From contig NC_009663.1 of NCBI RefSeq assembly GCF_000010345.1, positions 1,550,001 through 1,614,000 of the forward strand: 64,000 bases of DNA, written 5' to 3'. A model generated the notes under the pieces. The model saw nothing but the letters and a program-made list of their open reading frames with translations, ran no database searches and was not told where the DNA came from. Below, in pieces: positions 1-64,000 of this stretch. Numbering within the stretch: position 1 is the stretch's first letter; each line of letters begins with the position of its first letter. The position numbers and the translations under genes are program-made. This stretch comes from Sulfurovum sp. NBC37-1. Lineage in GTDB: Bacteria > Campylobacterota > Campylobacteria > Campylobacterales > Sulfurovaceae.

Positions 1-5
1 CAATA

Positions 6-124
6 TCTTAACTGTTTGTGCTATACCATTTGTTGAATAAATAGATGCGACGTTTCCGCTTCGCTACAACATCACATCGGCTGCGCGGATCACTGAAGGC
101 GATCCCTTACGGCGGCTGTTAGAC
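6..124 (+). other. attC-like recombination site 0 (left edge of cassette array)
   Basis: The right heptamer GTTAGAC (118-124) fits the integron R' consensus GTTRRRY and lies directly before the NERD cassette. A weaker R''-like TCTTAAC is at 6-12. The inner part shares the words GATCACTGAA and GATCCCTTAC with the next site, as related attC sites would. The cassette that owned this site lies left of the window. A minimum-free-energy fold of the bottom strand would test it. Confidence 0.6.
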
Positions 125-140
125 ACCAAAGGATTTTTAA

Positions 141-917
141 ATGATCGACATATCAGCAATTTTATCACCACTCTTGCAATTATGGTATTTACTACCTATC
201 GTAATTATAGTGGCATTTTTCAGAACACCAATAGGGAAAGGCATCATCGGTGAATTTCTTGTAAATGTCGCTGCAAAATTAAAGCTTGACAAAAACCAAT
301 ATCATCTCATAAAAAATGTAACGCTTCCAACTGAAGATGGTACTACCCAGATTGATCATATCATTATATCTGAGTATGGTATCTTTGTTGTCGAAACAAA
401 AAATCTGAAAGGATGGATATTTGGTGATGAAAAGCAAAGATTTTGGACACAAAAAATCTACAAACATACCAATAAATTTCAAAATCCACTTCACCAAAAC
501 TATAAACATATCAAAACCATTCAAAATGCACTCAATATAGAGCCTGAGAAAATATTTTCTATCATTGTCTTTACCGGAGACAGTACATTTAAAACCAAAA
601 TGCCAGAAAATGTAAAACATGGTATTAGCTATATTGACTATGTTAAATCAAAAACACGCAAAATAATTTCAAAAAAAGAAGTTGAAGAAATTATTGCTGC
701 AATTGAATCGGGTCGTCTTTCTCGATCTTTCAAAACAAATCGTGAACATGTAAAACATGTCAAAAGCATTATCGAAGAAAAAGAACAAAAAAACGTATGT
801 CCAAAATGTGGTAGTGAATTGATTTTACGTACTGCAAAAAAAGGAACGAATGCAGGAAATCAATTTTATGGTTGCAGTAATTATCCAAAATGTAGATATA
901 CTGCACAACTTGTCTAA
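141..917 (+). CDS. NERD-domain protein with topoisomerase-type zinc ribbon (cassette 1)
   Basis: A 258-aa protein. One membrane segment lies near residues 10-27. The NERD (nuclease-related) domain follows at about 35-145, with the motifs QIDHIII and VETKN whose acidic and lysine residues resemble the D...ExK core of restriction-like nucleases. The C-terminus (about 220-256) is a C4 zinc ribbon (CPKCG...CSNYPKC) like those of DNA topoisomerase I. This suggests a membrane-tethered nucleic-acid-binding or -cleaving protein; the substrate is unknown. AAAGGA lies 9 bases before the ATG. The stop codon (915-917) lies inside the attC heptamer GTCTAAC, a hallmark of tightly packed cassettes. A stress or anti-invader role is possible but not shown. 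Confidence 0.85.
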   Translation: MIDISAILSPLLQLWYLLPIVIIVAFFRTPIGKGIIGEFLVNVAAKLKLDKNQYHLIKNVTLPTEDGTTQIDHIIISEYGIFVVETKNLKGWIFGDEKQRFWTQKIYKHTNKFQNPLHQNYKHIKTIQNALNIEPEKIFSIIVFTGDSTFKTKMPENVKHGISYIDYVKSKTRKIISKKEVEEIIAAIESGRLSRSFKTNREHVKHVKSIIEEKEQKNVCPKCGSELILRTAKKGTNAGNQFYGCSNYPKCRYTAQLV

Positions 918-1077
918 CAAATCATTGGAGATCACTGAACGCAATCCCTTACCATTTGTTGGTCTCCGTTTCGCTACGTCCATCAAATGCAAGGATACAC
1001 ACATCAAGTCTGCTACCAGAATACCCTTCGGTTTATTCTGATATCATACTGAATGGCGATCAACGCGGCCGTTAGAA
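912..1077 (+). other. attC-like site 1
   Basis: R'' GTCTAAC (912-918) is the exact reverse complement of the R' heptamer GTTAGAC that opens the same cassette (118-124). R' of the next cassette is GTTAGAA (1071-1077). At about 166 bp the site is long, but inside the range of large attC sites. It shares several words with site 0. Small ORFs crossing it are not considered genes. Confidence 0.7.
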
Positions 1078-1094
1078 GACAAAAGGAACTTGAA

Positions 1095-1565
1095 TTGAAT
1101 GTGTATATTAAATCATTTTTAATTGGAGCAGCTTCATATTGGCTTCCAGATATTGCTATGCAGTTAATTCTGCCTGAGAATCCTTTATGGATTATCTTAC
1201 TAACACTTGTTGTTCCAGTAATTGTAATAACAACTTGGTACAAACAATATAAGTCAGAGTTCTTTTATCATTATCCAAAAGTATATCCACTTTTTATGTT
1301 GCTAGGAATTTGGGCAACTGGTCCAGTTGCAATTGCGATATCAATGCAATTTAAGGGAGGAACATTTTTTGAAATGGGGCTAGAATCATTCCTAATTATG
1401 TGGATTAGTTTTCCAGTAAGTACATTTATAATGTCCACATACAGTGGAGATTTAGGAGGGGTAATTATAGTGTCCCTTGCTCTATTGAAAGCATCTTCTA
1501 TAGCGTCCAAAAAGTATAAAGCTTCTAACAAGTACGGGAAAACTATTGCTCACGACAGTCGTTAG
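1095..1565 (+). CDS. Cassette-borne multi-pass membrane protein (cassette 2)
   Basis: About 156 aa, family not recognised. Four or more hydrophobic segments are visible (LIGAASYWLPDIAMQLIL, IILLTLVVPVIVITTW, LFMLLGIWATGPVAIAI, FLIMWISFPVSTFIM). The frame is open from 1053, but that ATG lies inside attC site 1. A TTG at 1095 (or GTG at 1101) preceded by AAGGA at 1083-1087 is the likelier start. The frame reads through the whole of the following attC-like site and stops at the TAG of its R' heptamer (1563-1565), so the last 13 residues are encoded by recombination-site DNA. That hydrophilic tail is probably not functional. Confidence 0.65.
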   Translation: MNVYIKSFLIGAASYWLPDIAMQLILPENPLWIILLTLVVPVIVITTWYKQYKSEFFYHYPKVYPLFMLLGIWATGPVAIAISMQFKGGTFFEMGLESFLIMWISFPVSTFIMSTYSGDLGGVIIVSLALLKASSIASKKYKASNKYGKTIAHDSR

Positions 1566-1567
1566 AT
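1523..1567 (+). other. Shortened attC-like site 2
   Basis: R'' TTCTAAC (1523-1529) is the exact reverse complement of GTTAGAA, which opens this cassette; R' is GTTAGAT (1561-1567). The site is only 45 bp. Its right half (GGGAAAACTATTGCTCACGA) is the same as in site 4, but the left arm of the central hairpin present there is absent, so this copy has probably lost about 25 bp. Confidence 0.65.
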
Positions 1568-1595
1568 GAAGGAGTAATATATTTTATGTTTTTTC

Positions 1596-1627
1596 CTCGT
1601 TCCCACGCTGAGCGTGGGAATGCATAC
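1596..1627 (+). repeat. REP palindrome, left of the RAYT gene
   Basis: A perfect palindrome with 10-bp arms TTCCCACGCT / AGCGTGGGAA around one base (1600-1620), preceded by CCTCG. An inverted copy lies at 2271-2305 on the other side of the transposase gene. Together they form a typical RAYT/REP unit. Confidence 0.85.
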
Positions 1628-1638
1628 ACCTCTAAAAT

Positions 1639-2172
1639 CTACCAAAAGCGCTCAATCTCCAAAAGTCCACTCTGCCCTTCATAATCCCTCGCACTCGAAT
1701 ACCGCCAATGGGATGGCTCATCCACATAGCCCCGTTTTACAGGATTTTGGTGAATGTAGTTGATCTTGACTTTCATCATTGCATCTGATTGGATAAGTTT
1801 TGGCTGCAGTCCCTCCTGCCATACCTGGTACTCTCTATCAGACTTGTGTGCTTTCTTATAAAATGCCAGCTGATCAAGAATGGTTATCACATTGTTTTTT
1901 TGAAGTAACTTTAGCACTCCTCTTGCTGTGTACCGCTTGAATTTTGTCATGCTCTGAGCGATATCATCACTCTGTGCAACCAGGTGAAGATGATTTTCCA
2001 GTATGACATAGGCATAGATGTTGAGTTGATCGTGTTCTTGCAGATAACGGAAACTCTCAAGTAAAATCTCAACACTCTCTTTGCGGGTAAAAAGTGGTAT
2101 CCAGTGTAGTACCGTACAGGTCATAAAGTGAGGATGTGTCGGTTCATAGATTTTATATCGACCTCTTCCCAT
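1639..2172 (-). CDS. REP-associated tyrosine transposase (RAYT, Y1/HUH family)
   Basis: A 177-aa single-strand DNA transposase of the Y1 (IS200-like) superfamily. The HUH motif is HLH (H61, H63) in ENHLHLVA, and the catalytic tyrosine is probably Y81 in KFKRYTARG. The C-terminal IHQNPVKRGYV and WRYSSARDY blocks are characteristic of RAYT proteins. Such enzymes cut and join REP hairpins, and inverted REPs flank the gene. The unit lies on the opposite strand inside the cassette array, between site 2 and the 99-aa gene, so it probably inserted into a cassette. It looks intact. Confidence 0.93.
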   Translation of the reverse strand: MGRGRYKIYEPTHPHFMTCTVLHWIPLFTRKESVEILLESFRYLQEHDQLNIYAYVILENHLHLVAQSDDIAQSMTKFKRYTARGVLKLLQKNNVITILDQLAFYKKAHKSDREYQVWQEGLQPKLIQSDAMMKVKINYIHQNPVKRGYVDEPSHWRYSSARDYEGQSGLLEIERFW

Positions 2173-2270
2173 GTTTGTTTCCTTCAGAGACTGCTTTATC
2201 TATTTTTGATATGATATAGAAATTGTAGTGATTGAGTTGAAAATATGACACTTTGTCATATTTTTAGTGA

Positions 2271-2305
2271 AGTATACATTTCCACGCTGAGCGTGGGAAC
2301 GAGAA
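2271..2305 (-). repeat. REP palindrome, right of the RAYT gene
   Basis: TTCCACGCT / AGCGTGGGAA arms followed by CGAGAAAA. It is the inverted counterpart of the REP at 1596-1627, with one base lost in one arm. Its outer edge supplies the A-rich leader and AAGGA ribosome site of the 99-aa gene that follows. Confidence 0.85.
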
Positions 2306-2318
2306 AAAAGGAAAAAAG

Positions 2319-2618
2319 ATGGGAATTGGTTCAAATTTAATGGTAGAGTTACAAGAGCAAGAAATAGAAGAACAAAATTATCAAAATATTGTTGATGAAG
2401 CAGCACATTATGTTGTTAATGAAAAAATGTCAAGAGAAGAAGCCTTTGCTAAGGCAAAAAATTTGCACGAGCAAAGACAAGATAAAGATAACTATGTAGT
2501 TATAGATGAAGAAACGATGGAAGTAGAATATTTACAACCTGAGTTAAAAGAACCAGTCTTTCAGAAAACTAAGCTGCTTGAAGCAGTTTCAAATGAGTTA
2601 TTTACACAGTTCGAGTAA
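2319..2618 (+). CDS. Acidic hypothetical protein, 99 aa (cassette 3)
   Basis: Not recognised. A soluble, strongly acidic, predicted mostly helical protein rich in Glu and Gln (LQEQEIEEQNYQN, EKMSREEAFAKAK). AAGGA lies 8-9 bases before the ATG, just outside the REP. The stop codon is 4 bases upstream of attC site 3. Because the RAYT/REP unit separates it from site 2, its original promoter side has been replaced. Confidence 0.65.
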   Translation: MGIGSNLMVELQEQEIEEQNYQNIVDEAAHYVVNEKMSREEAFAKAKNLHEQRQDKDNYVVIDEETMEVEYLQPELKEPVFQKTKLLEAVSNELFTQFE

Positions 2619-2622
2619 AGAT

Positions 2623-2690
2623 TTATAACAAAACAGAGTAGCCAATAAATTACCTAGCGGCAATTTATTGGCTATCTTCGACCGTTAACT
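2623..2690 (+). other. attC-like site 3
   Basis: A 68-bp site: R''-like TTATAAC (2623-2629), R' GTTAACT (2684-2690), and a strong central hairpin GCCAATAAATT...AATTTATTGGC. R'' does not match the reverse complement of the heptamer at 1561 (expected ATCTAAC). That fits a rearrangement between sites 2 and 3 when the RAYT unit arrived. Confidence 0.7.
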
Positions 2691-2732
2691 GACAAAAAAG
2701 GATATCCCATACTACCAAAATATAAAGAGATA

Positions 2733-3149
2733 ATGGAGTTATTAAAAAAAGGCTCTACTTTAGAAGCACAAGAACAAATTATGAGTCTCAGAGAGGGTGC
2801 GTTAGAGCTTCAAGAAGAGAATCAAGAATTAAAATCTAAAGTTAGAGAGCTTGAAGAAAAACTTCAGAAAAATGCAGATTGGAGTATCGAAAAAAATAGA
2901 TATACGCTTGTGAGTCCTTGGGGTGGCCCTGCACAAGCATATGCTTTAAAACAATCAGATTCCAATGGAGAAGAACCACATTTATTATGTTCAAACTGTT
3001 TTAATAATTCAAAAAAAGCTATTTTAAACCCTGCAAAAAAAGATCGATGGGTAATTATGGTTTGTCCAATATGTAATTCATCTATAGACACTGGGTATCG
3101 AGAAGTGGGAGCTACTTCATATGCAGAAGAATACATAAAAAGCAGTTAA
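2733..3149 (+). CDS. Coiled-coil plus zinc-ribbon protein (cassette 4)
   Basis: A 138-aa protein. Residues about 10-48 form a heptad-rich coiled coil (EENQELKSKVRELEEKL). The second half carries two CxxC knuckles, LLCSNCF and MVCPICNS, likely one zinc ribbon. The fold suggests a nucleic-acid or protein adaptor; no family function can be given. The stop codon TAA (3147-3149) lies inside the attC heptamer AGTTAAC. The cassette opens with GTTAACT and closes with its exact reverse complement, so its limits (about 2685-3150) are well defined. Confidence 0.8.
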   Translation: MELLKKGSTLEAQEQIMSLREGALELQEENQELKSKVRELEEKLQKNADWSIEKNRYTLVSPWGGPAQAYALKQSDSNGEEPHLLCSNCFNNSKKAILNPAKKDRWVIMVCPICNSSIDTGYREVGATSYAEEYIKSS

Positions 3150-3213
3150 CAAATACGAGGAGACCAATAGTTTACCCTAGCGGGAAAACTATTGCTCACG
3201 ATGACCGTTAGGA
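3144..3213 (+). other. attC-like site 4
   Basis: R'' AGTTAAC (3144-3150), R' GTTAGGA (3207-3213), central hairpin CAATAGTTT...AAACTATTG around CCCTAGCGGG. It is the clearest site of the array and the template against which the damaged site 2 can be read. Its R' bases GGAG also serve as the ribosome binding site of the next cassette gene. Confidence 0.8.
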
Positions 3214-3224
3214 GACAACATAAA

Positions 3225-4001
3225 TTGTATAGCGAAAGATTAACATTTTTTATTGATATTCTCGGATTTAAAGATATAATTGAAGAATCAACAACAAATC
3301 CAAAATTGGTAGAGTCATTATTTGAAGCTTTAACTTCTGTAACATCAGAAAATTTAAAGCTCAATGCTTGTGGCAATATTAATCATGAAAAAATTCCTGA
3401 AGAAGAAAAAGATAAAGTTTTAGAAATTATGAAAATTTATTCTGACACCCTTGTAAAGAAATTTGATATTAAAGCTACTCAATTCTCTGACTGTTTGGTT
3501 TTTTCAGTTCCTGTTGAAAATGAAATAGCCTGTTTTACTATATTTGAAGCTGTTGCAAAATTGATGATTGCATTACATACAAATTTTAATTTGTTATTAA
3601 GAGGAGGTATTGCTATGGGACAAATATGTCATATAGAATCAGGACCTCTATTTGGACCCGCTTTAGTTGAAGCATATGAACTTGAATCTAAAGAAGCTAC
3701 TTACCCTATGATTCTGCTGAGTAACAATGTTGCTAAAGGTATTTTAAGAACACAAATGCATGAATTTATGCTTTCTCTTTTTCAAGAAAAAGAAAATAAA
3801 CTATATATGAGTTTAGCAACTGCTTACTATTACTTAATTTATCATAGTACAGTATTCAACAAAAAACAATTAAAAAAAGACTTTTTTATATCTAAAGATA
3901 TTATTTCAAAACAGATTGATGCAGTTGATAACCAGAGGGTAAAAGAAAAATATAAATGGTTGTATTCAGAAATGGAAGATATGAAAACTAAAATCTCCTA
4001 A
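3225..4001 (+). CDS. Class III nucleotidyl-cyclase-like protein (cassette 5)
   Basis: About 258 aa from a TTG start at 3225, chosen because GGAG (3211-3214) sits 10 bases upstream; the frame is open from 3192 inside the attC site. The layout matches class III adenylate/guanylate cyclase domains: FFIDILGFK with metal-binding Asp about 11, QFSDCLVF with the second metal Asp about 89, then LLRGGIAMGQ and FGPALVEAYELE. Both metal ligands are kept. Nucleotide specificity cannot be read. Related stand-alone cyclases make cCMP or cUMP in Pycsar anti-phage defence, but no obvious effector is adjacent. The stop codon lies in the attC heptamer TCCTAAC. Confidence 0.7.
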   Translation: MYSERLTFFIDILGFKDIIEESTTNPKLVESLFEALTSVTSENLKLNACGNINHEKIPEEEKDKVLEIMKIYSDTLVKKFDIKATQFSDCLVFSVPVENEIACFTIFEAVAKLMIALHTNFNLLLRGGIAMGQICHIESGPLFGPALVEAYELESKEATYPMILLSNNVAKGILRTQMHEFMLSLFQEKENKLYMSLATAYYYLIYHSTVFNKKQLKKDFFISKDIISKQIDAVDNQRVKEKYKWLYSEMEDMKTKIS

Positions 4002-4040
4002 CAAAACGTAGCAACAAATATATGTTACCACAGCCGATTT
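3996..4040 (+). other. Remnant attC-like site 5, end of array
   Basis: R'' TCCTAAC (3996-4002) is the exact reverse complement of GTTAGGA, which opens cassette 5. No closing R' heptamer follows within 200 bp, and a degenerate REP appears at about 4100. The site is probably truncated, making this the distal end of the array. Confidence 0.55.
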
Positions 4041-4099
4041 CCTCTCGTTTGTACTTTGTAAGTGGGAACACATATCCCCCTATACCACAAATGGGAACA

Positions 4100-4131
4100 T
4101 ACACACTCCCACGCTCAGCATGGAAGCGAGA
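4100..4131. repeat. Degenerate third REP copy
   Basis: CTCCCACGCTCAGCATGGAAGCGAG resembles the two REPs around the RAYT gene, with several arm mismatches. It lies in a gene-free stretch (4002-4542) that otherwise holds only the MITE at 4252-4517. Confidence 0.6.
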
Positions 4132-4247
4132 AACAAGATAAATCAAACCGTTTTAAAAATGCTCAGTCCAGAGTACACACTGGCATGATCTGCCTATAAA
4201 ATAATCACCTAATCCCCCATTTTCACCCAAAATTTGACTATAATAAT

Positions 4248-4521
4248 TCTAGGGCACCTCTAATAACCCTAAATACTTATAATGGGTTTTGCAAATGTGA
4301 GATTTTGCAAGAGGCTTTCAAGTCCTAGCCAAAGCTAAGATGAAGTAAGCATCTTGTGAAAGATCGCGTTTGCAAAGCCCACCCTGTGGGCATCACTAGC
4401 TTTCGCCTATGCGTTGTTACTCTTTTTCGACTTAGCTAGGGCTAGGCCTTCAAAAGAGTGCCTAGCCTAGACAAAAGCTAGAGATGTTATGAGTATCTAG
4501 GGTTTTTAGAAGTGCCCTCTA
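4248..4521. mobile_element. 266-bp MITE with 31-bp terminal inverted repeats
   Basis: The element spans 4252-4517. The left end GGGCACCTCTAATAACCCTA and the reverse complement of the right end match at 27 of 31 positions. Both sides are flanked by TCTA (4248-4251 and 4518-4521), a 4-bp target duplication. It has no ORF of note. The ends resemble those of IS5-type elements, but the parent IS is not in the window. It lies 21 bp upstream of the narB start, so any narB promoter must be inside or beyond it. Confidence 0.85.
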
Positions 4522-4542
4522 TACAAAACAACGAGGAACCCC

Positions 4543-6867
4543 ATGAGTCTCATAGACAAAGCAAAAAACTTTCTAGGCTTCGACATCAAAGAAGACAAAT
4601 ACGCCCTCGTCGATGACCCCATCTTCGGAAAAGTGGCCAAAGCCAAAGCTCCGGACAAATGGGTACGTTCTACCTGTGGGTACTGCGGTGTGGGCTGCGG
4701 AATGTACATCGGTGTCAAGAACGGAGAAGCGGTCTACTCCAAAGGCAATCCTCTTCATCCGGTCAATATGGGAACACTTTGCCCCAAAGGCTTGAGCGAA
4801 CACAAAATGGTACGTGCCGACAACCGTATTGCTACACCGCTCATTCGCAAAGAGGGGCAACTGCAATCTGTTTCATGGAAAGAGGCTTTTAGTAAGACTT
4901 CTGAAACATTCAAGCGCATTCAGTCTGAACACAGGAAAGGTGCTGTTGCCGTCATTTCAACAGGACAGCTGCTTACCGAAGAGTTCTATGCGCTGGGAAA
5001 ATTTACCCAGTTGGGGCTTGAGACCAATAACTATGACGGGAACACCACACTTTGCATGGCATCTGCCGTAATGGGATACAAGCAGACTTTCGGCTCTGAC
5101 GGACCTATCGGATGCTATGAGGATTTTTCCAAAGCGGATGTCATTCTGCTCATAGGGGCGAATATCGCCGATAATCACCCCATTTTGAAACTGCATATTG
5201 CAAAGAACAAAAAAGAGACAGGCAAAAAACCAACCATCATCGTTGTTGATCCGAGAAAATCCAAGACCTCACAGATGGCAGACATCTTCGTACCGCTTGC
5301 ACCGCGTTCCGACCTGGCTCTACTGAACGGGCTCTGCTACATCATCATGGAACAGGGCTGGGAAGACGAAAAGTTCATCAAAGAACGGACCAACGGATAC
5401 AAAGCATTCAAAAAACACATCATGAACAATTATCCGCCTCAGGAAGTAGCCCATATCACGGGTATCGATGTCAAAGAGCTCTACAACCTGGCCAAGATCT
5501 ATGCCACGGCGGAGAGAGCGATGAGTGCCTGGACAATGGGCGTGAACCAGAGCAGTATCGGGACCGATACGGTTTCGGCCATCTGCAACCTGGCGCTCAT
5601 CACCGGGAATCTGGGCAAGGAGGGAGGTGCCCCTATGTCCATCACCGGACAGTGCAACGCTATGGGTACACGTGAGTTTGGTTTCACCTCATCCATCCCG
5701 GGCTACAGAAACTATGCAAGTGATGCAGACAGACAGGCTTTTGCAGACATTGTCAATGTGCCTGTGGATCTTGTGCCTGACAAAAGAGGATATGCCTACC
5801 CGCAGATCATCGATGCGATCAACCGTGGGGAGATCAAAGCCCTCTGGGTCGTTGCAACCAACCCGCTGGTCTCTTACCCGGATCAGAATGGACTGAGAGA
5901 AGCACTTAAAAAGCTTGACCTGCTTGTCGTACAGGATGCCTTTATGTCCGACACAGCCCAGATCGCCGATGTGGTCTTTGCCGCAGCGACATGGAGTGAA
6001 AAAGAGGGATGCTATACCAACTCCGAGCGCAGATGCAACTATGCAAAGAAAGCGATAGAACCTCTGGGTGAGACCAAAAGCGATCTAGATATTGTCAGAG
6101 AATTCTCCAAATACTTCGAAGGTAAATACGAGCTGCTTTTCAAAGACCTTCACAGTCCCAGAGATGTCTTTGAAGAGATCAAAAGAGTCAGTAAAGGACA
6201 GCTGTGTGATTACAGCGGTATGAGCTATGAGCTCATCGAAGAACTCGGCGGCATACAGTGGCCGTGCAACGACAAAGCCCCCAAAGGCACCAAACGCCTC
6301 TACTCCGAAGAGATGCCCTGCCCCACACCTGACGGTACGGCGAACCTCCTTCCTGTGGACTGGGTACCGCTGAGTGAAATACAGTGCAAAGGTCTTCCTT
6401 TTATTCTCAATACCGGAAGAACTGTAGAGCAGTTCCACACAAGAACAAAAACCGGAACTATCGGTATACTTGACAACCTGGCTCCTGAAGCCTGGGTCGA
6501 CATGAACCCCAAAGATGCCGCCCGTCTTAAAGTAAAAAGCGGTGACAGGATCTCACTCTCCGGAACACGCGGTAAAGTGAATGACGTTATTGTAAAAGTA
6601 AGCGGTACGGTAAGAGAAGGCAACATTTTCGTACCTTTCCATTTCAATGAACAACTTATCAACAACATTACCATACCGGAGTTTGATCCCAAATCTTTTG
6701 AACCCAACTATAAACAGTGTGCAGTGCAACTTCACTCACAGGCAGTTCCGGAAGGCATGGCATACGAAGAAAGAGAAATATCAGGCTACCTTGAAGGCAT
6801 CAATATCTCAAAAGATAAACATATGCAGGAAGAGAAATCTCCAATGATGGGCAATACCGATAAATAG
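4543..6867 (+). CDS. narB: Nitrate reductase catalytic subunit, NarB/NasA type
   Basis: A 774-aa molybdopterin oxidoreductase. An N-terminal 4Fe-4S site is formed by C45, C48, C52 and C80 (CGYCGVGC...LCPKG). The Mo ligand is predicted to be C171 in TTLCMASAVMGYKQTFG, matching assimilatory nitrate reductases (Cys) and not formate dehydrogenases (Sec/Cys in another context). The C-terminal molydop-binding domain has the typical ILNTGRTVEQFHTRT block. No Tat signal is visible, so the enzyme is cytoplasmic and would reduce nitrate to nitrite for assimilation using ferredoxin or a similar donor. No nitrite reductase or cofactor gene is adjacent. GAGGAA precedes the ATG. The last about 35 residues are a non-conserved tail. 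Confidence 0.88.
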   Translation: MSLIDKAKNFLGFDIKEDKYALVDDPIFGKVAKAKAPDKWVRSTCGYCGVGCGMYIGVKNGEAVYSKGNPLHPVNMGTLCPKGLSEHKMVRADNRIATPLIRKEGQLQSVSWKEAFSKTSETFKRIQSEHRKGAVAVISTGQLLTEEFYALGKFTQLGLETNNYDGNTTLCMASAVMGYKQTFGSDGPIGCYEDFSKADVILLIGANIADNHPILKLHIAKNKKETGKKPTIIVVDPRKSKTSQMADIFVPLAPRSDLALLNGLCYIIMEQGWEDEKFIKERTNGYKAFKKHIMNNYPPQEVAHITGIDVKELYNLAKIYATAERAMSAWTMGVNQSSIGTDTVSAICNLALITGNLGKEGGAPMSITGQCNAMGTREFGFTSSIPGYRNYASDADRQAFADIVNVPVDLVPDKRGYAYPQIIDAINRGEIKALWVVATNPLVSYPDQNGLREALKKLDLLVVQDAFMSDTAQIADVVFAAATWSEKEGCYTNSERRCNYAKKAIEPLGETKSDLDIVREFSKYFEGKYELLFKDLHSPRDVFEEIKRVSKGQLCDYSGMSYELIEELGGIQWPCNDKAPKGTKRLYSEEMPCPTPDGTANLLPVDWVPLSEIQCKGLPFILNTGRTVEQFHTRTKTGTIGILDNLAPEAWVDMNPKDAARLKVKSGDRISLSGTRGKVNDVIVKVSGTVREGNIFVPFHFNEQLINNITIPEFDPKSFEPNYKQCAVQLHSQAVPEGMAYEEREISGYLEGINISKDKHMQEEKSPMMGNTDK

Positions 6868-6919
6868 GATTCGATATCTTCTGTGGTGTTTCCTAATCAA
6901 AAAAAGGATATTATTTTTC

Positions 6920-8113
6920 ATGAAATTCATTATTCCGCTTCTCTTTTCAACACTGCTGTTCGCGTTGAACCCCGATCCGAACCTGCTGCGTTATCAGCAT
7001 AGGTACAGTTTGTGTCATGGAAAAACAAACTACCAGATAGTACAATGTCTTGTCAACGGCAATCTTGACTACTCAAGATTCAGAGGTGAACGCTTTCCGA
7101 GAAAAAAGATCAGCAGCAAGGCGATCCAGGAAGCGGAACAGTACGGCGACCTCTTCGAATATACCATGCAGTTACTGCCACAGAGCAGACGCTACATAGA
7201 GCTTAGACGCTATATTGACTACCTCTATTCCATTCGGGATGTTTACACACCACCCCTGTTCAGAGGAAATGAAGTTGAAGATATTATGCGAATCAAAGCA
7301 ATCTTCAGGCTTCTTGGGATAGCAGATCTTCCGGATGACCCGTATATAACGGATTCCTTTATTGAAGCGGTCAAAGAGTACCAAAGAAGACATGGTCTGG
7401 AAGTGGACGGGAAGATCGGCCCACAGACCAGGCGAAGCATGAAGCAGCCTATCTCTTCCATCATCAGGAAGGTCAAAAAGAACCTAGTGCTTAAAAGTAT
7501 CGTTCACGAAAAGCCCGCTACCTATGTGTTGGTCAACATACCCGAATTCGCTATGCACTACTACGAGAACGGCTGGCCTGCACTGAACATGAAGGTCGTG
7601 GTGGGAAAGCCAAAGATGAGAACCCCGGTTTTCCACAGGAACATGCAGTACATCGTGGAAAATCCGAGATGGAACGTACCACCGTCCATTTACGCCAAAG
7701 AGTATGCCAACAAGTCGGAAAGCTACTTAAGAAAAAAGGGCCTGTTCTACAACAGTGACGGAAAACTCTATCAGAGACCCGGAAGGCGAAATTCGCTGGG
7801 ACTGGTCAAATTCCTTTTCCCCAACAGATTTAATGTCTATATGCACGATACTCCCTCAAAGTATCTCTTCAAACGATACAGAAGGGCATATTCCCATGGC
7901 TGCATCAGACTTGAAAAGCCTTTTGCCCTATTGAATAAACTTGGCTATACCTACAGACCGGGTAAGACCAGATGGATTACGCTCAAGCATACCATTCCCG
8001 TCTATGTCGAGTACCATACTGTCTGGGTGGATGACAACGGCATCGTGCAGTTCAGGCCTGATATCTACGGTTACGAAAGAAAACTCTTTCCCCACACTTC
8101 CCGGAAGTGGTGA
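6920..8113 (+). CDS. L,D-transpeptidase with peptidoglycan-binding domain (YcbB-like)
   Basis: A 397-aa exported protein. It has a signal peptide (MKFIIPLLFSTLLFAL), an N-terminal helical region, a PG_binding_1 domain at about 120-175 (EAVKEYQRRHGLEVDGKIG) and a YkuD catalytic domain from about 195. The active site is SHGCIRLEKP, with the nucleophilic Cys and upstream YMHDTP. It forms 3-3 peptidoglycan cross-links or anchors proteins to the wall. AAAAAGGA stands 14 bases before the ATG. It is followed by convergent genes, and no partner is adjacent. The domain order is that of YcbB/LdtD, though the protein is shorter than the 600-aa enterobacterial form. Confidence 0.9.
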   Translation: MKFIIPLLFSTLLFALNPDPNLLRYQHRYSLCHGKTNYQIVQCLVNGNLDYSRFRGERFPRKKISSKAIQEAEQYGDLFEYTMQLLPQSRRYIELRRYIDYLYSIRDVYTPPLFRGNEVEDIMRIKAIFRLLGIADLPDDPYITDSFIEAVKEYQRRHGLEVDGKIGPQTRRSMKQPISSIIRKVKKNLVLKSIVHEKPATYVLVNIPEFAMHYYENGWPALNMKVVVGKPKMRTPVFHRNMQYIVENPRWNVPPSIYAKEYANKSESYLRKKGLFYNSDGKLYQRPGRRNSLGLVKFLFPNRFNVYMHDTPSKYLFKRYRRAYSHGCIRLEKPFALLNKLGYTYRPGKTRWITLKHTIPVYVEYHTVWVDDNGIVQFRPDIYGYERKLFPHTSRKW

Positions 8114-8170
8114 GTTTACTCCCACCTTTGATGGACCGCAGTTATAAAGTTGTATTTCCAGAAACTCCTC

Positions 8171-8332
8171 TTACCGGAACAATCCAAGTAACTTCTGCCA
8201 TACAGAGCGGCGTTTCCGCATCTCTCTGTAATATTCTTTCTCCGTTGTCAACTTTCTCTCTGCCTCATTCAAATAGCTTGACAGCCTCTTTTTTGCCTCT
8301 ACTGTCTGTACAGGCCTGAAATCACTTCGCAT
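8171..8332 (-). CDS. Small charged protein, 53 aa, coupled to the MotB-like gene
   Basis: The ATG (8332-8330) overlaps the end of the MotB-like gene by 11 bases in another frame (ATGCGAAGTGA), with AGAAGG six bases upstream. The product is strongly basic and helical: it begins MRSDFRPVQTVEAKKRL, contains NEAERKLTTEKEYYREMRKR and ends WQKLLGLFR before TAA. No family is recognised. Overlap, spacing and a non-repetitive sequence support a real third gene of the motor operon, perhaps a cytoplasmic partner of the motor. Proteomics or conservation in relatives would decide. Confidence 0.55.
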   Translation of the reverse strand: MRSDFRPVQTVEAKKRLSSYLNEAERKLTTEKEYYREMRKRRSVWQKLLGLFR

Positions 8333-9539
8333 CCAGCACCTTCTCTATCTCATGCATGGCATCTTCGTTCTTGAGCCTGAACTTGATCTCGATACGTCTG
8401 GAAGCATCCTTGTCTTCCACGCCGTTGACCTTGATAGCGTCGAGATAGGAGCGTCCCGAAGCGATCATCAACGGCTGAAGGTTGTATTTTTTGGCAAAGT
8501 CAAGTGTCAAGAGGTAGTGCATGACAGCAAAGGCCCGCCTTTGCGACAGGTCCAGGTTGTACAGGTAGCCACCGTCACTGTCGGTATGCCCTTCGATGAT
8601 GATCTTGTCAAGATGCGGTTTAATCTTCGGGTTTGTCACCAGTGTGCCGATATATTCTTCGAATGCTTTTTTCAGCTGAGCCTTGGCCTCATCTTTGAGC
8701 ACAGCGCTCCCCTTGTCGAAGAGAATATTCGACGAGAGCCTGAGCGAACCGCTCTTTTTGTCGATATCTATTTTGTCTCCCAAAGCTTCTTTCAGTGCCG
8801 CAATCACTTTGAGCTTGATACCTGTAAGCGATTTGATCTTGGCTTTCTGTTTCTGAAGGTTCTCTACCAGTGTGTCATACTTCGTCTCTTTTTCATCGAG
8901 CGCATTGAGCAGTTCCAGCAGTTTCTTGTCCTTCTCCTGCACAGTCTCGTTCACATCACTGAGCTGATCCGAGAGCACAACGATCTGCCCTTTGTACTGC
9001 TCAAGTATTTTGTTGCGCTCTTCCAGGCTCATTTTGGTCTTGTTGAGTGTACTGTTGTTCTCTTTGAGCAGATTTTGTACCAGAACGATCTTTTTGCTGA
9101 GCAGGTCCTGTTGTGTATTGGCAGCCAGCAGCATACGGTTGAGCTTTTTGATCTCATCTTCTCTGAGTTTGAGTGTATGCAGATGCTCTTTGATCTGCTC
9201 TTTATCCTGCTTGATATTCTCATCTTTCTGTTTTAAGAGCATTTTACTCTCTTGAAGATTTTTTTCTGTTACATCAAGCCTTTTTTTCTTGTTCATTAGA
9301 AGTATCATGTTCTCTTTAAGTCGTTTCTGCGTATCATCAAGCTTTTCCTCTTTGCTCTCCAGATTGGCGGAGATCAAGGCAAGACGGTCCTCTTTTTCGT
9401 GCAGATCACTTTTGAGAATAATGGATTTGGAGACGATGGCACCGATAAGCAGGATGAAGACAAAGAGCAGGCCAGCCATCAGGTCGGCATAGGAGATCCA
9501 GAAGTTGCTGCCTTCGTCTGTGGATTTTTTTCTAAACAT
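8322..9539 (-). CDS. MotB/OmpA-like protein with long coiled coil
   Basis: A 405-aa protein. The N-terminal MotB-plug motif NFWISYADLMAGLLFVF holds the expected proton-binding Asp19 in a single membrane helix (about 13-40). A very long coiled coil follows (about 45-245), then an OmpA-type peptidoglycan-binding domain (about 260-395: ILFDKGSAVLK, IEGHTDSDG, LSQRRAFAVMHYL, ASRRIEIKF). This is the stator-rotor partner of the MotA-like protein 4 bases upstream. The layout recalls ZorB of Zorya defence and other 5:2 motors, but the periplasmic coiled coil is much longer than in MotB or ZorB. Flagellar function is unlikely because no flagellar gene is near. Confidence 0.85.
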   Translation of the reverse strand: MFRKKSTDEGSNFWISYADLMAGLLFVFILLIGAIVSKSIILKSDLHEKEDRLALISANLESKEEKLDDTQKRLKENMILLMNKKKRLDVTEKNLQESKMLLKQKDENIKQDKEQIKEHLHTLKLREDEIKKLNRMLLAANTQQDLLSKKIVLVQNLLKENNSTLNKTKMSLEERNKILEQYKGQIVVLSDQLSDVNETVQEKDKKLLELLNALDEKETKYDTLVENLQKQKAKIKSLTGIKLKVIAALKEALGDKIDIDKKSGSLRLSSNILFDKGSAVLKDEAKAQLKKAFEEYIGTLVTNPKIKPHLDKIIIEGHTDSDGGYLYNLDLSQRRAFAVMHYLLTLDFAKKYNLQPLMIASGRSYLDAIKVNGVEDKDASRRIEIKFRLKNEDAMHEIEKVLDAK

Positions 9540-9543
9540 CCGC

Positions 9544-10647
9544 TTACTTCTTACCCTCGTTGATCGTATCGAGATTCTTCAGTATCAGCTGATTCTGTTC
9601 AGAAAGAAGTTTGGCAAAAGAGCCAAGCTGATCAACGATCTGCCCTACTTCAGCGTCTATCTTGTCAAAAGTATGGTCCACAGTACCGTCAAAACGCTCC
9701 ATTGTGCGTTGAAGGTTTCTGGCATTTTCGTTAAAGCCTTCAATGTTCTCTTTAATCGTAGAGACAGCATTGACACTCTCCCTTCTGTCCTGTACCTTGT
9801 CAAGCGTCGTTCTCAGCTCTACGGAAGCATTGTGCATCTGCTGAGTCAGCTCATTGAAACTCTGAGAAGTTTCGTTCATAATGGTTGTGAAATTCTTCAG
9901 GTACTGTTCGTTCAGCTCGCGGATGAAATCCATATTGAAGGTCTCTTTGAGCGTTTTGACGATCTCCTGGTCTTTGAGTTCGCTCTGCATATGTTCATGC
10001 TTGATGAGTTCCGCTTTTTTCCAGACACGGGTATCGTAGAGTTTTTCAAGATCATGCAGGTTCTTGTCAACCTTGCTGTTTCCCCGTTTCTCGAAATAGG
10101 TCCAGATCAGAGAAAGCGCAATCCCGTAGATGGAAGCGTAGAATGCCGTACCGATACCCGAAAGCAGTATCGAGATCTCCTGGTCGAGAGACTCAAGGTC
10201 TTTTACCGTAAAGTCAGGCATGGAAATGGCAATGGCGATGAAGGTACCCAAAATACCCAGCATCGGGAAAACAGAGGGAGCGACACGCGCAAAATTGTCG
10301 TTACGGATATCTTTATAATACTCCGTCATAAAATCCTTGACATGCAGCGTCGATTTGGTCTTTCCCATAATGGTCAGCGCATTGGCCCTGAGCTCATGCT
10401 GCAACTGATCTTCCATTCGTCTGAAGGAACCTCTCATATGACAGGCGGCATAGTTGGCATTGTGACGTACAAATGCGACAAAGACCACAAAAATGAATGA
10501 GATGATGATCAGCGTATGTATCTCAACCTTAAACGGGATGATCCCTATATAGCCAAGAACAAGCCCTAGCAAAAAAAGCAGCGGCAGAAGAATGATCACA
10601 AAAGCATTTGCAAAGCAGGAGCTATTGTTAGAATTGTCAAGTTGCAT
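9544..10647 (-). CDS. MotA/TolQ/ExbB-like proton-channel protein
   Basis: A 367-aa protein. Two membrane helices lie near residues 14-65 and two near 155-220. The MotA_ExbB signature is SVFPMLGILGTFIAIA and GIGTAFYASIYGIALSL. The C-terminal 130 residues form a coiled-coil cytoplasmic tail (TLDKVQDRRESVNAV, FNENARNLQRTMERF). With the downstream OmpA/MotB protein it should form an ion-driven motor embedded in the inner membrane. The tail plus channel layout is like ZorA, though ZorA tails are usually longer. AGGA lies 9 bases upstream of the ATG. It probably sits in one transcript with the VWA gene upstream. Confidence 0.85.
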   Translation of the reverse strand: MQLDNSNNSSCFANAFVIILLPLLFLLGLVLGYIGIIPFKVEIHTLIIISFIFVVFVAFVRHNANYAACHMRGSFRRMEDQLQHELRANALTIMGKTKSTLHVKDFMTEYYKDIRNDNFARVAPSVFPMLGILGTFIAIAISMPDFTVKDLESLDQEISILLSGIGTAFYASIYGIALSLIWTYFEKRGNSKVDKNLHDLEKLYDTRVWKKAELIKHEHMQSELKDQEIVKTLKETFNMDFIRELNEQYLKNFTTIMNETSQSFNELTQQMHNASVELRTTLDKVQDRRESVNAVSTIKENIEGFNENARNLQRTMERFDGTVDHTFDKIDAEVGQIVDQLGSFAKLLSEQNQLILKNLDTINEGKK

Positions 10648-10668
10648 AAAATATCCTGTAATAGATTA

Positions 10669-10699
10669 GGGCACCTCTAATAACCCTAGATGCCCATTA
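10669..10699. repeat. Solo MITE end between two motor-operon genes
   Basis: GGGCACCTCTAATAACCCTA is identical to the left end of the MITE at 4252, but no matching right end is present within the 88-bp gap. It is probably a deletion or excision remnant. A shorter 11-base match (GGGCACCTCTA) is at 17965-17975, overlapping the stop of the RND C-half gene. Confidence 0.6.
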
Positions 10700-10735
10700 T
10701 GAATAATAGTATATCAAAACTCTTTAAATGGAATG

Positions 10736-11926
10736 TTAATTATCACCTGTCAAAGCAAGAACCTCGCCAAAAGGCACTTCTCTCTCTTCTGGCATCACCC
10801 ACAGAACATCATACCCCGGTGCAGTCTGGGGGAAGGTTCCCATACCGTCCGTAAAATAAAGCAGCAAAGTCGGGTAATCGATGTAGTTGTCAATATACTC
10901 GAACACCGGACGAAAATCGGTCCCTCCTCCTCCGCTGACCTTGTACTCCAGGGATTCTCCGGGCAGGAAAACCCTGTGTGACTGGATCTTTGCATCTGCC
11001 GTGATCAGGTCTATCTCATAGTTTGGGTAGCTCTGCATCACGGAGTTCACTTCCCCCAGAAAGGTTCCCAATAGTACCTCATCGACGGAACCGGATGTAT
11101 CCACAGCAATGATGATGCGCAGAAGGTCCGAACTCAGACTTGGCAAATAGATACCGCGATAGAGGTATTTCATATTTGGTGGTACGAACGAGTAACTGCT
11201 TTTGGCATAGGAAGCGATGTACCGGTAAAGCATTTCACGCCAGTCGACCTTGTGGAAGAAATACTCCGGTACCACGAACTTCAGGTCTTTGGGTAAATTT
11301 CCCTGCCGTTTGTGCTTTTGGAATATCTGTTCGAACAGCTCCTGCAGTTCCGCTTCATCCATCTCCATCTCTGCCGCTTCACTCTCTTGCAGGGATGCCT
11401 GTTGGGGAGTAGTATCAGGGGTACGGTCATTTCCACTGTTCTCACCTTTTCCCTGTTGTTCTTTGGCGTCTTCGGACAGTTCATCTTCTGCCGTCGCTTC
11501 GGCTTCGTCACGTGTATCGTTGGTGATCATCTCGTCTTTGAGAACATCGTAGATCTCTTCGGCATACATCCCCTCAAAACGTTCATCATAATAGACATAG
11601 GGTGGCAATTCAAAACCATTCTTTACCAGCATGGAATTGACCACCAGGTCGATCGCCGCCTGCCAAACACGTCCGACACGTTCATTCACCCGTTCACTGT
11701 GTTTCAGGACAACATGCATCGCACCATTCGCCAGGGCGAATTCTATCTCTTCAAGCGACGTTTTTTCAAAGTACTCATGATTGTAACGCAACTGTTTCCC
11801 GTCACTGGTAAAGGTAAGCACTTCCTGTGTATCTTCAATCTTCAATGCCGTAGCCACAGATCCGATATAGGGATGTTCCAGCATCAGTTTTACTTTGGCT
11901 TTTTCGAGTTTCTCTTTGTGGTCCAT
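10736..11926 (-). CDS. VWA-like protein with N-terminal metallopeptidase-like domain (DUF2201)
   Basis: A 396-aa protein. The N-terminal putative metallopeptidase-like domain (about 25-130) has NGAMHVVLKHSER and VWQAAIDLVVN. An acidic, low-complexity linker covers about 140-195. The C-terminal VWA-like domain has an intact MIDAS DTSGS (IIIAVDTSGSVDEVL) and the late FTDG. Such proteins usually work with a MoxR-type AAA ATPase in complex assembly, but none is adjacent; the downstream genes are instead the MotA/MotB-like pair. The 88-bp gap to MotA holds a MITE remnant. A link between the VWA protein and the motor is an inference from gene order. Confidence 0.8.
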   Translation of the reverse strand: MDHKEKLEKAKVKLMLEHPYIGSVATALKIEDTQEVLTFTSDGKQLRYNHEYFEKTSLEEIEFALANGAMHVVLKHSERVNERVGRVWQAAIDLVVNSMLVKNGFELPPYVYYDERFEGMYAEEIYDVLKDEMITNDTRDEAEATAEDELSEDAKEQQGKGENSGNDRTPDTTPQQASLQESEAAEMEMDEAELQELFEQIFQKHKRQGNLPKDLKFVVPEYFFHKVDWREMLYRYIASYAKSSYSFVPPNMKYLYRGIYLPSLSSDLLRIIIAVDTSGSVDEVLLGTFLGEVNSVMQSYPNYEIDLITADAKIQSHRVFLPGESLEYKVSGGGGTDFRPVFEYIDNYIDYPTLLLYFTDGMGTFPQTAPGYDVLWVMPEEREVPFGEVLALTGDN

Positions 11927-11977
11927 AGAGGCGATTATATCAAAGTTTATTGCATATCATGTTACACTGTTGTTGAC

Positions 11978-12151
11978 TTTATCCCGGATTATGCATTAGA
12001 ATTACTTGAAGTCTGCCAAACGCTTGTGCTGTGGGTATTTGCGGAAAATTTGAGGTGCACCCGCAGGTGCATTGATGGTTTCTCCGTAAGTGCCCACGGT
12101 GCAATGGTTTGCGTAGCGTTCTGTAATCTCTAATGCATAATCCGGGTTTAT
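11978..12151. mobile_element. 164-bp MITE with 18-bp perfect terminal inverted repeats
   Basis: Element 11983-12146. The left end CCCGGATTATGCATTAGA is perfectly inverted at 12129-12146, and the similarity continues for about 5 more bases with one indel. Both flanks are TTTAT (11978-11982, 12147-12151), a 5-bp target duplication. There is no coding capacity. The ends look like those of IS1380-type transposons (CC..GATTATGCA), an unverified assignment. It lies in the 365-bp gap between the VWA gene and the phosphoribosyltransferase gene. Confidence 0.85.
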
Positions 12152-12247
12152 GGTGCTGTGAGGGCACAGCACCCTACGTGGTAGGCATAAAAATGATCTT
12201 AATTCTTAACCACGCGCGTAGGGTGCCGTCCCCTGACGACACCATTT
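12148..12247. repeat. 100-bp long imperfect palindrome
   Basis: Left arm from ATGGTGCTGTGAGGGCACAG to CCCTACGTGG (12150-12181); right arm from CCACGCGCGTAGGGTGCC to GACACCAT (12210-12245). The arms pair with a few mismatches around an AT-rich loop. It abuts the MITE on its left. The GTAGGGTGC core is seen in short hairpins elsewhere here (15291-15308), so it looks like another repeat family. It could act as a transcription terminator. Confidence 0.6.
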
Positions 12248-12291
12248 ATAAGTCCGGATCTCACACTACAATACAATATGGGGAGTCAAGT

Positions 12292-12738
12292 ATGGTCTAT
12301 TACGGTTATGAACAGTTTGTGGAAGATGTCAAAAAACTGGTAAGGCTTACAGCAGAGTACAACCCCGATACCATCATCGCTATTGCACGAGGCGGATGGA
12401 CACTGGGGCATGCTTATGCTTCCGCTACGGACAATCGACAGCTCATGAGTATCAACTCCATTCTCTATGAAGGTGATCAAAAAGGCAAACAGTGCAAAGT
12501 TTTCAATATCCCTGAACTGGATAAAGCAAAAAAAGTGTTACTGATGGACGACATTGTTGACAGTGGGGAGACCATGAAAGAAGTTTTAAACCATTTAAAA
12601 AACAAGTTTCCTCATATCGAATTCAGGATTGCTTCGATTTACTATAAAAAAACTGCTGTAATTCAGCCCGATTACGTACTGTATAAGACAGATGAATGGA
12701 TCGAATTTTTTTGGGAAAAGGACTATCTGTCGGACTAA
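12292..12738 (+). CDS. Phosphoribosyltransferase (Gpt/Hpt-like)
   Basis: A 148-aa type I PRTase. It has the PRPP-binding motif VLLMDDIVDSGETM and the IIAIARGGWTLGH block for the 5' pyrophosphate loop. Short C-terminal WIEFFWE ends resemble archaeal and bacterial xanthine/hypoxanthine PRTases. It should salvage a purine base using PRPP. The ATG at 12292 is chosen over an upstream open frame because GGGAG lies 7 bases before it. The upstream DNA is two mobile repeats. Confidence 0.85.
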   Translation: MVYYGYEQFVEDVKKLVRLTAEYNPDTIIAIARGGWTLGHAYASATDNRQLMSINSILYEGDQKGKQCKVFNIPELDKAKKVLLMDDIVDSGETMKEVLNHLKNKFPHIEFRIASIYYKKTAVIQPDYVLYKTDEWIEFFWEKDYLSD

Positions 12739-12866
12739 GCGAATGTGTGTACTTCCGTTTCCCTTCCAGTTTGCAGGAACAAACAGACAGAATCTGCAAT
12801 CAGCATTTGTGAGACTGAAGTCTTCACCTCCAGGCATATTGCACGAAACCCTAAACTACTTTTAGC

Positions 12867-12872
12867 TATAAT
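12867..12872 (+). promoter_or_regulatory. Probable -10 box of aspS
   Basis: TATAAT, 30 bases before the aspS ATG; no clear -35 box, as is common in Campylobacterota. The gap between 12739 and 12901 otherwise shows nothing coding. Confidence 0.55.
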
Positions 12873-12901
12873 CGCGGCATTATAACTACATAGGATTTTT
12901 G

Positions 12902-14656
12902 ATGAGAACACATTATTGTGCTGACGTAAATGAACAACATATCGGTGAAACTGTCACCGTAGCCGGTTGGGTTGCCAGCCGTAGAGACCATGGCGGGGTT
13001 ATTTTTATCGACCTCAGAGACAAAGACGAAGTTTTTCAGCTTGTCTGCGACCCGGCAGATAATGCCGATGCACACAAGATCGCTGAAGAAGTCAGGGACC
13101 AGTTCGTTTTGATCGCTACGGGCAAGGTCCGTGCCAGAGGCGAAGGCCTCGAGAACCCGAACCTCAAGACAGGTAAGGTCGAAATGGTGGTGGACTCCCT
13201 GACCATTGAGAACCGTTCCAAACCGATGCCTTTCGAACTCAATGACGAGAAAGTGAACGAAGAGATCAAACTCAAATATCGCTACCTCGAGCTTAGAACA
13301 CAAAAAGCATACGATACTTTCAAACTTCGTTCCAAAGCGACCATAGCAACCAGAAATGCCCTCGATGAACTCGGCTTCCTTGAAGTGGAGACTCCTATCC
13401 TCACCAAGTCGACACCTGAAGGGGCAAGAGACTACCTTGTACCAAGCCGTGTGCATGGTGGCGAGTTCTATGCTCTGCCACAGTCCCCACAGCTTTTCAA
13501 GCAGCTTCTGATGGTTGGCGGATTCGACCGTTATTTTCAGATTGCAAAATGTTTCAGAGATGAAGACCTCAGAGCCGACAGACAGCCGGAGTTCACCCAG
13601 ATAGACGTCGAAATGTCTTTCTGTGACCAGGAAGACGTCATTACCGTTGCGGAAAAACTCATTTCCGATGTCTTTATCAAATGCGGTTTTGACGTACCGA
13701 CAAAATTCAACCGTATGACACATAGCGAAGCCATGGAAAAGTACGGTTCAGACAAGCCGGATATGCGTTATGACCTTGCCATGGTGGATGTCATCGATAT
13801 CTTCGAGAGATGTGACAACGAGATATTCTCAGGCATTGCAAAAATGCCTAAAAAGAACCGTATCAAGGCACTCAGAGTACCCAAAGGCGACGAGATCTTC
13901 TCCAAACGCCAGATGAAGGGCTTTGAGGATTATGTACGCAAATTCGGCGCACAGGGGCTGGGCTATTTCCAGATGAAAGAAGACGGACTCAAAGGGCCAC
14001 TGACCAAATTCTTCACGGAAGACGACATCCAGGCGATCATCGACAGATGTGGCCTTGAAGTTGGTGATGCAGTCTTCTTCGGTGCCGGTGAGAAAAAACT
14101 GGTCTGGGACTACATGGGCCGTTTCCGTATCTACCTGGCAGAAACCATGGATATTATCCCTGAAGATACATTCGAGTTCCTCTGGGTTATGGATTTTCCT
14201 ATGTTCGAAGTTGAAGACGGAAAGGTCAAAGCGCTTCACCACCCGTTCACACAGCCGAAATCGCTTGATTTCAATGATATCGAAGAGATAGAATCGATCG
14301 CCTACGATGTGGTCCTTAACGGTACGGAACTTGGCGGAGGGTCCATTCGTATCCACAAAGAGGATGTGCAGGAAGAGGTCTTCAAACTTCTCGGTATCAG
14401 CGAAGAAGAAGCACAGAGCAAATTCGGCTTCCTGCTTGATGCGCTCAAGTTCGGTGCACCACCGCACGGTGGTTTCGCACTTGGCCTTGACAGGATGATC
14501 ATGATCATGACAGGTGCCAGCAGCATCAGGGATGTCATCGCTTTCCCTAAAACGCAAAAAGCCCAGTGTCTACTTACACAGGCGCCAAGCGAAGTGGACA
14601 ATGAACAGCTGAAAGAGCTCAGCATCCGTGTCAGACAGGCTGCACCTACAGCATAA
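12902..14656 (+). CDS. aspS: Aspartyl-tRNA synthetase
   Basis: A 584-aa class IIb synthetase: N-terminal OB-fold ([24 protein letters not shown]), class II motif 2 ([18 protein letters not shown]), a GAD insertion domain (about 290-410) and motif 3 ([13 protein letters not shown]). Charges tRNA-Asp; in Campylobacterota the enzyme is usually non-discriminating, also making Asp-tRNA-Asn for GatCAB, which cannot be confirmed here. AGGA stands 8 bases before the ATG at 12902; an in-frame TTG just ahead is not needed. adk follows after 21 bases and is probably co-transcribed. Confidence 0.97.
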
Positions 14657-14677
14657 TATACCAAAAAAGGAACAGAC

Positions 14678-15271
14678 ATGAAAAAACTATTTTTGATCAT
14701 CGGAGCACCCGGCTCCGGAAAAACAACAGATGCCAGCATCATTGCAGAAAAACATCCTGACAGGATCGTTCACTACTCGACAGGCGATATGCTCAGAGAA
14801 GAAGTAGCAAGCGGTTCGGAACTTGGCAAGACCATTGAGAGCTACATTGCCAAAGGTGCACTGGTACCGCTGAACATCATCATAGACACTATCGTTTCTG
14901 CGATCAAGCATGCACCAGTCGATACCATTCTCATTGACGGTTATCCAAGAAGTGAAGAGCAGATGACCGCCTTTGACGAGCTTGTCAGCAAAGAAGACGA
15001 TATCGATCTTGTTTCTGTCATCGAAGTACGAGTCAGCGAAGAAGTAGCCAGAGAGAGAATTCTCGGACGTAGAGCGGAAGCGGCTCCGGGCGAAGAGAGA
15101 AGCGACGACAGCGAAGAGGTATTCAACGACAGAATGAAGATCTACACCGATCCGTTAGGAGCCATCCAGAGATTCTACACGGATAAAGGCCTTCTTACCA
15201 TTATCAACGGAGAAAGAACACTCGATGAAGTGGTTGACGAAATGGAGAAATTCGTACTCAGCAAGATCTGA
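14678..15271 (+). CDS. adk: Adenylate kinase, short-lid form
   Basis: A 197-aa protein. P-loop IIGAPGSGKTT (K15), AMP-binding STGDMLREE and IDGYPRSEEQM, catalytic ILGRR arginines. The lid is short and lacks the zinc-binding cysteines of the long form. Interconverts ATP+AMP and 2 ADP. AAAAAGGAA lies 8 bases upstream of the ATG. The following 220 bp hold a weak hairpin and the porin promoter. Confidence 0.96.
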   Translation: MKKLFLIIGAPGSGKTTDASIIAEKHPDRIVHYSTGDMLREEVASGSELGKTIESYIAKGALVPLNIIIDTIVSAIKHAPVDTILIDGYPRSEEQMTAFDELVSKEDDIDLVSVIEVRVSEEVARERILGRRAEAAPGEERSDDSEEVFNDRMKIYTDPLGAIQRFYTDKGLLTIINGERTLDEVVDEMEKFVLSKI

Positions 15272-15290
15272 TCTTATTTCTTCTTTGAGC

Positions 15291-15308
15291 GGTGCGTGGT
15301 TACGCACC
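15291..15308 (+). terminator. Hairpin downstream of adk
   Basis: GGTGCGT-GGTT-ACGCACC, a perfect 7-bp stem 20 bases after the adk stop. It is followed by a C-rich run and not by T's, so factor-independent termination is doubtful. It may be a member of the GTAGGGTGC repeat group. Confidence 0.45.
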
Positions 15309-15432
15309 CTCCCTCCCCCTACATTCTTCCAATAATTTTCTTTACATTTACATGTTTTACCACTATTTTCATAGACTCAAATAATAAGTATTATTCTTTT
15401 AATTTATATTAAAATAAAAATAATAAATATAC

Positions 15433-15461
15433 TTGACATTAATTTATTATTAAACTATACT
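15433..15461 (+). promoter_or_regulatory. Sigma-70 promoter of the OmpP1/FadL gene
   Basis: TTGACA (15433-15438), 17-base spacer, TATACT (15456-15461), close to the consensus. The start codon lies 31 bases downstream of the -10 box, with AAGGA just before it. The upstream 60 bases are very AT-rich, like an UP element. Confidence 0.85.
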
Positions 15462-15491
15462 ACTTGAAATCAAACAAATACTTCAAGGAAA

Positions 15492-16748
15492 ATGATGAAA
15501 AAAAGTAACCTAAACCTACTTGGAACCGGTATTGCACTGTCACTTGTGACTTCAACTCTTCTACATGCTACGAATGGAGATACACTTATTGGTCTCGGTG
15601 CCAAAGCAAGAGGTATGGGTGGAGTCGGTATTGCTGTAACTCATGGTGCAGAATCCGGGTTGGCAAACCCCGCACTTATTACAACTGTTGAAAAAACTGA
15701 AATCTCTTTTGGTGGTACAGTCTTCATGCCGGACATCAAAACACAGCTGAATACAAATCCAATGGCACCACTCCCTCCTCAAGCAAAAATGACATCTGAT
15801 GCAGATATGAACCTTATCCCGGAAGTTTCTCTTGCCAGTAAGATTACTGAAAACTTTTATATAGGTGTCGGTATGTGGGGAACCGGTGGTATGGGTACAG
15901 ACTACAGTCAGGGTCCTGGTCTCAATCAGACTATCATGAGTGGACAGTTTTCAAACTTCAATATGGTAACTAACCTTCAACTTATGCAGTTTGCAGTTCC
16001 TCTTGCCTACAAAATAGAAGGTTTGAGTATTGCCATAGCACCGATTATCATGTATGGTAACCTTGATATCAGCTATACGCTTCCATCTCCATTTGCTCCA
16101 CCTCCATACCCTACTATTGGTGCAGGATTGGCACAGGATTTTGGTTTTGGTTATAACCTTGGTGCAACTTATGATTTTTCTAATGGACTTGTCCTTGGTG
16201 CAGTTTATAAATCAAAAATAGATATGGAATATACAAACCAGCTTAGTACTGCAACAAAACCTTTTGGGATACAGCTACCGGACGGTAATCATCTGGAGCA
16301 GCCAGCCGAGTTTGGTGTAGGTATTGCCTATTCCATGGGGCAACATACTTTTGCATTCGATTATAAGAAAATTCAATGGTCAGATGCTAAAGGATATAAA
16401 GATTTTCAATGGGAAGATCAAAATGTTTACGCATTCGGTTATGAATATGCGCAGGATAATTGGGCTCTGAGAGCAGGTTACAATTACTCATCCAGTGCTG
16501 TGGTAGAAACCATTAACCCTGCAATGAATATGTTTAACCTCCTTGGGTTCCCTGCTACAGAAGAGCAACACTATACAATAGGTGGAACGTATGCTTTCAA
16601 TGATCAATTCTCTATGGATCTGGCTTATGTATATGCTGCAGAGAATACTGAAACATTTGATGTAAGTGCATTAGGAATGGGTATAGATTCTGTTACTACT
16701 GATCACTCAGAGAATTCTGTCTCTATCCAACTTAATTATACATTTTAA
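15492..16748 (+). CDS. OmpP1/FadL-family outer-membrane transporter
   Basis: A 418-aa beta-barrel protein. It has a signal peptide (MMKKSNLNLLGTGIALSLVT...LHA), then the FadL N-terminal block GAKARGMGGVGIAVTHGAESGLANPA, alternating amphipathic strands and a terminal aromatic strand VSIQLNYTF for barrel insertion. The family moves hydrophobic compounds such as fatty acids or aromatics across the outer membrane. A near-consensus promoter and a following stem-loop suggest a strongly expressed single-gene unit. Confidence 0.9.
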   Translation: MMKKSNLNLLGTGIALSLVTSTLLHATNGDTLIGLGAKARGMGGVGIAVTHGAESGLANPALITTVEKTEISFGGTVFMPDIKTQLNTNPMAPLPPQAKMTSDADMNLIPEVSLASKITENFYIGVGMWGTGGMGTDYSQGPGLNQTIMSGQFSNFNMVTNLQLMQFAVPLAYKIEGLSIAIAPIIMYGNLDISYTLPSPFAPPPYPTIGAGLAQDFGFGYNLGATYDFSNGLVLGAVYKSKIDMEYTNQLSTATKPFGIQLPDGNHLEQPAEFGVGIAYSMGQHTFAFDYKKIQWSDAKGYKDFQWEDQNVYAFGYEYAQDNWALRAGYNYSSSAVVETINPAMNMFNLLGFPATEEQHYTIGGTYAFNDQFSMDLAYVYAAENTETFDVSALGMGIDSVTTDHSENSVSIQLNYTF

Positions 16749-16754
16749 AAACAG

Positions 16755-16790
16755 TGTACCAAACTCCGGTTTGGTACAAAACCTTTTCCC
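16755..16790 (+). terminator. Stem-loop terminator of the FadL-type gene
   Basis: TGTACCAAAC / GTTTGGTACA, a perfect 10-bp stem with a 4-base loop (16755-16778), six bases after the stop codon and followed by a pyrimidine-rich stretch. Confidence 0.75.
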
Positions 16791-16914
16791 TTTCTTCCCA
16801 TTTTTACCAAATCAGCTAAAACTTTACCCTTCTCTCTTTCATTCTTAAGTGGCTTAGTGTAAAATATAAATATAACTTATTTCATTAAAACAATTTAATA
16901 AATAAAGGTGTATT

Positions 16915-17760
16915 ATGAAAAAATCTTTTTTAGCCGCTTTTCTCCTTGTTTCTCTTCCTACTGTGACACTTCTTGCCAATACCATCAATATTACCGGTAC
17001 GATCGTTTCTGATAATCAGAAATACATCGGTGCACGCTATATGGGTTATGTCAAAGAAGTCTTTGTGAACATCGGGGACAGGGTCAAAAGAGAGGACGAT
17101 CTCTTTAAAATGGACTCGGCTGAGTTTGACATTCTCAAGGAACAGGCGAACCTCGCACTTGAACAGGCAGAGATCCTGACTGATGTCTACCGAAGCAAAC
17201 TCGATGAAATACGTCGAAACAAAGCCCTGCTTTCAAGGAACAAGAACAGCACATTCAATTTTGAAGATATGAACGAAAATCTTTCGATAACTGCAGAACA
17301 TACATCATCGATGCTCAAAGCCATGAAAGCGATCGTCAAAAGCGCTTCACAGAAAGCGAAAGAGGTGAGTATCATTTCCCATTACCTGGAGGTCAAGGCC
17401 CCAAGCAACGGGATTATCGTCCAGAAAAATCTGCATGTGGGAGATATGGTCATGCCCGGTTTCCCCGTCATGGTCCTGGTCGATCTCGATCATCCTGAAA
17501 TAGAAGCCCAGGTCTCTGAAAGTGACCTGCTCAAGATAAATAAAGGAGATTTTGTCAAGTTCACTATCCCATCCATCCGATATCATGGAAGAGGACGCAT
17601 CAAGTCCATCGTACCGAGTGCCAACCCTATGACACATACATTTACCATTCGCATCAAATTCAAGAAAGACAGTGAAAAGATCTATCCCGGTATGTATGCC
17701 AAGATAGAGATAGAGTATGACCCCACAGTGTATGAACAGAATTTTGCTTCTTCAGACTAA
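16915..17760 (+). CDS. Periplasmic adaptor (HlyD/RND membrane-fusion protein)
   Basis: A 281-aa protein. Signal peptide (MKKSFLAAFLLVSLPTVTLLA), split lipoyl-like domain (YMGYVKEVFVNIGDRVKRED near the front and VKAPSNGIIVQKNLHVGDMV later), an alpha-helical hairpin between them (about 75-140) and a beta-barrel region (VKFTIPSIRYHGRGRIKSI). It would bridge an inner-membrane pump to an outer-membrane channel. It is transcribed toward the RND genes, which face it on the other strand, so adaptor and pump are not in one operon. No TolC-type gene is in the window. Confidence 0.85.
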   Translation: MKKSFLAAFLLVSLPTVTLLANTINITGTIVSDNQKYIGARYMGYVKEVFVNIGDRVKREDDLFKMDSAEFDILKEQANLALEQAEILTDVYRSKLDEIRRNKALLSRNKNSTFNFEDMNENLSITAEHTSSMLKAMKAIVKSASQKAKEVSIISHYLEVKAPSNGIIVQKNLHVGDMVMPGFPVMVLVDLDHPEIEAQVSESDLLKINKGDFVKFTIPSIRYHGRGRIKSIVPSANPMTHTFTIRIKFKKDSEKIYPGMYAKIEIEYDPTVYEQNFASSD

Positions 17761-17795
17761 AAGTTCTCTTTCCTGCGATGGAAGCTAAAAAAATT

Positions 17796-17865
17796 TTGTT
17801 CCTGGAAGTGATGCTTTAGCTTCACCGAAACATTTCCCAAAGCTAAAGCATCGGCTTTTGAAAAA
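17796..17865. repeat. Dispersed hairpin repeat, copy 1
   Basis: A perfect 13-bp stem GATGCTTTAGCTT / AAGCTAAAGCATC (17810-17822 and 17840-17852) preceded by CCTGGAAGT. A second copy of the same about 70-bp unit is at 55181-55250. Here it lies between the convergent adaptor and RND genes, where it could terminate both transcripts. Confidence 0.8.
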
Positions 17866-17882
17866 GACACTGCCCCATTGCC

Positions 17883-17950
17883 ATCCTGAACGTGATTCAG
17901 GATCCCTTGAGTAACTTCCTGCTCTAAGAGATTCTGAAACGAATTCAGAA
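17883..17950. repeat. Two small palindromes between convergent genes
   Basis: ATCCTGAA-CGTGA-TTCAGGAT (17883-17903) and TTCTGAA-ACGAA-TTCAGAA (17932-17950). Together with the hairpin repeat at 17796 they fill the 212-bp gap between the adaptor gene and the RND C-half gene. Confidence 0.7.
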
Positions 17951-17972
17951 CGATGTACAGATATGGGCACCT

Positions 17973-19784
17973 CTATTTATCCTTGTCACAATCTTTTTTA
18001 TGCTTTTCGGGAAAGAGGATTGTTCTGAGATTGTCCGTCAGTACACAGAGATGTTCATCTTCATCGAACTCTTCACCCTCCCCGCACTTGTTGCCTGCAT
18101 GAGGGTCCATCGCTTTGGCATTGTCCATCAATACAGGAATGAAGAAGAGTGCTACAAGTGTCGCGGCAATACTTCCAAAGATAAGCGCGATCCCCAGTCC
18201 TCCGAAGATCGGGTCTGTTGAAAGCAGCAGGGAACCCAGTATGATCGCAACGGCGGTCATTAGGATCGGTTTGGCTCTGGTCGCCGTGGCAATGGCAATG
18301 GCGCGTTTCTTCTCATGACCTTCCTGCATCAATGATTTGGAGAAATCGATCAGCAGCAGTGAACCGCGTGCAGAGATCCCCATAAGCGAAATGAAACCGA
18401 TGAGAGAAGTCGCGGTCAGGAAGAAGTGAGTATCGGTAATAGCCAGAGAGATCTTGTCCGTCACCCAGTGCCCGACGATCACTCCGATGATCGAAAGAAA
18501 ACTGCCCGCCAGTACAATCCCGCTGAGTGCGAACGATTTATAATACACGACCATCAGCAGAAACATCAGTATCAATGCCGCAATAAAGGCACCTCCCAGA
18601 TCCCTGAAGGTATCGAGTGAAACTTTCATCTCTCCATCCCAGCGTATCAGTATCTCTTCACCTGTCAGTTTGTCTTTTGCTTTGAGATCGAACATATAAG
18701 TGGTGATACCTGGTACTTTTTCTATATAGTATTGGTCCTTCAGGACTTTAAGCATTTTGTCGCGGGCATCAAGCAGAGGATAGACCTGTGAGACCATATC
18801 GCATTCTGCCGTGATGATCGCCATATTTTTCAAGTCTTTCCTGAAGATCGTAGGACTGGAGTCAACCTCTTTGATATCCACTACTTCAGTCACCGGGACC
18901 ATCATTCCTTTCCGGTTCATCAGCCGCAGGCTTGAAAGCTTGTTCTTCAGCGTCCTTTTGCTCTCACCGTCGATCATACGGGAATCTTTGTTCAGGCGCA
19001 GAAAGATCGGTATCTGATCCTGCTGATTCTTGGTATTTTTCTCAGCGACCGGCATTCCCTTGAATGCAAGGTAAATGATCTTGTTGACCTGGTCTACGCT
19101 CAGGGCACTGCGTATGATCTTTTCTTTATTGGGAGAAAGCATATAGGTCTTGTAAATATCATCCATCATAATATCTACATCTACCAGTCCCTCGGTCCGG
19201 GAAAGTATCTGCGAGACTTTCCCGGCCATTTTGCGCAGCTGTCTATCACTCTTTGCGTAAAGCTCCACTACGACCGTAGCCAGCGTCGGAGGTCCGGAAG
19301 GCATTTCGATGAACCGGATACTGGTTGAAGGTAGCAGAGATCCGCAGACTTTTTGTATCTTAGGGCGCAAACGGTGAACCATCATGAACGAAGGCTCGTC
19401 ACGTTTGTGCTTGTCTGTCAGGTTGACCACCACTTCCGCCTGGTTCTGAAAACGCTTGAATGCACTTCCTTTAACCAGGCCAGCATAGTCAAGTGGTGCC
19501 CCCTGCCCCAAAAAAACTTCCATGTCGGTTATTTCAGGCTCTTTTTCCAGTTCACTGACAACACACTGGGCCACCTGCCGTGTTTCTTTGATGGACGCAT
19601 TGGTCGCCGTATCTATATAGACCGTCAGCGTATTGGCACTTTTACCCGGCAGCATTTTTGCCAATACAAGTTTGGTAGGGATCATCATGACCGACCCCAT
19701 CAACGCAAGAAGTACCAGGCCTATGACGATCCATTTGTTACGTCTGCTATCGAGGATACGGTAGAGGAAATGCTCAAATTTCAT
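17973..19784 (-). CDS. RND efflux transporter, C-terminal half (split gene)
   Basis: A 603-aa protein equal to the second half of an AcrB-type pump: TM7 (WIVIGLVLLALMGSVMMIP), a periplasmic porter domain (about 45-375), then TM8-TM12 (FIAALILMFLLMVVYYKS, FFLTATSLIGFISLMGISARGSLLLIDF, ILMTAVAIILGSLLLS). Starts with ATG overlapping the stop of the N-half gene by four bases (ATGA), with GAGGAAGG 3-10 bases upstream, so it is translated separately but coupled. A Cys- and charge-rich tail (KCGEGEEFDEDEHLC) follows the last helix, unusual for the family. Confidence 0.88.
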   Translation of the reverse strand: MKFEHFLYRILDSRRNKWIVIGLVLLALMGSVMMIPTKLVLAKMLPGKSANTLTVYIDTATNASIKETRQVAQCVVSELEKEPEITDMEVFLGQGAPLDYAGLVKGSAFKRFQNQAEVVVNLTDKHKRDEPSFMMVHRLRPKIQKVCGSLLPSTSIRFIEMPSGPPTLATVVVELYAKSDRQLRKMAGKVSQILSRTEGLVDVDIMMDDIYKTYMLSPNKEKIIRSALSVDQVNKIIYLAFKGMPVAEKNTKNQQDQIPIFLRLNKDSRMIDGESKRTLKNKLSSLRLMNRKGMMVPVTEVVDIKEVDSSPTIFRKDLKNMAIITAECDMVSQVYPLLDARDKMLKVLKDQYYIEKVPGITTYMFDLKAKDKLTGEEILIRWDGEMKVSLDTFRDLGGAFIAALILMFLLMVVYYKSFALSGIVLAGSFLSIIGVIVGHWVTDKISLAITDTHFFLTATSLIGFISLMGISARGSLLLIDFSKSLMQEGHEKKRAIAIATATRAKPILMTAVAIILGSLLLSTDPIFGGLGIALIFGSIAATLVALFFIPVLMDNAKAMDPHAGNKCGEGEEFDEDEHLCVLTDNLRTILFPEKHKKDCDKDK

Positions 19785-21502
19785 TTGCCTTCCTCATCTT
19801 TGCCTGTTACATCTTCTTCTAGGGCATCCCCATGCTCTTTTTTATGATGCGCATGTACCTCAGCTTTGATCTTCTTGAAGTTGATGAATTTCCTCGCCAT
19901 ATAGGGGGCAAAGACATAGGCGACGAAAAGAGATACGGCAAGTCCTACCGGGACATTGAGCGGTATGGGCTTCATAAACTGCCCCATCATCCCTCCGACG
20001 AATGCCATGGGCACCATCGTCAGGATAATGGCGATAGTGGCAATGTTGGTCGACGGACCTATCTCGTCGGTCGCCTGTACGATGATCTCGTCTACACTTT
20101 TCTTCTCTATGTCCAGATGCAGACGCCTGTGGATATTTTCGATCACAATGATGGCATCATCAACGATAAGCCCCAGAGAAAGCAGAAATGCAAAGAGTGT
20201 AATACGGTTGATGGTCTGATCGGTTATCTGCGCGATAAAGAGCGTCGCAGCGAGGATCATCGGAACAGCAATGGTAACGACCATCGACTCCCTCCACCCA
20301 AGGAAAGGAATCAGGATCAGCATAATGATAAAAATGGTGATCTCCAGGTGATGGACCAGTTCATTGACCGCCTCATCCGCCCGAACACCATAGTTCCGCG
20401 TAATGATAAATCCTACACCGGCATTGTTCAGTTTCTCTTTGGCTTCCTGTATCTTCTCTATCGCCTCTTTCGCGATGTAGACGGCATTGGTTCCCTTCAG
20501 TTTCGATACGGTCAGCGTGATCTGGTCTGTCAAACCTCTGAAACTGACCGGGGCATGTTCTTTTTCTTCACTACTCTCCTCTTTTTCCTCGTGTTCTCTG
20601 ACAGCTTCGGGGTCCTTGTCCATCCCTTTTTGATAGGTGATAAGGGATTCCTGAAAATTCTGGATATCATAATTGTATTCAACATCCGCAATATTCTTCA
20701 GATAAATCGGTGATCCCATATACTGGGCGATGATCAGTTCTTTGAGGTCATCGATGGTATCGATGGCATTCTCCACACCGAAGACGACCAGTTTGCCTTT
20801 CTTGTTAATGGTATCGATCATCGGTGCATTGGTAGAGATGGACTTGATCGCCTGCGCGACCTGGCCAAGTGATATATGATAGGCAGAAAGCTTGCTTAGG
20901 TCTATAAGTACATTGAATTGCGGGCGTTTAACTCCTTTGAGTGTGGTCTTCGATACATTATCAAGTGCATTGATCTCCTGCTGCAGTTCACGGATAGTCT
21001 GATAGAGTTCAACCACATTGGGCTGAACATTGGGCAGCTGATAAAAGGCTGCAGTAAGTATGGGGATATCGATATCGATATCGAAAGGCTTTACCAGCGG
21101 GGGCATAGTCCCTTTGGGAAGCTGGTCCATGTTCTGCATGACTTTGTCATAGAGTTTAAGGTTGGAAGATTCACGGTCCTCTCCGATGAAATACTGCACA
21201 TTCACGATCCCGAAATTGTTCATGGCAGTGCCATAGACGTGCTCCACCCCCTTGATCTCACGAATACGCCGCTCCAGAGGTTTAACCACGACATTAAGCA
21301 CCTCTTTGGGGGAAGCACCCGGCAAAGCGACCATGACCGCACCGCCGCTCACCTCGATCTGCGGGTCTTCTTCTCTGGGCATCGTCTGTAAAGAGACGAA
21401 TCCAAGCAGTAAAATGGCTATAGCCAGTATAGGGGTAAGCGGATTACTTAAAAACGCTTTCGACATATGTCCGGCAATATTCTTTATCTTGTAAACTTCC
21501 AT
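19781..21502 (-). CDS. RND efflux transporter, N-terminal half (split gene)
   Basis: A 573-aa protein equal to the first half of an RND pump: TM1 (PLTPILAIAILLLGFVSLQT), porter domain (DPQIEVSGGAVMVALPGASP...), TM2-TM6, with the proton-relay Asp pair in TM4 (LGLIVDDAIIVIENIHRR). It ends after TM6 with a His/Glu-rich tail (HAHHKKEHGDALEEDV). The normal family has both halves in one chain of about 1050 aa; here the chain is broken at the two-fold pseudo-symmetry point. The carried charged insert near residue 300 (EHEEKEESSEEKEHAP) is also unusual. It probably shares a transcript with the deacetylase gene 64 bp upstream. Confidence 0.88.
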   Translation of the reverse strand: MEVYKIKNIAGHMSKAFLSNPLTPILAIAILLLGFVSLQTMPREEDPQIEVSGGAVMVALPGASPKEVLNVVVKPLERRIREIKGVEHVYGTAMNNFGIVNVQYFIGEDRESSNLKLYDKVMQNMDQLPKGTMPPLVKPFDIDIDIPILTAAFYQLPNVQPNVVELYQTIRELQQEINALDNVSKTTLKGVKRPQFNVLIDLSKLSAYHISLGQVAQAIKSISTNAPMIDTINKKGKLVVFGVENAIDTIDDLKELIIAQYMGSPIYLKNIADVEYNYDIQNFQESLITYQKGMDKDPEAVREHEEKEESSEEKEHAPVSFRGLTDQITLTVSKLKGTNAVYIAKEAIEKIQEAKEKLNNAGVGFIITRNYGVRADEAVNELVHHLEITIFIIMLILIPFLGWRESMVVTIAVPMILAATLFIAQITDQTINRITLFAFLLSLGLIVDDAIIVIENIHRRLHLDIEKKSVDEIIVQATDEIGPSTNIATIAIILTMVPMAFVGGMMGQFMKPIPLNVPVGLAVSLFVAYVFAPYMARKFINFKKIKAEVHAHHKKEHGDALEEDVTGKDEEGK

Positions 21503-21566
21503 AAATTCATTATATCTTTATTAATTTATAAGTATAAATTTAATTTATCAAATAGGATAAATTTGA

Positions 21567-22490
21567 TCAGATTGTATCTATAGTTAACATCTCCTCCAAC
21601 GTCACTTTGACATTCCTCCCCAAAGCATTCACATCATACCCGCCTTCCAGAAAAAAGAGGTACGGCACATCGGCACTTTTCAAAATGAGGCGTACGATCT
21701 TTTGTATCCCATCTGTCGTCACATTGAGCTGTGCCAGAGGATCACTCTCATGCAGGTCATACCCGGCAGAAACCAGTATGATGTCAGGCTGGAACGCGGA
21801 GACATAAGGGGGAAGGTCATTTTCATAGATATCAAGCAGTTCTTCGTCACCGCTATCGGGCATCACGAGAAAATTTGCTGTATACCCCTCTCCTTTTCCA
21901 GCTCCTCTCTCCTTCTCCATGCCTGTACCGGGGTAGGCAAAAGCCTGATGAGATGAGAAGTAGAAAACGCTGTCATCATCATAAAAAGTGTCCTGCGTTC
22001 CATTGCCGTGATGCACATCGAAATCGATAATCATCACTTTTTTGTACCCCTGCTGCTGTGCATAGCGTGCAGTAATAGCTATGTTGTTAAAGAGACAGAA
22101 ACCCATAGCATGCTCGGGCCTGGCATGATGGCCGGGAGGACGCACGGCACAGAAGGCACGTTCGAATTCTCCCTTTTTAATGCCGTCCACTGCAACGATC
22201 CCTGCACCTACAGCTTTTCTCGCGGCCTCGTAAGAGTGTTCACTGCAGATGGTATCTGAATCGATGGATCTGTTTTGTTGACTTGCTTCACGCACAGTCT
22301 CTATATGTTCAGGAGTATGCACCAGTTCAAGTACCTTTTCTGAGACAGATATGGGCGAAACATCTATCAGCCTCTTCTTCAGAGGCGCTACTGCTTTCTC
22401 TATTGCTTCCAGACGGTAGCGTGATTCAGGATGGGCGGTACCAGTATCATGCTCCAAATAGATCTCGTCGGTAATATAGGCTACTTTCAT
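21567..22490 (-). CDS. Histone-deacetylase family protein (AcuC/HDAC-like amidohydrolase)
   Basis: A 307-aa zinc amidohydrolase with all classic blocks: HPESRYRLEAI, RPPGHHARPEHAMGFC (catalytic His pair), DFDVHHGNGTQ (zinc Asp/His), VSAGYD (second zinc Asp) and LEGGYDVNALG. In bacteria such enzymes remove acetyl groups from lysines or polyamines; the substrate cannot be deduced. Start ATG overlaps the stop of the upstream 96-aa gene by four bases, so the two are translationally coupled. Confidence 0.92.
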   Translation of the reverse strand: MKVAYITDEIYLEHDTGTAHPESRYRLEAIEKAVAPLKKRLIDVSPISVSEKVLELVHTPEHIETVREASQQNRSIDSDTICSEHSYEAARKAVGAGIVAVDGIKKGEFERAFCAVRPPGHHARPEHAMGFCLFNNIAITARYAQQQGYKKVMIIDFDVHHGNGTQDTFYDDDSVFYFSSHQAFAYPGTGMEKERGAGKGEGYTANFLVMPDSGDEELLDIYENDLPPYVSAFQPDIILVSAGYDLHESDPLAQLNVTTDGIQKIVRLILKSADVPYLFFLEGGYDVNALGRNVKVTLEEMLTIDTI

Positions 22491-22777
22491 AAAAGAGCCT
22501 TTTTTAAGGCTTCTATCTCTTTCTGGAGCACTTTCACTTCTGCTTCAAGTTGTGAAACACGTGTTTCAAGTTCAATCTCTTCTTTTTTATGAGATCCGAT
22601 GGTCTCTGTTTCTTTCAGCGTATCAACTTCATGTTCATCCGCGATGATGTAGACCTTCTCTTTTCCCTCTTCCGTAACGGTTTCGCTTTTCAATTTCCCG
22701 CTTTTGACCAGCTTGACAACATTGAAAAGGCTCAATTTGTGTTTCACTGCATAGGCTTTCATTGTCATCTTTTCCAC
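22487..22777 (-). CDS. Small helical protein with wHTH-like start and coiled-coil end
   Basis: A 96-aa protein from GTG at 22777 (AAAGGA seven bases upstream; ATG codons at 22768 and 22762 are alternatives). The first 45 residues (YAVKHKLSLFNVVKLVKSGKLKS) look like a helix-turn-helix that reads a specific context, as in MerR/excisionase-type starts. The last 30 residues are a heptad coiled coil (VSQLEAEVKVLQKEIEALKKAL). Possibly a regulator or partner of the deacetylase. The family is not recognised. Confidence 0.7.
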   Translation of the reverse strand: MEKMTMKAYAVKHKLSLFNVVKLVKSGKLKSETVTEEGKEKVYIIADEHEVDTLKETETIGSHKKEEIELETRVSQLEAEVKVLQKEIEALKKALL

Positions 22778-22812
22778 TATATATCCTTTTAAATGGTTAG
22801 TTTACACTATTT

Positions 22813-22821
22813 TGATATAAT
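22813..22821 (+). promoter_or_regulatory. Extended -10 promoter of the SYLF gene
   Basis: TGATATAAT: an extended -10 (TGN before TATAAT) with no good -35 box, 29 bases before the ATG. It is a typical Campylobacterota housekeeping promoter form. Confidence 0.7.
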
Positions 22822-22849
22822 TTGTCTATTATCACATAAGGACATACCC

Positions 22850-23401
22850 ATGAAAACAAATTTCTTAAAAACACTACTGCTTCTAACGTTATTTCTTGGT
22901 ACTGCATTGCATGCGGACTTCATCAATCAGCCAAAAGAAATTATAGATGCCAATGCCAATGCAGCCATCCAACAGTTTTATAAAGATGTTAAAGGGGGCG
23001 AAGCCTTTCTCTCAAAAGTAAAAGGTTATCTTGTGTTCCCCTCCGTTGTCAAAGCCGGTTTTGTTGTCGGAGGAAAATACGGTGAAGGCGTACTGCGTGT
23101 CGACGGAAAGAGTGTTGGTTACTACAGCATTGCAGCTGGCTCCGTAGGATTCCAGCTTGGTGCACAAAAAGCTTCCTACATCATAGCCTTCGTTACACAG
23201 GATGCACTGGACAAATTTATGAAAAGCAATGGCTGGGAAGCCGGTGTGGACGGTGCGATCACCGTTGCTAAATGGGGTGCAGGTACCGATATCAGTACGA
23301 TCAGCTATCAGAACCCTATCTATGCTTTTGTATTTGGGGAAAAAGGTTTGATGTACAATCTTAACCTGGAAGGTACGAAGTTCACAAAGCTTAATCGTTA
23401 A
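22850..23401 (+). CDS. SYLF (Ysc84-type) lipid-binding protein
   Basis: A 183-aa exported protein. Signal peptide (MKTNFLKTLLLLTLFLGTALHA), then the SYLF domain with AIQQFYKDVKGGEAFLSK, GYLVFPSVVKAGFVVGGKYGEG and AKWGAGTDIST. The family binds phosphoinositides or other lipids and is common as a periplasmic protein of unknown role. The upstream in-frame extension lacks a ribosome site; the chosen ATG follows AAGGA. Confidence 0.9.
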   Translation: MKTNFLKTLLLLTLFLGTALHADFINQPKEIIDANANAAIQQFYKDVKGGEAFLSKVKGYLVFPSVVKAGFVVGGKYGEGVLRVDGKSVGYYSIAAGSVGFQLGAQKASYIIAFVTQDALDKFMKSNGWEAGVDGAITVAKWGAGTDISTISYQNPIYAFVFGEKGLMYNLNLEGTKFTKLNR

Positions 23402-23569
23402 ACCGTTCTTTTGATTGATCCTACACAATTGTTCACACCGGCAAAGTAGTACGGTGTGCTGCCTATGGTCTATCAAAATCTGAAAAAGCTCATATAGCAC
23501 AATGATTCAAGTCCCTGCATGTTCGCGAACACATTGGCTATGCTTCATCTTTTCCTCGGCATCAAAATT

Positions 23570-23705
23570 AAACACTTAACGATATAATGCCTCATGCATA
23601 ATAATCCAGACAGCTCTTTTCGCAACACACACCCTTTAACACTTCTGGAACTAAGTTCCGATACCTCCATTGTTAAAACAAAGAAGGTCTGCAACGCTAA
23701 AAACG
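23570..23705 (+). repeat. Heptamer-bounded repeat, diverged copy inside a gene start
   Basis: AAACACTTAAC (23570-23580) and TTTAACACTTCTGG (23626-23639), then a core ACTAAGTTCCGATACCTCC and CTGCAACGCTAAAAAC. It aligns to the type 1 core found twice in rmlB (AACACTTCTGGCACTAAATG, CCGATACCCCCGTTTC...GGGGTGCAACACTC). Here it forms the 5' end of the nucleotidyltransferase gene. More heptamers are at 23793-23816 (AACACTTAACACTGCACACTT) and about 23889-23911 (AACTCTTAACGCTTAACACTT). Confidence 0.6.
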
Positions 23706-24865
23706 ATCTCTCCCTGGAGTTGCTTTTTCTAATCGCCTGCTGCCAGACAGAACCATCTCAAAATGACATCGATACCATTCGCTCTTTCCTGAACGCGGAA
23801 CACTTAACACTGCACACTTTGATCAGCCTTGCCAATCAACATGGTATTCTGCCCTTAATCTACAAAACCCTCTCTTCTCTTAATGCTGAACTCTTAACGC
23901 TTAACACTTTTCTCTCTGAGCTGAAAGCACGCTATATGAGTATTTCCAAACGCAACATGTTCATGTCAGCAGAACTTATCCACATTATGACACTTTTTGA
24001 AAAGAACCATATCGACATGCTGGCCTTCAAAGGACCGGCACTTGCAAAGTCAGCCTATGGAGATATCACTCTCAGACAGTTCGGTGATCTTGATATTCTG
24101 GTCAAACCCAAAGATCTTCCGAAGATCATGGAATGCATGCTTTCAGAAGGGTATGTGCCCGATGTCAAAATCCCACCAAAGGAGTCTGCCTACTATTATA
24201 CACTGCTGACAACCATCGGATTTGACAAACGGCCAAACAATATGCGTATAGAGATCCACTGGGAACTTCTTTCGCAGAACTATGCGGTCGCATGGAAGAG
24301 CACAACGTTATGGCAGTGTACAGATGAAGTGGAGATCAACCACCGCAACATCCCAGCTATGGCTTTCGAGAAGCAGCTGATCTATCTCTGCCTGCATGGG
24401 AGCAAACATCTGTTCGAACGTATCGAGTGGATCTGCGACATCGACCGTTCTGTCCGGATGCAGGAAAAGATAGACTGGCATTATATTATCACGACATCCA
24501 AAGAGCTTGGTGTTTTTCGTATGCTGCTTTTGGGACTTTCTTTGGCATCAGACCTCATCGGCCTTTCTCTTCCCAAAGAGATCACACAGGCCATCCGGAA
24601 AGACAGCACGCTACCAGGCCTGAAAAAAAAGATCGTTTCATCCTACTCAGCAAAGCATGGAAAAAATACTGTCGACCGCAGCTATTTTTTTACCGTGATG
24701 CAGATGAGAGAGCATCCTTCAGACCGTTTACGGTTTGCCTGGCAAGCTCTTTTTGCCACACAGTTCAATGATATCAACTATATTCGACTCCCCCGATATC
24801 TGTATTTTCTTTACCCACTTGTTCGGCTTTACCGCCTTGTCGAAAAATACTTCACAAAAAAGTAA
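23594..24865 (+). CDS. Nucleotidyltransferase-like protein (NTP_transf_5 family)
   Basis: A 423-aa protein. The core (about 120-330) matches the NTP_transf_5 family found next to polysaccharide and peptide-modification genes: MLAFKGPALAKSAYGDITLRQFGDLDILVK, with the DLDILV acidic pair as metal site, then RIEIHWELL and LHGSKHLFERIEWICDIDR. The role is probably transfer of a nucleotidyl or similar group. No ribosome site precedes the ATG at 23594, which sits only 6 bases after a TATAAT, so the true start is unsure. The first about 100 residues hold three traces of heptamer repeats (HPLTLLELSSDT, NAEHLTLHTL, NAELLTLNTF) and are poorly conserved in type. Confidence 0.75.
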   Translation: MHNNPDSSFRNTHPLTLLELSSDTSIVKTKKVCNAKNDLSLELLFLIACCQTEPSQNDIDTIRSFLNAEHLTLHTLISLANQHGILPLIYKTLSSLNAELLTLNTFLSELKARYMSISKRNMFMSAELIHIMTLFEKNHIDMLAFKGPALAKSAYGDITLRQFGDLDILVKPKDLPKIMECMLSEGYVPDVKIPPKESAYYYTLLTTIGFDKRPNNMRIEIHWELLSQNYAVAWKSTTLWQCTDEVEINHRNIPAMAFEKQLIYLCLHGSKHLFERIEWICDIDRSVRMQEKIDWHYIITTSKELGVFRMLLLGLSLASDLIGLSLPKEITQAIRKDSTLPGLKKKIVSSYSAKHGKNTVDRSYFFTVMQMREHPSDRLRFAWQALFATQFNDINYIRLPRYLYFLYPLVRLYRLVEKYFTKK

Positions 24866-26017
24866 TTATCTCTTTTTAGATTTCAGTATTTTTTCGACTG
24901 TATCAAGGTATTTCCGGTTTACCACGGTTTCATCGAACTCCTGCTGCACCTTTTTTCTCCCCTCTTGTCCCATCCATTCCCGTTCTTCTTGGGAGAGCGC
25001 GAGCATTTTCATCATCTGTTCTGCCAGATCATCCGCATTTTTCGCTTCGCATAAAAAACCGTTCACACCATCTTCAAGTACTTCCCTGCACCCGGGTACA
25101 TCCGAAGCAATAAGTGGTTTTACCATACTTGCCGCTTCAAGCAACACCTGCGATATCCCTTCCCTGTAGGAAGGTAGTACCACGCAGTCCGCTTTGGCAA
25201 TGACTGAGGGAACATCATCACTCGTTCCAAGATAGCTTATCACACCTTCTTCTGTCCATGCTTGCATCTCTTTTTCCGTTATCGCCGTAGGGTTTCCGGG
25301 GTAGAAGGCACCCAAAATACAGAACTCAATCTTGAGCTCTTGCCCTTGGGGTACTGAATGCTGGATGCCAATTTGTCTCGCTGCTTCTACAAATTCCTCT
25401 ATCCCTTTGTCTCTAAGCAGTCTTGCAATGAAAAGGAACCGTACTGTATCCCTCTTGTTTTTAGACAAACGCAGTTTGAATTTCTCCGTATCGATACCCG
25501 AACCAGGGATCAGCTCGGCTTTACCTGCATCGACCAGCCCGGAATCCACAAAAAGGTCTCGGTCGGCCTGGTTCAGGTAAAAGACTTTTTCGGGCACTTT
25601 CAGTGCTATTTTGTAAAGCATCTTCCCTGCTTTTGAAGCAAGATTGTCACTCAAAAAGATCGTTCCCAGTCCCGTAACACTGCTGATCGCAGGTATCTTC
25701 AGCAGGCCTGCCGCCATGGAACCGTAGACATTAGGCTTAATGGTATAGTGCAGGATCACATCAGGCTCAAGTGCTTTGTAGAGCCGGTAGAATGCTGCAA
25801 CCAGCTTCATGTCTTCAAGCGGGTTCGTTCCCTTGCTGTTGATCTTCACATCATGGAACGCAACCCCCTCTTCTTCCAGCTTTTGTGAGTAGTCATCCCT
25901 GGGTGCCAGCACTTCAACCCTCCAGCCTTCTTCCTGAAGCATTTTAACCAAAGAAAGATGAAAATTGTAAACAAACCATGAGGTATTGCTTACAATAGCT
26001 ATGGTTTTATTTTGCAT
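24866..26017 (-). CDS. Glycosyltransferase family 4 (PglA-like)
   Basis: A 383-aa GT-B enzyme. N-terminal ISNTSWFVYNFHLSLVKML-type block with variable Asn, acceptor-side PNVYGSMAAGLLKIPAISSVTGLG, donor-side LFIARLLRDKGIEEFVEAARQ and the ExxE motif PSYREGISQVLLEAASM. Closest in look to PglA/CapM-type transferases that add HexNAc to a polyprenyl-linked sugar. The ATG at 26017 with GGAAAG before it is preferred over the ATG at 26041, which overlaps a pseudogene. Last gene of the leftward polysaccharide run. Confidence 0.87.
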   Translation of the reverse strand: MQNKTIAIVSNTSWFVYNFHLSLVKMLQEEGWRVEVLAPRDDYSQKLEEEGVAFHDVKINSKGTNPLEDMKLVAAFYRLYKALEPDVILHYTIKPNVYGSMAAGLLKIPAISSVTGLGTIFLSDNLASKAGKMLYKIALKVPEKVFYLNQADRDLFVDSGLVDAGKAELIPGSGIDTEKFKLRLSKNKRDTVRFLFIARLLRDKGIEEFVEAARQIGIQHSVPQGQELKIEFCILGAFYPGNPTAITEKEMQAWTEEGVISYLGTSDDVPSVIAKADCVVLPSYREGISQVLLEAASMVKPLIASDVPGCREVLEDGVNGFLCEAKNADDLAEQMMKMLALSQEEREWMGQEGRKKVQQEFDETVVNRKYLDTVEKILKSKKR

Positions 26018-26037
26018 TTTTTCACTACTTTCCAAAT

Positions 26038-26346
26038 TCATTTTATGTAAACCTTGTACAAATTATACGGTATTTTCAATACTTCAATCATAGCATATTT
26101 TCTTGCCGTTTCATTCCTGTAGTAATGTTCCCTGTCCCACCACTTGACACCGCTTCCGGCAAAATGCAGAGTGATGGTTTTATCTCCCATAATAGTGTTC
26201 AAAAGACTGAAACGCCTGCTATGGGGTGGATCGGTCACGATCAAGGCACTTCTGTAGCCTCTCTCTTTCATGAATGCATGCAGGTAACGCACCTCATCTT
26301 TTATCGACCGCAGTTCAGGTGCATAAACAAAGGCAATATAATGTTT
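26038..26346 (-). pseudogene. Truncated YdcF/ElyC-like (DUF218) gene
   Basis: Only the C-terminal about 100 residues are left (YAPELRSIKDEVRYLHAFMKERGYRSALIVTDPPHS..., GSGVKWWDREHYYRNETA). They align with the intact protein at 30505-31110; the N-terminal half is missing, and an in-frame stop lies upstream. DNA of the GSGVKWWDREHYYRNETA block is nearly identical to the intact copy (about one difference in 55 bases), so the duplication is recent or maintained by conversion. An 84-aa product from a GTG is possible. Confidence 0.8.
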
Positions 26347-26356
26347 TTTTCAGCAT

Positions 26357-26977
26357 TTATTTTTCCCTAAAGGGCCGATAATGGCTTTCATCGGCCAGTG
26401 CAAGCATGGCTTTGTCCCCTCCACTATCTCCATATGCATAGATATAGTCATATTCATCAAGATCATAGATCTCTTTTATTCGTCGAACTTTTTCCTCTCC
26501 ATGACAGTTTTTTGTCGCAAATTTCCCCGTAAGCTTTCCATCTTTCATTTCCAGCTGCGTTGAAACAAGTGTAATGTCCTGTTTGTGACACCATGCTTCA
26601 AGCCAGCAGGCCATCGATGCCGACACGATCACAACCCTGTGTCCCTTTTCCTGGTGCCATCTGACCTTTTCCATGGCCTGCCTGCGAATAATGGAATCGA
26701 TTTGTTCCAACGAATACGCTTCGGCAAGTCTGGAAAACCGTTCGACATCCCATCCTTTGAAGAAACACCCTAACAACTTCTCTTTGGCTATATAGTTTGG
26801 AATGAGTTTTAGTGTATATGCCGTCAGCATTGGGCTTAGTTTCAGCAATCCCATGTAATAAGCCGGCTTGCCTACGGCAAACTGGATGAATTTAATGAGA
26901 CTGTCGTCGGTGGTAATGGTACCATCAAAATCAAAAAATGCTATTTGAATACTATTCTTCCTTCCATGCAGTTGCAA
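26357..26977 (-). CDS. HAD-IB phosphatase, probable polyprenyl-phosphoribose 5-phosphatase
   Basis: A 206-aa HAD hydrolase: motif I FFDFDGTIT (nucleophile and acid Asp), motif II VIVSAS, motif III/IV lysine and GDSGGDKAML. SerB-like cap. Position between the DprE1/DprE2/UbiA genes and glycosyltransferases points to dephosphorylation of polyprenyl-phosphate 5-phosphoribose, the step between UbiA and DprE1; this is an inference from context. No ATG is available in frame; the TTG at 26977 is used as the start, while GGAAGGAAG just upstream of residue 10 suggests a non-canonical start there. Confidence 0.78.
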   Translation of the reverse strand: MQLHGRKNSIQIAFFDFDGTITTDDSLIKFIQFAVGKPAYYMGLLKLSPMLTAYTLKLIPNYIAKEKLLGCFFKGWDVERFSRLAEAYSLEQIDSIIRRQAMEKVRWHQEKGHRVVIVSASMACWLEAWCHKQDITLVSTQLEMKDGKLTGKFATKNCHGEEKVRRIKEIYDLDEYDYIYAYGDSGGDKAMLALADESHYRPFREK

Positions 26978-27023
26978 CTTTCATTAACTTTTTAGATAAA
27001 AAAAACTTTTTTAGTTTTTAAGT

Positions 27024-27755
27024 TCAAATACTCATCCCCTTAAATTTCCACTCTGGAATAGCTTTGATAATCATCATAATGTATTTCCATATCCACTTCG
27101 TATAAAGTATATTCTTACCTTTTTGCTGTGCACTGAAGATATCCTGTGCCACTTCCTCTGGTTGAGCCGTCAACTTTTCAGGCAGGTCCAACTCTTCCGT
27201 CATCTTCGTCGCCACAAATCCGGGCTTGACGGTAAGCACCTGCACCTGAGTCTCATAAAGTCTGTTTCTTAACCCCGAAAGGTAAGCAGTAAGCGCTGCT
27301 TTGGCGGAGCCGTAGATGTAGTTACTCTTACGTCCACGATCGCCGGCAACGGACGAGATACCTACCATGAACCCGCTTCTTCTCTTTTCAAAGTCATCAG
27401 CAATAATATTAAACAGACTTACAACACCTGTATAGTTGGTGTCGACGATCTTCTTTGCTTCAGTGAAATCACTCTGAGCCTTCTGCTGGTCTCCAAGGTA
27501 GCCTACAGCCGAGATGACACCAAGAGGCTTTTCTTCAAGGTTCTCATAAAAAGCCTGATGGCTTTTGTAATCCAAAATATCCAACTCTACAAGATTTACA
27601 TCTCTTTGCGTTCTGGTAACGACATCTTGTGCGAAATCTGTCAGCTTTTCCACATCTCTTGCAGCAAGATACAGGTCATACCCATTCTTTGCATACTCCC
27701 TCGCACATGCTCTGGCAATATCACTCTTAGCACCCACTATCAATACATAACTCAT
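27024..27755 (-). CDS. dprE2: DprE2-like short-chain dehydrogenase
   Basis: A 243-aa SDR. N-terminal Rossmann loop VLIVGAKSDIARACAREYA, catalytic Ser in VGISSVAGDRGR and Y-x3-K in YIYGSAKAAL. Family match to decaprenyl-phosphoryl-2-keto-erythro-pentose reductase, which with DprE1 epimerises polyprenyl-phosphate ribose to arabinose. The ATG at 27755 follows GGGAG by 8 bases; the longer frame to 27776 starts inside a heptamer repeat and is not used. Downstream of dprE1 in one run. Confidence 0.87.
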   Translation of the reverse strand: MSYVLIVGAKSDIARACAREYAKNGYDLYLAARDVEKLTDFAQDVVTRTQRDVNLVELDILDYKSHQAFYENLEEKPLGVISAVGYLGDQQKAQSDFTEAKKIVDTNYTGVVSLFNIIADDFEKRRSGFMVGISSVAGDRGRKSNYIYGSAKAALTAYLSGLRNRLYETQVQVLTVKPGFVATKMTEELDLPEKLTAQPEEVAQDIFSAQQKGKNILYTKWIWKYIMMIIKAIPEWKFKGMSI

Positions 27756-27773
27756 ATTATATTCTCCCTCTTT

Positions 27774-27831
27774 CATTCAACATTAAACATTGCCCAACGG
27801 AAATGCCTTTAGGTGCAAAACTCAACATTAT
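27774..27831 (-). repeat. Heptamer-bounded repeat, intergenic copy A (type 2 core)
   Basis: AACATTAAACATT, then core GCCCAACGGAAATGCCTTTA + GGTGC, then AAAACTCAACATTATT. The core is the same as in the insert of rmlB at 56911-56957 (inverse orientation). Here it fills the 78-bp gap between the dprE1 and dprE2 genes. Confidence 0.75.
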
Positions 27832-27833
27832 TT

Positions 27834-29135
27834 TTATATTTCTACTCTTTTTGATTGTAACGACTGGAACTTACTGACCATCCCATTCTCTTTTCTAAAC
27901 TGCCTGAACTTTTCTATGTCGGCATAGCCCTGCTCGAAGGTATCTTTGGAGACCCTTGCATCTTTTGTGAGATAGATCCGGCCTTTGTATTTGAGTACAA
28001 TCTCGTCGAGATGATCGAGCAGTTCAAAGAGTCCCTTTTCTATTTTAAAGTCCAAAGCAAGACTGTAACCCTCCATAGGGAAAGAGAGCCAGTTTTCGTT
28101 GGCTTTTCCGTAGAGTTTGAGTACAGCAAGAAAGGAGCCTTTCCCCGAGTTTGAGATGGCTGTCAGTATCTCTTCAAGACCTTCATAGCTCGTCTCTTTT
28201 GGTAAAATGAACTGATACTGGGTAAAGCCGTTGTTACCGTAGATACGGTTCCAGTGTCCTATGGCATCGAGAGGGTAGAAAAAAGTATCTATGTCCACTG
28301 TCTGTATGGAGATTTTTTCTTTGACTTTACCATAGTAGAGCCAGTTGAAGGCTCTGACACTTAGATTATTAAGTGCGAAACTTGGAAAGTTGAAAGGGAT
28401 GCTCTTTTGGGGTTTGAGTCTGTAGTCCAGTTTGCCGTCATCTCTGAAATCTCCGACCATCAGCAGACATTTACCTACTTCATCCCCTTTGGCAAGACAG
28501 TCTATCCAGGCGACAGAGTACGGCATGTGGCTGTACTCCTCGAAGGCTTCGAAGGTCTCTTTGAGGTTTCTGGTCTTGATAGTGGTTTGGTTGATATATT
28601 GGGAATTGATACGCTTGAGGGTAAGCTTTGTTTCGAGGATGATACCCGTAAGCCCCTGACCTCCACAGGTCGCTTTCCACAGATCAGGTGTTTGTTCTTT
28701 GGTGCAGGTGACGACCTCTCCGTCTGCAAGCATAATGGTGAACTCTTTGACACACTTGGAGAAACACCCCTCTACATGATGGTTCTTCCCGTGTACGTCA
28801 CTGGCGATAGCGCCACCTACAGTGATGAGCTTGGTGCCAGGGGTAACTTTGAGAAACCAGCCTCTTGGGACAAAGTGTTCGAGGATCTCCGAGAGCAATA
28901 CACCGGCCTGTACATGCAGCAGGCCTGTTTTTTCATCGAAGTTTATGAAGTAGTCCTTCTGTCTGACATCGATGATATTCTCGCTCAAAGCACTGTCACC
29001 GTAACTTCTACCATTGCCATAAGGGATAATGCAATTCTGCTCAATGATGATTTTTCTGAGGGTTTGCTCTTTATCGAACTTGAAGTGTCGGCACTCTATC
29101 TGTGGGTACATGCCCCAGGCGGTACAGGGTTTCAT
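27834..29135 (-). CDS. dprE1: DprE1-like FAD oxidase (polyprenyl-phosphate ribose 2'-oxidase)
   Basis: A 433-aa protein. FAD-binding PCMH-type fold with PYGNGRSYGDSAL, VTPGTKLITVGGAIASDVHGKNHH and CGGQGLTGIILE; substrate domain at about 190-400 with FILPKET and LFELLDHLD. It should oxidise C2 of polyprenyl-phosphate ribose. The Cys that is the benzothiazinone target in Mycobacterium (in NICVDF) is replaced by Ala360 in YSLALDF. It overlaps the upstream GtrA gene by four bases (ATGA), consistent with an operon UbiA-GtrA-DprE1-DprE2-HAD. Confidence 0.9.
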   Translation of the reverse strand: MKPCTAWGMYPQIECRHFKFDKEQTLRKIIIEQNCIIPYGNGRSYGDSALSENIIDVRQKDYFINFDEKTGLLHVQAGVLLSEILEHFVPRGWFLKVTPGTKLITVGGAIASDVHGKNHHVEGCFSKCVKEFTIMLADGEVVTCTKEQTPDLWKATCGGQGLTGIILETKLTLKRINSQYINQTTIKTRNLKETFEAFEEYSHMPYSVAWIDCLAKGDEVGKCLLMVGDFRDDGKLDYRLKPQKSIPFNFPSFALNNLSVRAFNWLYYGKVKEKISIQTVDIDTFFYPLDAIGHWNRIYGNNGFTQYQFILPKETSYEGLEEILTAISNSGKGSFLAVLKLYGKANENWLSFPMEGYSLALDFKIEKGLFELLDHLDEIVLKYKGRIYLTKDARVSKDTFEQGYADIEKFRQFRKENGMVSKFQSLQSKRVEI

Positions 29136-29539
29136 ATGTTTACCTCTTCTTTGTGTATGAATACATACTTCTTGTCAAGGAAGTACTTAATAATGTAGCC
29201 GATAGTCAGTCCGATAATGGCACCGACGTATTTGGCATTGGGGTTGGGAACGAGGTAATAGAACGCCATCTCCGTTCCCCAGAAGATAATGGTCGTAAAC
29301 ACTCCCATGAAAGAGTAGAGGATGAACTTCTTCGCATCGTCTTTTTTATCTTTGGGGGTGTGGTAGAAAATCCATTTCTTGTCAAGGATGTATTTGGAGA
29401 CCAGTCCTGCCAGGGTTCCGACAAACATCGCCACATAGAGTGAACCGAAACCGCTGTAAGCCAAAAAGCTCAGCCACTGGAAGAAAAGGTTGACCAGTGT
29501 GGAGATGGCGGCGAAGATACTGTATTTAATAGCCAGCAT
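29132..29539 (-). CDS. GtrA-like four-helix membrane protein
   Basis: A 135-aa protein with four membrane helices (IKYSIFAAISTLVNLFFQWL, LYVAMFVGTLAGLVSKYILD, FILYSFMGVFTTIIFWGTE, YVGAIIGLTIGYIIKYFLDK). GtrA family; a GtrA-like protein (Rv3789) accompanies dprE1 in mycobacteria, where it is thought to act on arabinose lipid donors. The ATG at 29539 overlaps the UbiA stop (TGATG); the open frame runs farther upstream, but it would overlap UbiA. Confidence 0.88.
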   Translation of the reverse strand: MLAIKYSIFAAISTLVNLFFQWLSFLAYSGFGSLYVAMFVGTLAGLVSKYILDKKWIFYHTPKDKKDDAKKFILYSFMGVFTTIIFWGTEMAFYYLVPNPNAKYVGAIIGLTIGYIIKYFLDKKYVFIHKEEVNI

Positions 29540-30408
29540 CAGTAGAGTATCCAGGCAAAGGTACCGATCCACCCCAACAGGATCAACTGCATAAACCGGT
29601 CCTTGATGACGATTTTTGTAGGGGAACCACTGTCTTTGAGAACCAGAGCGATCTTCAGGTAGCGCATCACTCCCAGTATAACAAAAAAGGCTGTCAGGTA
29701 AAGATAGTCACTGTGAAATCTTGCGACCACTTCAGGGGAAGTCGTATAGATCGTATAGGCGACGATGACCACTGACGCCATGATCGCCATAGCCGTATCG
29801 AGGAACTGAAGGTTGTATCCGTCTATCACTTTACGCATCTTCTTGCCTGTATCCAGATAGATGAGCACATCATCCCTTCTTTTTGCCAGTGCCATGAAAA
29901 GTGCCAGCAAGAAGGTCATGATCACGATCCATTTGGAAAGCGCAATACCAGTAACTGTCGACCCTACAAAAATACGCAGCACAAAACCGATGGCAATGAT
30001 GTTCACGTCGACAATGGAAATGTGCTTAAGGGAAAAACTGTAGGCAATGTTCATAACGACATACGCTGCAAGAATGGCAGCGGCCTTAAGCGAGAGCAGT
30101 GCCATCATTAAAAAGCCCGATACAAAGAGTACGGACATGATCATCACCGCCTGGGACCTGCTGATCGCTCCGGATGCAAGTGGGCGCTCTTTCTTCCTGG
30201 GGTGTTGCCTGTCCTCTTCGATATCATGATAGTCATTGAGTACATACACAGCACTGGCGGTCAGGGAAAAAGCGATGAAGGCGATGATAGTATTGAAGAG
30301 TAACGCCGGCTCGGTGATCTTCATGGCGAAAAAAAGCGGGAGAAAGATGAAGAGGTTTTTGACGTACTGGTGGGGGCGTATGAGTTTTATTATATCGATC
30401 AATTTCAT
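29539..30408 (-). CDS. Polyprenyl-phosphate phosphoribosyltransferase (UbiA family)
   Basis: A 289-aa integral-membrane prenyl-type transferase. First Asp motif VLNDYHDIEEDRQHPRKKERPLASG, second DDVLIYLDTG; about eight membrane helices. The first motif with following HPRKKERPLASG is that of decaprenyl-phosphate 5-phosphoribosyltransferase (Rv3806c type), which joins PRPP to a polyprenyl phosphate. It is the first step of the D-arabinofuranose donor path encoded by the downstream genes. Confidence 0.9.
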   Translation of the reverse strand: MKLIDIIKLIRPHQYVKNLFIFLPLFFAMKITEPALLFNTIIAFIAFSLTASAVYVLNDYHDIEEDRQHPRKKERPLASGAISRSQAVMIMSVLFVSGFLMMALLSLKAAAILAAYVVMNIAYSFSLKHISIVDVNIIAIGFVLRIFVGSTVTGIALSKWIVIMTFLLALFMALAKRRDDVLIYLDTGKKMRKVIDGYNLQFLDTAMAIMASVVIVAYTIYTTSPEVVARFHSDYLYLTAFFVILGVMRYLKIALVLKDSGSPTKIVIKDRFMQLILLGWIGTFAWILY

Positions 30409-30504
30409 TTAAACAGCCCCTTAAAATCCTCTTACATAAAAAATAAATTATACCAAAAATACTATGCCATCACACTAAATAGCTATTATTTTACTCACGC
30501 TTGA

Positions 30505-31110
30505 CTAATTGTCACAACAGAGCTTATACAGATTGTAGGGTATCTTCAACAGTTCGGTCAACGCATAGTGCCTTGCCGTTTCATTTCTGTAGTAATGTTC
30601 CCTGTCCCACCACTTGACACCGCTTCCTACATAATGCCACTGTAGTGCACTGTCTCCATAAACAGACAGTACCTGACTTAAAAAAGCAACACGTCCTAAA
30701 TGAGGAGGATCACTCACGATCAAAGCACTGCGATACCCCCGTGAAAGCATATAACGTTTAATAAACAATACTTCCTCCCGTGTCGATAAAAGCCCGGGAA
30801 CATGGCTATAGGGTATAGTAGTATATTTTTTCTCAAGCAGCCTTACACGAAAATCTTTATATCCGGCTCTCTTTCGCACGGGTGTTACATCATCTCCTGT
30901 CAAGACAAGCAAATGCTTCATGCTGTATCCTGCACGGTAAAGAGCAATGGCTTTATCGATCCTGTGATAATCTCCCCCACCCAGACAAATGATAATGTCT
31001 GACTCAACAGGCTTATCCGTAACGTCAAGCCATTTCCCAAGATTTGCAAATACTATACAAAAAAATACAAGCAGTACCAAGAGCAAAACCATACCTCTCT
31101 TTTTCATCAT
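30505..31110 (-). CDS. YdcF/SanA-like DUF218 membrane-anchored protein
   Basis: A 201-aa protein with one N-terminal membrane helix (MVLLLVLLVFFCIVFANLG) and a DUF218 fold: IIICLGGGDYHRIDKAIALYRAGY, STREEVLFIKRYMLSRGYRSALIVSD, GSGVKWWDREHYYRNE. The family occurs in envelope polysaccharide loci; the biochemical function is unknown. Two start ATGs in tandem (31110, 31107). A truncated duplicate lies at 26038, on the far side of the arabinose genes. Confidence 0.82.
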   Translation of the reverse strand: MMKKRGMVLLLVLLVFFCIVFANLGKWLDVTDKPVESDIIICLGGGDYHRIDKAIALYRAGYSMKHLLVLTGDDVTPVRKRAGYKDFRVRLLEKKYTTIPYSHVPGLLSTREEVLFIKRYMLSRGYRSALIVSDPPHLGRVAFLSQVLSVYGDSALQWHYVGSGVKWWDREHYYRNETARHYALTELLKIPYNLYKLCCDN

Positions 31111-31116
31111 ACTTTT

Positions 31117-32166
31117 TCAATTCATGAACAAGATATTCTGATAAGGCAGCCACATATATGCCCATTTGGCAAATCCAAGCCAGACAAAATGGACCAGCGC
31201 ATAATAAATTACGATCAAAAAAGTGGTCAGTTTTGGAGATACTTTTCCTTTCAAAAACAAAGGAAGACTTGCAAAAACAGCGATTTGCATGGGTACAAAA
31301 TAAAGTGACATCCTGTCGACTACTGTTGTTGCAAACGGTACCAAAAACAGCGCAGCAACTGAGCCAAATGCCATCAGAAGCCACAGTACGTATCCTTTTG
31401 GCCAGAATTGTTTCCATCTCTTGCGAAACCACAAAAAGAAAAATGCCGGTATAGCATTCATAATCACACGAATATAAGCACCCGAAGAATACATACCACT
31501 CTCTATATAAGATTTTACATATTGCTCTTCATAACCTGACATAAATGCAACATAGATCCCTACTCCCATAATTACAGCTGCCAAGGCTTTGAAATATTTT
31601 CCTTTTCCTCCCTGAAAAAGCCCAAAACCAAGCATCAGTACGGCAGTCTTATGAAATGCGGCTGCCAGTGCAATCAATATAATATATTTTATAAACTTAC
31701 GATCTATCAGTGCCGTGATCGCCCAAAGTGTCAAACCCAGTGCGATCCCCTGCCGCACATACCCCATAGCAACACCCAGTACCACATAGGCAAGCGTAAT
31801 GACCAATCCAAGCCAGGGGTTAGGCAGACGACGAAGGAAAACAACAAGGCCTGTCATAAAAAGAACAGCGGCTACCAAATTGATTATATGAATATCCCAT
31901 CCATTCTGATAGACCCAGACCTGAAGCAGCCAATAAGCCGGGTCACCGTGCTTAAGTGCATCCATGTAATTCATAGACGGCACATCCCGATTGAACATAG
32001 CAAGGTAATTGAACCAATCAGATCCCACCTCATGTCTCAAGCCAATGTAGAGTGTGTAAACGATCCATGTCGGTATCCAGACTAATAAACTCTTCCAGGG
32101 TTTTGATGTGGGCTGAAAAACCGCCATTAACGCAGGAAAAGTAAAAAGTATAATGTAGGGAAACAT
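31117..32166 (-). CDS. EpsG/Wzy-like polysaccharide polymerase
   Basis: A 349-aa polytopic membrane protein with about ten helices and a periplasmic loop RHEVGSDWFNYLAMF, the typical EpsG signature. This suggests polymerisation of a polyprenyl-linked repeat unit. The sole Wzy candidate of the locus. It ends 7 bases upstream of the YdcF-like start and follows the formyltransferase without a gap. Confidence 0.82.
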   Translation of the reverse strand: MFPYIILFTFPALMAVFQPTSKPWKSLLVWIPTWIVYTLYIGLRHEVGSDWFNYLAMFNRDVPSMNYMDALKHGDPAYWLLQVWVYQNGWDIHIINLVAAVLFMTGLVVFLRRLPNPWLGLVITLAYVVLGVAMGYVRQGIALGLTLWAITALIDRKFIKYIILIALAAAFHKTAVLMLGFGLFQGGKGKYFKALAAVIMGVGIYVAFMSGYEEQYVKSYIESGMYSSGAYIRVIMNAIPAFFFLWFRKRWKQFWPKGYVLWLLMAFGSVAALFLVPFATTVVDRMSLYFVPMQIAVFASLPLFLKGKVSPKLTTFLIVIYYALVHFVWLGFAKWAYMWLPYQNILFMN

Positions 32167-32937
32167 TTATTTTACTCTAATTTTCATATAATTAAAAATA
32201 TATTCCCAAATCGTCGGATGATACCAGAGTTTTGAAGGCAGATCCACCTTGTGCGGGTTAAGTGTTCTCTGTTCCACATCGTTCAACACCTGCTTCATCA
32301 GAGGAGTGGCTTTGGCAAGCTGAAGCATCGGGTAAGTATTGAAACTGTCTTTGTCAGTTACTTCTATGGTCTCCTGGTAAAGTACATCTCCCGTATCGAC
32401 CCCCGTATCGACCAGATGTACTGTTACGCCGCAGTGTGCCGCATCATCGTTTGCCAGTGCCCAATAGCCGCCGTGTACACCTCTGTACTTCGGGGTAATA
32501 CCGGCATGAGTATTAAGGTACGGCACGTCCACTGCATCAAGGATCTTTTTGGAAATGATACGCGTACCATTGACCATCACTGCATTGGGACTGTACTTTT
32601 GAAGCAGATCTATCACTTTGACATCGTTAATGCTTTCAACACGAACAGCTTTCTTTTCGTCTATCGGCGCATCATTCAAACCATACATCTTTTTTATTTC
32701 TTCCATACGGTCAACGGAAATCTTTGTCAGCAGTTTATTGAAAAGTATGAAAAGCACCTGCCCGAATACTTTCAGGTACCCAAGCCGTTTCACACGGTTT
32801 TTCAAAAGCTTTTTTCTCGATACCGGTGCTTCGACGATGACTTTTACTACATCAAAGTCCTCTTTCAGGGCATGGTACATAATGTTAGAACTCTCGTCTT
32901 TCCCCGCAAGCATCATCACTTTCAGTCTTTTAGACAT
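32167..32937 (-). CDS. Formyltransferase-domain protein (sugar N-formyltransferase-like)
   Basis: A 256-aa protein: N-terminal Rossmann-like part (LKVMMLAGKDESSNIMYHAL), then formyltransferase motif VPYLNTHAGITPKYRGVHGG with catalytic Asn-x-His and later HLVDTGVDTGDVL. The family transfers formyl from N10-formyl-THF to an amine; here it likely modifies an amino sugar. Overlaps the deacetylase gene upstream by 8 bases; ATG at 32937 with GAGAAGG close by is preferred. The pairing with a deacetylase recurs at 47091-48997. Confidence 0.82.
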   Translation of the reverse strand: MSKRLKVMMLAGKDESSNIMYHALKEDFDVVKVIVEAPVSRKKLLKNRVKRLGYLKVFGQVLFILFNKLLTKISVDRMEEIKKMYGLNDAPIDEKKAVRVESINDVKVIDLLQKYSPNAVMVNGTRIISKKILDAVDVPYLNTHAGITPKYRGVHGGYWALANDDAAHCGVTVHLVDTGVDTGDVLYQETIEVTDKDSFNTYPMLQLAKATPLMKQVLNDVEQRTLNPHKVDLPSKLWYHPTIWEYIFNYMKIRVK

Positions 32938-33916
32938 ACCCTTCTCCCAACTCCTGCATATTGAGTGAAACCATACCGTATTTTTCATTCAGTGCTCTGT
33001 AGTGCTGCAGCAGTTCTTCAAGGTTTGCCATATTTTTCGAGAGGTTCACGCCGAAATTGTGCGGATGCCACCAAAGGTGGAAATTCTCTCCCTTTTTTGC
33101 TGCGGTTTCCATGGCACGTTTCACCTTATGCAGCTTCAGCTTTTCCAGCATAGCAAATTTTCTGCTGTAAGGACGCAGGAACATACTACTTTTAACCTCT
33201 ACCAATCCGTCTTTATCTACTGTAGGCAGTGCAGCATGGTCTCCCGAAAGATTCATGTAAATATCAAAGAAGCGGTACACTCTCTGTAAAAAAGTTTTAT
33301 CCGTCTCCCCTTCTCTGTATGCCCAGTGTTCAGGGTTTCCTCTGTAAATTTTTATACCGTTTTTTTTCAACGCAGAAAAAAGACTCTCCTTGTCTACCTG
33401 GTTGCGGGGAAAGACCAGCGAGCAAAGCTCTACTCCGTCTTTTGCTGCAACCTCAACAGATTTTTTCAGGTCAGCTTCGAATGCTTCGGGTGAGATGACC
33501 GGTTCACGTGTGTAGTAGTGACTGTAGGTATGGGTAGCCACTTCCTGATGGGGCATCTGCCTGATCTTATCTATCAATTTTTTGGCAAAATGCATCTTTT
33601 TAAAATGTTCAGATGTCTCTATATCAGACAGTATCGTATCGACGTAAACGTAAGGGCACAAAGCTTTATTTTCATACGCAGGAAGCGCCTTCGGGAAGCT
33701 ATTTTTTAAAGCTTCCAGATCTTCATGAAACAAAAAACCAACGGTCGCCCATGTAGCATGTATGTCATATGCTTGAAACAGCTCAAGCATCCGCGGTACA
33801 GCTTCCCAGACACCAAGCAGATTTTCCTGGTACGCATCGAGTGTTACGACATCACGCATCCCCCAGTAGAGTTCAAAGTCCAGTGATATGGTAAAGCTTC
33901 CCGGTTTTTTCGTCAT
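32930..33916 (-). CDS. Polysaccharide deacetylase (NodB-like)
   Basis: A 328-aa carbohydrate esterase 4-type protein. Motif 1 TISLDFELYWG, motif 2 ATHTYSHYYT (H-x3-H zinc pair), C-terminal HLWWHPHNFG. No signal peptide, so it works in the cytoplasm on an acetylated precursor. The formyltransferase gene follows directly, suggesting removal of N-acetyl and replacement by N-formyl on the same sugar (inference). Confidence 0.86.
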   Translation of the reverse strand: MTKKPGSFTISLDFELYWGMRDVVTLDAYQENLLGVWEAVPRMLELFQAYDIHATWATVGFLFHEDLEALKNSFPKALPAYENKALCPYVYVDTILSDIETSEHFKKMHFAKKLIDKIRQMPHQEVATHTYSHYYTREPVISPEAFEADLKKSVEVAAKDGVELCSLVFPRNQVDKESLFSALKKNGIKIYRGNPEHWAYREGETDKTFLQRVYRFFDIYMNLSGDHAALPTVDKDGLVEVKSSMFLRPYSRKFAMLEKLKLHKVKRAMETAAKKGENFHLWWHPHNFGVNLSKNMANLEELLQHYRALNEKYGMVSLNMQELGEGYV

Positions 33917-33943
33917 ATGATCTCTTTTCTCAAAAAATACCCT

Positions 33944-34207
33944 TTATATGCCGGTAAGTTCTTTTTGTAAAAGCATCTTAATATAGGACTGATACGGTAT
34001 ATCCATGGCATTTGCTCTGCTTTTCAGCCGCTCCAGCATATCTTCCGGCAATCTAAGTGAAATTGATCGCGTACTTTTTTTCAGATTTGGAAAACGCACA
34101 GATCTTACATTTTCCCAGTCTATGAATTCTGAAGAATCATGCTTTTCCCAAAATAGCCTTTCTTCCTCTTCATTTTGAAATTCAGGAATCTTTTTTGAAG
34201 TTTTCAT
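33944..34207 (-). CDS. CopG/BrnA-type antitoxin
   Basis: An 87-aa protein. N-terminal EEEERLFWEKHDSSEFIDWENV, as in CopG-type antitoxins, and a C-terminal ribbon-helix-helix (ISLRLPEDMLERLKSRANAM). Partner of the BrnT-like toxin whose gene overlaps by 26 bases. In this system toxin comes first; the antitoxin DNA-binding part likely represses the shared promoter. Confidence 0.85.
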   Translation of the reverse strand: MKTSKKIPEFQNEEEERLFWEKHDSSEFIDWENVRSVRFPNLKKSTRSISLRLPEDMLERLKSRANAMDIPYQSYIKMLLQKELTGI

Positions 34208-34499
34208 ATATTTTCCTCTCTTTTTTATTCATCTTTCTTGCACTGATAACTCTTATTTTTTGTTCCCTTTTTGTAAACACTACAAAAAGATGGACCTTAT
34301 CATCTGTAAAGCCCAGTGCAAAGCACCTGCACTCATCTTGAGAATGCCTTATATCTTCAAATACCAGCAAAGGTTCATTGAAAAAAATCTCTTCTATTAG
34401 CTGCCACTTTAAACCATGTTTGTTTTCATTTTTGTAAATATTGCCTTCATCCCATTCAAATCCGATGACATCATCTATCGTTAAACAATCAAAATACAT
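34182..34499 (-). CDS. BrnT-like toxin
   Basis: A 105-aa RelE-fold ribonuclease toxin: FEWDEGNIYKNENKHGL start, EEIFFNEPLLVFEDIRHS, LHLFVVFTKREQKIRVISARKMNKKER-type end (VFTKRE and RVISARK are key). The BrnT family cleaves RNA when free. First gene of the module; start ATG lies 27 bases from its own -10 box. Confidence 0.87.
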   Translation of the reverse strand: MYFDCLTIDDVIGFEWDEGNIYKNENKHGLKWQLIEEIFFNEPLLVFEDIRHSQDECRCFALGFTDDKVHLFVVFTKREQKIRVISARKMNKKERKIYENFKKDS

Positions 34500-34525
34500 T
34501 TTTCAGAACCTTTATGTATATCTGT

Positions 34526-34554
34526 ATTATATACAAAATAAGTATATAAGTAAA
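34526..34554 (-). promoter_or_regulatory. Promoter and palindromic operator of the BrnT/antitoxin module
   Basis: On the minus strand: TTTACT (34549-34554), 17-base spacer, TATAAT (34526-34531). Overlapping it is a perfect inverted repeat TTATATAC-AAAATAA-GTATATAA (34527-34549), a likely site for the ribbon-helix-helix antitoxin. Confidence 0.75.
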
Positions 34555-34560
34555 GGTACC

Positions 34561-34625
34561 AAACACTCATCACTCGCCCCGAAAGAAGTGCCCTTGGGGT
34601 GCATCACTCAACATTCAACACTAAC
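34561..34625 (-). repeat. Heptamer-bounded repeat, copy B, at a glycosyltransferase stop
   Basis: AACACTCATCACTC, core GCCCCGAAAGAAGTGCCCTT + GGGGTGC, then ATCACTCAACATTCAACACTA. It supplies the last three codons and the stop codon of the glycosyltransferase gene ending at 34604. Confidence 0.7.
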
Positions 34626-35863
34626 TCAATCATCTCTTTCCATTCCCCCACAATGCTTTCTCTGCGGAAATCTTCTGCCCTTTTAAGGCCTTTTTTGGAA
34701 AAAATTTCCCGTTTCTTTTCATCGTGAAGCAATTCGTATATGGTATCTGCCCAGACTTTCTCCACGTTACTTAACGGCTCATCCTCACCGACAAAACGGT
34801 TCTCAAATGTCGGCATCAGCACCCCGGAACCCTCTTCATTCGGTTTAGCAACGATCGCCTCTTCGGGAAGATCGGGGCAAATGATCTCCCTGGGTCCGGA
34901 AGGGCAGCTTGTCGAGATCACCGGTGTCCCGGATACCATCGCTTCAACGATGGTATTGCCAAAGCCCTCCCAGAGCGAAGTCATCACAAACAGGTCAGAC
35001 TGGCGTATGAAAGCATAGGGGTTTTCCTGAAATCCCAGAAAGTACACATCATAGGTATCTCCGGGTACCTGTTCTTCTATTCCGTCAAAGGCGGATAGGT
35101 TCAGTGCCCTACATAGCTCAAGGAGCTCCTCTTTCATCTCCCCGATTCCAAGTATCAGCAATCTGGCAGTCTCTTCTTTCTGTTTCAACTCGGCAAAGAT
35201 CCGCAACAGGTACCATTGTGCTTTAGGGTGTGTCAGTCTTCCTACTGTTATCAGCACTTTGGCCGAAGGCATAAAGATTCCTTCATACCCTTCAGGGATT
35301 TTTTGTGCGGCAGAGCGTATGGTTTCCATATCGAAAGGATTGTAGATCGTTTTAAATTTCGACGGGGCTATCTCCAGCCCGCACTGAAGGCTTTTGCCTA
35401 TCCCCTCAGATACCGTTACGATTTTTTTGACACTACCGCGTTTGAAAAAGAGACGCAGCAGAAAGTTCGTAGCTCTGCCCTGAAGGTCTTTGAGCGCATT
35501 CAGACGGTTCTCATGCACTACCGGTACGCAGGCAGACATAGCGCTCAAAATGGCAGGGAAGCTCGTCAACTCCCCGTGTGCTATCATCAGATCGAACTGC
35601 TCTTTTTTCTGCAATTTTCGCAAACTAACGATCGATTTCAGAAAATTGTAAAAACGCACCGCGATCCGCCGGTCCTCCCAGGAGATCTCAAGGTCCAGAC
35701 ATCTGCCTGCATAGGGGTAATCAGTACGAAACGTATCCATCACGATGACCGTGACATCATACCACTTCTCCAGCCCCTGTGCCGTTTCGACAACAACCCT
35801 TTCCAATCCGCCTTTAGCCAGTGAAGGGGTGATCAATGCGATTTTTTTACATTTGCGGTTCAT
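34604..35863 (-). CDS. Glycosyltransferase family 4
   Basis: A 419-aa GT-B enzyme: KIALITPSLAKGGLERVVVE start, VITVGRLTHPKAQWYLLRIF donor domain, SLWEGFGNTIVEAMVSGTPVI with the E-x7-E motif, and SCPSGPREIICPD. The product sugar cannot be read; the latter block is typical of family members adding GalNAc or Gal. The C-terminus is encoded by a heptamer repeat (copy B). It overlaps the epimerase gene by 17 bases. Confidence 0.87.
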   Translation of the reverse strand: MNRKCKKIALITPSLAKGGLERVVVETAQGLEKWYDVTVIVMDTFRTDYPYAGRCLDLEISWEDRRIAVRFYNFLKSIVSLRKLQKKEQFDLMIAHGELTSFPAILSAMSACVPVVHENRLNALKDLQGRATNFLLRLFFKRGSVKKIVTVSEGIGKSLQCGLEIAPSKFKTIYNPFDMETIRSAAQKIPEGYEGIFMPSAKVLITVGRLTHPKAQWYLLRIFAELKQKEETARLLILGIGEMKEELLELCRALNLSAFDGIEEQVPGDTYDVYFLGFQENPYAFIRQSDLFVMTSLWEGFGNTIVEAMVSGTPVISTSCPSGPREIICPDLPEEAIVAKPNEEGSGVLMPTFENRFVGEDEPLSNVEKVWADTIYELLHDEKKREIFSKKGLKRAEDFRRESIVGEWKEMIELVLNVE

Positions 35864-36551
35864 AGTTATCCAAATGTATTTTTAACTTTTCCATGAGATA
35901 GCTTTTTCCAAAATCCAATTTTAAATTATGTTGCTGAATAAAGCCTTTCATGCTCTTTAGATCCAATACATAACCATCTGTTTTTTCCACTAATTTATAT
36001 TTTGCTTTCTTACCCAGGAGCTTTTCAAAAACTTTTACAATTTCTTCTACACTATATCTATAATCATTAGCCAGGTCAACGGTATCTCCAGAGTGACCCA
36101 ATTGTATATAATATTTTACAAAAGAGCGAAGATCATCAATTTCAAGTACATAACGATATGCATTTTTGTATATTTCAAAAGATTTGTTTTCAATGATAGA
36201 AAAGTAAATGAAATTTATCAACGTTTTGTGTTTTTTTAATTTACCAAACAGCTGCGGAAGCCTGAAAATATAATAATTTTCAGTATTGTTTTTAATAATC
36301 TCTTCCATTTGTATCTTGTGTCTATAATAGACATTTTTTGGATATTCTGGCACTGTGATCACACACGAACTGAAATATATGAAAGTTTTATCTTTATGGT
36401 TTGACAACATCTTTACCAGTAACTCTTTTTCTTTATCAAACGCCCGTTCATCCTTGCAGGTCGAGTCTGACACACCACTGGCGAAGTACACCACGTCGTC
36501 CCTGTCGCACTCCTTTAAAGCTGATGCTATTTGACCATTTCCCACTATCAT
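35847..36551 (-). CDS. NAD-dependent epimerase/dehydratase-like protein
   Basis: A 234-aa short SDR-type sugar epimerase: N-terminal glycine loop MIVGNGQIASAL, VVYFASGVSDS, YFSSC and YYRHK (Y-x3-K) active site, then FRLPQLFG. Shorter than the usual 300-aa form. Glycosyltransferase genes on both sides overlap it, so it probably finishes a sugar or modifies a lipid-bound one. Confidence 0.75.
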   Translation of the reverse strand: MIVGNGQIASALKECDRDDVVYFASGVSDSTCKDERAFDKEKELLVKMLSNHKDKTFIYFSSCVITVPEYPKNVYYRHKIQMEEIIKNNTENYYIFRLPQLFGKLKKHKTLINFIYFSIIENKSFEIYKNAYRYVLEIDDLRSFVKYYIQLGHSGDTVDLANDYRYSVEEIVKVFEKLLGKKAKYKLVEKTDGYVLDLKSMKGFIQQHNLKLDFGKSYLMEKLKIHLDNYEPQM

Positions 36552-37633
36552 CTAACGTCTGCCCTATCAATATCATTTACCGTATTTAAAATTTCTCCCA
36601 ACACATTCTCTTCTGTAAAAACTTTTGCTTTCTTCCTGCATTTTTCTCCGTAAGATTCGTACTCTGCTATAAGTTTGGAGACTTTATTATAAAATGAATC
36701 CCTCTTCAAATCATCAGGCTCAAAGACAAAACCCGTACTTGCACCATATCCCTCAACAAACTCACCACAAAATCCGGATGATTTCGTAACAATAGCAGGA
36801 AGTCCCCTGGCATGAGACTCCAGCAGGGTAGTCGCAAACCCCTCATGCAAACTACTGATCACAAAACATTTACCACGGTCATAAACATTTGGCAATTCTT
36901 CACGGCTGACCCACCCTTCAATTGTGATCGAATCCTTCAGGCCATACTTTTCAATCATATCCAGGATGTTTTCACGCTCAGGGCCATCTCCCACTATCAA
37001 TGCACTGTATTTTTTTCCCAATTTATGTGAATTGTGTAATATTTCCAGAAAAAGAGGAATGTTCTTCTGTTTTGCAAATCTCGCAAGCAGAAGAAAATCA
37101 TACTTGTCTTTGGTATTGACTTTTTCAGGAATATCCCAAAACCAATCCGGCACATAATTTCCTACAAATACGACTCTATCTTTACCAAAAATTTTTTGAT
37201 TATTCTTATCGACACTAAACATATTATCACAAAAGTATGCACTCCATTTAAGCAGCCTATACTCTACTTCTGAATGGCCAAGTGGATTTTCACTCCGTCT
37301 TTGCAGATAGTTAAGCAGTAAAGAGATAACACGATACCCGTATAGTTTGAAGATTGGAGCCAACCACAAAGAAGCAAGGTCATTAAGAATTATAGTATTA
37401 AAACCTTCTCCTTTATAATGTTTTGCCAAACCAAAAGCCGACGTGAAACGCCGCCACTTTGGATGTGCAATAGGCATAGGCAATGTAGGCACATTAAAAC
37501 TATCAGGATTAGAACTTAAAATATATGTCTCAACTCCCTTTTCATTCATATATCGACACAACTGCTCGATGTAGATTTGCCCTCCACCCCAAACATTGGT
37601 ATGTGTGGGAGAATATATCAATACTTTAGTCAT
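36548..37633 (-). CDS. Glycosyltransferase family 4
   Basis: A 361-aa enzyme: VLIYSPTHTNVWGGGQIYIEQLC N-terminus, DFLLLARFAKQKNIPLFLEIL donor domain and SSLHEGFATTLLESHARGLPAIV (E-x7-E). The ATG at 37633 is used; a TTG immediately upstream is in frame. The stop overlaps the epimerase ATG by four bases. Confidence 0.86.
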   Translation of the reverse strand: MTKVLIYSPTHTNVWGGGQIYIEQLCRYMNEKGVETYILSSNPDSFNVPTLPMPIAHPKWRRFTSAFGLAKHYKGEGFNTIILNDLASLWLAPIFKLYGYRVISLLLNYLQRRSENPLGHSEVEYRLLKWSAYFCDNMFSVDKNNQKIFGKDRVVFVGNYVPDWFWDIPEKVNTKDKYDFLLLARFAKQKNIPLFLEILHNSHKLGKKYSALIVGDGPERENILDMIEKYGLKDSITIEGWVSREELPNVYDRGKCFVISSLHEGFATTLLESHARGLPAIVTKSSGFCGEFVEGYGASTGFVFEPDDLKRDSFYNKVSKLIAEYESYGEKCRKKAKVFTEENVLGEILNTVNDIDRADVR

Positions 37634-37779
37634 CAATAAACCCCTTTTTCATAAAATCCTATCCTTTAAGTTTCATATACCTGTACGTCACCCTATTTTT
37701 CTGCATTGTATTATTAAGAAATATATTGAAAAGTGTTCAAATCTTTCTCCATTATTGAACAATTTTACTGAATAATATA

Positions 37780-38652
37780 TTACACAGAATATCCAAGTTC
37801 ATGCAGATATTCATGCAGTACTGCATTGAGCATATCTTGCTGTTGAAGGGTCAAATCTTTTTTATACTTGTCATTTGTATTTCGCATAGTATAGTTTTTA
37901 AGCTTTCCTTCAAACTTCTCATCCCATGGTATGTCACAGAATTCGGCAACTTTTTTAAAAGTTGGTATGGGGTCAGGACACATATCTTCATATCTTATTT
38001 CCAATACACGTGACGGATCTATCTGCTTGAGTGCTTCAGCGGCTGCATCCATCAGCATTTTCCATTGCAGTGCCGCCAAAACGACAAATGACTGATTATA
38101 GCTGTTCCACTCCTTTTCATACTGCTTGGGTAAAGATCCGTAGATCCATTTGGCCGGACCTTCCCAACCATCCCAAAAATCTACATTCAGCATAGAATTG
38201 GCTACAGCCCGTCCATCTCTGACTACATGAATGAACTTTGCATCAGGGAAGACTTCATTCAAAAACCCTATTCTTGGCCATCCGGTGATCTTGTGAGCGA
38301 TACGGTCACGTTTTTGCGTCGTAAGTTTCGACATAGGCGCATTCAATCTTTTTTTTATACGTACACTGGCATCTGAAGCGACAAGGTCGCGACAAGGCAG
38401 ACTAAAACCGGGAAAGTAGTGATCCCAAAATCTATAAGTTTCCACAGGAACGATCTTTTTTTTCAACACTTTTCCAAGCCATGGTATATCGATAGCATGC
38501 ATCAAAGCTCTGTTCACCACAGGTTTAGCTGGGAAGAAGTTACAAAAATGTGACGTCCATGCCAGATTTGGGTGTTCGCACAACATTTCGTGAAATACAG
38601 TCGTACCACTTCGTCCTGTACCAAAAATAAAAATTGGCTTCTGTGTTATCAT
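37780..38652 (-). CDS. Sulfotransferase family protein
   Basis: A 290-aa PAPS-dependent sulfotransferase: 5'-phosphosulfate loop IFGTGRSGTTVFHEML, 3'-phosphate site FIHVVRDGRAVANSML and C-terminal LEIRYEDM. Probably places sulfate on a sugar of the repeat unit; alternatively on a lipid. It stands alone, with 143 bp upstream and 65 bp downstream that show no gene. Confidence 0.85.
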   Translation of the reverse strand: MITQKPIFIFGTGRSGTTVFHEMLCEHPNLAWTSHFCNFFPAKPVVNRALMHAIDIPWLGKVLKKKIVPVETYRFWDHYFPGFSLPCRDLVASDASVRIKKRLNAPMSKLTTQKRDRIAHKITGWPRIGFLNEVFPDAKFIHVVRDGRAVANSMLNVDFWDGWEGPAKWIYGSLPKQYEKEWNSYNQSFVVLAALQWKMLMDAAAEALKQIDPSRVLEIRYEDMCPDPIPTFKKVAEFCDIPWDEKFEGKLKNYTMRNTNDKYKKDLTLQQQDMLNAVLHEYLHELGYSV

Positions 38653-38717
38653 ACGATTTACCCCATATATTATTCAATCTGATTATATCTTTTTTACTTA
38701 ATCTCTATACTGAAAAG

Positions 38718-39692
38718 TTATTTCAATATTTCTTGCTTTTTCAACATCTTTCCAATATATGTTTCAAGTTCTTTTTGGTTATGTACAGTATAGGTATTGT
38801 TATCAGTCAATACATATCGCTTGAACCATATATCGACATAATACTGATTAAGGTGATTTTCATCCATAAAAGAAATTGGTTCCCCGTGTTTGTTTTTAAG
38901 ATCACTCAACCCCGGAATAAAATAATAAAGTCCAATACTTTGAATGCCTCCATCAAGTAATTTAGAGAAAAACGGTTTTAGTGTAGCAAGATCCAATGTC
39001 TTGAAATGGGTTTCACTCATTACGGGAGTAAAGAACGTAATTTTAATATGATGTTCTTCTGCAAATTGATTTACTCGCAATATACCTTTTATTAGATTAT
39101 TATTATATTTTAGGCCATGAGTAAAATACTCATGGGGGAGCATTTTTACATGTTCTTTTGGGTTAACATGTTCTACACTTCCATCTATATTTAAAAAAGC
39201 TTGATAAGAAGTTGAATTATTATTTATATCTATCCAAAGTCTTTTTAGTTTTTCCATATTTAATGGATGAAAATCATAACTTGGATTTTTATAGTCTATT
39301 ATTTTTTTGTCTGCACTCGTAGTACGTGCGCTTAGATCTATTAAGTAAAATATCTCTTCTATATGGGAAATTTGTTTGGTATCCAACTGATCTAAAAAAT
39401 TATTTATATCTACAGGAACACCGTAAATATTGTGCATATTGAGCAAGTCTTTCCCCAGCATTTTTGAAGAGATGCGGTGTATCTGGGAGGTGCCGAAGAC
39501 AAGTACATACTTTTTCTTTTTAAGTGCTTCATACTGCTTCCGTGAGTATGCTTTAGTATAAAAGAACTTCTTTTCCGTAATACTTCCATTGTAAATCTGT
39601 TCCGGATTGACCATAACATACAGAAGATACAGCAACGCATAGGAGACGATAAAAAGGAGAAGAAAAGTCAAAGTAAATTTTTTTGCGTTCAT
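38718..39692 (-). CDS. SGNH-like partner of an MBOAT acyltransferase
   Basis: A 324-aa protein with one N-terminal membrane helix and a periplasmic SGNH-hydrolase-type fold: VLVFGTSQIHRISSKM (block with the Ser nucleophile), FFTPVMSETHF, and MDENHLNQYYVDIW (Asp/His). Layout of DltD/AlgX-like proteins that finish acyl transfer to a surface sugar after the MBOAT moves the acyl group. The MBOAT gene is 8 bases upstream. Confidence 0.75.
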   Translation of the reverse strand: MNAKKFTLTFLLLFIVSYALLYLLYVMVNPEQIYNGSITEKKFFYTKAYSRKQYEALKKKKYVLVFGTSQIHRISSKMLGKDLLNMHNIYGVPVDINNFLDQLDTKQISHIEEIFYLIDLSARTTSADKKIIDYKNPSYDFHPLNMEKLKRLWIDINNNSTSYQAFLNIDGSVEHVNPKEHVKMLPHEYFTHGLKYNNNLIKGILRVNQFAEEHHIKITFFTPVMSETHFKTLDLATLKPFFSKLLDGGIQSIGLYYFIPGLSDLKNKHGEPISFMDENHLNQYYVDIWFKRYVLTDNNTYTVHNQKELETYIGKMLKKQEILK

Positions 39693-39700
39693 AAAGACCT

Positions 39701-41173
39701 CTAAAAGTTAAAATACAGAAAATCAGACTGTTTGGTAAGCGACAGAATGGCAATGTAAAAAATAATGAGCATAAAAAGCAGTTCCCGTTTTCTGAAATGA
39801 AAACGTTCCAGCAGTTCTGTGGAGTTTTTACAGGCAAAAACAAGTACAAACCCTGCAAGGAGCCATAAAACCGTCAGTTTCCCTCCGTCACCAGGGTAGG
39901 CGACATGCATCATCCATCGTCCGAATGACACATGATGCTCGGCAAGAAAAGAGAGTTTCGTACGCAAAAATCCGGGCAGTGTCATTCCGTTGGCTCCTGC
40001 CATCCCTAAAAGCACTTTCAGCGCATCATTCCACTCCTTCGCCCGGAAGAATACCCAGGCAATGTTGACAAAGTTAAAGGTGATGAACCATGCAAGCAGC
40101 GTATGGAGTTTGAAGCCAAGAGCATCCCAGGCCTTCTGTATGACCAGTGCGATCCCGTGCAGGAACCCCCAGAACAGAAATGTCCATCCTGCCCCATGCC
40201 AGATCCCGCCTATGAGAAAGGTGACCATCAGGTTGTAGTAAGTCCTGTACTTTCCTCTGCGGTTACCGCCAAGAGGTATATAAATGTAGTCTCTGAGAAA
40301 ACGGCTCAGGGTAATATGCCACCTTCTCCAGAAATCCTGTATGCTGACCGCTTTGTAGGGAGAGTTGAAGTTGATGGGTATCTTGATGTTAAAGAGCAGT
40401 GCTGCTCCTATGGCCATATCGGTATATCCGCTGAAGTCAAAGTAGAGCTGAAAGGTATAGGAAAGCGAGGTTGCCCAGGCCTCAAAGAAGTTCAGGCTTG
40501 TCGCTACATCGAAGCCGCTGTTGGCCCATTGGGCAAAGGTGTCAGCAATGACCACTTTTTTGAACAGGCCTATGGAAAAGATGAAAAGCCCTTTGGCGAT
40601 ATTGCTATAGTGCCTAACCTTGTTTCGTTTGGCTGCAAACTGCGGCATCATCTCTGCGTGGTGTACGATGGGGCCTGCGATAAGCTGGGGAAAGAAAGTC
40701 ACGAAGTTGGCATAGTTGAGAAAATCATACTCTTTTGTCTCTCCTCTGGAACTGTCTACCAGGTAGGCGATCTGCTGGAAGGTAAAGAAGGAAATCCCCA
40801 GAGGCAGTGCAAGGTGCAGCAGCGACAAATGGCTTCCCGCAACATAGTTCACATTCTCTATAAAGAAATCGGCATATTTGAAATACCCCAGCAGGGCAAC
40901 ATTGGCTGCTATACCGAAGATAAGCAGGTTTCTTTTACCCACTTTGCTGTGTTCATTTTTTTTGGAAAGTGATACTCCCACGACATAGTTAAAGAGCATC
41001 GATACCAGGATAATGGGAAGGTAGGCGATATTCCACCAGCTGTAAAAAAACAGCGATGCAAAGACCAAAAAGGCTTTTGCTGCTTCTGTCAACCTTTTTT
41101 GGTTCAGGTAGAAATAAACGAAAAAGGTGAACGGCAAAAAGGCAAAGATGAACTCGTAGCTGTTGAAGAGCAT
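39701..41173 (-). CDS. MBOAT O-acyltransferase (AlgI-like)
   Basis: A 490-aa polytopic protein. Signature RRWHITLSRFLRDYIYIPLGGNR and the invariant His in GGIWHGAGWTFLFWGFLHG. It moves acetyl (or longer acyl) across the inner membrane for O-acylation of the polysaccharide. TAATG overlap with the upstream glycosyltransferase stop. Works with the SGNH-like gene below. Confidence 0.92.
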   Translation of the reverse strand: MLFNSYEFIFAFLPFTFFVYFYLNQKRLTEAAKAFLVFASLFFYSWWNIAYLPIILVSMLFNYVVGVSLSKKNEHSKVGKRNLLIFGIAANVALLGYFKYADFFIENVNYVAGSHLSLLHLALPLGISFFTFQQIAYLVDSSRGETKEYDFLNYANFVTFFPQLIAGPIVHHAEMMPQFAAKRNKVRHYSNIAKGLFIFSIGLFKKVVIADTFAQWANSGFDVATSLNFFEAWATSLSYTFQLYFDFSGYTDMAIGAALLFNIKIPINFNSPYKAVSIQDFWRRWHITLSRFLRDYIYIPLGGNRRGKYRTYYNLMVTFLIGGIWHGAGWTFLFWGFLHGIALVIQKAWDALGFKLHTLLAWFITFNFVNIAWVFFRAKEWNDALKVLLGMAGANGMTLPGFLRTKLSFLAEHHVSFGRWMMHVAYPGDGGKLTVLWLLAGFVLVFACKNSTELLERFHFRKRELLFMLIIFYIAILSLTKQSDFLYFNF

Positions 41174-42120
41174 TAGCGCAGGTCCCTCACTTTTTTCACT
41201 TTACGATACAACACGAACAAAGCTTCCGGTGCATATCTCAGCAGAAAATACGGTACAACAGACCATTTTCCTATGTTGATACCGCTTCCCCCCAGTTCCG
41301 TAGACAATTCTTCATTGCGGAAAGGCAGCCCACGGTTCTGATAAGCTTTTTTCATATACTCCCGGAACAAAAATCTTCGTATCTGTTTTTTCTCACTCTC
41401 TGACCAGCTTTCATCCTGCATTCCGTCAAAATAGAGCGGAACCAAAGCAGCGGTTTTTGCTTTCTGCTTCATGGCACTCTGTACATCGTCTTGATAATAG
41501 ACCAGCCCCGTATAGTCGGAGAGTATGACCATACCGTATCTGCTTGCACGCAGTGTAAAGTTGACATCTTCAGCAAGCCTCATACTTTCATTGAATAGAA
41601 GATGCTTTTCTTGCAAAAAAGAAGTCCTAACCAGTGTGCTACCTATGTGAATGGGGAAATTTCCTTTTCCCAGTGCGGCGATGAAGTCAAATGAGTCATA
41701 GTTTACTGAGGTGTGAACGTGTTCACCTACTTCTTTTTCAGCACCTTCAAAACAGTACACCAACCTGTTGGCAAGTATAGCTGCGTCAGGATAACGGGCA
41801 ACCCCTTCTACCAGAACTTCGATATGTTTCTGGAACCAGACATCATCGGCATCAAGAAAAGCAATAAACCCGCCTTTGGCCTCTTCTATGCCCCTGTTCC
41901 TTGCGGATGAGACACCGCCGTTTACTTTCTCTAAGACCTGTATGCGTTCATCTTTGATGCTCTGCACTACCTCAACACTTCTGTCCGTCGAACCATCATT
42001 GACAACCAAAATCTCCAGATTTTCATATGTCTGTTCCTGCACTGAATCTATCGCGCGCTTCACCCATTTTTCTTTGTTGTAAAGGGGAATGATCACTGTA
42101 ACGAGAGGTGTTTTGTGCAA
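41173..42120 (-). CDS. Glycosyltransferase family 2
   Basis: A 315-aa GT-A enzyme: VTVIIPLYNKEKWVKRAIDS, DGSTDRS, DADD (nucleotide-metal site in GFIAFLDADDVWF). TTG start with AAGGA seven bases upstream. First gene of the leftward run below a divergent intergenic region. Confidence 0.88.
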   Translation of the reverse strand: MHKTPLVTVIIPLYNKEKWVKRAIDSVQEQTYENLEILVVNDGSTDRSVEVVQSIKDERIQVLEKVNGGVSSARNRGIEEAKGGFIAFLDADDVWFQKHIEVLVEGVARYPDAAILANRLVYCFEGAEKEVGEHVHTSVNYDSFDFIAALGKGNFPIHIGSTLVRTSFLQEKHLLFNESMRLAEDVNFTLRASRYGMVILSDYTGLVYYQDDVQSAMKQKAKTAALVPLYFDGMQDESWSESEKKQIRRFLFREYMKKAYQNRGLPFRNEELSTELGGSGINIGKWSVVPYFLLRYAPEALFVLYRKVKKVRDLR

Positions 42121-42394
42121 AATTGGTCCTTTATCTCTTTTTAGTGTGTGTTGTCATCCTTAGAATTGGATTGCGCAGGATAGGAGTAAAAGATTTTACT
42201 AAAACTTTAATCAAGTTCAGTTAAAATTAGCTTAATAAAGAATTTAAGTAATGAACTACCCTGCTGCAAGCAACAGGGAAATTTTTCAGATTATATAAGT
42301 TCTTATAGATGATCTTAAACTTGATTAGTCTTGGGTATGAGAAATACTGACTATTTCAGGTATAATTTACGATACTTTAAAGGTACTTGGCAAA
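42121..42394. promoter_or_regulatory. Divergent intergenic region, 274 bp
   Basis: It separates the leftward glycosyltransferase gene from the rightward gtr-like operon. TATAAT at 42361-42366 is 28 bases before the plus-strand ATG. A small hairpin CCCTGCTGC-AA-GCAACAGGG is at about 42259-42278. No further gene was seen. Confidence 0.5.
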
Positions 42395-43690
42395 ATGACA
42401 TTATCCCCAAAAAACAGATGGAAATTTATTAACATAAAATCTATTCACGTTGGATTGGCTACCATTTTGTTCACACTGTTAAATTTGATGCTTCGCTGGC
42501 CCGGAAAATTAACTCCAGACAGTGCGAATCAGCTTCGGCAAGCCATTTCTGGTCATTATAGTGATGGAAATCCTCCAATCATGGCAATAATTTGGAGAGA
42601 GTTGCTGCCGATCACTGACCCTACTGTAGTTATGTTAGTGTTACAGACCACTTTGTTCTGGCTGGGGATAGGCCTCTTTGCCGCTGTTCTTGCCCAAAAA
42701 GATCACCATCGGGCTGCACTGGTCATGCTTATCAGCGGTTTCACCCCAATAGCGCTAATGTATACAGGGGTCATTTTGAAAGACTCACTTATGACATCTT
42801 TTTTTATCGCCGCTTTTGGTTTGGCTGCATGGAAAGATGTGCGGTTAAGGTCTGTAGGACTACTGCTCGGAGCGACAGGAATGCTCACTCGCCTTAATGC
42901 CGTTTTTGCTTTCCCCTCATTACTTTTCCTTGCACTAAGACTGAAACTGTCACTCTTTAAGTCTCTAATCTATGCACTCATCATTTCGATTGCACTTATT
43001 CCATTATCTCAATGGATAAACCATGATATCTTTGGTGCAGAACGAGCTGGTCTGGAGAGATCCCTCCAGATATATGATCTTGCAGGTATCGCCTATTTTT
43101 CAGGTGACACTTCCGTACTGCCGGTCGACATCACTAATCTATCTGAGTGCTACACACCTTATTATTGGGACACATTGGGTGCTGCACGCTGTGACTATAC
43201 CTTTGGCAAGTTGGACAACAGCATCACACGTGAGTGGATCACAGGTATTATCACACATCCACTGGCCTACATGCAGCACCGACTTTCCCACTTCAATTAT
43301 GAGACATTTTTTCTCGTACCACCCGTACAACAATGTGTTGAAGCGCCTGAAGCGCATGATTGTCCGCGAAGCTTATTGTCCGACTTTGTAAGCAAAAACG
43401 GTCTGCTTTGGCCCGTAGCATGGTTGACTTTGGGGATTGTCATGTTATTGTCGGGACTTGGCGACATTCCTCGTGCTTTGACTATTTCTGCTCTCATGTA
43501 TGGCTTCGCTTATTTAATTATAGGTGTTGCCTCACAGTTCCGGTATTATTACTGGACAGAAATTGCTATACAAACGGCATTGATCTTTCAGATAGCTACT
43601 GCAGGATTCCCAAAGTGGCGGATAGCTGCTTTGTCAGTACTCGCAATTTGGATTATGGGATATCTTTGGCGGATCTCATACTTATTTTAA
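42395..43690 (+). CDS. GT-C-type polytopic membrane glycosyltransferase (gtrC-like role)
   Basis: A 431-aa protein with about ten membrane helices. After TM1 comes a periplasmic loop LMLRWPGKLTPDSANQLRQAI, like the acidic loop of GT-C enzymes, then NPPIMAIIWRELL. Soluble Cys-containing loops (SECYTPYYWDTLGAARC) sit between helices. It opens a plus-strand set with GT2, DUF2304 and GtrA genes, so it may place a side-chain sugar from a polyprenyl-phosphate donor. Exact family not certain. Confidence 0.68.
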   Translation: MTLSPKNRWKFINIKSIHVGLATILFTLLNLMLRWPGKLTPDSANQLRQAISGHYSDGNPPIMAIIWRELLPITDPTVVMLVLQTTLFWLGIGLFAAVLAQKDHHRAALVMLISGFTPIALMYTGVILKDSLMTSFFIAAFGLAAWKDVRLRSVGLLLGATGMLTRLNAVFAFPSLLFLALRLKLSLFKSLIYALIISIALIPLSQWINHDIFGAERAGLERSLQIYDLAGIAYFSGDTSVLPVDITNLSECYTPYYWDTLGAARCDYTFGKLDNSITREWITGIITHPLAYMQHRLSHFNYETFFLVPPVQQCVEAPEAHDCPRSLLSDFVSKNGLLWPVAWLTLGIVMLLSGLGDIPRALTISALMYGFAYLIIGVASQFRYYYWTEIAIQTALIFQIATAGFPKWRIAALSVLAIWIMGYLWRISYLF

Positions 43691-43711
43691 ATAGGAAAGA
43701 TTATATAAAAA

Positions 43712-44428
43712 ATGAATAACATACTTATTATTGTTCCAGCATATAATGAAGAAAAAAATATAGAAAACGTGATAAAATCACTCATAAAAAATAAGCTTTC
43801 TGTAGATATAATTGTCATTAATGATGGATCAATTGATAATACCAGCGAAAAAGCAAAAAAAACAGGAGATGCAACAGTTATTGATTTGCCTGGGAATGTT
43901 GGAATTGGCGGTGCTGTACAAACAGGTTTTAAATTTGCGTATAGAAATAATTATGATATAGCTATACAATTTGATGGAGATGGTCAACACAACTCAAGTC
44001 AAATAAACAAAATAATACAGCCTATTATCGAGAATACAGCAGATTGTGTCATAGGCTCAAGATTTATAGGAGACAAGAGGGGTTTTCAATCAACCAAATC
44101 AAGAAGAATTGGAATAAAAATATTAGAATTTATAAACTCTATCTTAATAAAACAAAGAATTACAGATAATACATCAGGATTTAGAGCTTACAATCGCAAT
44201 ATCATTGAACTATTTGCCAAAGATTATCCATCGGACTTCCCTGAGCCAGAAGCTGTAATAATACTTGGAAAACAAGGATACAGAATCTTGGAAGTCCCTG
44301 TTATGATGAATGAACGCACAGCTGGTAATTCATCAATAAGTGGCTTTAAATCTGCTTATTATATGATAAAAGTAATTTTATCAATATTTATGACTTATCT
44401 TGGAATACAAGGAGATAAAAAATGTTGA
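43712..44428 (+). CDS. Polyprenyl-phosphate glycosyltransferase (GtrB/DPM1-like GT2)
   Basis: A 238-aa GT2: IIVPAYNEEKNIENVIKSL, VINDGSIDNT, QFDGDGQH (DxD-like metal site), GSRFIGDKRGF, and DNTSGFRAYNR. No C-terminal membrane anchor. It should load a sugar on a polyprenyl phosphate. Strongly AT-rich compared with the flanks. It overlaps the DUF2304 gene by 7 bases. Confidence 0.88.
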   Translation: MNNILIIVPAYNEEKNIENVIKSLIKNKLSVDIIVINDGSIDNTSEKAKKTGDATVIDLPGNVGIGGAVQTGFKFAYRNNYDIAIQFDGDGQHNSSQINKIIQPIIENTADCVIGSRFIGDKRGFQSTKSRRIGIKILEFINSILIKQRITDNTSGFRAYNRNIIELFAKDYPSDFPEPEAVIILGKQGYRILEVPVMMNERTAGNSSISGFKSAYYMIKVILSIFMTYLGIQGDKKC

Positions 44429-44769
44429 AAATTCAAATAGCTTCTTTTTTGTTTAGTACCTTTATACTTTATTTTATATTTAAAATGGTTAGAAAGAAAA
44501 AAATCTCGGAAGAATATTCCATATTGTGGTTTTTTATAGGAATAATTTTTCTTTTTCTGTCTATATTTCCCAAAACAATAGATATTATGGGAATGATCTT
44601 CGGAATTTCTTATGCACCTTCACTGCTAATACTTATTATCCTTGCTTTTATATTATCTATGTTAATCCATTTTTCGGTAGTATTAAGTAGATTGTCTCGG
44701 CAAAATAAAGAATTGATTCAAGAAGTGGGACTTCTTAAATATGAGATCGAAAATATTAAAAATTTATAA
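44422..44769 (+). CDS. DUF2304 small membrane protein
   Basis: A 115-aa protein with three membrane helices and a C-terminal coiled coil (SRQNKELIQEVGLLKYEIEN). DUF2304 proteins are regular companions of GtrB-like transferases; the role is unknown. It overlaps the GT2 and GtrA genes at both ends. Confidence 0.82.
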   Translation: MLKIQIASFLFSTFILYFIFKMVRKKKISEEYSILWFFIGIIFLFLSIFPKTIDIMGMIFGISYAPSLLILIILAFILSMLIHFSVVLSRLSRQNKELIQEVGLLKYEIENIKNL

Positions 44770-45136
44770 TATTCAATTTTTAAAATATGGAATTGTCGGA
44801 GTCATATCTGTTGTTATAGATTATTTTCTGTTATATCTGTCATATAGTCATTTTGGTTTAAGTTCTTCAGTATCTATCAGTATTGGTTTTTGGGGGAGCA
44901 CTATACTGAACTTTTTAATGCATCGCTTTTACACATTTTCGGAAACTACAAATAGTAATCATTTTATTGTGATTATTAAATATATTTTATTGATTATTGG
45001 TTCTTATTTTATAACATTAATAATGATTGAAAAGCTACTTGAATATGGCTTAAATATTTATTTTGCAAAACTTATCTCTTTATTGATAGTATATGTATAT
45101 GGTTATATTATTGGGAAAAAAATTGTATTCATATGA
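44741..45136 (+). CDS. GtrA-like flippase
   Basis: A 131-aa protein with four membrane helices (FLKYGIVGVISVVIDYFLLYL, SISIGFWGSTILNFLMHRFY...). GtrA family, thought to flip polyprenyl-linked sugars. Last gene of the rightward AT-rich set; the convergent glycosyltransferase gene begins its end 75 bp away. Confidence 0.87.
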   Translation: MRSKILKIYNIQFLKYGIVGVISVVIDYFLLYLSYSHFGLSSSVSISIGFWGSTILNFLMHRFYTFSETTNSNHFIVIIKYILLIIGSYFITLIMIEKLLEYGLNIYFAKLISLLIVYVYGYIIGKKIVFI

Positions 45137-45210
45137 AACATAATTCATTTATATAAAAATATTTTTTATTATGTATTTCCCTACCCCACCACTGTCACAA
45201 TCAGCTCACC

Positions 45211-46173
45211 CTACAGTCTACCCAACCAATAACGCAGTTTAATAACATTGTCAGACCCAATGACCTTTGCCAGAAGGCCCAGTTTTCCCGGTGTCTCGAG
45301 TGTGTGAAAGGTGAACCCCAAACGTTTTATGTGGGTTTCCGCTTCGTTGCGAAGCTGAGGGAAACGGGGGTAGTAGTCACGTATGAATGCCAGGTAGGTG
45401 TAGGCCAGTGCTTTCTTCAGACGGGGGTCGCCCACTGTTGAGATATTCTCTTCGTAAAGCTTGAGCGATGCCAGTGTCGAAGCGGCGGAAGCCTCCGTAA
45501 CCTGCGCGCTGACGGAGCTCTCTCCCGTACGGCGATAGTACACCATCGTATCGTCACTCATCATCACTCTCTCTGCCTGCACTACTACCCTACTAAAAAA
45601 CTCTCCATCCTGATTTTTACGTAGTGACTCATTCCATGGACCTGCTTTCGCTATGAGTGCTCTATGAGTCAGCCACCCCATCACCACGCCGAAACCGCCA
45701 CCCGACCAGGCATCGATGAGCCATTCGATCCCCGAATCGTAAGAGTGGTCGATGGGCTGGTAGAAATACGCCGCATCTTCAATGCTTTTGGTAAAATAAC
45801 TGAACTTCGAACTAAACATCACTTTGCTGTCATAGTTACATTTTTTAGCCATCTCCATCTGCGAAGCGATCTTATTTTCCGACATCAGGTCGTCCGCATC
45901 GAGGTACTGTATGTACTCCCCTTTGGACTTCTCAAACACCAGATTCCTCGCCCGCGGTGCCCCGCTGTTCGGCTGCTCATGCACATGGACGTTGTCATAT
46001 TTCTCTTCATATGCTCTGGCGATCTTCAGCCCGCCATCAGCCGATCCGTCATCAACGACGATGATCTCGATGTTTTCGTAAGTCTGCGCCAGGCAGTTGT
46101 CTAGTGTCTGGGCTATGTACCCTTCGGCATTGTAGAGAGGAATGAGAATGGAAACGAGAGGTGGAGGTCTCAA
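45211..46173 (-). CDS. Glycosyltransferase family 2
   Basis: A 320-aa GT-A enzyme: VSILIPLYNAEGYIAQTLDN, DDGSADGG, YLDADDL metal site, and RKNQDGEFFSRVV as the catalytic-side block. TTG start overlapping the GNAT toxin stop, with AAGGA six bases upstream. Higher GC than the gtr-like operon beside it. Confidence 0.87.
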   Translation of the reverse strand: MRPPPLVSILIPLYNAEGYIAQTLDNCLAQTYENIEIIVVDDGSADGGLKIARAYEEKYDNVHVHEQPNSGAPRARNLVFEKSKGEYIQYLDADDLMSENKIASQMEMAKKCNYDSKVMFSSKFSYFTKSIEDAAYFYQPIDHSYDSGIEWLIDAWSGGGFGVVMGWLTHRALIAKAGPWNESLRKNQDGEFFSRVVVQAERVMMSDDTMVYYRRTGESSVSAQVTEASAASTLASLKLYEENISTVGDPRLKKALAYTYLAFIRDYYPRFPQLRNEAETHIKRLGFTFHTLETPGKLGLLAKVIGSDNVIKLRYWLGRL

Positions 46174-46712
46174 TGGTTATCCTTTTTATCTGTTTGGTCA
46201 GCAACTCTTTCTATAGTCTTTGTCGAGAGAAACATGCTCTGGGCATAGGGACGTATATCCAATGCTCCTGCCTCAATATTGAAGGGTACAAATCCAAACT
46301 GTTCATAAAACCCTATGCTTTGCATTTTTGCATCGACTACCAAACCAAAACAGCCAAACTGTTTTTTTTGCAAAAGTGTCAGTTTGAGTATGAACTTCAG
46401 TAAGGATTTCCCTATACCGTTTTTTTGATAGTGTGTATCAACTGCCAATCTTGTCAGTCTCAGAACAGGCAAAGGATATTTCGGTAGTTTTCGAGTGTCA
46501 ATATTTACCGGATCATCGATCCTTATACTGCCGGGGCTCACACTCGCATAACCGACTATTTTTCCTTCATGTAATGCCACATAGGTAGTACCGATATAAT
46601 GTTTGAACTGATTTTGTCCGGCATACTGCCGGAAATACAGATCCAAAGAGGCTTCACCGCACTCAAAAGAAGATCTGTCATCCTCTTTGGAAAGCAGGCG
46701 TATCTCAATCAT
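46170..46712 (-). CDS. GNAT-family toxin (TacT/AtaT-like acetyltransferase)
   Basis: A 180-aa protein: ECGEASLDLYFRQYAGQNQ (typical of TacT-type toxins), RLAVDTHYQKNGIGKSLLKF (acetyl-CoA loop, Q-x2-G-I-G) and SIGFYEQFGFVPF. Such toxins acetylate aminoacyl-tRNA. The antitoxin gene overlaps its start by 8 bases. Confidence 0.87.
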   Translation of the reverse strand: MIEIRLLSKEDDRSSFECGEASLDLYFRQYAGQNQFKHYIGTTYVALHEGKIVGYASVSPGSIRIDDPVNIDTRKLPKYPLPVLRLTRLAVDTHYQKNGIGKSLLKFILKLTLLQKKQFGCFGLVVDAKMQSIGFYEQFGFVPFNIEAGALDIRPYAQSMFLSTKTIERVADQTDKKDNH

Positions 46713-46962
46713 CGTTCAGTAGGTCTTTAAGCTTGCTGTTGGGCTCATTGTTCTCCGATTGAAGCAGAGTCTTCATTGTCTCTTCATTTACAGAGATATG
46801 ACTGGGGACGATGACACTTGAGGGTATTGCCTGCAAGGCATTCAGGTAGTAGTCCAGGGCATTCTGTATGATGTAACCTTTTTTAAGTCCATGGGCAGAA
46901 GAGTATTTTTCCATCTTTTGCTTAATATCATCTTCGATATACGCAGATATCTGTACCGACAT
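46705..46962 (-). CDS. Ribbon-helix-helix antitoxin of the GNAT module
   Basis: An 85-aa protein: N-terminal RHH (QISAYIEDDIKQKMEKYSSAHGLKKGYIIQNAL) and an acidic C-terminal toxin-neutralising tail (LQSENNEPNSKLKDLLNDD). First gene of the pair; it likely binds the inverted repeat over its own -10 box. Confidence 0.86.
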   Translation of the reverse strand: MSVQISAYIEDDIKQKMEKYSSAHGLKKGYIIQNALDYYLNALQAIPSSVIVPSHISVNEETMKTLLQSENNEPNSKLKDLLNDD

Positions 46963-46977
46963 GCTTATCCTTTTCTA

Positions 46978-47015
46978 TTTTCTACAATTTTATAGAAAAA
47001 AATATATTTTGTCAA
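46978..47015 (-). promoter_or_regulatory. Promoter and operator of the GNAT/RHH module
   Basis: Minus strand TTGACA (47010-47015), 17-base spacer, TAAAAT (46987-46992). An inverted repeat TTTTCTA-CAATTT-TAGAAAA (46978-46997) covers the -10 box, fitting autorepression by the antitoxin. Confidence 0.75.
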
Positions 47016-47053
47016 TGTTCATCCACTCTTTTGACTATATCATATCCCGAATT

Positions 47054-47062
47054 TGGTATAAT
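47054..47062 (+). promoter_or_regulatory. Extended -10 promoter of the second formyltransferase gene
   Basis: TGGTATAAT, 28 bases before the ATG at 47091. A TTGACT at 47031-47036 is a possible but wide-spaced -35 (20 bases). Confidence 0.65.
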
Positions 47063-47090
47063 ACATCCAAAAAAAGAAGGTTGCTCCACG

Positions 47091-48074
47091 ATGCTACCGC
47101 CGGAACTAACACCCCAGCAGATCACCCTGCCCCAAAGCGATGAACATACCATCGTCATTGTAACGGGAAAAGAGCTCCGCCACAGGCGTTTTGCCCTACG
47201 CATCATTGAAACATTCGGCAATGACGTGGTAGCCTGGTATGAACTTGACGCTTCCGTGAAAGCACGTTTTGTCGACAAAAACCAGACCCGTACAGCTGCA
47301 CAGGTACAGCCGGGGGCTTCCAAAGCACAGAAAATCAAAGCCGTACTCTTTGAGGAACTCCCCAAGCGCTTTAGGAAATACGGTGCTGTTTATACACTCA
47401 AACGTATCGCTTCACTTGCCAACGATGCCTGGTACCGCTTCGGCCCTCTGCGCCAGGTGGGCAAAAAAATGGCTTTGGCGGAGGAGAGACTGTTTGCCAA
47501 AGAAGTTGAAGCGCTCCAAAAGCAAACGGCGATGCAGGCACGCAAACTCCATCCCGATGATGTGCACAGCGAAGGGTTCAGAGAAGAGGTCCAAAAGCTC
47601 GACCCCTACTTTTTCCTGACCCTCAGCGGCCCGCTCTACCATCAACCGCTGCTGGAGAGCATCCGCGGTGCCGCCATCAACCAGCATGCCGGCCACTCTC
47701 CGCTCTACAAAGGAAGCAACACTATCCACTGGGCACTCTACCACCGCCGGCTTGACTATGTCAGCTCTACCGTACACATCACCAATACGGGAGCAGACGC
47801 GGGACAGATCCTGAGACGTTCCAACCCCTGTATGTTTCCTGAAGATGATGTGGAAACGGTATTTCTGCGCACCGTTGCACTCGGAACGGAACTGATGATA
47901 GAGTCCGTTCAGGGGATCATAGCAGACAAGCATGTCACCGTGTTTGAACAGCCCAAAGGAGAAGGCCTGACCTACCTGAACAAGTCCTACACTTTTCAGG
48001 TGGCCAAAGCTATCGTACGCGACTTCAGCGCCGGATGGCTGCGTGAGGAACTGAACAGAGAAAGGAGTTTCTAA
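47091..48074 (+). CDS. Formyltransferase-domain protein, second copy
   Basis: A 327-aa protein: IVIVTGKELRHRRFALRIIE start, a long charged helical middle, then the formyltransferase motif INQHAGHSPLYKGSNTIHWAL (N-x-H-x-G) and VHITNTGADAGQIL. The same reaction type as the copy at 32167, but the two share little sequence. AAGAAGG lies 10 bases before the ATG. It overlaps the deacetylase ATG by one base (TAATG). Confidence 0.8.
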   Translation: MLPPELTPQQITLPQSDEHTIVIVTGKELRHRRFALRIIETFGNDVVAWYELDASVKARFVDKNQTRTAAQVQPGASKAQKIKAVLFEELPKRFRKYGAVYTLKRIASLANDAWYRFGPLRQVGKKMALAEERLFAKEVEALQKQTAMQARKLHPDDVHSEGFREEVQKLDPYFFLTLSGPLYHQPLLESIRGAAINQHAGHSPLYKGSNTIHWALYHRRLDYVSSTVHITNTGADAGQILRRSNPCMFPEDDVETVFLRTVALGTELMIESVQGIIADKHVTVFEQPKGEGLTYLNKSYTFQVAKAIVRDFSAGWLREELNRERSF

Positions 48075-48997
48075 TGCTCAAAAACGGCTGGTACATTCTC
48101 AACTATCATGATATTTCCTGGGAAGAGAACCCTTTTCTCAGAGGCATAGGCGGCAGCTTCCCTCCCGATGTTTTCAGAGGACATCTTGAAGTTCTGAGTC
48201 AACATGGAAAACTGGTTTCCGTACAGGAAGGATTCGAGCGCTGGCAGCAGGGTAGCATCGATGAACCACTTATCAGCTTCTGGTTCGACGACGGTTTTGC
48301 CGGGGTGCGTCGCTATGCCATGCCCATCATGGATTCTTTCGGTGTAAAAGGAGCCATCTCTATCAACTCCCGCTTTACTCTCAGAAAAGAAATGTTCTGG
48401 CGTGCCAAACTCTCCTACCTCAGCCAGACAGACGGGTTGAGATTTCTAAGAAGCAGGCTCAAACCCTTCGGGTACACACTCAATCGGCCGATCAAAGCCT
48501 TCACAATGGATCATTTCTCGCCCAAAATCATCGAAGCCATCGACACAGTATACGAGGAGTTCGCCCCCGAACATGTCAGGGACGATGCCTTCCGCATCTT
48601 CGATACGATGGAGGGCATAGGCATACTGCACCAAAACGGCTGGGAGATCACCAACCACTCCTCCGCCCACTACCCCCTCAGCGAAGCGGCGTACATCGAG
48701 CATTTTGCCGAAGAGTTTACGGAGTGTGATGAGGCGCTGCAAACACATCTCGGCATCGAAACCCGCTTCTGGGTACTCCCCTTTGACCGAAAGAGCCTGC
48801 CCTTGGATGATCTGCTGAAGGTTTTCTACAATGCAGACACCAACGAACGGCATCTGGTGCTCGTAGGCAACAGGGTCAATACAACCTACGATCCGCATCA
48901 AAAAATTATCTACCGCATCGACCCGCCCTATCTGAACGGCAAGGAACTTGTGAGATATCTGAAGTTCATACCTTCCAATGTCAATGAAAGGTACTGA
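48074..48997 (+). CDS. Polysaccharide deacetylase, second copy
   Basis: A 307-aa protein: YILNYHDISWEENPF, motif 1 LISFWFDDGFAGVRRYAMP, motif 2 EITNHSSAHYPLS (H-x3-H), and FWVLPFD. NodB-type; cytoplasmic. With the preceding formyltransferase gene it forms the second deacetylase/formyltransferase pair in this locus. Convergent with the PIN toxin gene, which overlaps its end by 17 bases. Confidence 0.83.
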   Translation: MLKNGWYILNYHDISWEENPFLRGIGGSFPPDVFRGHLEVLSQHGKLVSVQEGFERWQQGSIDEPLISFWFDDGFAGVRRYAMPIMDSFGVKGAISINSRFTLRKEMFWRAKLSYLSQTDGLRFLRSRLKPFGYTLNRPIKAFTMDHFSPKIIEAIDTVYEEFAPEHVRDDAFRIFDTMEGIGILHQNGWEITNHSSAHYPLSEAAYIEHFAEEFTECDEALQTHLGIETRFWVLPFDRKSLPLDDLLKVFYNADTNERHLVLVGNRVNTTYDPHQKIIYRIDPPYLNGKELVRYLKFIPSNVNERY

Positions 48998-49403
48998 TAT
49001 TTTTTAACGCTTCGTCACTGGTGTATTGTTTTATACCGCAATCATAAAATCTATGGTCGTTCGTTATTAGAGCCATACATCCGTTTTCTTTTGCACATAA
49101 ACATTGAGCAGTATCTTCAAAATCAAGATTTTTTGCAAGAGACAATTTTATAGCCTCTTTTATCACATCTTGCCCGAAAGGTGATATGAGCCATCTTTTT
49201 TGAATGAGTTGAAAAAATTCCAATACCGCCTGCTTATTTTTGACGATATAAAAAATAGTACTGAGCATATCTTCACTGATAACAATTTTAATATTTTCAT
49301 AGCTTAGATGTTTCAACAGTGCCTTTGCACTCTGGCTGTTAGGCCTGTTTGTGTCGAGTATGTCAATCACAATATTGATATCAAGATAAATACTTTTACG
49401 CAT
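48981..49403 (-). CDS. PIN-domain toxin (VapC-like)
   Basis: A 140-aa protein with the three PIN acidic blocks: IYLDINIVIDIL, NLDFEDTAQCLCA and LITNDHRFYD. Endoribonuclease toxin fold. ATG 49403, in 8-base overlap with the antitoxin gene upstream. Longer open frame to 49421 is inside the partner. Confidence 0.86.
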   Translation of the reverse strand: MRKSIYLDINIVIDILDTNRPNSQSAKALLKHLSYENIKIVISEDMLSTIFYIVKNKQAVLEFFQLIQKRWLISPFGQDVIKEAIKLSLAKNLDFEDTAQCLCAKENGCMALITNDHRFYDCGIKQYTSDEALKNISTFH

Positions 49404-49683
49404 TGCCAAACTTGGCTGCATGTGCAGCTCTCATCTCTTTTGCTGTCATATTTTCGGTATCACCATCTGCAATACCAGAAAATTGCATGATCTCATCTAT
49501 CTCTTTTTGCTTTTCATTTAAGATTTTTTGCTCTAAAAGCTTTCTAATTTCATCGGCATACCGTGGAGAGATAAGCAACCCTTTATACTCATGTGTTTTT
49601 TTATCTTCAATATCAACATAATCATAATCCTGGAGTATATTTGAGTTCCTTACCAAATCTCTCATGCCTACTGTTGTTGTCAC
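49396..49683 (-). CDS. Antitoxin partner of the PIN toxin
   Basis: A 95-aa protein from GTG 49683: MTTTVGMRDLVRNSNILQDYDY begins a Phd-like or short DNA-binding fold, then a helical region LLEQKILNEKQKEIDEIM. The longer reading frame starts with an ATG inside the -10 box, so it is excluded; AAGGA is 8 bases before the GTG. Family of the antitoxin is not certain. Confidence 0.75.
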   Translation of the reverse strand: MTTTVGMRDLVRNSNILQDYDYVDIEDKKTHEYKGLLISPRYADEIRKLLEQKILNEKQKEIDEIMQFSGIADGDTENMTAKEMRAAHAAKFGNA

Positions 49684-49708
49684 AATATATCCTTGTTGAC
49701 TTTTTATC

Positions 49709-49737
49709 ATTATACTACATTAATTACTTGATGTCAA
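49709..49737 (-). promoter_or_regulatory. Consensus promoter of the PIN toxin module
   Basis: Minus strand TTGACA (49732-49737), exactly 17 bases, TATAAT (49709-49714). A near-perfect sigma-70 promoter placing the transcript start about 20 bases before the GTG. Confidence 0.85.
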
Positions 49738-49739
49738 TA

Positions 49740-50173
49740 GGATAAAAACCATCTTTATCTTCCACTGTTCTTTTTCATGCTATTGGCATATCAGCCGTAG
49801 GGTGTATGCACTCCACTACCCAGTCAAACATCCAAACGGATGCTATTTTACATCACTGTTACTCCATTCGGGCTTCTGTAATAGTATTTTTTTATACACT
49901 ATAAAATCACATTCACTGTTGGCATCACGGTAGTGAATATCTCTTTGTTATTTCTCTTGAGTTCCTAAAAGACGGCATTTCTTTTTCATAAAGAAGATTA
50001 CATTATTTATTTTCTTTTATGCAAGTAAACCAATAAATACATATAGAAATGCATATCATCTACTTTTCTTCTCTTTCACCATCTTTATGACGGTGGGGTT
50101 CCCTACCCTGAAGACCTAAATCTCTTTCTCTACTCTTTCAATGTGTTCTGACACATTGGAAAGTCTATGAACA
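49740..50173. other. Gene-free stretch with small hairpins
   Basis: 434 bp between the PIN module and wzx, with no convincing ORF on either strand. It holds GTAGGGTGTATGCACTCC..CTACCC-like and CAATGTGT-TCTG-ACACATTG (about 50138-50157) hairpins; the latter lies just downstream of the wzx stop and could end its transcript. Confidence 0.5.
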
Positions 50174-51625
50174 TTACCCCACTTTTTTTCTTCCTATCAT
50201 TTCCAGACCTGTCTCAATAAAATCACGATTAAATAAAACATTTAAAGCAAGTACAGCCATACCCATTGTGACAGCAACCAAACTGACATGTACATACATA
50301 TTTTCAATATTGAATAAAAGACTGATTCCATAAGAAAATGATCCTGCAAGCGCGGAGACCAGCAAAGGTTTTAAAATTTGCCAAAAGTACTCTTTAAACC
50401 CAGCACCGCATAAAGGTTTTACCATGTAGTACCATCCAGGAAAAGAGAAAAATATGCCTGCGGCTACCAGACTGTATGCTACTCCGGAAACACCCCAAAA
50501 ACTTCCTGTGTAAATGACCAGTGGCATGGCAAGAAACATGGCAAAAGTCCAATAGAACCCAAGGTCTGCCCGCCCTCTTGCCAGCTGCAGAGAGCCTATG
50601 GGGTTTCCTGTGGAACGAAGTGCTCCATACACAGACAGTATCTCCAAAAGAATGATGGCATCTCTCCATTTTTCACCAAAAAGAAGCAGAATGACAGGTT
50701 CAGCTAAAATAGCGATCAGCAGATACACCGGAAAATTAATCGAGGAAAGATAGTTGATTGTTTTAAGATAGATCGATTTAAGTCTCGGAATATCATCCTG
50801 TACTTTTGCCATAACTGGAAAGGTCACTTTGGTAATAACGGGATTAATGATCTGGGCAGGTCTCATGGAGAGGTTCTTTGCAATCGTATAGACACCCAGT
50901 ACCTCAACGCCCAGTAGTTTTCCTATGAGTATGACATCAAACTGTGAATTGACATAGTTCAGGCTGCGTTCACCCATTTGGAACATTCCAAAGGAGATCA
51001 TGGGGGTAATGCTTTTATGTCTGTATATCAGAGACGGTCTATGCTCTTTGATACCTATAAGCGTATTTAGCACAGTTGTAGCGACACTTCTGCCCAATGT
51101 GGCATAGACAAGAGCATACACCCCGAAATTTTCCATTGCCAGGATAACGGCTACCAAAAAGGCAAACACATTGGTGGCTATGCTGATCTTGGCCATAACA
51201 TCGAACCGAAGCAGCTTTTGCAATAATATACCATACTGGTTTCCTATGCCTGTCACAACAAATGTCACTGCAAGGATCTTCATGAGCGGTACCAGTTCTT
51301 TTTCATGGTAAAAGGAAGCAATGTATGGTGACAGAATATAGATGCAAGAAAATAAAAAAATGCCCGATGCCACATTAAGCCAATACAAACTGGAAAGTTG
51401 TTCATGGCTTATGTCCTGTTTATGAATGATCGACGCACTGATACCCATATCCATGAACAGCGCACTGAAACCGATGATGACAGAAACGATGGCCATCAGA
51501 CCAAAATCGGAAGCATCAAGATAGTGTGCGAGTATGATTAACTGAAGTAACTGAACCACTGCGACAATAACGGAGGAGAGACTTGTCCACTTGACACCGC
51601 TTAATGTTTCTTTTCTCAGTGACAT
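50174..51625 (-). CDS. wzx: Oligosaccharide flippase (Wzx, MOP superfamily)
   Basis: A 483-aa protein with 12-14 membrane helices. N-terminal GVKWTSLSSVIVAVVQLLQLIILAHYL and DFGLMAIVSVIIGF are the classical polysaccharide-transporter start. It would flip the polyprenyl-linked repeat unit to the periplasm for the EpsG/Wzy polymerase. Follows the sugar-donor genes in the same direction. Confidence 0.9.
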   Translation of the reverse strand: MSLRKETLSGVKWTSLSSVIVAVVQLLQLIILAHYLDASDFGLMAIVSVIIGFSALFMDMGISASIIHKQDISHEQLSSLYWLNVASGIFLFSCIYILSPYIASFYHEKELVPLMKILAVTFVVTGIGNQYGILLQKLLRFDVMAKISIATNVFAFLVAVILAMENFGVYALVYATLGRSVATTVLNTLIGIKEHRPSLIYRHKSITPMISFGMFQMGERSLNYVNSQFDVILIGKLLGVEVLGVYTIAKNLSMRPAQIINPVITKVTFPVMAKVQDDIPRLKSIYLKTINYLSSINFPVYLLIAILAEPVILLLFGEKWRDAIILLEILSVYGALRSTGNPIGSLQLARGRADLGFYWTFAMFLAMPLVIYTGSFWGVSGVAYSLVAAGIFFSFPGWYYMVKPLCGAGFKEYFWQILKPLLVSALAGSFSYGISLLFNIENMYVHVSLVAVTMGMAVLALNVLFNRDFIETGLEMIGRKKVG

Positions 51626-51656
51626 AAACTACTTCTATACAATACTATTGTATTTT

Positions 51657-52235
51657 TTATTCATAATAGGCATTATATGCAGGAGGCACATTATCACTTA
51701 TGTATCTGGCAGGCACTCCTCCAACTACACTATTATCATGAATATTTTTTACCACTACTGCATTTGCTCCTATAATAATATTATTACCAATTTCACATGC
51801 TCCAATAATTTTTGCTCCTGCTCCAATAGAAACATTCATACCTATAGATGCTATGTCTTCCAATCCTTTATTGGCATTATTTCCTATCGTCACTTGCTGT
51901 AATATCGTACAGTTTTTACCAATTTTTGCTTTATGATGAATAATAATTCCATTTGGATGAGGGAGAAATAGCCCTTCCTTAATATCAGTTTTTGGATCTA
52001 TTTCACATCCGAGCTTCAACTGTGTTCTTGCATACAAATAACATACAATCTTTCTTATTCCTTTCATAAGTATATTTGATTTTTTTTTGTTATATAAATG
52101 GTTACATGCCCTTAATAAAAACAAAAGCCTATATCTTAAATCTCTAAGTTTGAAATATAGTTTTCTCTTTCTTCCAAAGTTTCTAATTTCATCGGCATAC
52201 CAATAATATTTGAGTTGTCTATATGTTTTAATCAT
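51657..52235 (-). CDS. Hexapeptide-repeat acyltransferase (serine acetyltransferase-like)
   Basis: A 192-aa left-handed beta-helix enzyme: FLPHPNGIIIHHKAKIGKNC, TIGNNANKGLEDIASIGMNV, IGACEIGNNIIIGANAVVVKN. SAT-like, with helical N-terminus. In polysaccharide loci such enzymes acetylate sugar hydroxyls or amino groups. Its ATG overlaps the stop of the fused acyltransferase-WecE gene by four bases. Confidence 0.85.
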   Translation of the reverse strand: MIKTYRQLKYYWYADEIRNFGRKRKLYFKLRDLRYRLLFLLRACNHLYNKKKSNILMKGIRKIVCYLYARTQLKLGCEIDPKTDIKEGLFLPHPNGIIIHHKAKIGKNCTILQQVTIGNNANKGLEDIASIGMNVSIGAGAKIIGACEIGNNIIIGANAVVVKNIHDNSVVGGVPARYISDNVPPAYNAYYE

Positions 52236-53935
52236 AAATCAACCCTATAGTATGTGTAAATTTCTTTAATTACAAGTTCAATTATATCTTTAGTAATACC
52301 ATAAAACATTGGTAAACGTATCAATCGTTCACTTTCTGATGTTGTAAACTCATCCTTGTCATTTAATCTTCCAAACTTTAATCCTGCAGGAGAAGAATGC
52401 AATGGAACATAATGGAACACTGCTAGAATATCAACTTGTTTTAAATATTCAAGTAATTTAGTTCTTGTCTCAATATCTTTAACTTTTATGTAGAACATAT
52501 GAGCGTTATGGCTACATTCTTTGGGAATAGTTGGAAGTTCTATCAAGCCTTTTTCTTTCAAGGCTTTCAGCCCATCATGATACTTCTGCCAAGCAAATAG
52601 TCTATTTTCACTGATCTCATCAGCTTTTTCAAGATTTCCCCACAAATACGCAGCACTCACATCATTCATAAGATAACTACTTCCAACATCTACCCAGGAG
52701 TATTTGTCAACCATACCTCTAAAAAAAGCACTTCTGTTTGTTCCTTTTTCTCTAATGATCTCAGCACGCTCTGTAAAACGTTCATCATTTATAATGAGTA
52801 AACCACCTTCGCCTGCAGAGGTATAGTTCTTTGTCTCATGAAAACTGAATGTGCCTAAATGCCCTATAGTCCCAAGTGCCTTACCCTTGTAGCTGCTCAT
52901 CATCCCTTGAGCAGCATCTTCAACGACGAAAAGATCATACTTGTCAGCCAATACCATAATGGCATCCATTTCACAACCTACACCGGCATAATGTACTGGA
53001 ACTATAGCTTTGGTTTTTTCTGTAATAGCTTGTTCTATTTTCATTTCATCTATATTCATAGTATCAGGGCGAATATCTACAAATACAATTTTGGCCCCTC
53101 GAAGGACAAAAGCATTAGCCGTACTTACAAAAGTATATGAAGGCATTATGACTTCATCACCTTCTTGTATATCAAGAAGCATTGCTGCCATTTCAAGCGC
53201 ATGAGTGCAACTTGTCGTCAAAAGAGCTTTCTTGCATGCAAGCTTCTCTTCAAACCATTGTGTACATCTCTTTGTAAACGCTCCATCACCAGAAATTTTA
53301 CTACTTCTCATTGATTCTAAAACATACTTTTCTTCATTACCTGTAAAAGGTGGTTTGTTGAATGGAATCACGTTATTTACCTTCATTTTCAAATATTCTT
53401 TTTCAAGTTCTACTAAATCTCTTTTTCTATTTTTTAGTTTTTTCGCTGGATTTCCAATGTAAATACTCCAAGGCTCAGTATCAGCTAATACTAATGCCAT
53501 TGCACCAACTGATGTTCCTTCAGCTAAAATTACTCCAGGCATTATCACTGAACCAGCACCAACAATGGAAAATTTACGTAAAACAACTTCTTTTTTATAT
53601 TCATTTTTGTATTTAGAAGGAATAGTTGAATTAGTCATTGTTCGACCACTATAGTCATCCGATTGTGTAAATACTTGTACTTGATATGCAATAGTCGTAA
53701 AGTCTTCGAAAATAATACCTTTTTCTCCACCAGCCACCAAGCACTGAGGAGTAATATGAACATTCCTTCCAATTTTTATTTTCCCAGATATCACACAAAA
53801 ATCATCTATTCTTGAATTGTCACCTATCTCTATTTGATCGCAATTATAAATACTAGCCTTATCACTTATTTTTACATTTTTCCCTATGTATTTAAAACCT
53901 AATTTTTTTAATTGTTCTTCTGTATAGTATGCCAT
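52232..53935 (-). CDS. wecE: Fused acyltransferase and WecE-type sugar aminotransferase
   Basis: A 567-aa fusion. Residues about 1-184 are a left-handed beta-helix N-acyltransferase (KIGRNVHITPQCLVAGGEKG, GAGSVIMPGVILAEGTSVGA), VioB/FdtC-like. From about 189 it is WecE: VIPFNKPPFTG, TTSCTHALEMAAMLLDI, PLP Lys in FHETKNYTSAGEGG, VFHYVPLH. It should convert dTDP-4-keto-6-deoxyglucose to dTDP-Fuc4N and N-acetylate it. At the joint, AAGG then GTG (53371) remains as a good start for WecE alone. ATG 53935 with AAGG upstream; the TTG 53950 is rejected. Confidence 0.9.
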   Translation of the reverse strand: MAYYTEEQLKKLGFKYIGKNVKISDKASIYNCDQIEIGDNSRIDDFCVISGKIKIGRNVHITPQCLVAGGEKGIIFEDFTTIAYQVQVFTQSDDYSGRTMTNSTIPSKYKNEYKKEVVLRKFSIVGAGSVIMPGVILAEGTSVGAMALVLADTEPWSIYIGNPAKKLKNRKRDLVELEKEYLKMKVNNVIPFNKPPFTGNEEKYVLESMRSSKISGDGAFTKRCTQWFEEKLACKKALLTTSCTHALEMAAMLLDIQEGDEVIMPSYTFVSTANAFVLRGAKIVFVDIRPDTMNIDEMKIEQAITEKTKAIVPVHYAGVGCEMDAIMVLADKYDLFVVEDAAQGMMSSYKGKALGTIGHLGTFSFHETKNYTSAGEGGLLIINDERFTERAEIIREKGTNRSAFFRGMVDKYSWVDVGSSYLMNDVSAAYLWGNLEKADEISENRLFAWQKYHDGLKALKEKGLIELPTIPKECSHNAHMFYIKVKDIETRTKLLEYLKQVDILAVFHYVPLHSSPAGLKFGRLNDKDEFTTSESERLIRLPMFYGITKDIIELVIKEIYTYYRVDL

Positions 53936-53936
53936 A

Positions 53937-55004
53937 TTATTCACCTTCAAACAGATTTCGTAATTGGTTAAGGTAATTCTCTCTTGAAAAATACTCTTTG
54001 ATGTTTTTTTGATTATTTAATCTATCTTTTTCTGCTATCAATTTCAACTCAATATTTTCTATATCAAAAATATTGACATTTATATCCTTGAAGAGTTTCC
54101 AAGGTGTGATATCGCTTCTCATATAGACTTTTTTACCAAGCCCAAGAAGTGTGATAGTGTTTCCCATCGCCTGTTGCCTTTTATGGGCGAATATCGCTAT
54201 GTCTATCTCACCCAAAAATTCCAAATATTTATCAAAAGGCATAAACTCTGTAAGTGCTACAAATTTATCTCCAAAAAGCTCTTTACCTTTTGCTATAACT
54301 TCTTTTGCATACTCTTGATTTCCATATGAAAGAGGAATAAATATCTTGATATTTTCACCTTTGTATTTTCTGAGCTCATTTAGCACTTCTATATGGTTGT
54401 TTGTAAGGTCTGCTGAGTTACCGAGCTGTATATTTATAGTTGAATGTTCTTTATGCTTGATATCATACTCTTTGTAAAGGTTACTTGTATACATAAAACA
54501 CTCATAGTACTTTCCTGCTGCACCGTAATGCTTACATACCAGTTCATAATCACCTTTTATATAGGTAATTAACCCACCCATTTCCTGAACAACTTTACGC
54601 CTTCTGTGAAGCCTAAAAATATTTTTCCATATTTTTATGGGATCTATATGTCCATAAAGGTCGCCACCCCACATGACCCAGTAACATTTTTTTAAAAAAT
54701 ATTGATGGTAATAGAGATAATTGATCAAATCATCCGAAAAAAGACCATGCAAAATAATTTTTTCCGCTTTTTCCATAAGCGGATTCAACGCCTTGGAAAG
54801 TCCAAATATATTTTTTCTGCCAAGATACCGGTTACACAGATTCAATACATTTCTGGATTCCGGAATAGGATATTTTACAACATTGTCATCGAAAAGATAA
54901 ACAAAAAGGTGTTCATTTTCATCAAAGTGTTTGGCGATAAAGTCCATAAACGGAACAATAAACTTGTCGTTATGAATGAGATGGACAATTTTATATTTGT
55001 GCAT
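53937..55004 (-). CDS. wecF: WecF-like dTDP-Fuc4NAc transferase (GT56)
   Basis: A 355-aa protein: KIVHLIHNDKFIVPFMDFI start, HGLFSDDLINYLY, WVMWGGDLYG, IQLGNSADLTNNHIEVL and GNTITLLGLGKKVYM. The family transfers Fuc4NAc to the polyprenyl-linked GlcNAc-ManNAcA in enterobacterial common antigen. Its stop lies next to the wecE fusion gene start. Acceptor here may differ. Confidence 0.88.
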   Translation of the reverse strand: MHKYKIVHLIHNDKFIVPFMDFIAKHFDENEHLFVYLFDDNVVKYPIPESRNVLNLCNRYLGRKNIFGLSKALNPLMEKAEKIILHGLFSDDLINYLYYHQYFLKKCYWVMWGGDLYGHIDPIKIWKNIFRLHRRRKVVQEMGGLITYIKGDYELVCKHYGAAGKYYECFMYTSNLYKEYDIKHKEHSTINIQLGNSADLTNNHIEVLNELRKYKGENIKIFIPLSYGNQEYAKEVIAKGKELFGDKFVALTEFMPFDKYLEFLGEIDIAIFAHKRQQAMGNTITLLGLGKKVYMRSDITPWKLFKDINVNIFDIENIELKLIAEKDRLNNQKNIKEYFSRENYLNQLRNLFEGE

Positions 55005-55429
55005 ACTTAATTATATTTCTCTTAATGCGAAAGATAGGTTTTTTTACGTTGATCATTGTTGTTTCTCCATATTGTTACCTGTAGACAGCACTGCCGAACA
55101 AAGCGGTGAGTGTAAACACTTCACTTCCAAAGAGCCTCAGCTCAACGTCAATACCCCAACAATACCATTTCGTTGATGATTTTTGCTCCTGGAAGTGATG
55201 CTTCAGCTTCACCAAAACACTTTCCGAAGCTAAAGCATCGGTTCCTAAAACACAAATGCATTCCCCCGCCCTGAAAAATTAATACTATTATAGCAAAAAA
55301 CATTGGATTTCCCGCAGGGTGGGTGCAATCTATCCTTTCAATGTTTCCTGGTGTTAAAGAATTGCTTCGGTGAATTTTACCCATCCTACCTATAGAGGTT
55401 TTGAGGGGTATACCCCGGGTGCAACCCTG
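55005..55429. other. Gene-free stretch, 425 bp
   Basis: Between the ElyC-like gene end and the wecF start. It holds hairpin repeat copy 2 (55181-55250) and a perfect palindrome GGGGTATACCCC (55405-55416). No convincing ORF; the 78-aa frame on the minus strand is a translation of the repeat. Confidence 0.5.
55181..55250. repeat. Dispersed hairpin repeat, copy 2
   Basis: TGCTCCTGGAAGTGATGCTT, CAGCTTCACCAAAACAC, then GAAGCTAAAGCATCGG; same unit as at 17796-17865, about 85 percent alike by eye, with compensating base changes in the stem. Confidence 0.8.
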
Positions 55430-56176
55430 TCAAATGTCTCCCTTGAGCCAGAACCATAAAAGCCCCAAATATTCATGAAAAGCTGTTTCGGACCGTCTCA
55501 GCCCTTCGGCACCGGGGAGTTGCAGCAGGTCGTCAGGTTTTTTTACTTTGAAATCCGTCGGCGCCTCAATGACTTTGATACCGGCTTTTTTAAAGAGTCT
55601 GGAGGCACGCAGCATATGGGAAGCAGACGTGACAAGAACGACATGCTTCCCCTGGGCCATTTCGCTCATCGCTCCAGCTTCTTCAAGGGTATCTTTGGGG
55701 GTTTCAAATACGATGATATCTTCTTCCCTCACTCCAAGTGCCTGTGCCAGAGCAGCACTGCATTTTGCGTTGGAGAGAGGCTCATCCTTGCCGTAGCCGC
55801 TGAAGACCAGTTTCATGCCTTTGTGTTGTTTGTATAATAGTACACCTTCGGTCACACGAGCCAGGCCGGAGGGGTCCAGTTCGGAAGAGAGGGGAATGCC
55901 CTCTCTGGCCACATGTGCCGTACCCAGCACATGGATGTACCCCGCATTGGTACCATTCAGGTCGACAGAGGAGAACTGCCGTTCCAGAGGCAGCAGAAGC
56001 AAGGAGGAAAAAGGCGCATAAGAGAGCAGTATGATCCACAGTATCCCCACTAGAAAAAACCTTTTTGAACCCACATACCTTTTTTGGGAGAAGAAATAGA
56101 ATCCGAATGCCATGAACAGTAGAAAGATAGGGAAAGGCAACAGAAAAGCCGCAACAAACTTTTTAAGAAGAAACAT
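55430..56176 (-). CDS. ElyC/YdcF-like envelope protein (DUF218)
   Basis: A 248-aa protein with two N-terminal membrane helices and a DUF218 domain (IHVLGTAHVAREGIPLSSEL, LVFSGYGKDEPLSNAKCSA, VVLVTSASHMLRASRLFKKAG, ETAFHEYLGLLWFWLKG). ElyC is tied to lipid-carrier and common-antigen metabolism in Escherichia coli, and here its gene overlaps rmlB by 14 bases. Different from the shorter copy at 30505. Confidence 0.88.
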   Translation of the reverse strand: MFLLKKFVAAFLLPFPIFLLFMAFGFYFFSQKRYVGSKRFFLVGILWIILLSYAPFSSLLLLPLERQFSSVDLNGTNAGYIHVLGTAHVAREGIPLSSELDPSGLARVTEGVLLYKQHKGMKLVFSGYGKDEPLSNAKCSAALAQALGVREEDIIVFETPKDTLEEAGAMSEMAQGKHVVLVTSASHMLRASRLFKKAGIKVIEAPTDFKVKKPDDLLQLPGAEGLRRSETAFHEYLGLLWFWLKGDI

Positions 56177-57572
56177 GATGTTTTGTCAAATATTTTTCCA
56201 GATACCACTCAACCGTTTTCACGATCCCACTATCAAAATCTTCATCTGCCTTCCAGCCAAGTTCATTTTCTATTTTGGTGGCATCGATGGCGTAGCGGCG
56301 GTCATGGCCAGCCCGGTCGTCAACAAAAGTTACCAAGTCTTTGTAGGATTTGAGTGTTAAGTGTTTAGTGTTGCACCCCTCTTGTTCTTTAGAAACGGGG
56401 GTATCGCCATTTAGTGCCAGAAGTTTTGAGTTAGTTTGGGGAGGTATCTTTTCGTCAAGAATCTCGCAGATACGGTCTACGATCTGGAGGTTGGTGCGTT
56501 CGTTTCGTCCACCGATGTTGTAGACCTCGCCTTTCTTCCCTGTGTGGTAGGCAAGGTCTATCCCTTTGCAGTGGTCGAGCACATAGAGCCAGTCACGGAT
56601 ATTCTTCCCGTCTCCGTAAATGGGGATGGATTCACCCACCAATGCTTTTCTGATGATGGTCGGAATGAGCTTTTCGTCATGCTGCTTTGGGCCGTAGTTG
56701 TTTGAGCAGTTGGTGATGACACAGTCCATACCGTAGGTCTCCACATAGCTTCGAACGATCATATCGGAGCTTGCTTTGGATGCGGAGTATGGAGAGTTCG
56801 GAGCGTAGGGAGTCTCTTCAGTAAAAAGATCGTCCGGGTCGTCGCTGAGTGTTCCGTAGACTTCATCGGTGGAAATGTGATGAAATCTCGGCAGAGTAAT
56901 TTCATCAAGTTTTGAGTGATGAGTGTTGAGTGTTGCACCTAAAGGCATTTCCGTTGGGCAGTTGTTTTTCTCTTGCTCTTGCTCTTGCTCTTTCTCACTC
57001 ATCACTGCCCGATTAGGAAATGCCCTTGGGGTGAAACACTCATCACTAAACACTCCTTCCATATATCGTTCCCGATACTTGAAAGGCTTTTCCATCCAGT
57101 ATTTGTATGCTACATCCAAAAGTGTAAATGTCCCATTAACATTAGTTTCTACGAAAACACCAGGGTTCTTAATGGAGTTATCCACATGAGACTCTGCGGC
57201 AAAGTGGATAACAGCCTGGACGTCGTACTCGTTGAAGATAAACTCGACTAACTCTCGATTGCAGATATTACCTTTCACAAAATGATAGCGATCGTTTTGT
57301 AGGGTTGAGTGTTGAGTGTTGCACCCCTCTTGTTCTTTAGAAACGGGGGTATCGGCATTTAGTGCCAGAAGTGTTGAGTTGTTGTTAAGGATGTCTTCGA
57401 CTTCTTTTAGATTGTCGAGGTTGCCTGCATAAGTTAATAAGTCTAAGTTGACAATGCGGTAATTTGGATATTTTTCCAGAAAATAAGGAACAAAGTTTGA
57501 TCCTATGAAACCAGCACAACCGGTTACGAGGATAGTTTTTAGTGGTGAATGTTTAGTGGTGAGTGTTTCCAA
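56163..57572 (-). CDS. rmlB: dTDP-glucose 4,6-dehydratase with three in-frame repeat insertions
   Basis: A 469-aa protein; the family usually has about 350 aa. Conserved SDR core: ILVTGCAGFIGSNF, HFAAESHVDNSI, STDEVYG, YSASKASSDM (Y-x3-K), NCSNNYGP, and DDRAGHDRRYAID. Three inserts lie at about residues 63-92, 170-226 and near 400, none expected in RmlB. Insert 1 and insert 3 both read LNxDTPVSKEQEGCNTxHxTL. Removal of all three restores a normal length. The N-terminus METLTTKHSPL is also heptamer-coded, with TTG start just after the preceding gene's stop. Catalytic blocks are intact. Confidence 0.9.
   Translation of the reverse strand: METLTTKHSPLKTILVTGCAGFIGSNFVPYFLEKYPNYRIVNLDLLTYAGNLDNLKEVEDILNNNSTLLALNADTPVSKEQEGCNTQHSTLQNDRYHFVKGNICNRELVEFIFNEYDVQAVIHFAAESHVDNSIKNPGVFVETNVNGTFTLLDVAYKYWMEKPFKYRERYMEGVFSDECFTPRAFPNRAVMSEKEQEQEQEKNNCPTEMPLGATLNTHHSKLDEITLPRFHHISTDEVYGTLSDDPDDLFTEETPYAPNSPYSASKASSDMIVRSYVETYGMDCVITNCSNNYGPKQHDEKLIPTIIRKALVGESIPIYGDGKNIRDWLYVLDHCKGIDLAYHTGKKGEVYNIGGRNERTNLQIVDRICEILDEKIPPQTNSKLLALNGDTPVSKEQEGCNTKHLTLKSYKDLVTFVDDRAGHDRRYAIDATKIENELGWKADEDFDSGIVKTVEWYLEKYLTKHHVSS
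56350..56438 (-). repeat. Heptamer-bounded repeat in rmlB, insert 3 (copy F, type 1 core)
   Basis: On the plus strand: GAGTGTTAAGTGTTTAGTGT, GCACCCCTCTTGTTCTTTAG, AAACGGGGGTATCG, then CATTTAGTGCCAGAAG. Nearly the same as copy E. Read in frame as LLALNGDTPVSKEQEGCNT. Confidence 0.85.
56911..57054. repeat. Compound heptamer repeat in rmlB, insert 2 (copies C and D)
   Basis: Copy C (56911-56957, type 2 core inverted: TTGCACCTAAAGGCATTTCC, GTTGGGC) and copy D (56995-57054: GCCCGATTAGGAAATGCCCT, TGGGGTG) stand in opposite orientation around a CTTGCT microsatellite (56967-56995, coding QEQEQE). The whole keeps the rmlB frame. Confidence 0.85.
57297..57386 (-). repeat. Heptamer-bounded repeat in rmlB, insert 1 (copy E, type 1 core)
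   Basis: GTTGAGTGTTGAGTGTTGCA then CCCCTCTTGTTCTTTAGAAA, CGGGGGTATCGGCATTTAGT, GCCAGAAGTGTTGAGTTG. In-frame length of 90 bases. The heptamer GTTGAGT (reverse of ACTCAAC) is repeated at both ends. Confidence 0.85.
57541..57572 (-). repeat. Heptamer array coding the N-terminus of RmlB
   Basis: Minus strand: AACACTC, ACCACTA, AACATTC, ACCACTA in tandem, coding ETLTTKHSPL before the conserved KTILVTG. No ATG lies near the conserved start, so translation seems to depend on the TTG just before the array. Confidence 0.75.
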
Positions 57573-57573
57573 A

Positions 57574-57937
57574 TCATATTTCTTTTGTTTGAGATGTCTT
57601 TACTATGGAAGTTAAGAGTTTGATAAGTTCATCTATCTCTAAAAGCAAACTTTTTGTATGTTTGTCTTCTTCTGATAAATAGTTTGTTGCAATTAATAAT
57701 TCTATCCAATATTTTGTTTCTCTAGATTCTTTACTTGCTATACTCATTTTAGCTATAAAATCTTTTTTTGTTACCAGCTTGAGCTTCATTGATATTTGCT
57801 CCTATGGATGTACCGCATCTTAAAAGTTGTTTTGAAATTATATACTCTTTTTTATTATCACAAAGATATTTATATAATTTTACAATTCTTATGGCAAATT
57901 CAAATGATTTATTTAAGGTAATATTTCTTTTACTCAT
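57574..57937 (-). pseudogene. Four-helix-bundle (S23/IVP-like) gene broken by a homopolymer frameshift
   Basis: Two overlapping frames, 57749-57937 and 57574-57789, together give one four-helix-bundle protein of about 120 aa: NKSFEFAIRIVKLYKYLC, CGTSIGANINEAQAG, then KKDFIAKMSIASKESRETKYWIELL. The break lies in a run of seven A's (57763-57769 as T's); six would keep the frame. It may be a true mutation, slippage-expressed, or a sequencing error. Function of these proteins is unknown; they often accompany polysaccharide loci. Confidence 0.8.
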
Positions 57938-57960
57938 CACTTAACCTTCATCATTCATAA

Positions 57961-58833
57961 TTAAATTATTTCCTCTGCTATTTCTAGCATGTATTGGCCA
58001 TATCCTGTTTTTTTAAGCGCTTGGGCCAGCTTTAAAAGCTGCACTTTGGTTATCCATCCATTCCTGAAAGCTATCTCTTCGATACATGCAATTTTGTAAC
58101 CTTGTCTGTTTTCTATTGTCTGTACAAATTGACCTGCTTCCATCATAGAATCATGTGTTCCGGTATCGAGCCATGCAAAACCACGGCCTAAAAGTTCGAC
58201 GTTCAATGCACCTCTTTCAAGATACGCATTATTGACAGAAGTAATCTCAAGTTCACCCCGATGAGAAGGCTCAATATTTTTTGCGATCTCTATAACATTA
58301 TTATCGTAAAAATAAAGTCCTGTAACAGCAAAATTGGATTTTGGATGTGTCGGTTTTTCTTCTATACTGATCGCTTTTTGGTTTTCATCGAACTCAACCA
58401 CACCAAAACGCTCAGGATCTTTTACCTGATAACCAAATACTGTAGCACCACTCTTTTGTGATGCAGCTCTCCTGAGAATAGGCGTAAATCCTTGTCCATA
58501 AAAGATATTGTCACCAAGTACAAGCGCTACATTGTCATCCCCTATGAACGTTTCACCTAAAATAAATGCCTGAGCCAATCCGTCCGGAAAAGGCTGAACA
58601 ATATAGCTGAACTTCATCCCCAGATCTCTACCATCACCCAACAGCTCTTCAAATCGCGGTAGATCATGAGGGGTTGAGATAATAAGAACTTCTTTTATCC
58701 CTGCCAGCATAAGTACAGACAACGGATAGTAGATCATTGGCTTATCATATATAGGCAATAGTTGTTTACTTACACCTTTTGTAATAGGATAAAGACGTGT
58801 GCCGCTTCCTCCTGCCAGAATGATACCTTTCAT
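57961..58833 (-). CDS. rmlA: Glucose-1-phosphate thymidylyltransferase
   Basis: A 290-aa protein: [31 protein letters not shown] (nucleotide loop with catalytic Arg/Lys), [33 protein letters not shown], and [11 protein letters not shown]. Full length and intact. Makes dTDP-glucose, the substrate for RmlB. It overlaps the dehydrogenase gene by one base. Confidence 0.96.
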
Positions 58834-60101
58834 TACAGCCTCCAGGTAGGATTTTCAATAATCCCCTTTATGTCTATAAGCACTGGCTTAGTTATGCTAA
58901 TACAATCATAGTTGCCTCGCTCTAGTACTTTAAACTCTTTATGTCCAACTGCAACAATAACTGCATCATATTTTTTGTCACTTTGGAAAGGGTCAGCAAT
59001 AAATGTAAAGTTGTTCTGAATTATGTCCTTCTTCTCTACCCACGGATCATAGGCATCGACGATGCAGCCATAGTCGGATAGTTCATCGATGATATCGAAG
59101 ACTTTGGAATTACGGATATCGGGACAATCTTCTTTGAAGGTAAGACCCAAAACCAGAACATTCGCATCTTTGATCTTCTTGTCATGTGCGATCATCTCTT
59201 TGATGGTACGTTCAGCAATGTATTTGCTCATGCTGTTGTTGATCTGCCGTGCGCCCAAAATGAGATTTGGTTTGTAGCCAAGCTCCTGTGCCTTGTAGGT
59301 CAGATAGTACGGGTCCACACCGATGCAGTGGCCGCCGACCAGCCCCGGAGTGAGTTTGATGAAGTTCCATTTCGTCGCAGCCGCCTCTATAACCTCTCTG
59401 GTATCAATGTCCATGGTGTCAAAGATGAGGGCCAGTTCGTTGATAAGTGCAATATTGACATCTCTTTGCGTATTTTCGATGACCTTGGAAGCTTCTGCCA
59501 CTTTGATAGAAGAGGCCAGATAGGTTCCAGCCGTAATAATGCTTTTGTAGAGATCATCGACGATCTTGGCAACTTCAGGGGTAGAGCCGGAGGTAACCTT
59601 GAGGATCTTGGTGACTGTATGTTCCTTGTCTCCCGGATTGATACGCTCAGGGCTGTAGCCGCAAAAAAAGTCTTCATTGAACTTCTGGCCCGAAACCTTT
59701 TCAAGCACCGGTACACATATCTCTTCGGTAACACCCGGATAGACAGTAGATTCATAAATGACGATATCACCTTTTTTGAGTATTTCTCCTACCGACTCCG
59801 AAGACTTGACCAGCGGTGTAAGGTCTGGACGGTTGGAACTGTCTATAGGGGTAGGTACTGTCACGATGTAAATGTTGCAACCTGCTATCTCTTCCGGCTG
59901 TGTTTTGAACTGCATTCCATTTTCAAGGGCTTCTTTCATCTGGTTTTTATCAAGTTCCAATGTACTGTCGTACCCAGTATTCAGTTCATCAATTCGCTCT
60001 TTGTTGATATCGAAACCAACCACTTCATATTTTTTGCTGAAAGCATGTGCCAAAGGCAGGCCTACATAGCCGAGGCCGATAACAGCTATTTTATAATTCA
60101 T
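58833..60101 (-). CDS. Nucleotide-sugar 6-dehydrogenase (WbpO/TviB type)
   Basis: A 422-aa protein: [20 protein letters not shown] (NAD), [22 protein letters not shown], catalytic Cys in [14 protein letters not shown], and [16 protein letters not shown]. Best look is WbpO/TviB, which oxidise UDP-GlcNAc or UDP-GalNAc at C6; it is not of the WecC type. It provides an acidic HexNAcA for the repeat. First of the sugar-donor genes after WecA. Confidence 0.9.
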
Positions 60102-60141
60102 GGAGGATCCTCTTCCTTTATTTGGTAGATATTATAGCAAA

Positions 60142-60178
60142 TTAGTAATTGATAATTGGTAATTGGTTAAGTGTTAAT
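60142..60178. repeat. Short heptamer array upstream of the dehydrogenase gene
   Basis: TAATTGA, TAATTGG, TAATTGG, TTAAGTG, TTAATCG in tandem; the last two resemble the AACACTY heptamers (reverse). It lies in the 97-bp gap between the WecA and dehydrogenase genes. Confidence 0.55.
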
Positions 60179-60198
60179 CGTAATACTTGGCACTCAAA

Positions 60199-61203
60199 TC
60201 AGCAGTCTCTCTTCTGCCTTTTGATCATAGTGCTGAGTATCAGATAGAGCATAACAGTGTTTAAAATAAAAAGAACAAGCAGATACCCTTCATCGATATT
60301 TTTATCCAATTGTAATCCTGTCATCGAATAGATCACCTGAAGAACAATAAGAAAAAATACCGTCTTCTTTGTATTGTTTGAAAAAAACTGATGTAAAATA
60401 TGGTGAAAATGACATTTATCTGCAGCAAAAGCTGAATGTCCATGCATTTTTCTCCTTACCAGTATGATCATTACATCCATGTTGGGTATTGCTGCAAGGA
60501 AAAGAATACTGACAGCCGGGATATAGGCTAATGCTTTGACAGATAAAACAGCGATCACAAAACCGAGTACCAGAGAACCGCTGTCACCCATGAATATAGA
60601 GGCAGGATTCCAGTTAAAAAGAAGAAATGCAGACAGTGCGGCAATGAAGGCTAAAGAAATACAGGTAATAAATGTATCATCATGCATATACCCTACAGAA
60701 AAGAGTGATGTGAAGATCACTATACTGATTCCCGCTGCCAAGCCATCAAGGCCGTCTATGAGATTGAGGGCATTGGTAAAACCTACTACTGCCAGCGCAG
60801 TGAAGGGTAAAGCCAACCATCCCAACTGCAGATGCCATCCAAAAAAAACACCAATATCATCAATGACTATGTTATCAAAATAGATCAATATCGTAGCAAG
60901 TATGATCACAATGAATTTCGTATTGGGGGAGGTATCTCTATGGTCATCGAGAAAACCTACGATAAGAACAAGAAAAATCGCTATAAAGGTCCAAAAGTAC
61001 TCAGTAACAACAGAAAAACAGATAAAAGGGAGTAGCAGCCATACTGCCATAGTGAAACCGACACCCCCACCTCTGGGGATCACATCGTTATGGCTGCTTC
61101 TTATGTTGGGTATGTCTACAAGGCCTATTCTGGGAGAATAATGCTTCATACCCCATACGAACAGGACACTGACAAAGAATATCAGTAAAAATTCTACTGT
61201 CAT
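60199..61203 (-). CDS. Polyprenyl-phosphate HexNAc-1-phosphate transferase (WecA/WbpL type)
   Basis: A 334-aa protein with about ten helices. Motifs: VPRGGG-like VIPRGGGVGF, VGFLDDHRDTSPNTKF (DD), GFTNALNLIDGLDGLAAG (N-x-DG), FMGDSGSL, and HSAFAADKCHFHH (His motif). It starts assembly by moving GlcNAc-1-P (or similar) onto undecaprenyl phosphate. Begins 9 bases from the stop of the Wza-like gene. Confidence 0.9.
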   Translation of the reverse strand: MTVEFLLIFFVSVLFVWGMKHYSPRIGLVDIPNIRSSHNDVIPRGGGVGFTMAVWLLLPFICFSVVTEYFWTFIAIFLVLIVGFLDDHRDTSPNTKFIVIILATILIYFDNIVIDDIGVFFGWHLQLGWLALPFTALAVVGFTNALNLIDGLDGLAAGISIVIFTSLFSVGYMHDDTFITCISLAFIAALSAFLLFNWNPASIFMGDSGSLVLGFVIAVLSVKALAYIPAVSILFLAAIPNMDVMIILVRRKMHGHSAFAADKCHFHHILHQFFSNNTKKTVFFLIVLQVIYSMTGLQLDKNIDEGYLLVLFILNTVMLYLILSTMIKRQKRDC

Positions 61204-61211
61204 CTATGCAA

Positions 61212-61973
61212 TTAATCTACAATATATGCAAAGGCCGCATACGCACCTGCAATTTTCAGAATTGGATCAAGGACTGAAGTCACATCACCTGAAGCGACCT
61301 TGAACTGCTTCCAGTTATTTGGTTTAACATACACAATGTCATTAGGCCGCAACATCAAACTCGCATAGTTCATTTTGTCAAAGTTGGTCAGGTCGACCAT
61401 TCTCATCCACATACCGTTCTTGTCACTCGAAACGATAATAATTTCATTTCTTACCGCTGAATTGCTCAGGTCACCGGCATGAGCCAGGGCTTCAAAAAGT
61501 GTCATCTTTTCTTTATCTATCTCGACTACACCCGGGCTATTCACTTCTCCCAGAACCAAAATGCGTTTATTGAGTACTTCAAGGTAGACAGAAGGTGTGT
61601 TCAAATATTTCTTATACATACGGGTGATCTTTTCTGCCGCCTGGGTCTGCGTGAGTCCGGAAACTTTGACTTTCCCGATCAGCGGCATGGTAATGTATCC
61701 CGCTGCATTGACCAGAACACCTTTACTATTCATACTGTCACCTGCCAGACCCGTACGTGATTCAGACAGTTGACTGGGATCTTTGTACAGTATGACTTCC
61801 AGTCTATCCTGTGGCAAAATACGGTACTCGATACTCCTTGCGGATACCTTGACACTTTTTAGTTGCGACACACTTTTGTCTGTTTTCAGCAATTCATAGT
61901 CATTACTGCACCCCACAAGAGTGAATACAAAACCAATCAATACTAAAATCTTTAACGTATCATTCCTTCCCAT
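61212..61973 (-). CDS. Polysaccharide export lipoprotein (Wza-like)
   Basis: A 253-aa protein. Lipoprotein signal with lipobox LVGC (Cys about 22), Poly_export domain (RILPQDRLEVILYKDPSQL), two SLBB-like parts (ILVLGEVNSPGVVEIDKEKM; LRPNDIVYVKP). The outer-membrane secretion channel of Wzy-dependent capsule or EPS. It is shorter than Wza of Escherichia coli (about 379 aa), as in many Campylobacterota. Confidence 0.88.
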   Translation of the reverse strand: MGRNDTLKILVLIGFVFTLVGCSNDYELLKTDKSVSQLKSVKVSARSIEYRILPQDRLEVILYKDPSQLSESRTGLAGDSMNSKGVLVNAAGYITMPLIGKVKVSGLTQTQAAEKITRMYKKYLNTPSVYLEVLNKRILVLGEVNSPGVVEIDKEKMTLFEALAHAGDLSNSAVRNEIIIVSSDKNGMWMRMVDLTNFDKMNYASLMLRPNDIVYVKPNNWKQFKVASGDVTSVLDPILKIAGAYAAFAYIVD

Positions 61974-62039
61974 GTCCTTCTCCTTGTTTTAAAATACTTT
62001 CATATTTTTTCATATGATATCATAGCTGTGATTATAAAA

Positions 62040-62774
62040 TCATAATAATTCGTTATTTTTGATCTGGTTATACTTAAAAATATGATGATATGCCTCAAGA
62101 TGAAATACAGTCATAAGACTTTTGACCTGTTTTTGATGGTGCGTGTCTGAACCGAGAAAATCGATCATTCCTTTTTCGGACAGGAAATGTGCCAATGCTT
62201 TCGCATTTTTACCGTAATGCCCCCCAAAAGAATTCAGGTTGACCTGAAACAATACCCCTAATTCTTTCAAACGTCTGTACTCTTTGTCAGGATCTTTAAT
62301 ATATCGATAACGTTCCGGATGGGCCAGTATAGGCAGGTAACCAGCTGTACCTACGGCAAAGACCATCTCTTCCATCTGCATCGGTTTGGAAAAATAGGAG
62401 CTTTCAAACAAAAGGTATTTCCCTCTGATGCTCATCACTTCCGGCTTTTTCAATTCTTCATAGAACATATCATCCAGATAATATTCTGCCGCGGCTTCTA
62501 TCTCGACAGGAATTTCTTTCTTTTTTACTGCTTCCTGAAGTTCCTTCAAGCCTGCATTAATATTTTCTGCTCCGTTTTTGTAGGCATCAGACATGATATG
62601 CGGTGTGGTAATAAGTTTTTTATATCCCAAGGCACTGAGTCCCTTTATCAATGATAGACTTTCATCCATACTATGAGAACCGTCATCTATCCCCGGTATC
62701 AGATGGGAATGCAGGTCCACTTCCAGGAGTGGACCCCGTTGAAGTACTTTCTTCTTTTTAAAGAAAGAGAACAT
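62040..62774 (-). CDS. Tyrosine-protein phosphatase of the PHP family (CpsB/YwqE-like)
   Basis: A 244-aa protein: EVDLHSHLIPGIDDG (metal), TTPHIMSD, YLPILAHPERYRYI, FLGSDTHH. Removes phosphate from the tyrosine cluster of the Wzc-type kinase encoded beside it. Complete. GTG or other starts are not needed; the ATG has a weak site. Confidence 0.9.
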   Translation of the reverse strand: MFSFFKKKKVLQRGPLLEVDLHSHLIPGIDDGSHSMDESLSLIKGLSALGYKKLITTPHIMSDAYKNGAENINAGLKELQEAVKKKEIPVEIEAAAEYYLDDMFYEELKKPEVMSIRGKYLLFESSYFSKPMQMEEMVFAVGTAGYLPILAHPERYRYIKDPDKEYRRLKELGVLFQVNLNSFGGHYGKNAKALAHFLSEKGMIDFLGSDTHHQKQVKSLMTVFHLEAYHHIFKYNQIKNNELL

Positions 62775-62819
62775 TAATGCTTGTCCGATTCGACATTTAG
62801 TGTCTCATTATACTGCATT

Positions 62820-64000
62820 TTAATCCTTGTCATCCTCATAATATCCGTAGCCGTAGCCATAGCCATAGCCATAGCCATAGCCATAGCCGTAACCATGCTG
62901 ATCTCTCTTGACATCATTGAGGACAATACTCAATCCGTGTATCTCTTTTAAAGTTGAAAGCTGTTGAATATTCTTGAGAAAACCTCTTTTTGAATGTCCC
63001 GCACGTAACACATAGAGGCTGGTATCTGCAAGATGCATCAATGTTCTTGCATCTGTCACCAGCCCTATGGGAGGGGTATCAAGAATGATCACATCATAGA
63101 CTTCCCTAAGCTTTTCAATAACTTTTTCCATAAGAACTCCCTGTATCAGTTCACTGGGGTTGGGAGGAATAGGGCCGGAGGTGATTACATCGAGATTGGG
63201 ATATTCAGTCTTTTGAATGATGCTTCCCAGGGAAGCAGTTTTCGAAAGTAACGAACTCATACCCTTCACATTCTGGATCCCGAATTTTTCATGCAGTGTC
63301 GGTTTTCGCATATCAAGATTCAAAATGATCGTTTTCTTCCCTGCAAGGCTCATGATCGCCGCAAGATTGATACAGATCGTTGTCTTGCCTTCTCCACTGA
63401 TCGTAGAAGTAACCGCTATAACATGAGATTTCTGCCCTGTATACATAAATTGCAAATTGGTCCGTATATTTCGGAAAGATTCGGCAAGAGACGATTTTGG
63501 TTTCAGTATGACTTTCAATTTATCAGAATCTTTTTTCATATGGGGAATAATCCCCAGCAAAGGAATATCCAAATGATCGACAATATCATCTTCATTCTGC
63601 AGTCTGTCGTCAAAGTAGTAACGTAAAAAGGCAACAACAAGTCCCAGCACCAGTCCCAGGACCACACCTATCAATACGATAAGCATACGTTTCGGCTTGA
63701 TAGGAGCATGGGGCACTAAAGCATAATCGATAACCCTGTTCTTGCTCACGGTGGATGCTTTGACGATAGCGGTGGAAGAACGTTTTTCAAGCAAATAGGA
63801 GTAAATTTTTTCATTGACAGCAAACTTACGCTGCAACTGTCCGTACATTCTCTCATCTGCAGGAATTACGTTTAACTCTTTTTGGTACCTGGCAATCGAT
63901 TTTTGTAAAAGAGAATGCTTTTCCTTCAGGTTTGTTCTTAGGTTTGCAATAGTGGTTATAATGATATTTTTAAGCTCTGAGATCTGTTTTCTCAGCTTAA
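62820..64000 (-). CDS. Wzc-like chain-length regulator and tyrosine kinase (3' part; gene runs off the window)
   Basis: At least 393 residues on the minus strand; the frame is open to the window's right edge. Coiled-coil region with ELNVIPADERMYGQLQRKF, TM2 (MLIVLIGVVLGLVLGLVVAFL), then BY-kinase: Walker A STISGEGKTTICINLA, Walker A' LNLDMRKP, Walker B VIILDTPP. The tail is a perfect (GY)9-like run followed by EDDKD: the tyrosine cluster is coded by a 6-bp microsatellite. Kinase and CpsB phosphatase control polymer length. Confidence 0.93.
   Translation of the reverse strand, partial: KLRKQISELKNIIITTIANLRTNLKEKHSLLQKSIARYQKELNVIPADERMYGQLQRKFAVNEKIYSYLLEKRSSTAIVKASTVSKNRVIDYALVPHAPIKPKRMLIVLIGVVLGLVLGLVVAFLRYYFDDRLQNEDDIVDHLDIPLLGIIPHMKKDSDKLKVILKPKSSLAESFRNIRTNLQFMYTGQKSHVIAVTSTISGEGKTTICINLAAIMSLAGKKTIILNLDMRKPTLHEKFGIQNVKGMSSLLSKTASLGSIIQKTEYPNLDVITSGPIPPNPSELIQGVLMEKVIEKLREVYDVIILDTPPIGLVTDARTLMHLADTSLYVLRAGHSKRGFLKNIQQLSTLKEIHGLSIVLNDVKRDQHGYGYGYGYGYGYGYGYGYYEDDKD
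62845..62895 (-). repeat. 6-bp microsatellite coding the Gly-Tyr tail of the kinase
   Basis: Plus strand CCATAG repeated with CCGTAG variants, coding about nine Gly-Tyr pairs. Slippage in 6-bp steps would change the number of phosphorylatable tyrosines without shifting the frame. Confidence 0.9.

Follow-up and report, generated by a model that had tools for sequence, protein, structure and literature searches.

Five genes on the minus strand of the 64,000-nucleotide stretch analysed here (the window, positions 1550001-1614000 of the single 2,562,277-base contig of Sulfurovum sp. NBC37-1) are predicted to direct the synthesis and export of polyprenyl-phosphate beta-D-arabinofuranose (D-Araf) for the extracytoplasmic glycosylation of a surface glycan, with the glycosyltransferase (GT-C) encoded elsewhere in the genome. 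We give this reading a probability of about 0.8; it was made from the genes present, their homology and conserved residues, and their synteny and co-occurrence. In the proposed pathway, a UbiA-family protein would move 5-phosphoribose from PRPP onto polyprenyl phosphate, probably undecaprenyl phosphate, and a HAD phosphatase would strip the 5-phosphate to leave a ribosyl lipid. DprE1 would oxidize the ribofuranose at C2 to a 2-keto sugar, which DprE2 would reduce to the arabino epimer. The lipid-linked sugar would be flipped by GtrA, and a GT-C encoded outside the window locus would add D-Araf to the surface glycan. The original prediction had described this pathway as complete; the description holds for the making and flipping of the donor and fails for its transfer, as the cassette has no GT-C, the usual place for one, between DprE2 and HAD, being vacant. 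The pathway type is already published; here it has a split, complementary layout within one genome. The known polyprenyl-phosphate arabinose pathway is hereby extended to Campylobacterota of the chemolithotrophic type, and our literature search found no paper joining DprE1 with this phylum.

Gene content of the cassette and its flanks

The cassette occupies positions 30408 to 26357 and is read leftward in the order UbiA-GtrA-DprE1-DprE2-HAD, with all five frames intact. UbiA (29539-30408) and GtrA (29132-29539) overlap by one base in TGATG, and GtrA and DprE1 (27834-29135) overlap by four bases in ATGA; through these overlaps GtrA is translationally coupled to both of its neighbours. The best start of DprE2 is at 27755 and its end at 27024, with a further in-frame ATG upstream at 27776. 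The gene order and the overlaps, as first described, are confirmed by these minus-strand ORFs. Between DprE2 and HAD (26357-26977) there is a gap of 46 bases, in which a GT-C remnant was sought and none was found.

The UbiA-family protein is a putative polyprenyl-phosphate 5-phosphoribosyltransferase (PPPRS) of the Rv3806c type. It scores above the cut-offs of two curated equivalog models of NCBIfam for decaprenyl-phosphate phosphoribosyltransferase (NF008977, 242.9 versus 234 bits; NF008978, 213.7 versus 207 bits), its top match in the PDB is the mycobacterial enzyme of that name (8j8j, E 2e-41), and its NDxxDxxxD motif is conserved. The GtrA-family membrane protein matches PF04138 and reaches 171 bits against a cut-off of 50 in NF037976. 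From this family membership and its overlap with the UbiA and DprE1 genes, it is proposed as the flippase of the lipid-linked pentofuranose.

DprE1, an FAD oxidase that would be a polyprenyl-phosphoryl-ribose 2-oxidase, matches solely mycobacterial DprE1 structures at E values of about 1e-67 to 1e-70 (best 3e-70), and other FAD oxidases start only at 1e-8. An alignment of 390 positions with M. tuberculosis DprE1 shows 36% identity. Counterparts of Y60, H132, K134, Q334, Q336, K367 and K418 are conserved; N385 is changed to Ser, and C387, the benzothiazinone target, to Ala. Against the model NF053785 it gives an E value of 6e-113, but its 378 bits lie below the cut-off of 500. DprE2, a putative 2-keto-erythro-pentofuranose reductase of the SDR family, exceeds the cut-off of NF005489 (PRK07102; 378 versus 267 bits) and falls below that of the DprE2 model NF053786 (176 versus 250 bits); its top PDB match is M. 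tuberculosis DprE2 (21gq_C, E 7e-31), and the YxxxK motif is present. Scores of this kind against curated mycobacterial models are as expected of distant orthologues. Since both proteins fall below these cut-offs and sequence cannot prove specificity, the specificity of the pair is something that we infer. Values of dN/dS are near 0.06 for UbiA, DprE1 and DprE2. The earlier assignments of these genes are well supported, UbiA by the curated models and DprE1 and DprE2 by their mycobacterial namesakes as best PDB matches.

The window is a Wzx/Wzy-type locus. Around the cassette are found an EpsG-family (Wzy-like) polymerase on the minus strand (31117-32166; PF14897, E 8e-52), a Wzx-like flippase (50174-51625), a WecA-like initiator (60199-61203), and export and kinase genes. 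The upstream flank of the cassette is an intact DUF218 (YdcF-like) gene, also on the minus strand (30505-31110; PF02698). Directly downstream of HAD lies a truncated minus-strand DUF218 remnant (26041-26356), which matches the 3′ end of the intact gene across 115 bp with 84% identity and is open in one frame, without the N-terminal half. An Rfam search of positions 20000-46000 returned no RNA.

The HAD protein as candidate 5-phosphatase

The HAD frame (26977-26357) has no in-frame ATG, and its relatives begin with an ATG at exactly the position of the ATT at 26950, which AGGAAG precedes by six bases; the true start is therefore probably either this ATT or the upstream TTG at 26977. The protein exceeds the cut-off of the HAD-IB model TIGR01490 (136 versus 98 bits), and the motifs DxD, S, K and GDxxxD are invariant. 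Its differences from the homologue in locus L024 fall 53, 41 and 117 times on codon positions 1, 2 and 3, an excess at third positions that indicates purifying selection. No second close homologue was found elsewhere in the genome.

When one genome per species was scanned, at least 555 stretches encoding relatives of the cassette were found; among the matches listed are Sulfurovum, Sulfurimonas, Arcobacter, Methylococcaceae, Desulfobacterota, Bacteroidota, Pseudomonas, Vibrio and others. According to Kelly et al. (2024, PMC11127046), pentofuranose systems of this kind are widespread among Gram-negative bacteria. The view that D-arabinofuranose is rare outside Actinobacteria, held in the original prediction, is wrong at the level of genes. 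Synteny was compared in 82 loci, comprising the best 80 of these stretches and the two loci of NBC37-1, and the counts are lower bounds because many loci are broken by contig ends. The order UbiA-GtrA-DprE1-DprE2 recurs in most of them, across several phyla, and is not due to chance. The commonest full form, by manual reading, is UbiA-GtrA-DprE1-DprE2-GT-C-HAD (28 loci), and HAD directly follows DprE2, with no GT-C between them, in 11 loci including the window. The GT-C slot is highly variable, being filled by many families that do not match one another and are often unrecognised by Pfam.

HAD lies on the same strand as DprE1 and within 4.5 kb of it in 39 of the 82 loci. Four further loci have no adjacent HAD; their UbiA, 475-509 aa long, carries a HAD domain at its N-terminus. 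The direct profile comparison between the window HAD and these fused domains was weak (hhalign E 0.003, probability 11%), and descent between the two is not claimed.

DprE1 is patchily distributed, occurring in 16 of the 175 genomes of the family and in 19 of 397 in the phylum. HAD homologues, at E values of 1e-30 or lower, occur in 12 of the family genomes, ten of which also have DprE1 (Fisher p 8.6e-11, without correction for phylogeny). This co-occurrence goes beyond adjacency alone, since HAD is on a different contig from DprE1 in G055, G056, G061 and G062 and 28 kb away in G057. In G055, G056 and G057 the unlinked HAD adjoins GT-C genes. The neighbour in G055 is a homologue, 43% identical, of the NBC37-1 GT-C described below; that in G057 matches PF12250 (AftA_N) above the cut-off, with 51 bits, and has mycobacterial AftA (8if8, E 4e-9) as its sole PDB match; that in G056 is a partial gene with an AftA_N match below the cut-off. 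Three of the 175 family genomes have AftA_N; they belong to a single genus, and each carries DprE1 and HAD as well. Of the 14 genomes used as controls only Corynebacterium matched AftA_N, and NBC37-1 itself gave no match to it. AftA-like arabinofuranosyltransferases are seen here outside Actinobacteria. Their place beside HAD, and the restriction of AftA_N within the family to genomes with DprE1 and HAD, support both the phosphatase role and a D-Araf product.

HAD is absent from six DprE1-bearing family genomes, and four of these (G039, G045, G048 and G099) are at least 99% complete, so that another phosphatase must act there. Adjacency in the 39 loci and co-occurrence across the 175 genomes strengthen the candidacy of HAD, first put forward from the window, and on these grounds it is probably the polyprenyl-phosphoryl-5-phosphoribose phosphatase. 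The free-standing HADs of this subfamily thereby gain support as 5-phosphatases from co-occurrence, beyond adjacency, and enzymes can now be tested for a step that an unrelated phosphatase performs in mycobacteria.

A second donor set and the candidate transferase

The same genome carries a second UbiA-GtrA-DprE1-DprE2 set at 335178-340185, whose products are 76%, 83%, 78% and 82% identical, respectively, to those of the window. This set ends in a GT-C gene (338512-340185), encoding a PMT_2 protein of 560 aa; the locus also carries an ABC exporter, and no HAD was found in it. The PMT_2 protein is the sole one above the cut-off in the genome, where GT-C proteins were sought with two Pfam families and a handful of individual proteins as queries; the GT-C located after DprE2 in the nearest relative gave no homologue in NBC37-1, in a search run without a positive control. 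The check for an arabinofuranosyltransferase that accompanied the original prediction has yielded this candidate, at 338.5-340.2 kb, and it is the best one for the last step of the pathway.

The AlphaFold model of this protein has a pLDDT of 48 overall, and its membrane part is too poor for the fold to be judged; only the C-terminal beta domain was used, with blocks mostly at pLDDT 76-89. This domain matches carbohydrate-binding modules and BcsB. A carbohydrate-binding module has been reported for the GT136 enzyme and for Emb and AftD proteins (Kelly et al. 2024, PMC11127046).

In a DprE1 tree, built by a quick search with SH-aLRT support only, each NBC37-1 copy joins its own relatives (97 and 98%). 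On account of this grouping, an origin of the two sets by recent duplication, whether tandem or dispersed, was rejected. The window HAD is the genome's single protein of this kind and would serve both sets. A wider arrangement is conceivable but less probable, in which two donor sets of separate ancestry would depend on each other, the window phosphatase and the GT-C of the second locus being common to two different surface glycans, and in which AftA-type transferases of the relatives would build true arabinan chains within the same Gram-negative pathway.

Two other accounts of the missing transferase were weighed, and both appear improbable. The window cassette may be a decaying or redundant copy, with the second locus alone functional and HAD perhaps still in use. 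The empty GT-C slot, the HAD gene without an ATG, the placing of the cassette with a whole DUF218 gene on one side and a truncated one on the other, and the retention of the second set would fit this. However, the five frames are intact and constrained, as seen in the low dN/dS of UbiA, DprE1 and DprE2 and the third-position excess of HAD, and, if the single-copy HAD is the phosphatase, the second set needs the window locus.

Alternatively, the cassette would have its own transferase nearby, giving two independent Araf systems in the genome. In a Wzx/Wzy-type locus, and with a GT-C slot so variable that Pfam misses many of its families, an unrecognised transferase is conceivable. The example considered is an orphan multi-spanning membrane protein outside the cassette (42395-43690), with neither a Pfam nor an NCBIfam match. 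Yet this gene is on the opposite (plus) strand and is followed by its own GtrB-like GT2 (43712-44428) and GtrA (44741-45136) genes, whose products would provide another donor; its AlphaFold model (pLDDT 46) is unusable for judging the membrane fold, and none of the 175 family genomes, including those bearing the cassette, has a homologue. These points make an independent second system doubtful, and a GT-C outside the window locus is the preferred reading.

Comparison with known systems and the predicted sugar

Among the closest known systems are the three-component pentofuranose systems of Citrobacter youngae O1 and O2 (PMC11127046), which likewise combine a UbiA-type PPPRS, a HAD phosphatase, an optional epimerase, a flippase and a GT-C in an O-antigen or polysaccharide locus; sugar addition outside the cytoplasm is predicted here too. 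The UbiA and HAD steps were proved on a polyprenyl phosphate analogue with a Citrobacter fusion protein (Kelly et al. 2024, PMC11127046). In NBC37-1, by contrast, HAD is free-standing and not fused, the flippase would be GtrA and not MATE, the epimerase would be the DprE1/DprE2 pair, and the window locus has no GT-C of its own.

The separation of donor genes from their GT-C is also seen in the pilin arabinosylation of P. aeruginosa and P. paraeruginosa PA7, a precedent in which the D-Araf donor genes (PSPA7_6245-6251) and tfpW, encoding the GT-C TfpW, occupy different places (PMC12369383). The acceptor there is a type IV pilin. In NBC37-1 the donor genes belong to a polysaccharide locus instead, and the candidate transferase, a PMT_2 protein, has a C-terminal domain that resembles carbohydrate-binding modules.

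D-Araf as the predicted product of the cassette is well supported. DprE1/E2 homologues are linked to Araf-containing glycans in the surveyed cases (Kelly et al. 2024, PMC11127046). Another lipid-linked pentofuranose, with Ribf kept or a different epimer made by homologues of altered specificity, is the least probable of the alternatives: the scores of DprE1 and DprE2 below the curated cut-offs, the changes at N385 and C387, and the fact that the epimerase suffices to change Ribf into Xylf in systems of this type (PMC11127046) would allow it, but Xylf goes with a different epimerase and Araf with DprE1/E2 homologues (Kelly et al., PMC11127046), DprE1 and DprE2 are paired in nearly all of the 82 loci, most mapped substrate-pocket and catalytic residues of DprE1 are kept, and AftA homologues adjoin the same HAD in relatives.

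The D-Araf reading implies the same chemistry as that of the mycobacterial decaprenyl-phosphate arabinose pathway (Rv3806c, Rv3807c, Rv3790, Rv3791 and Rv3789), with which UbiA, DprE1 and DprE2 are homologous and a small GtrA/SMR-like membrane protein is shared. The gene order is different, the lipid is probably undecaprenyl, and the candidate 5-phosphatase is a HAD protein, of a different family from Rv3807c. The DprE1 of NBC37-1, with Ala in place of the benzothiazinone-target cysteine, offers an enzyme for test that lacks the residue hit by the drug.

Edges of the cassette and its variants

The proposed polyprenyl-phosphate D-arabinofuranose donor genes (UbiA to HAD, minus strand, 30408–26357) are flanked by an intact DUF218 gene upstream of UbiA (30505–31110) and by a truncated copy of it downstream of the HAD-IB phosphatase gene (26041–26356). 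Part of the DUF218 gene thus forms direct repeats on both sides of the cassette, which points to insertion or recombination. In some loci of relatives (L049, L051, and L091), two additional genes are located between UbiA and DprE1; judged by eye, they encode an NAD-dependent sugar epimerase of 313 aa and an FAD/NAD flavoprotein of about 430 aa.

HAD gene and GT-C transferases

HAD homologues present an ATG start at the site where the window reads ATT (26950–26948), which is preceded by a good ribosome-binding site; the start codon is possibly this ATT at 26950, or TTG at 26977. Homologues of AftA, the mycobacterial arabinofuranosyltransferase (PF12250), are present in two Sulfurovaceae relatives, G057 (contig C72, L143:6661–8439) and G056 (contig C247, L144:7572–8921), and overlap or adjoin the HAD gene. 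The GT-C of the second UbiA-GtrA-DprE1-DprE2 set of the genome (L003:16506–18188) carries a C-terminal beta domain similar to carbohydrate-binding modules and BcsB.

Other features of the window

On the plus strand, 42395–45136 encodes an orphan membrane protein, with no homologue in the 174 other family genomes searched, a GtrB-like GT2, and GtrA; this set appears to be a hexose-type modification cassette in its own right. A Gly-Tyr repeat run (GYGYGYGYGYGYGYGYGYYEDD) at 62820–62890 is the end of a tyrosine-kinase-like chain-length protein. At the left end, 1639–2172 encodes, as judged by eye from the sequence, a REP-associated (RAYT-like) transposase.
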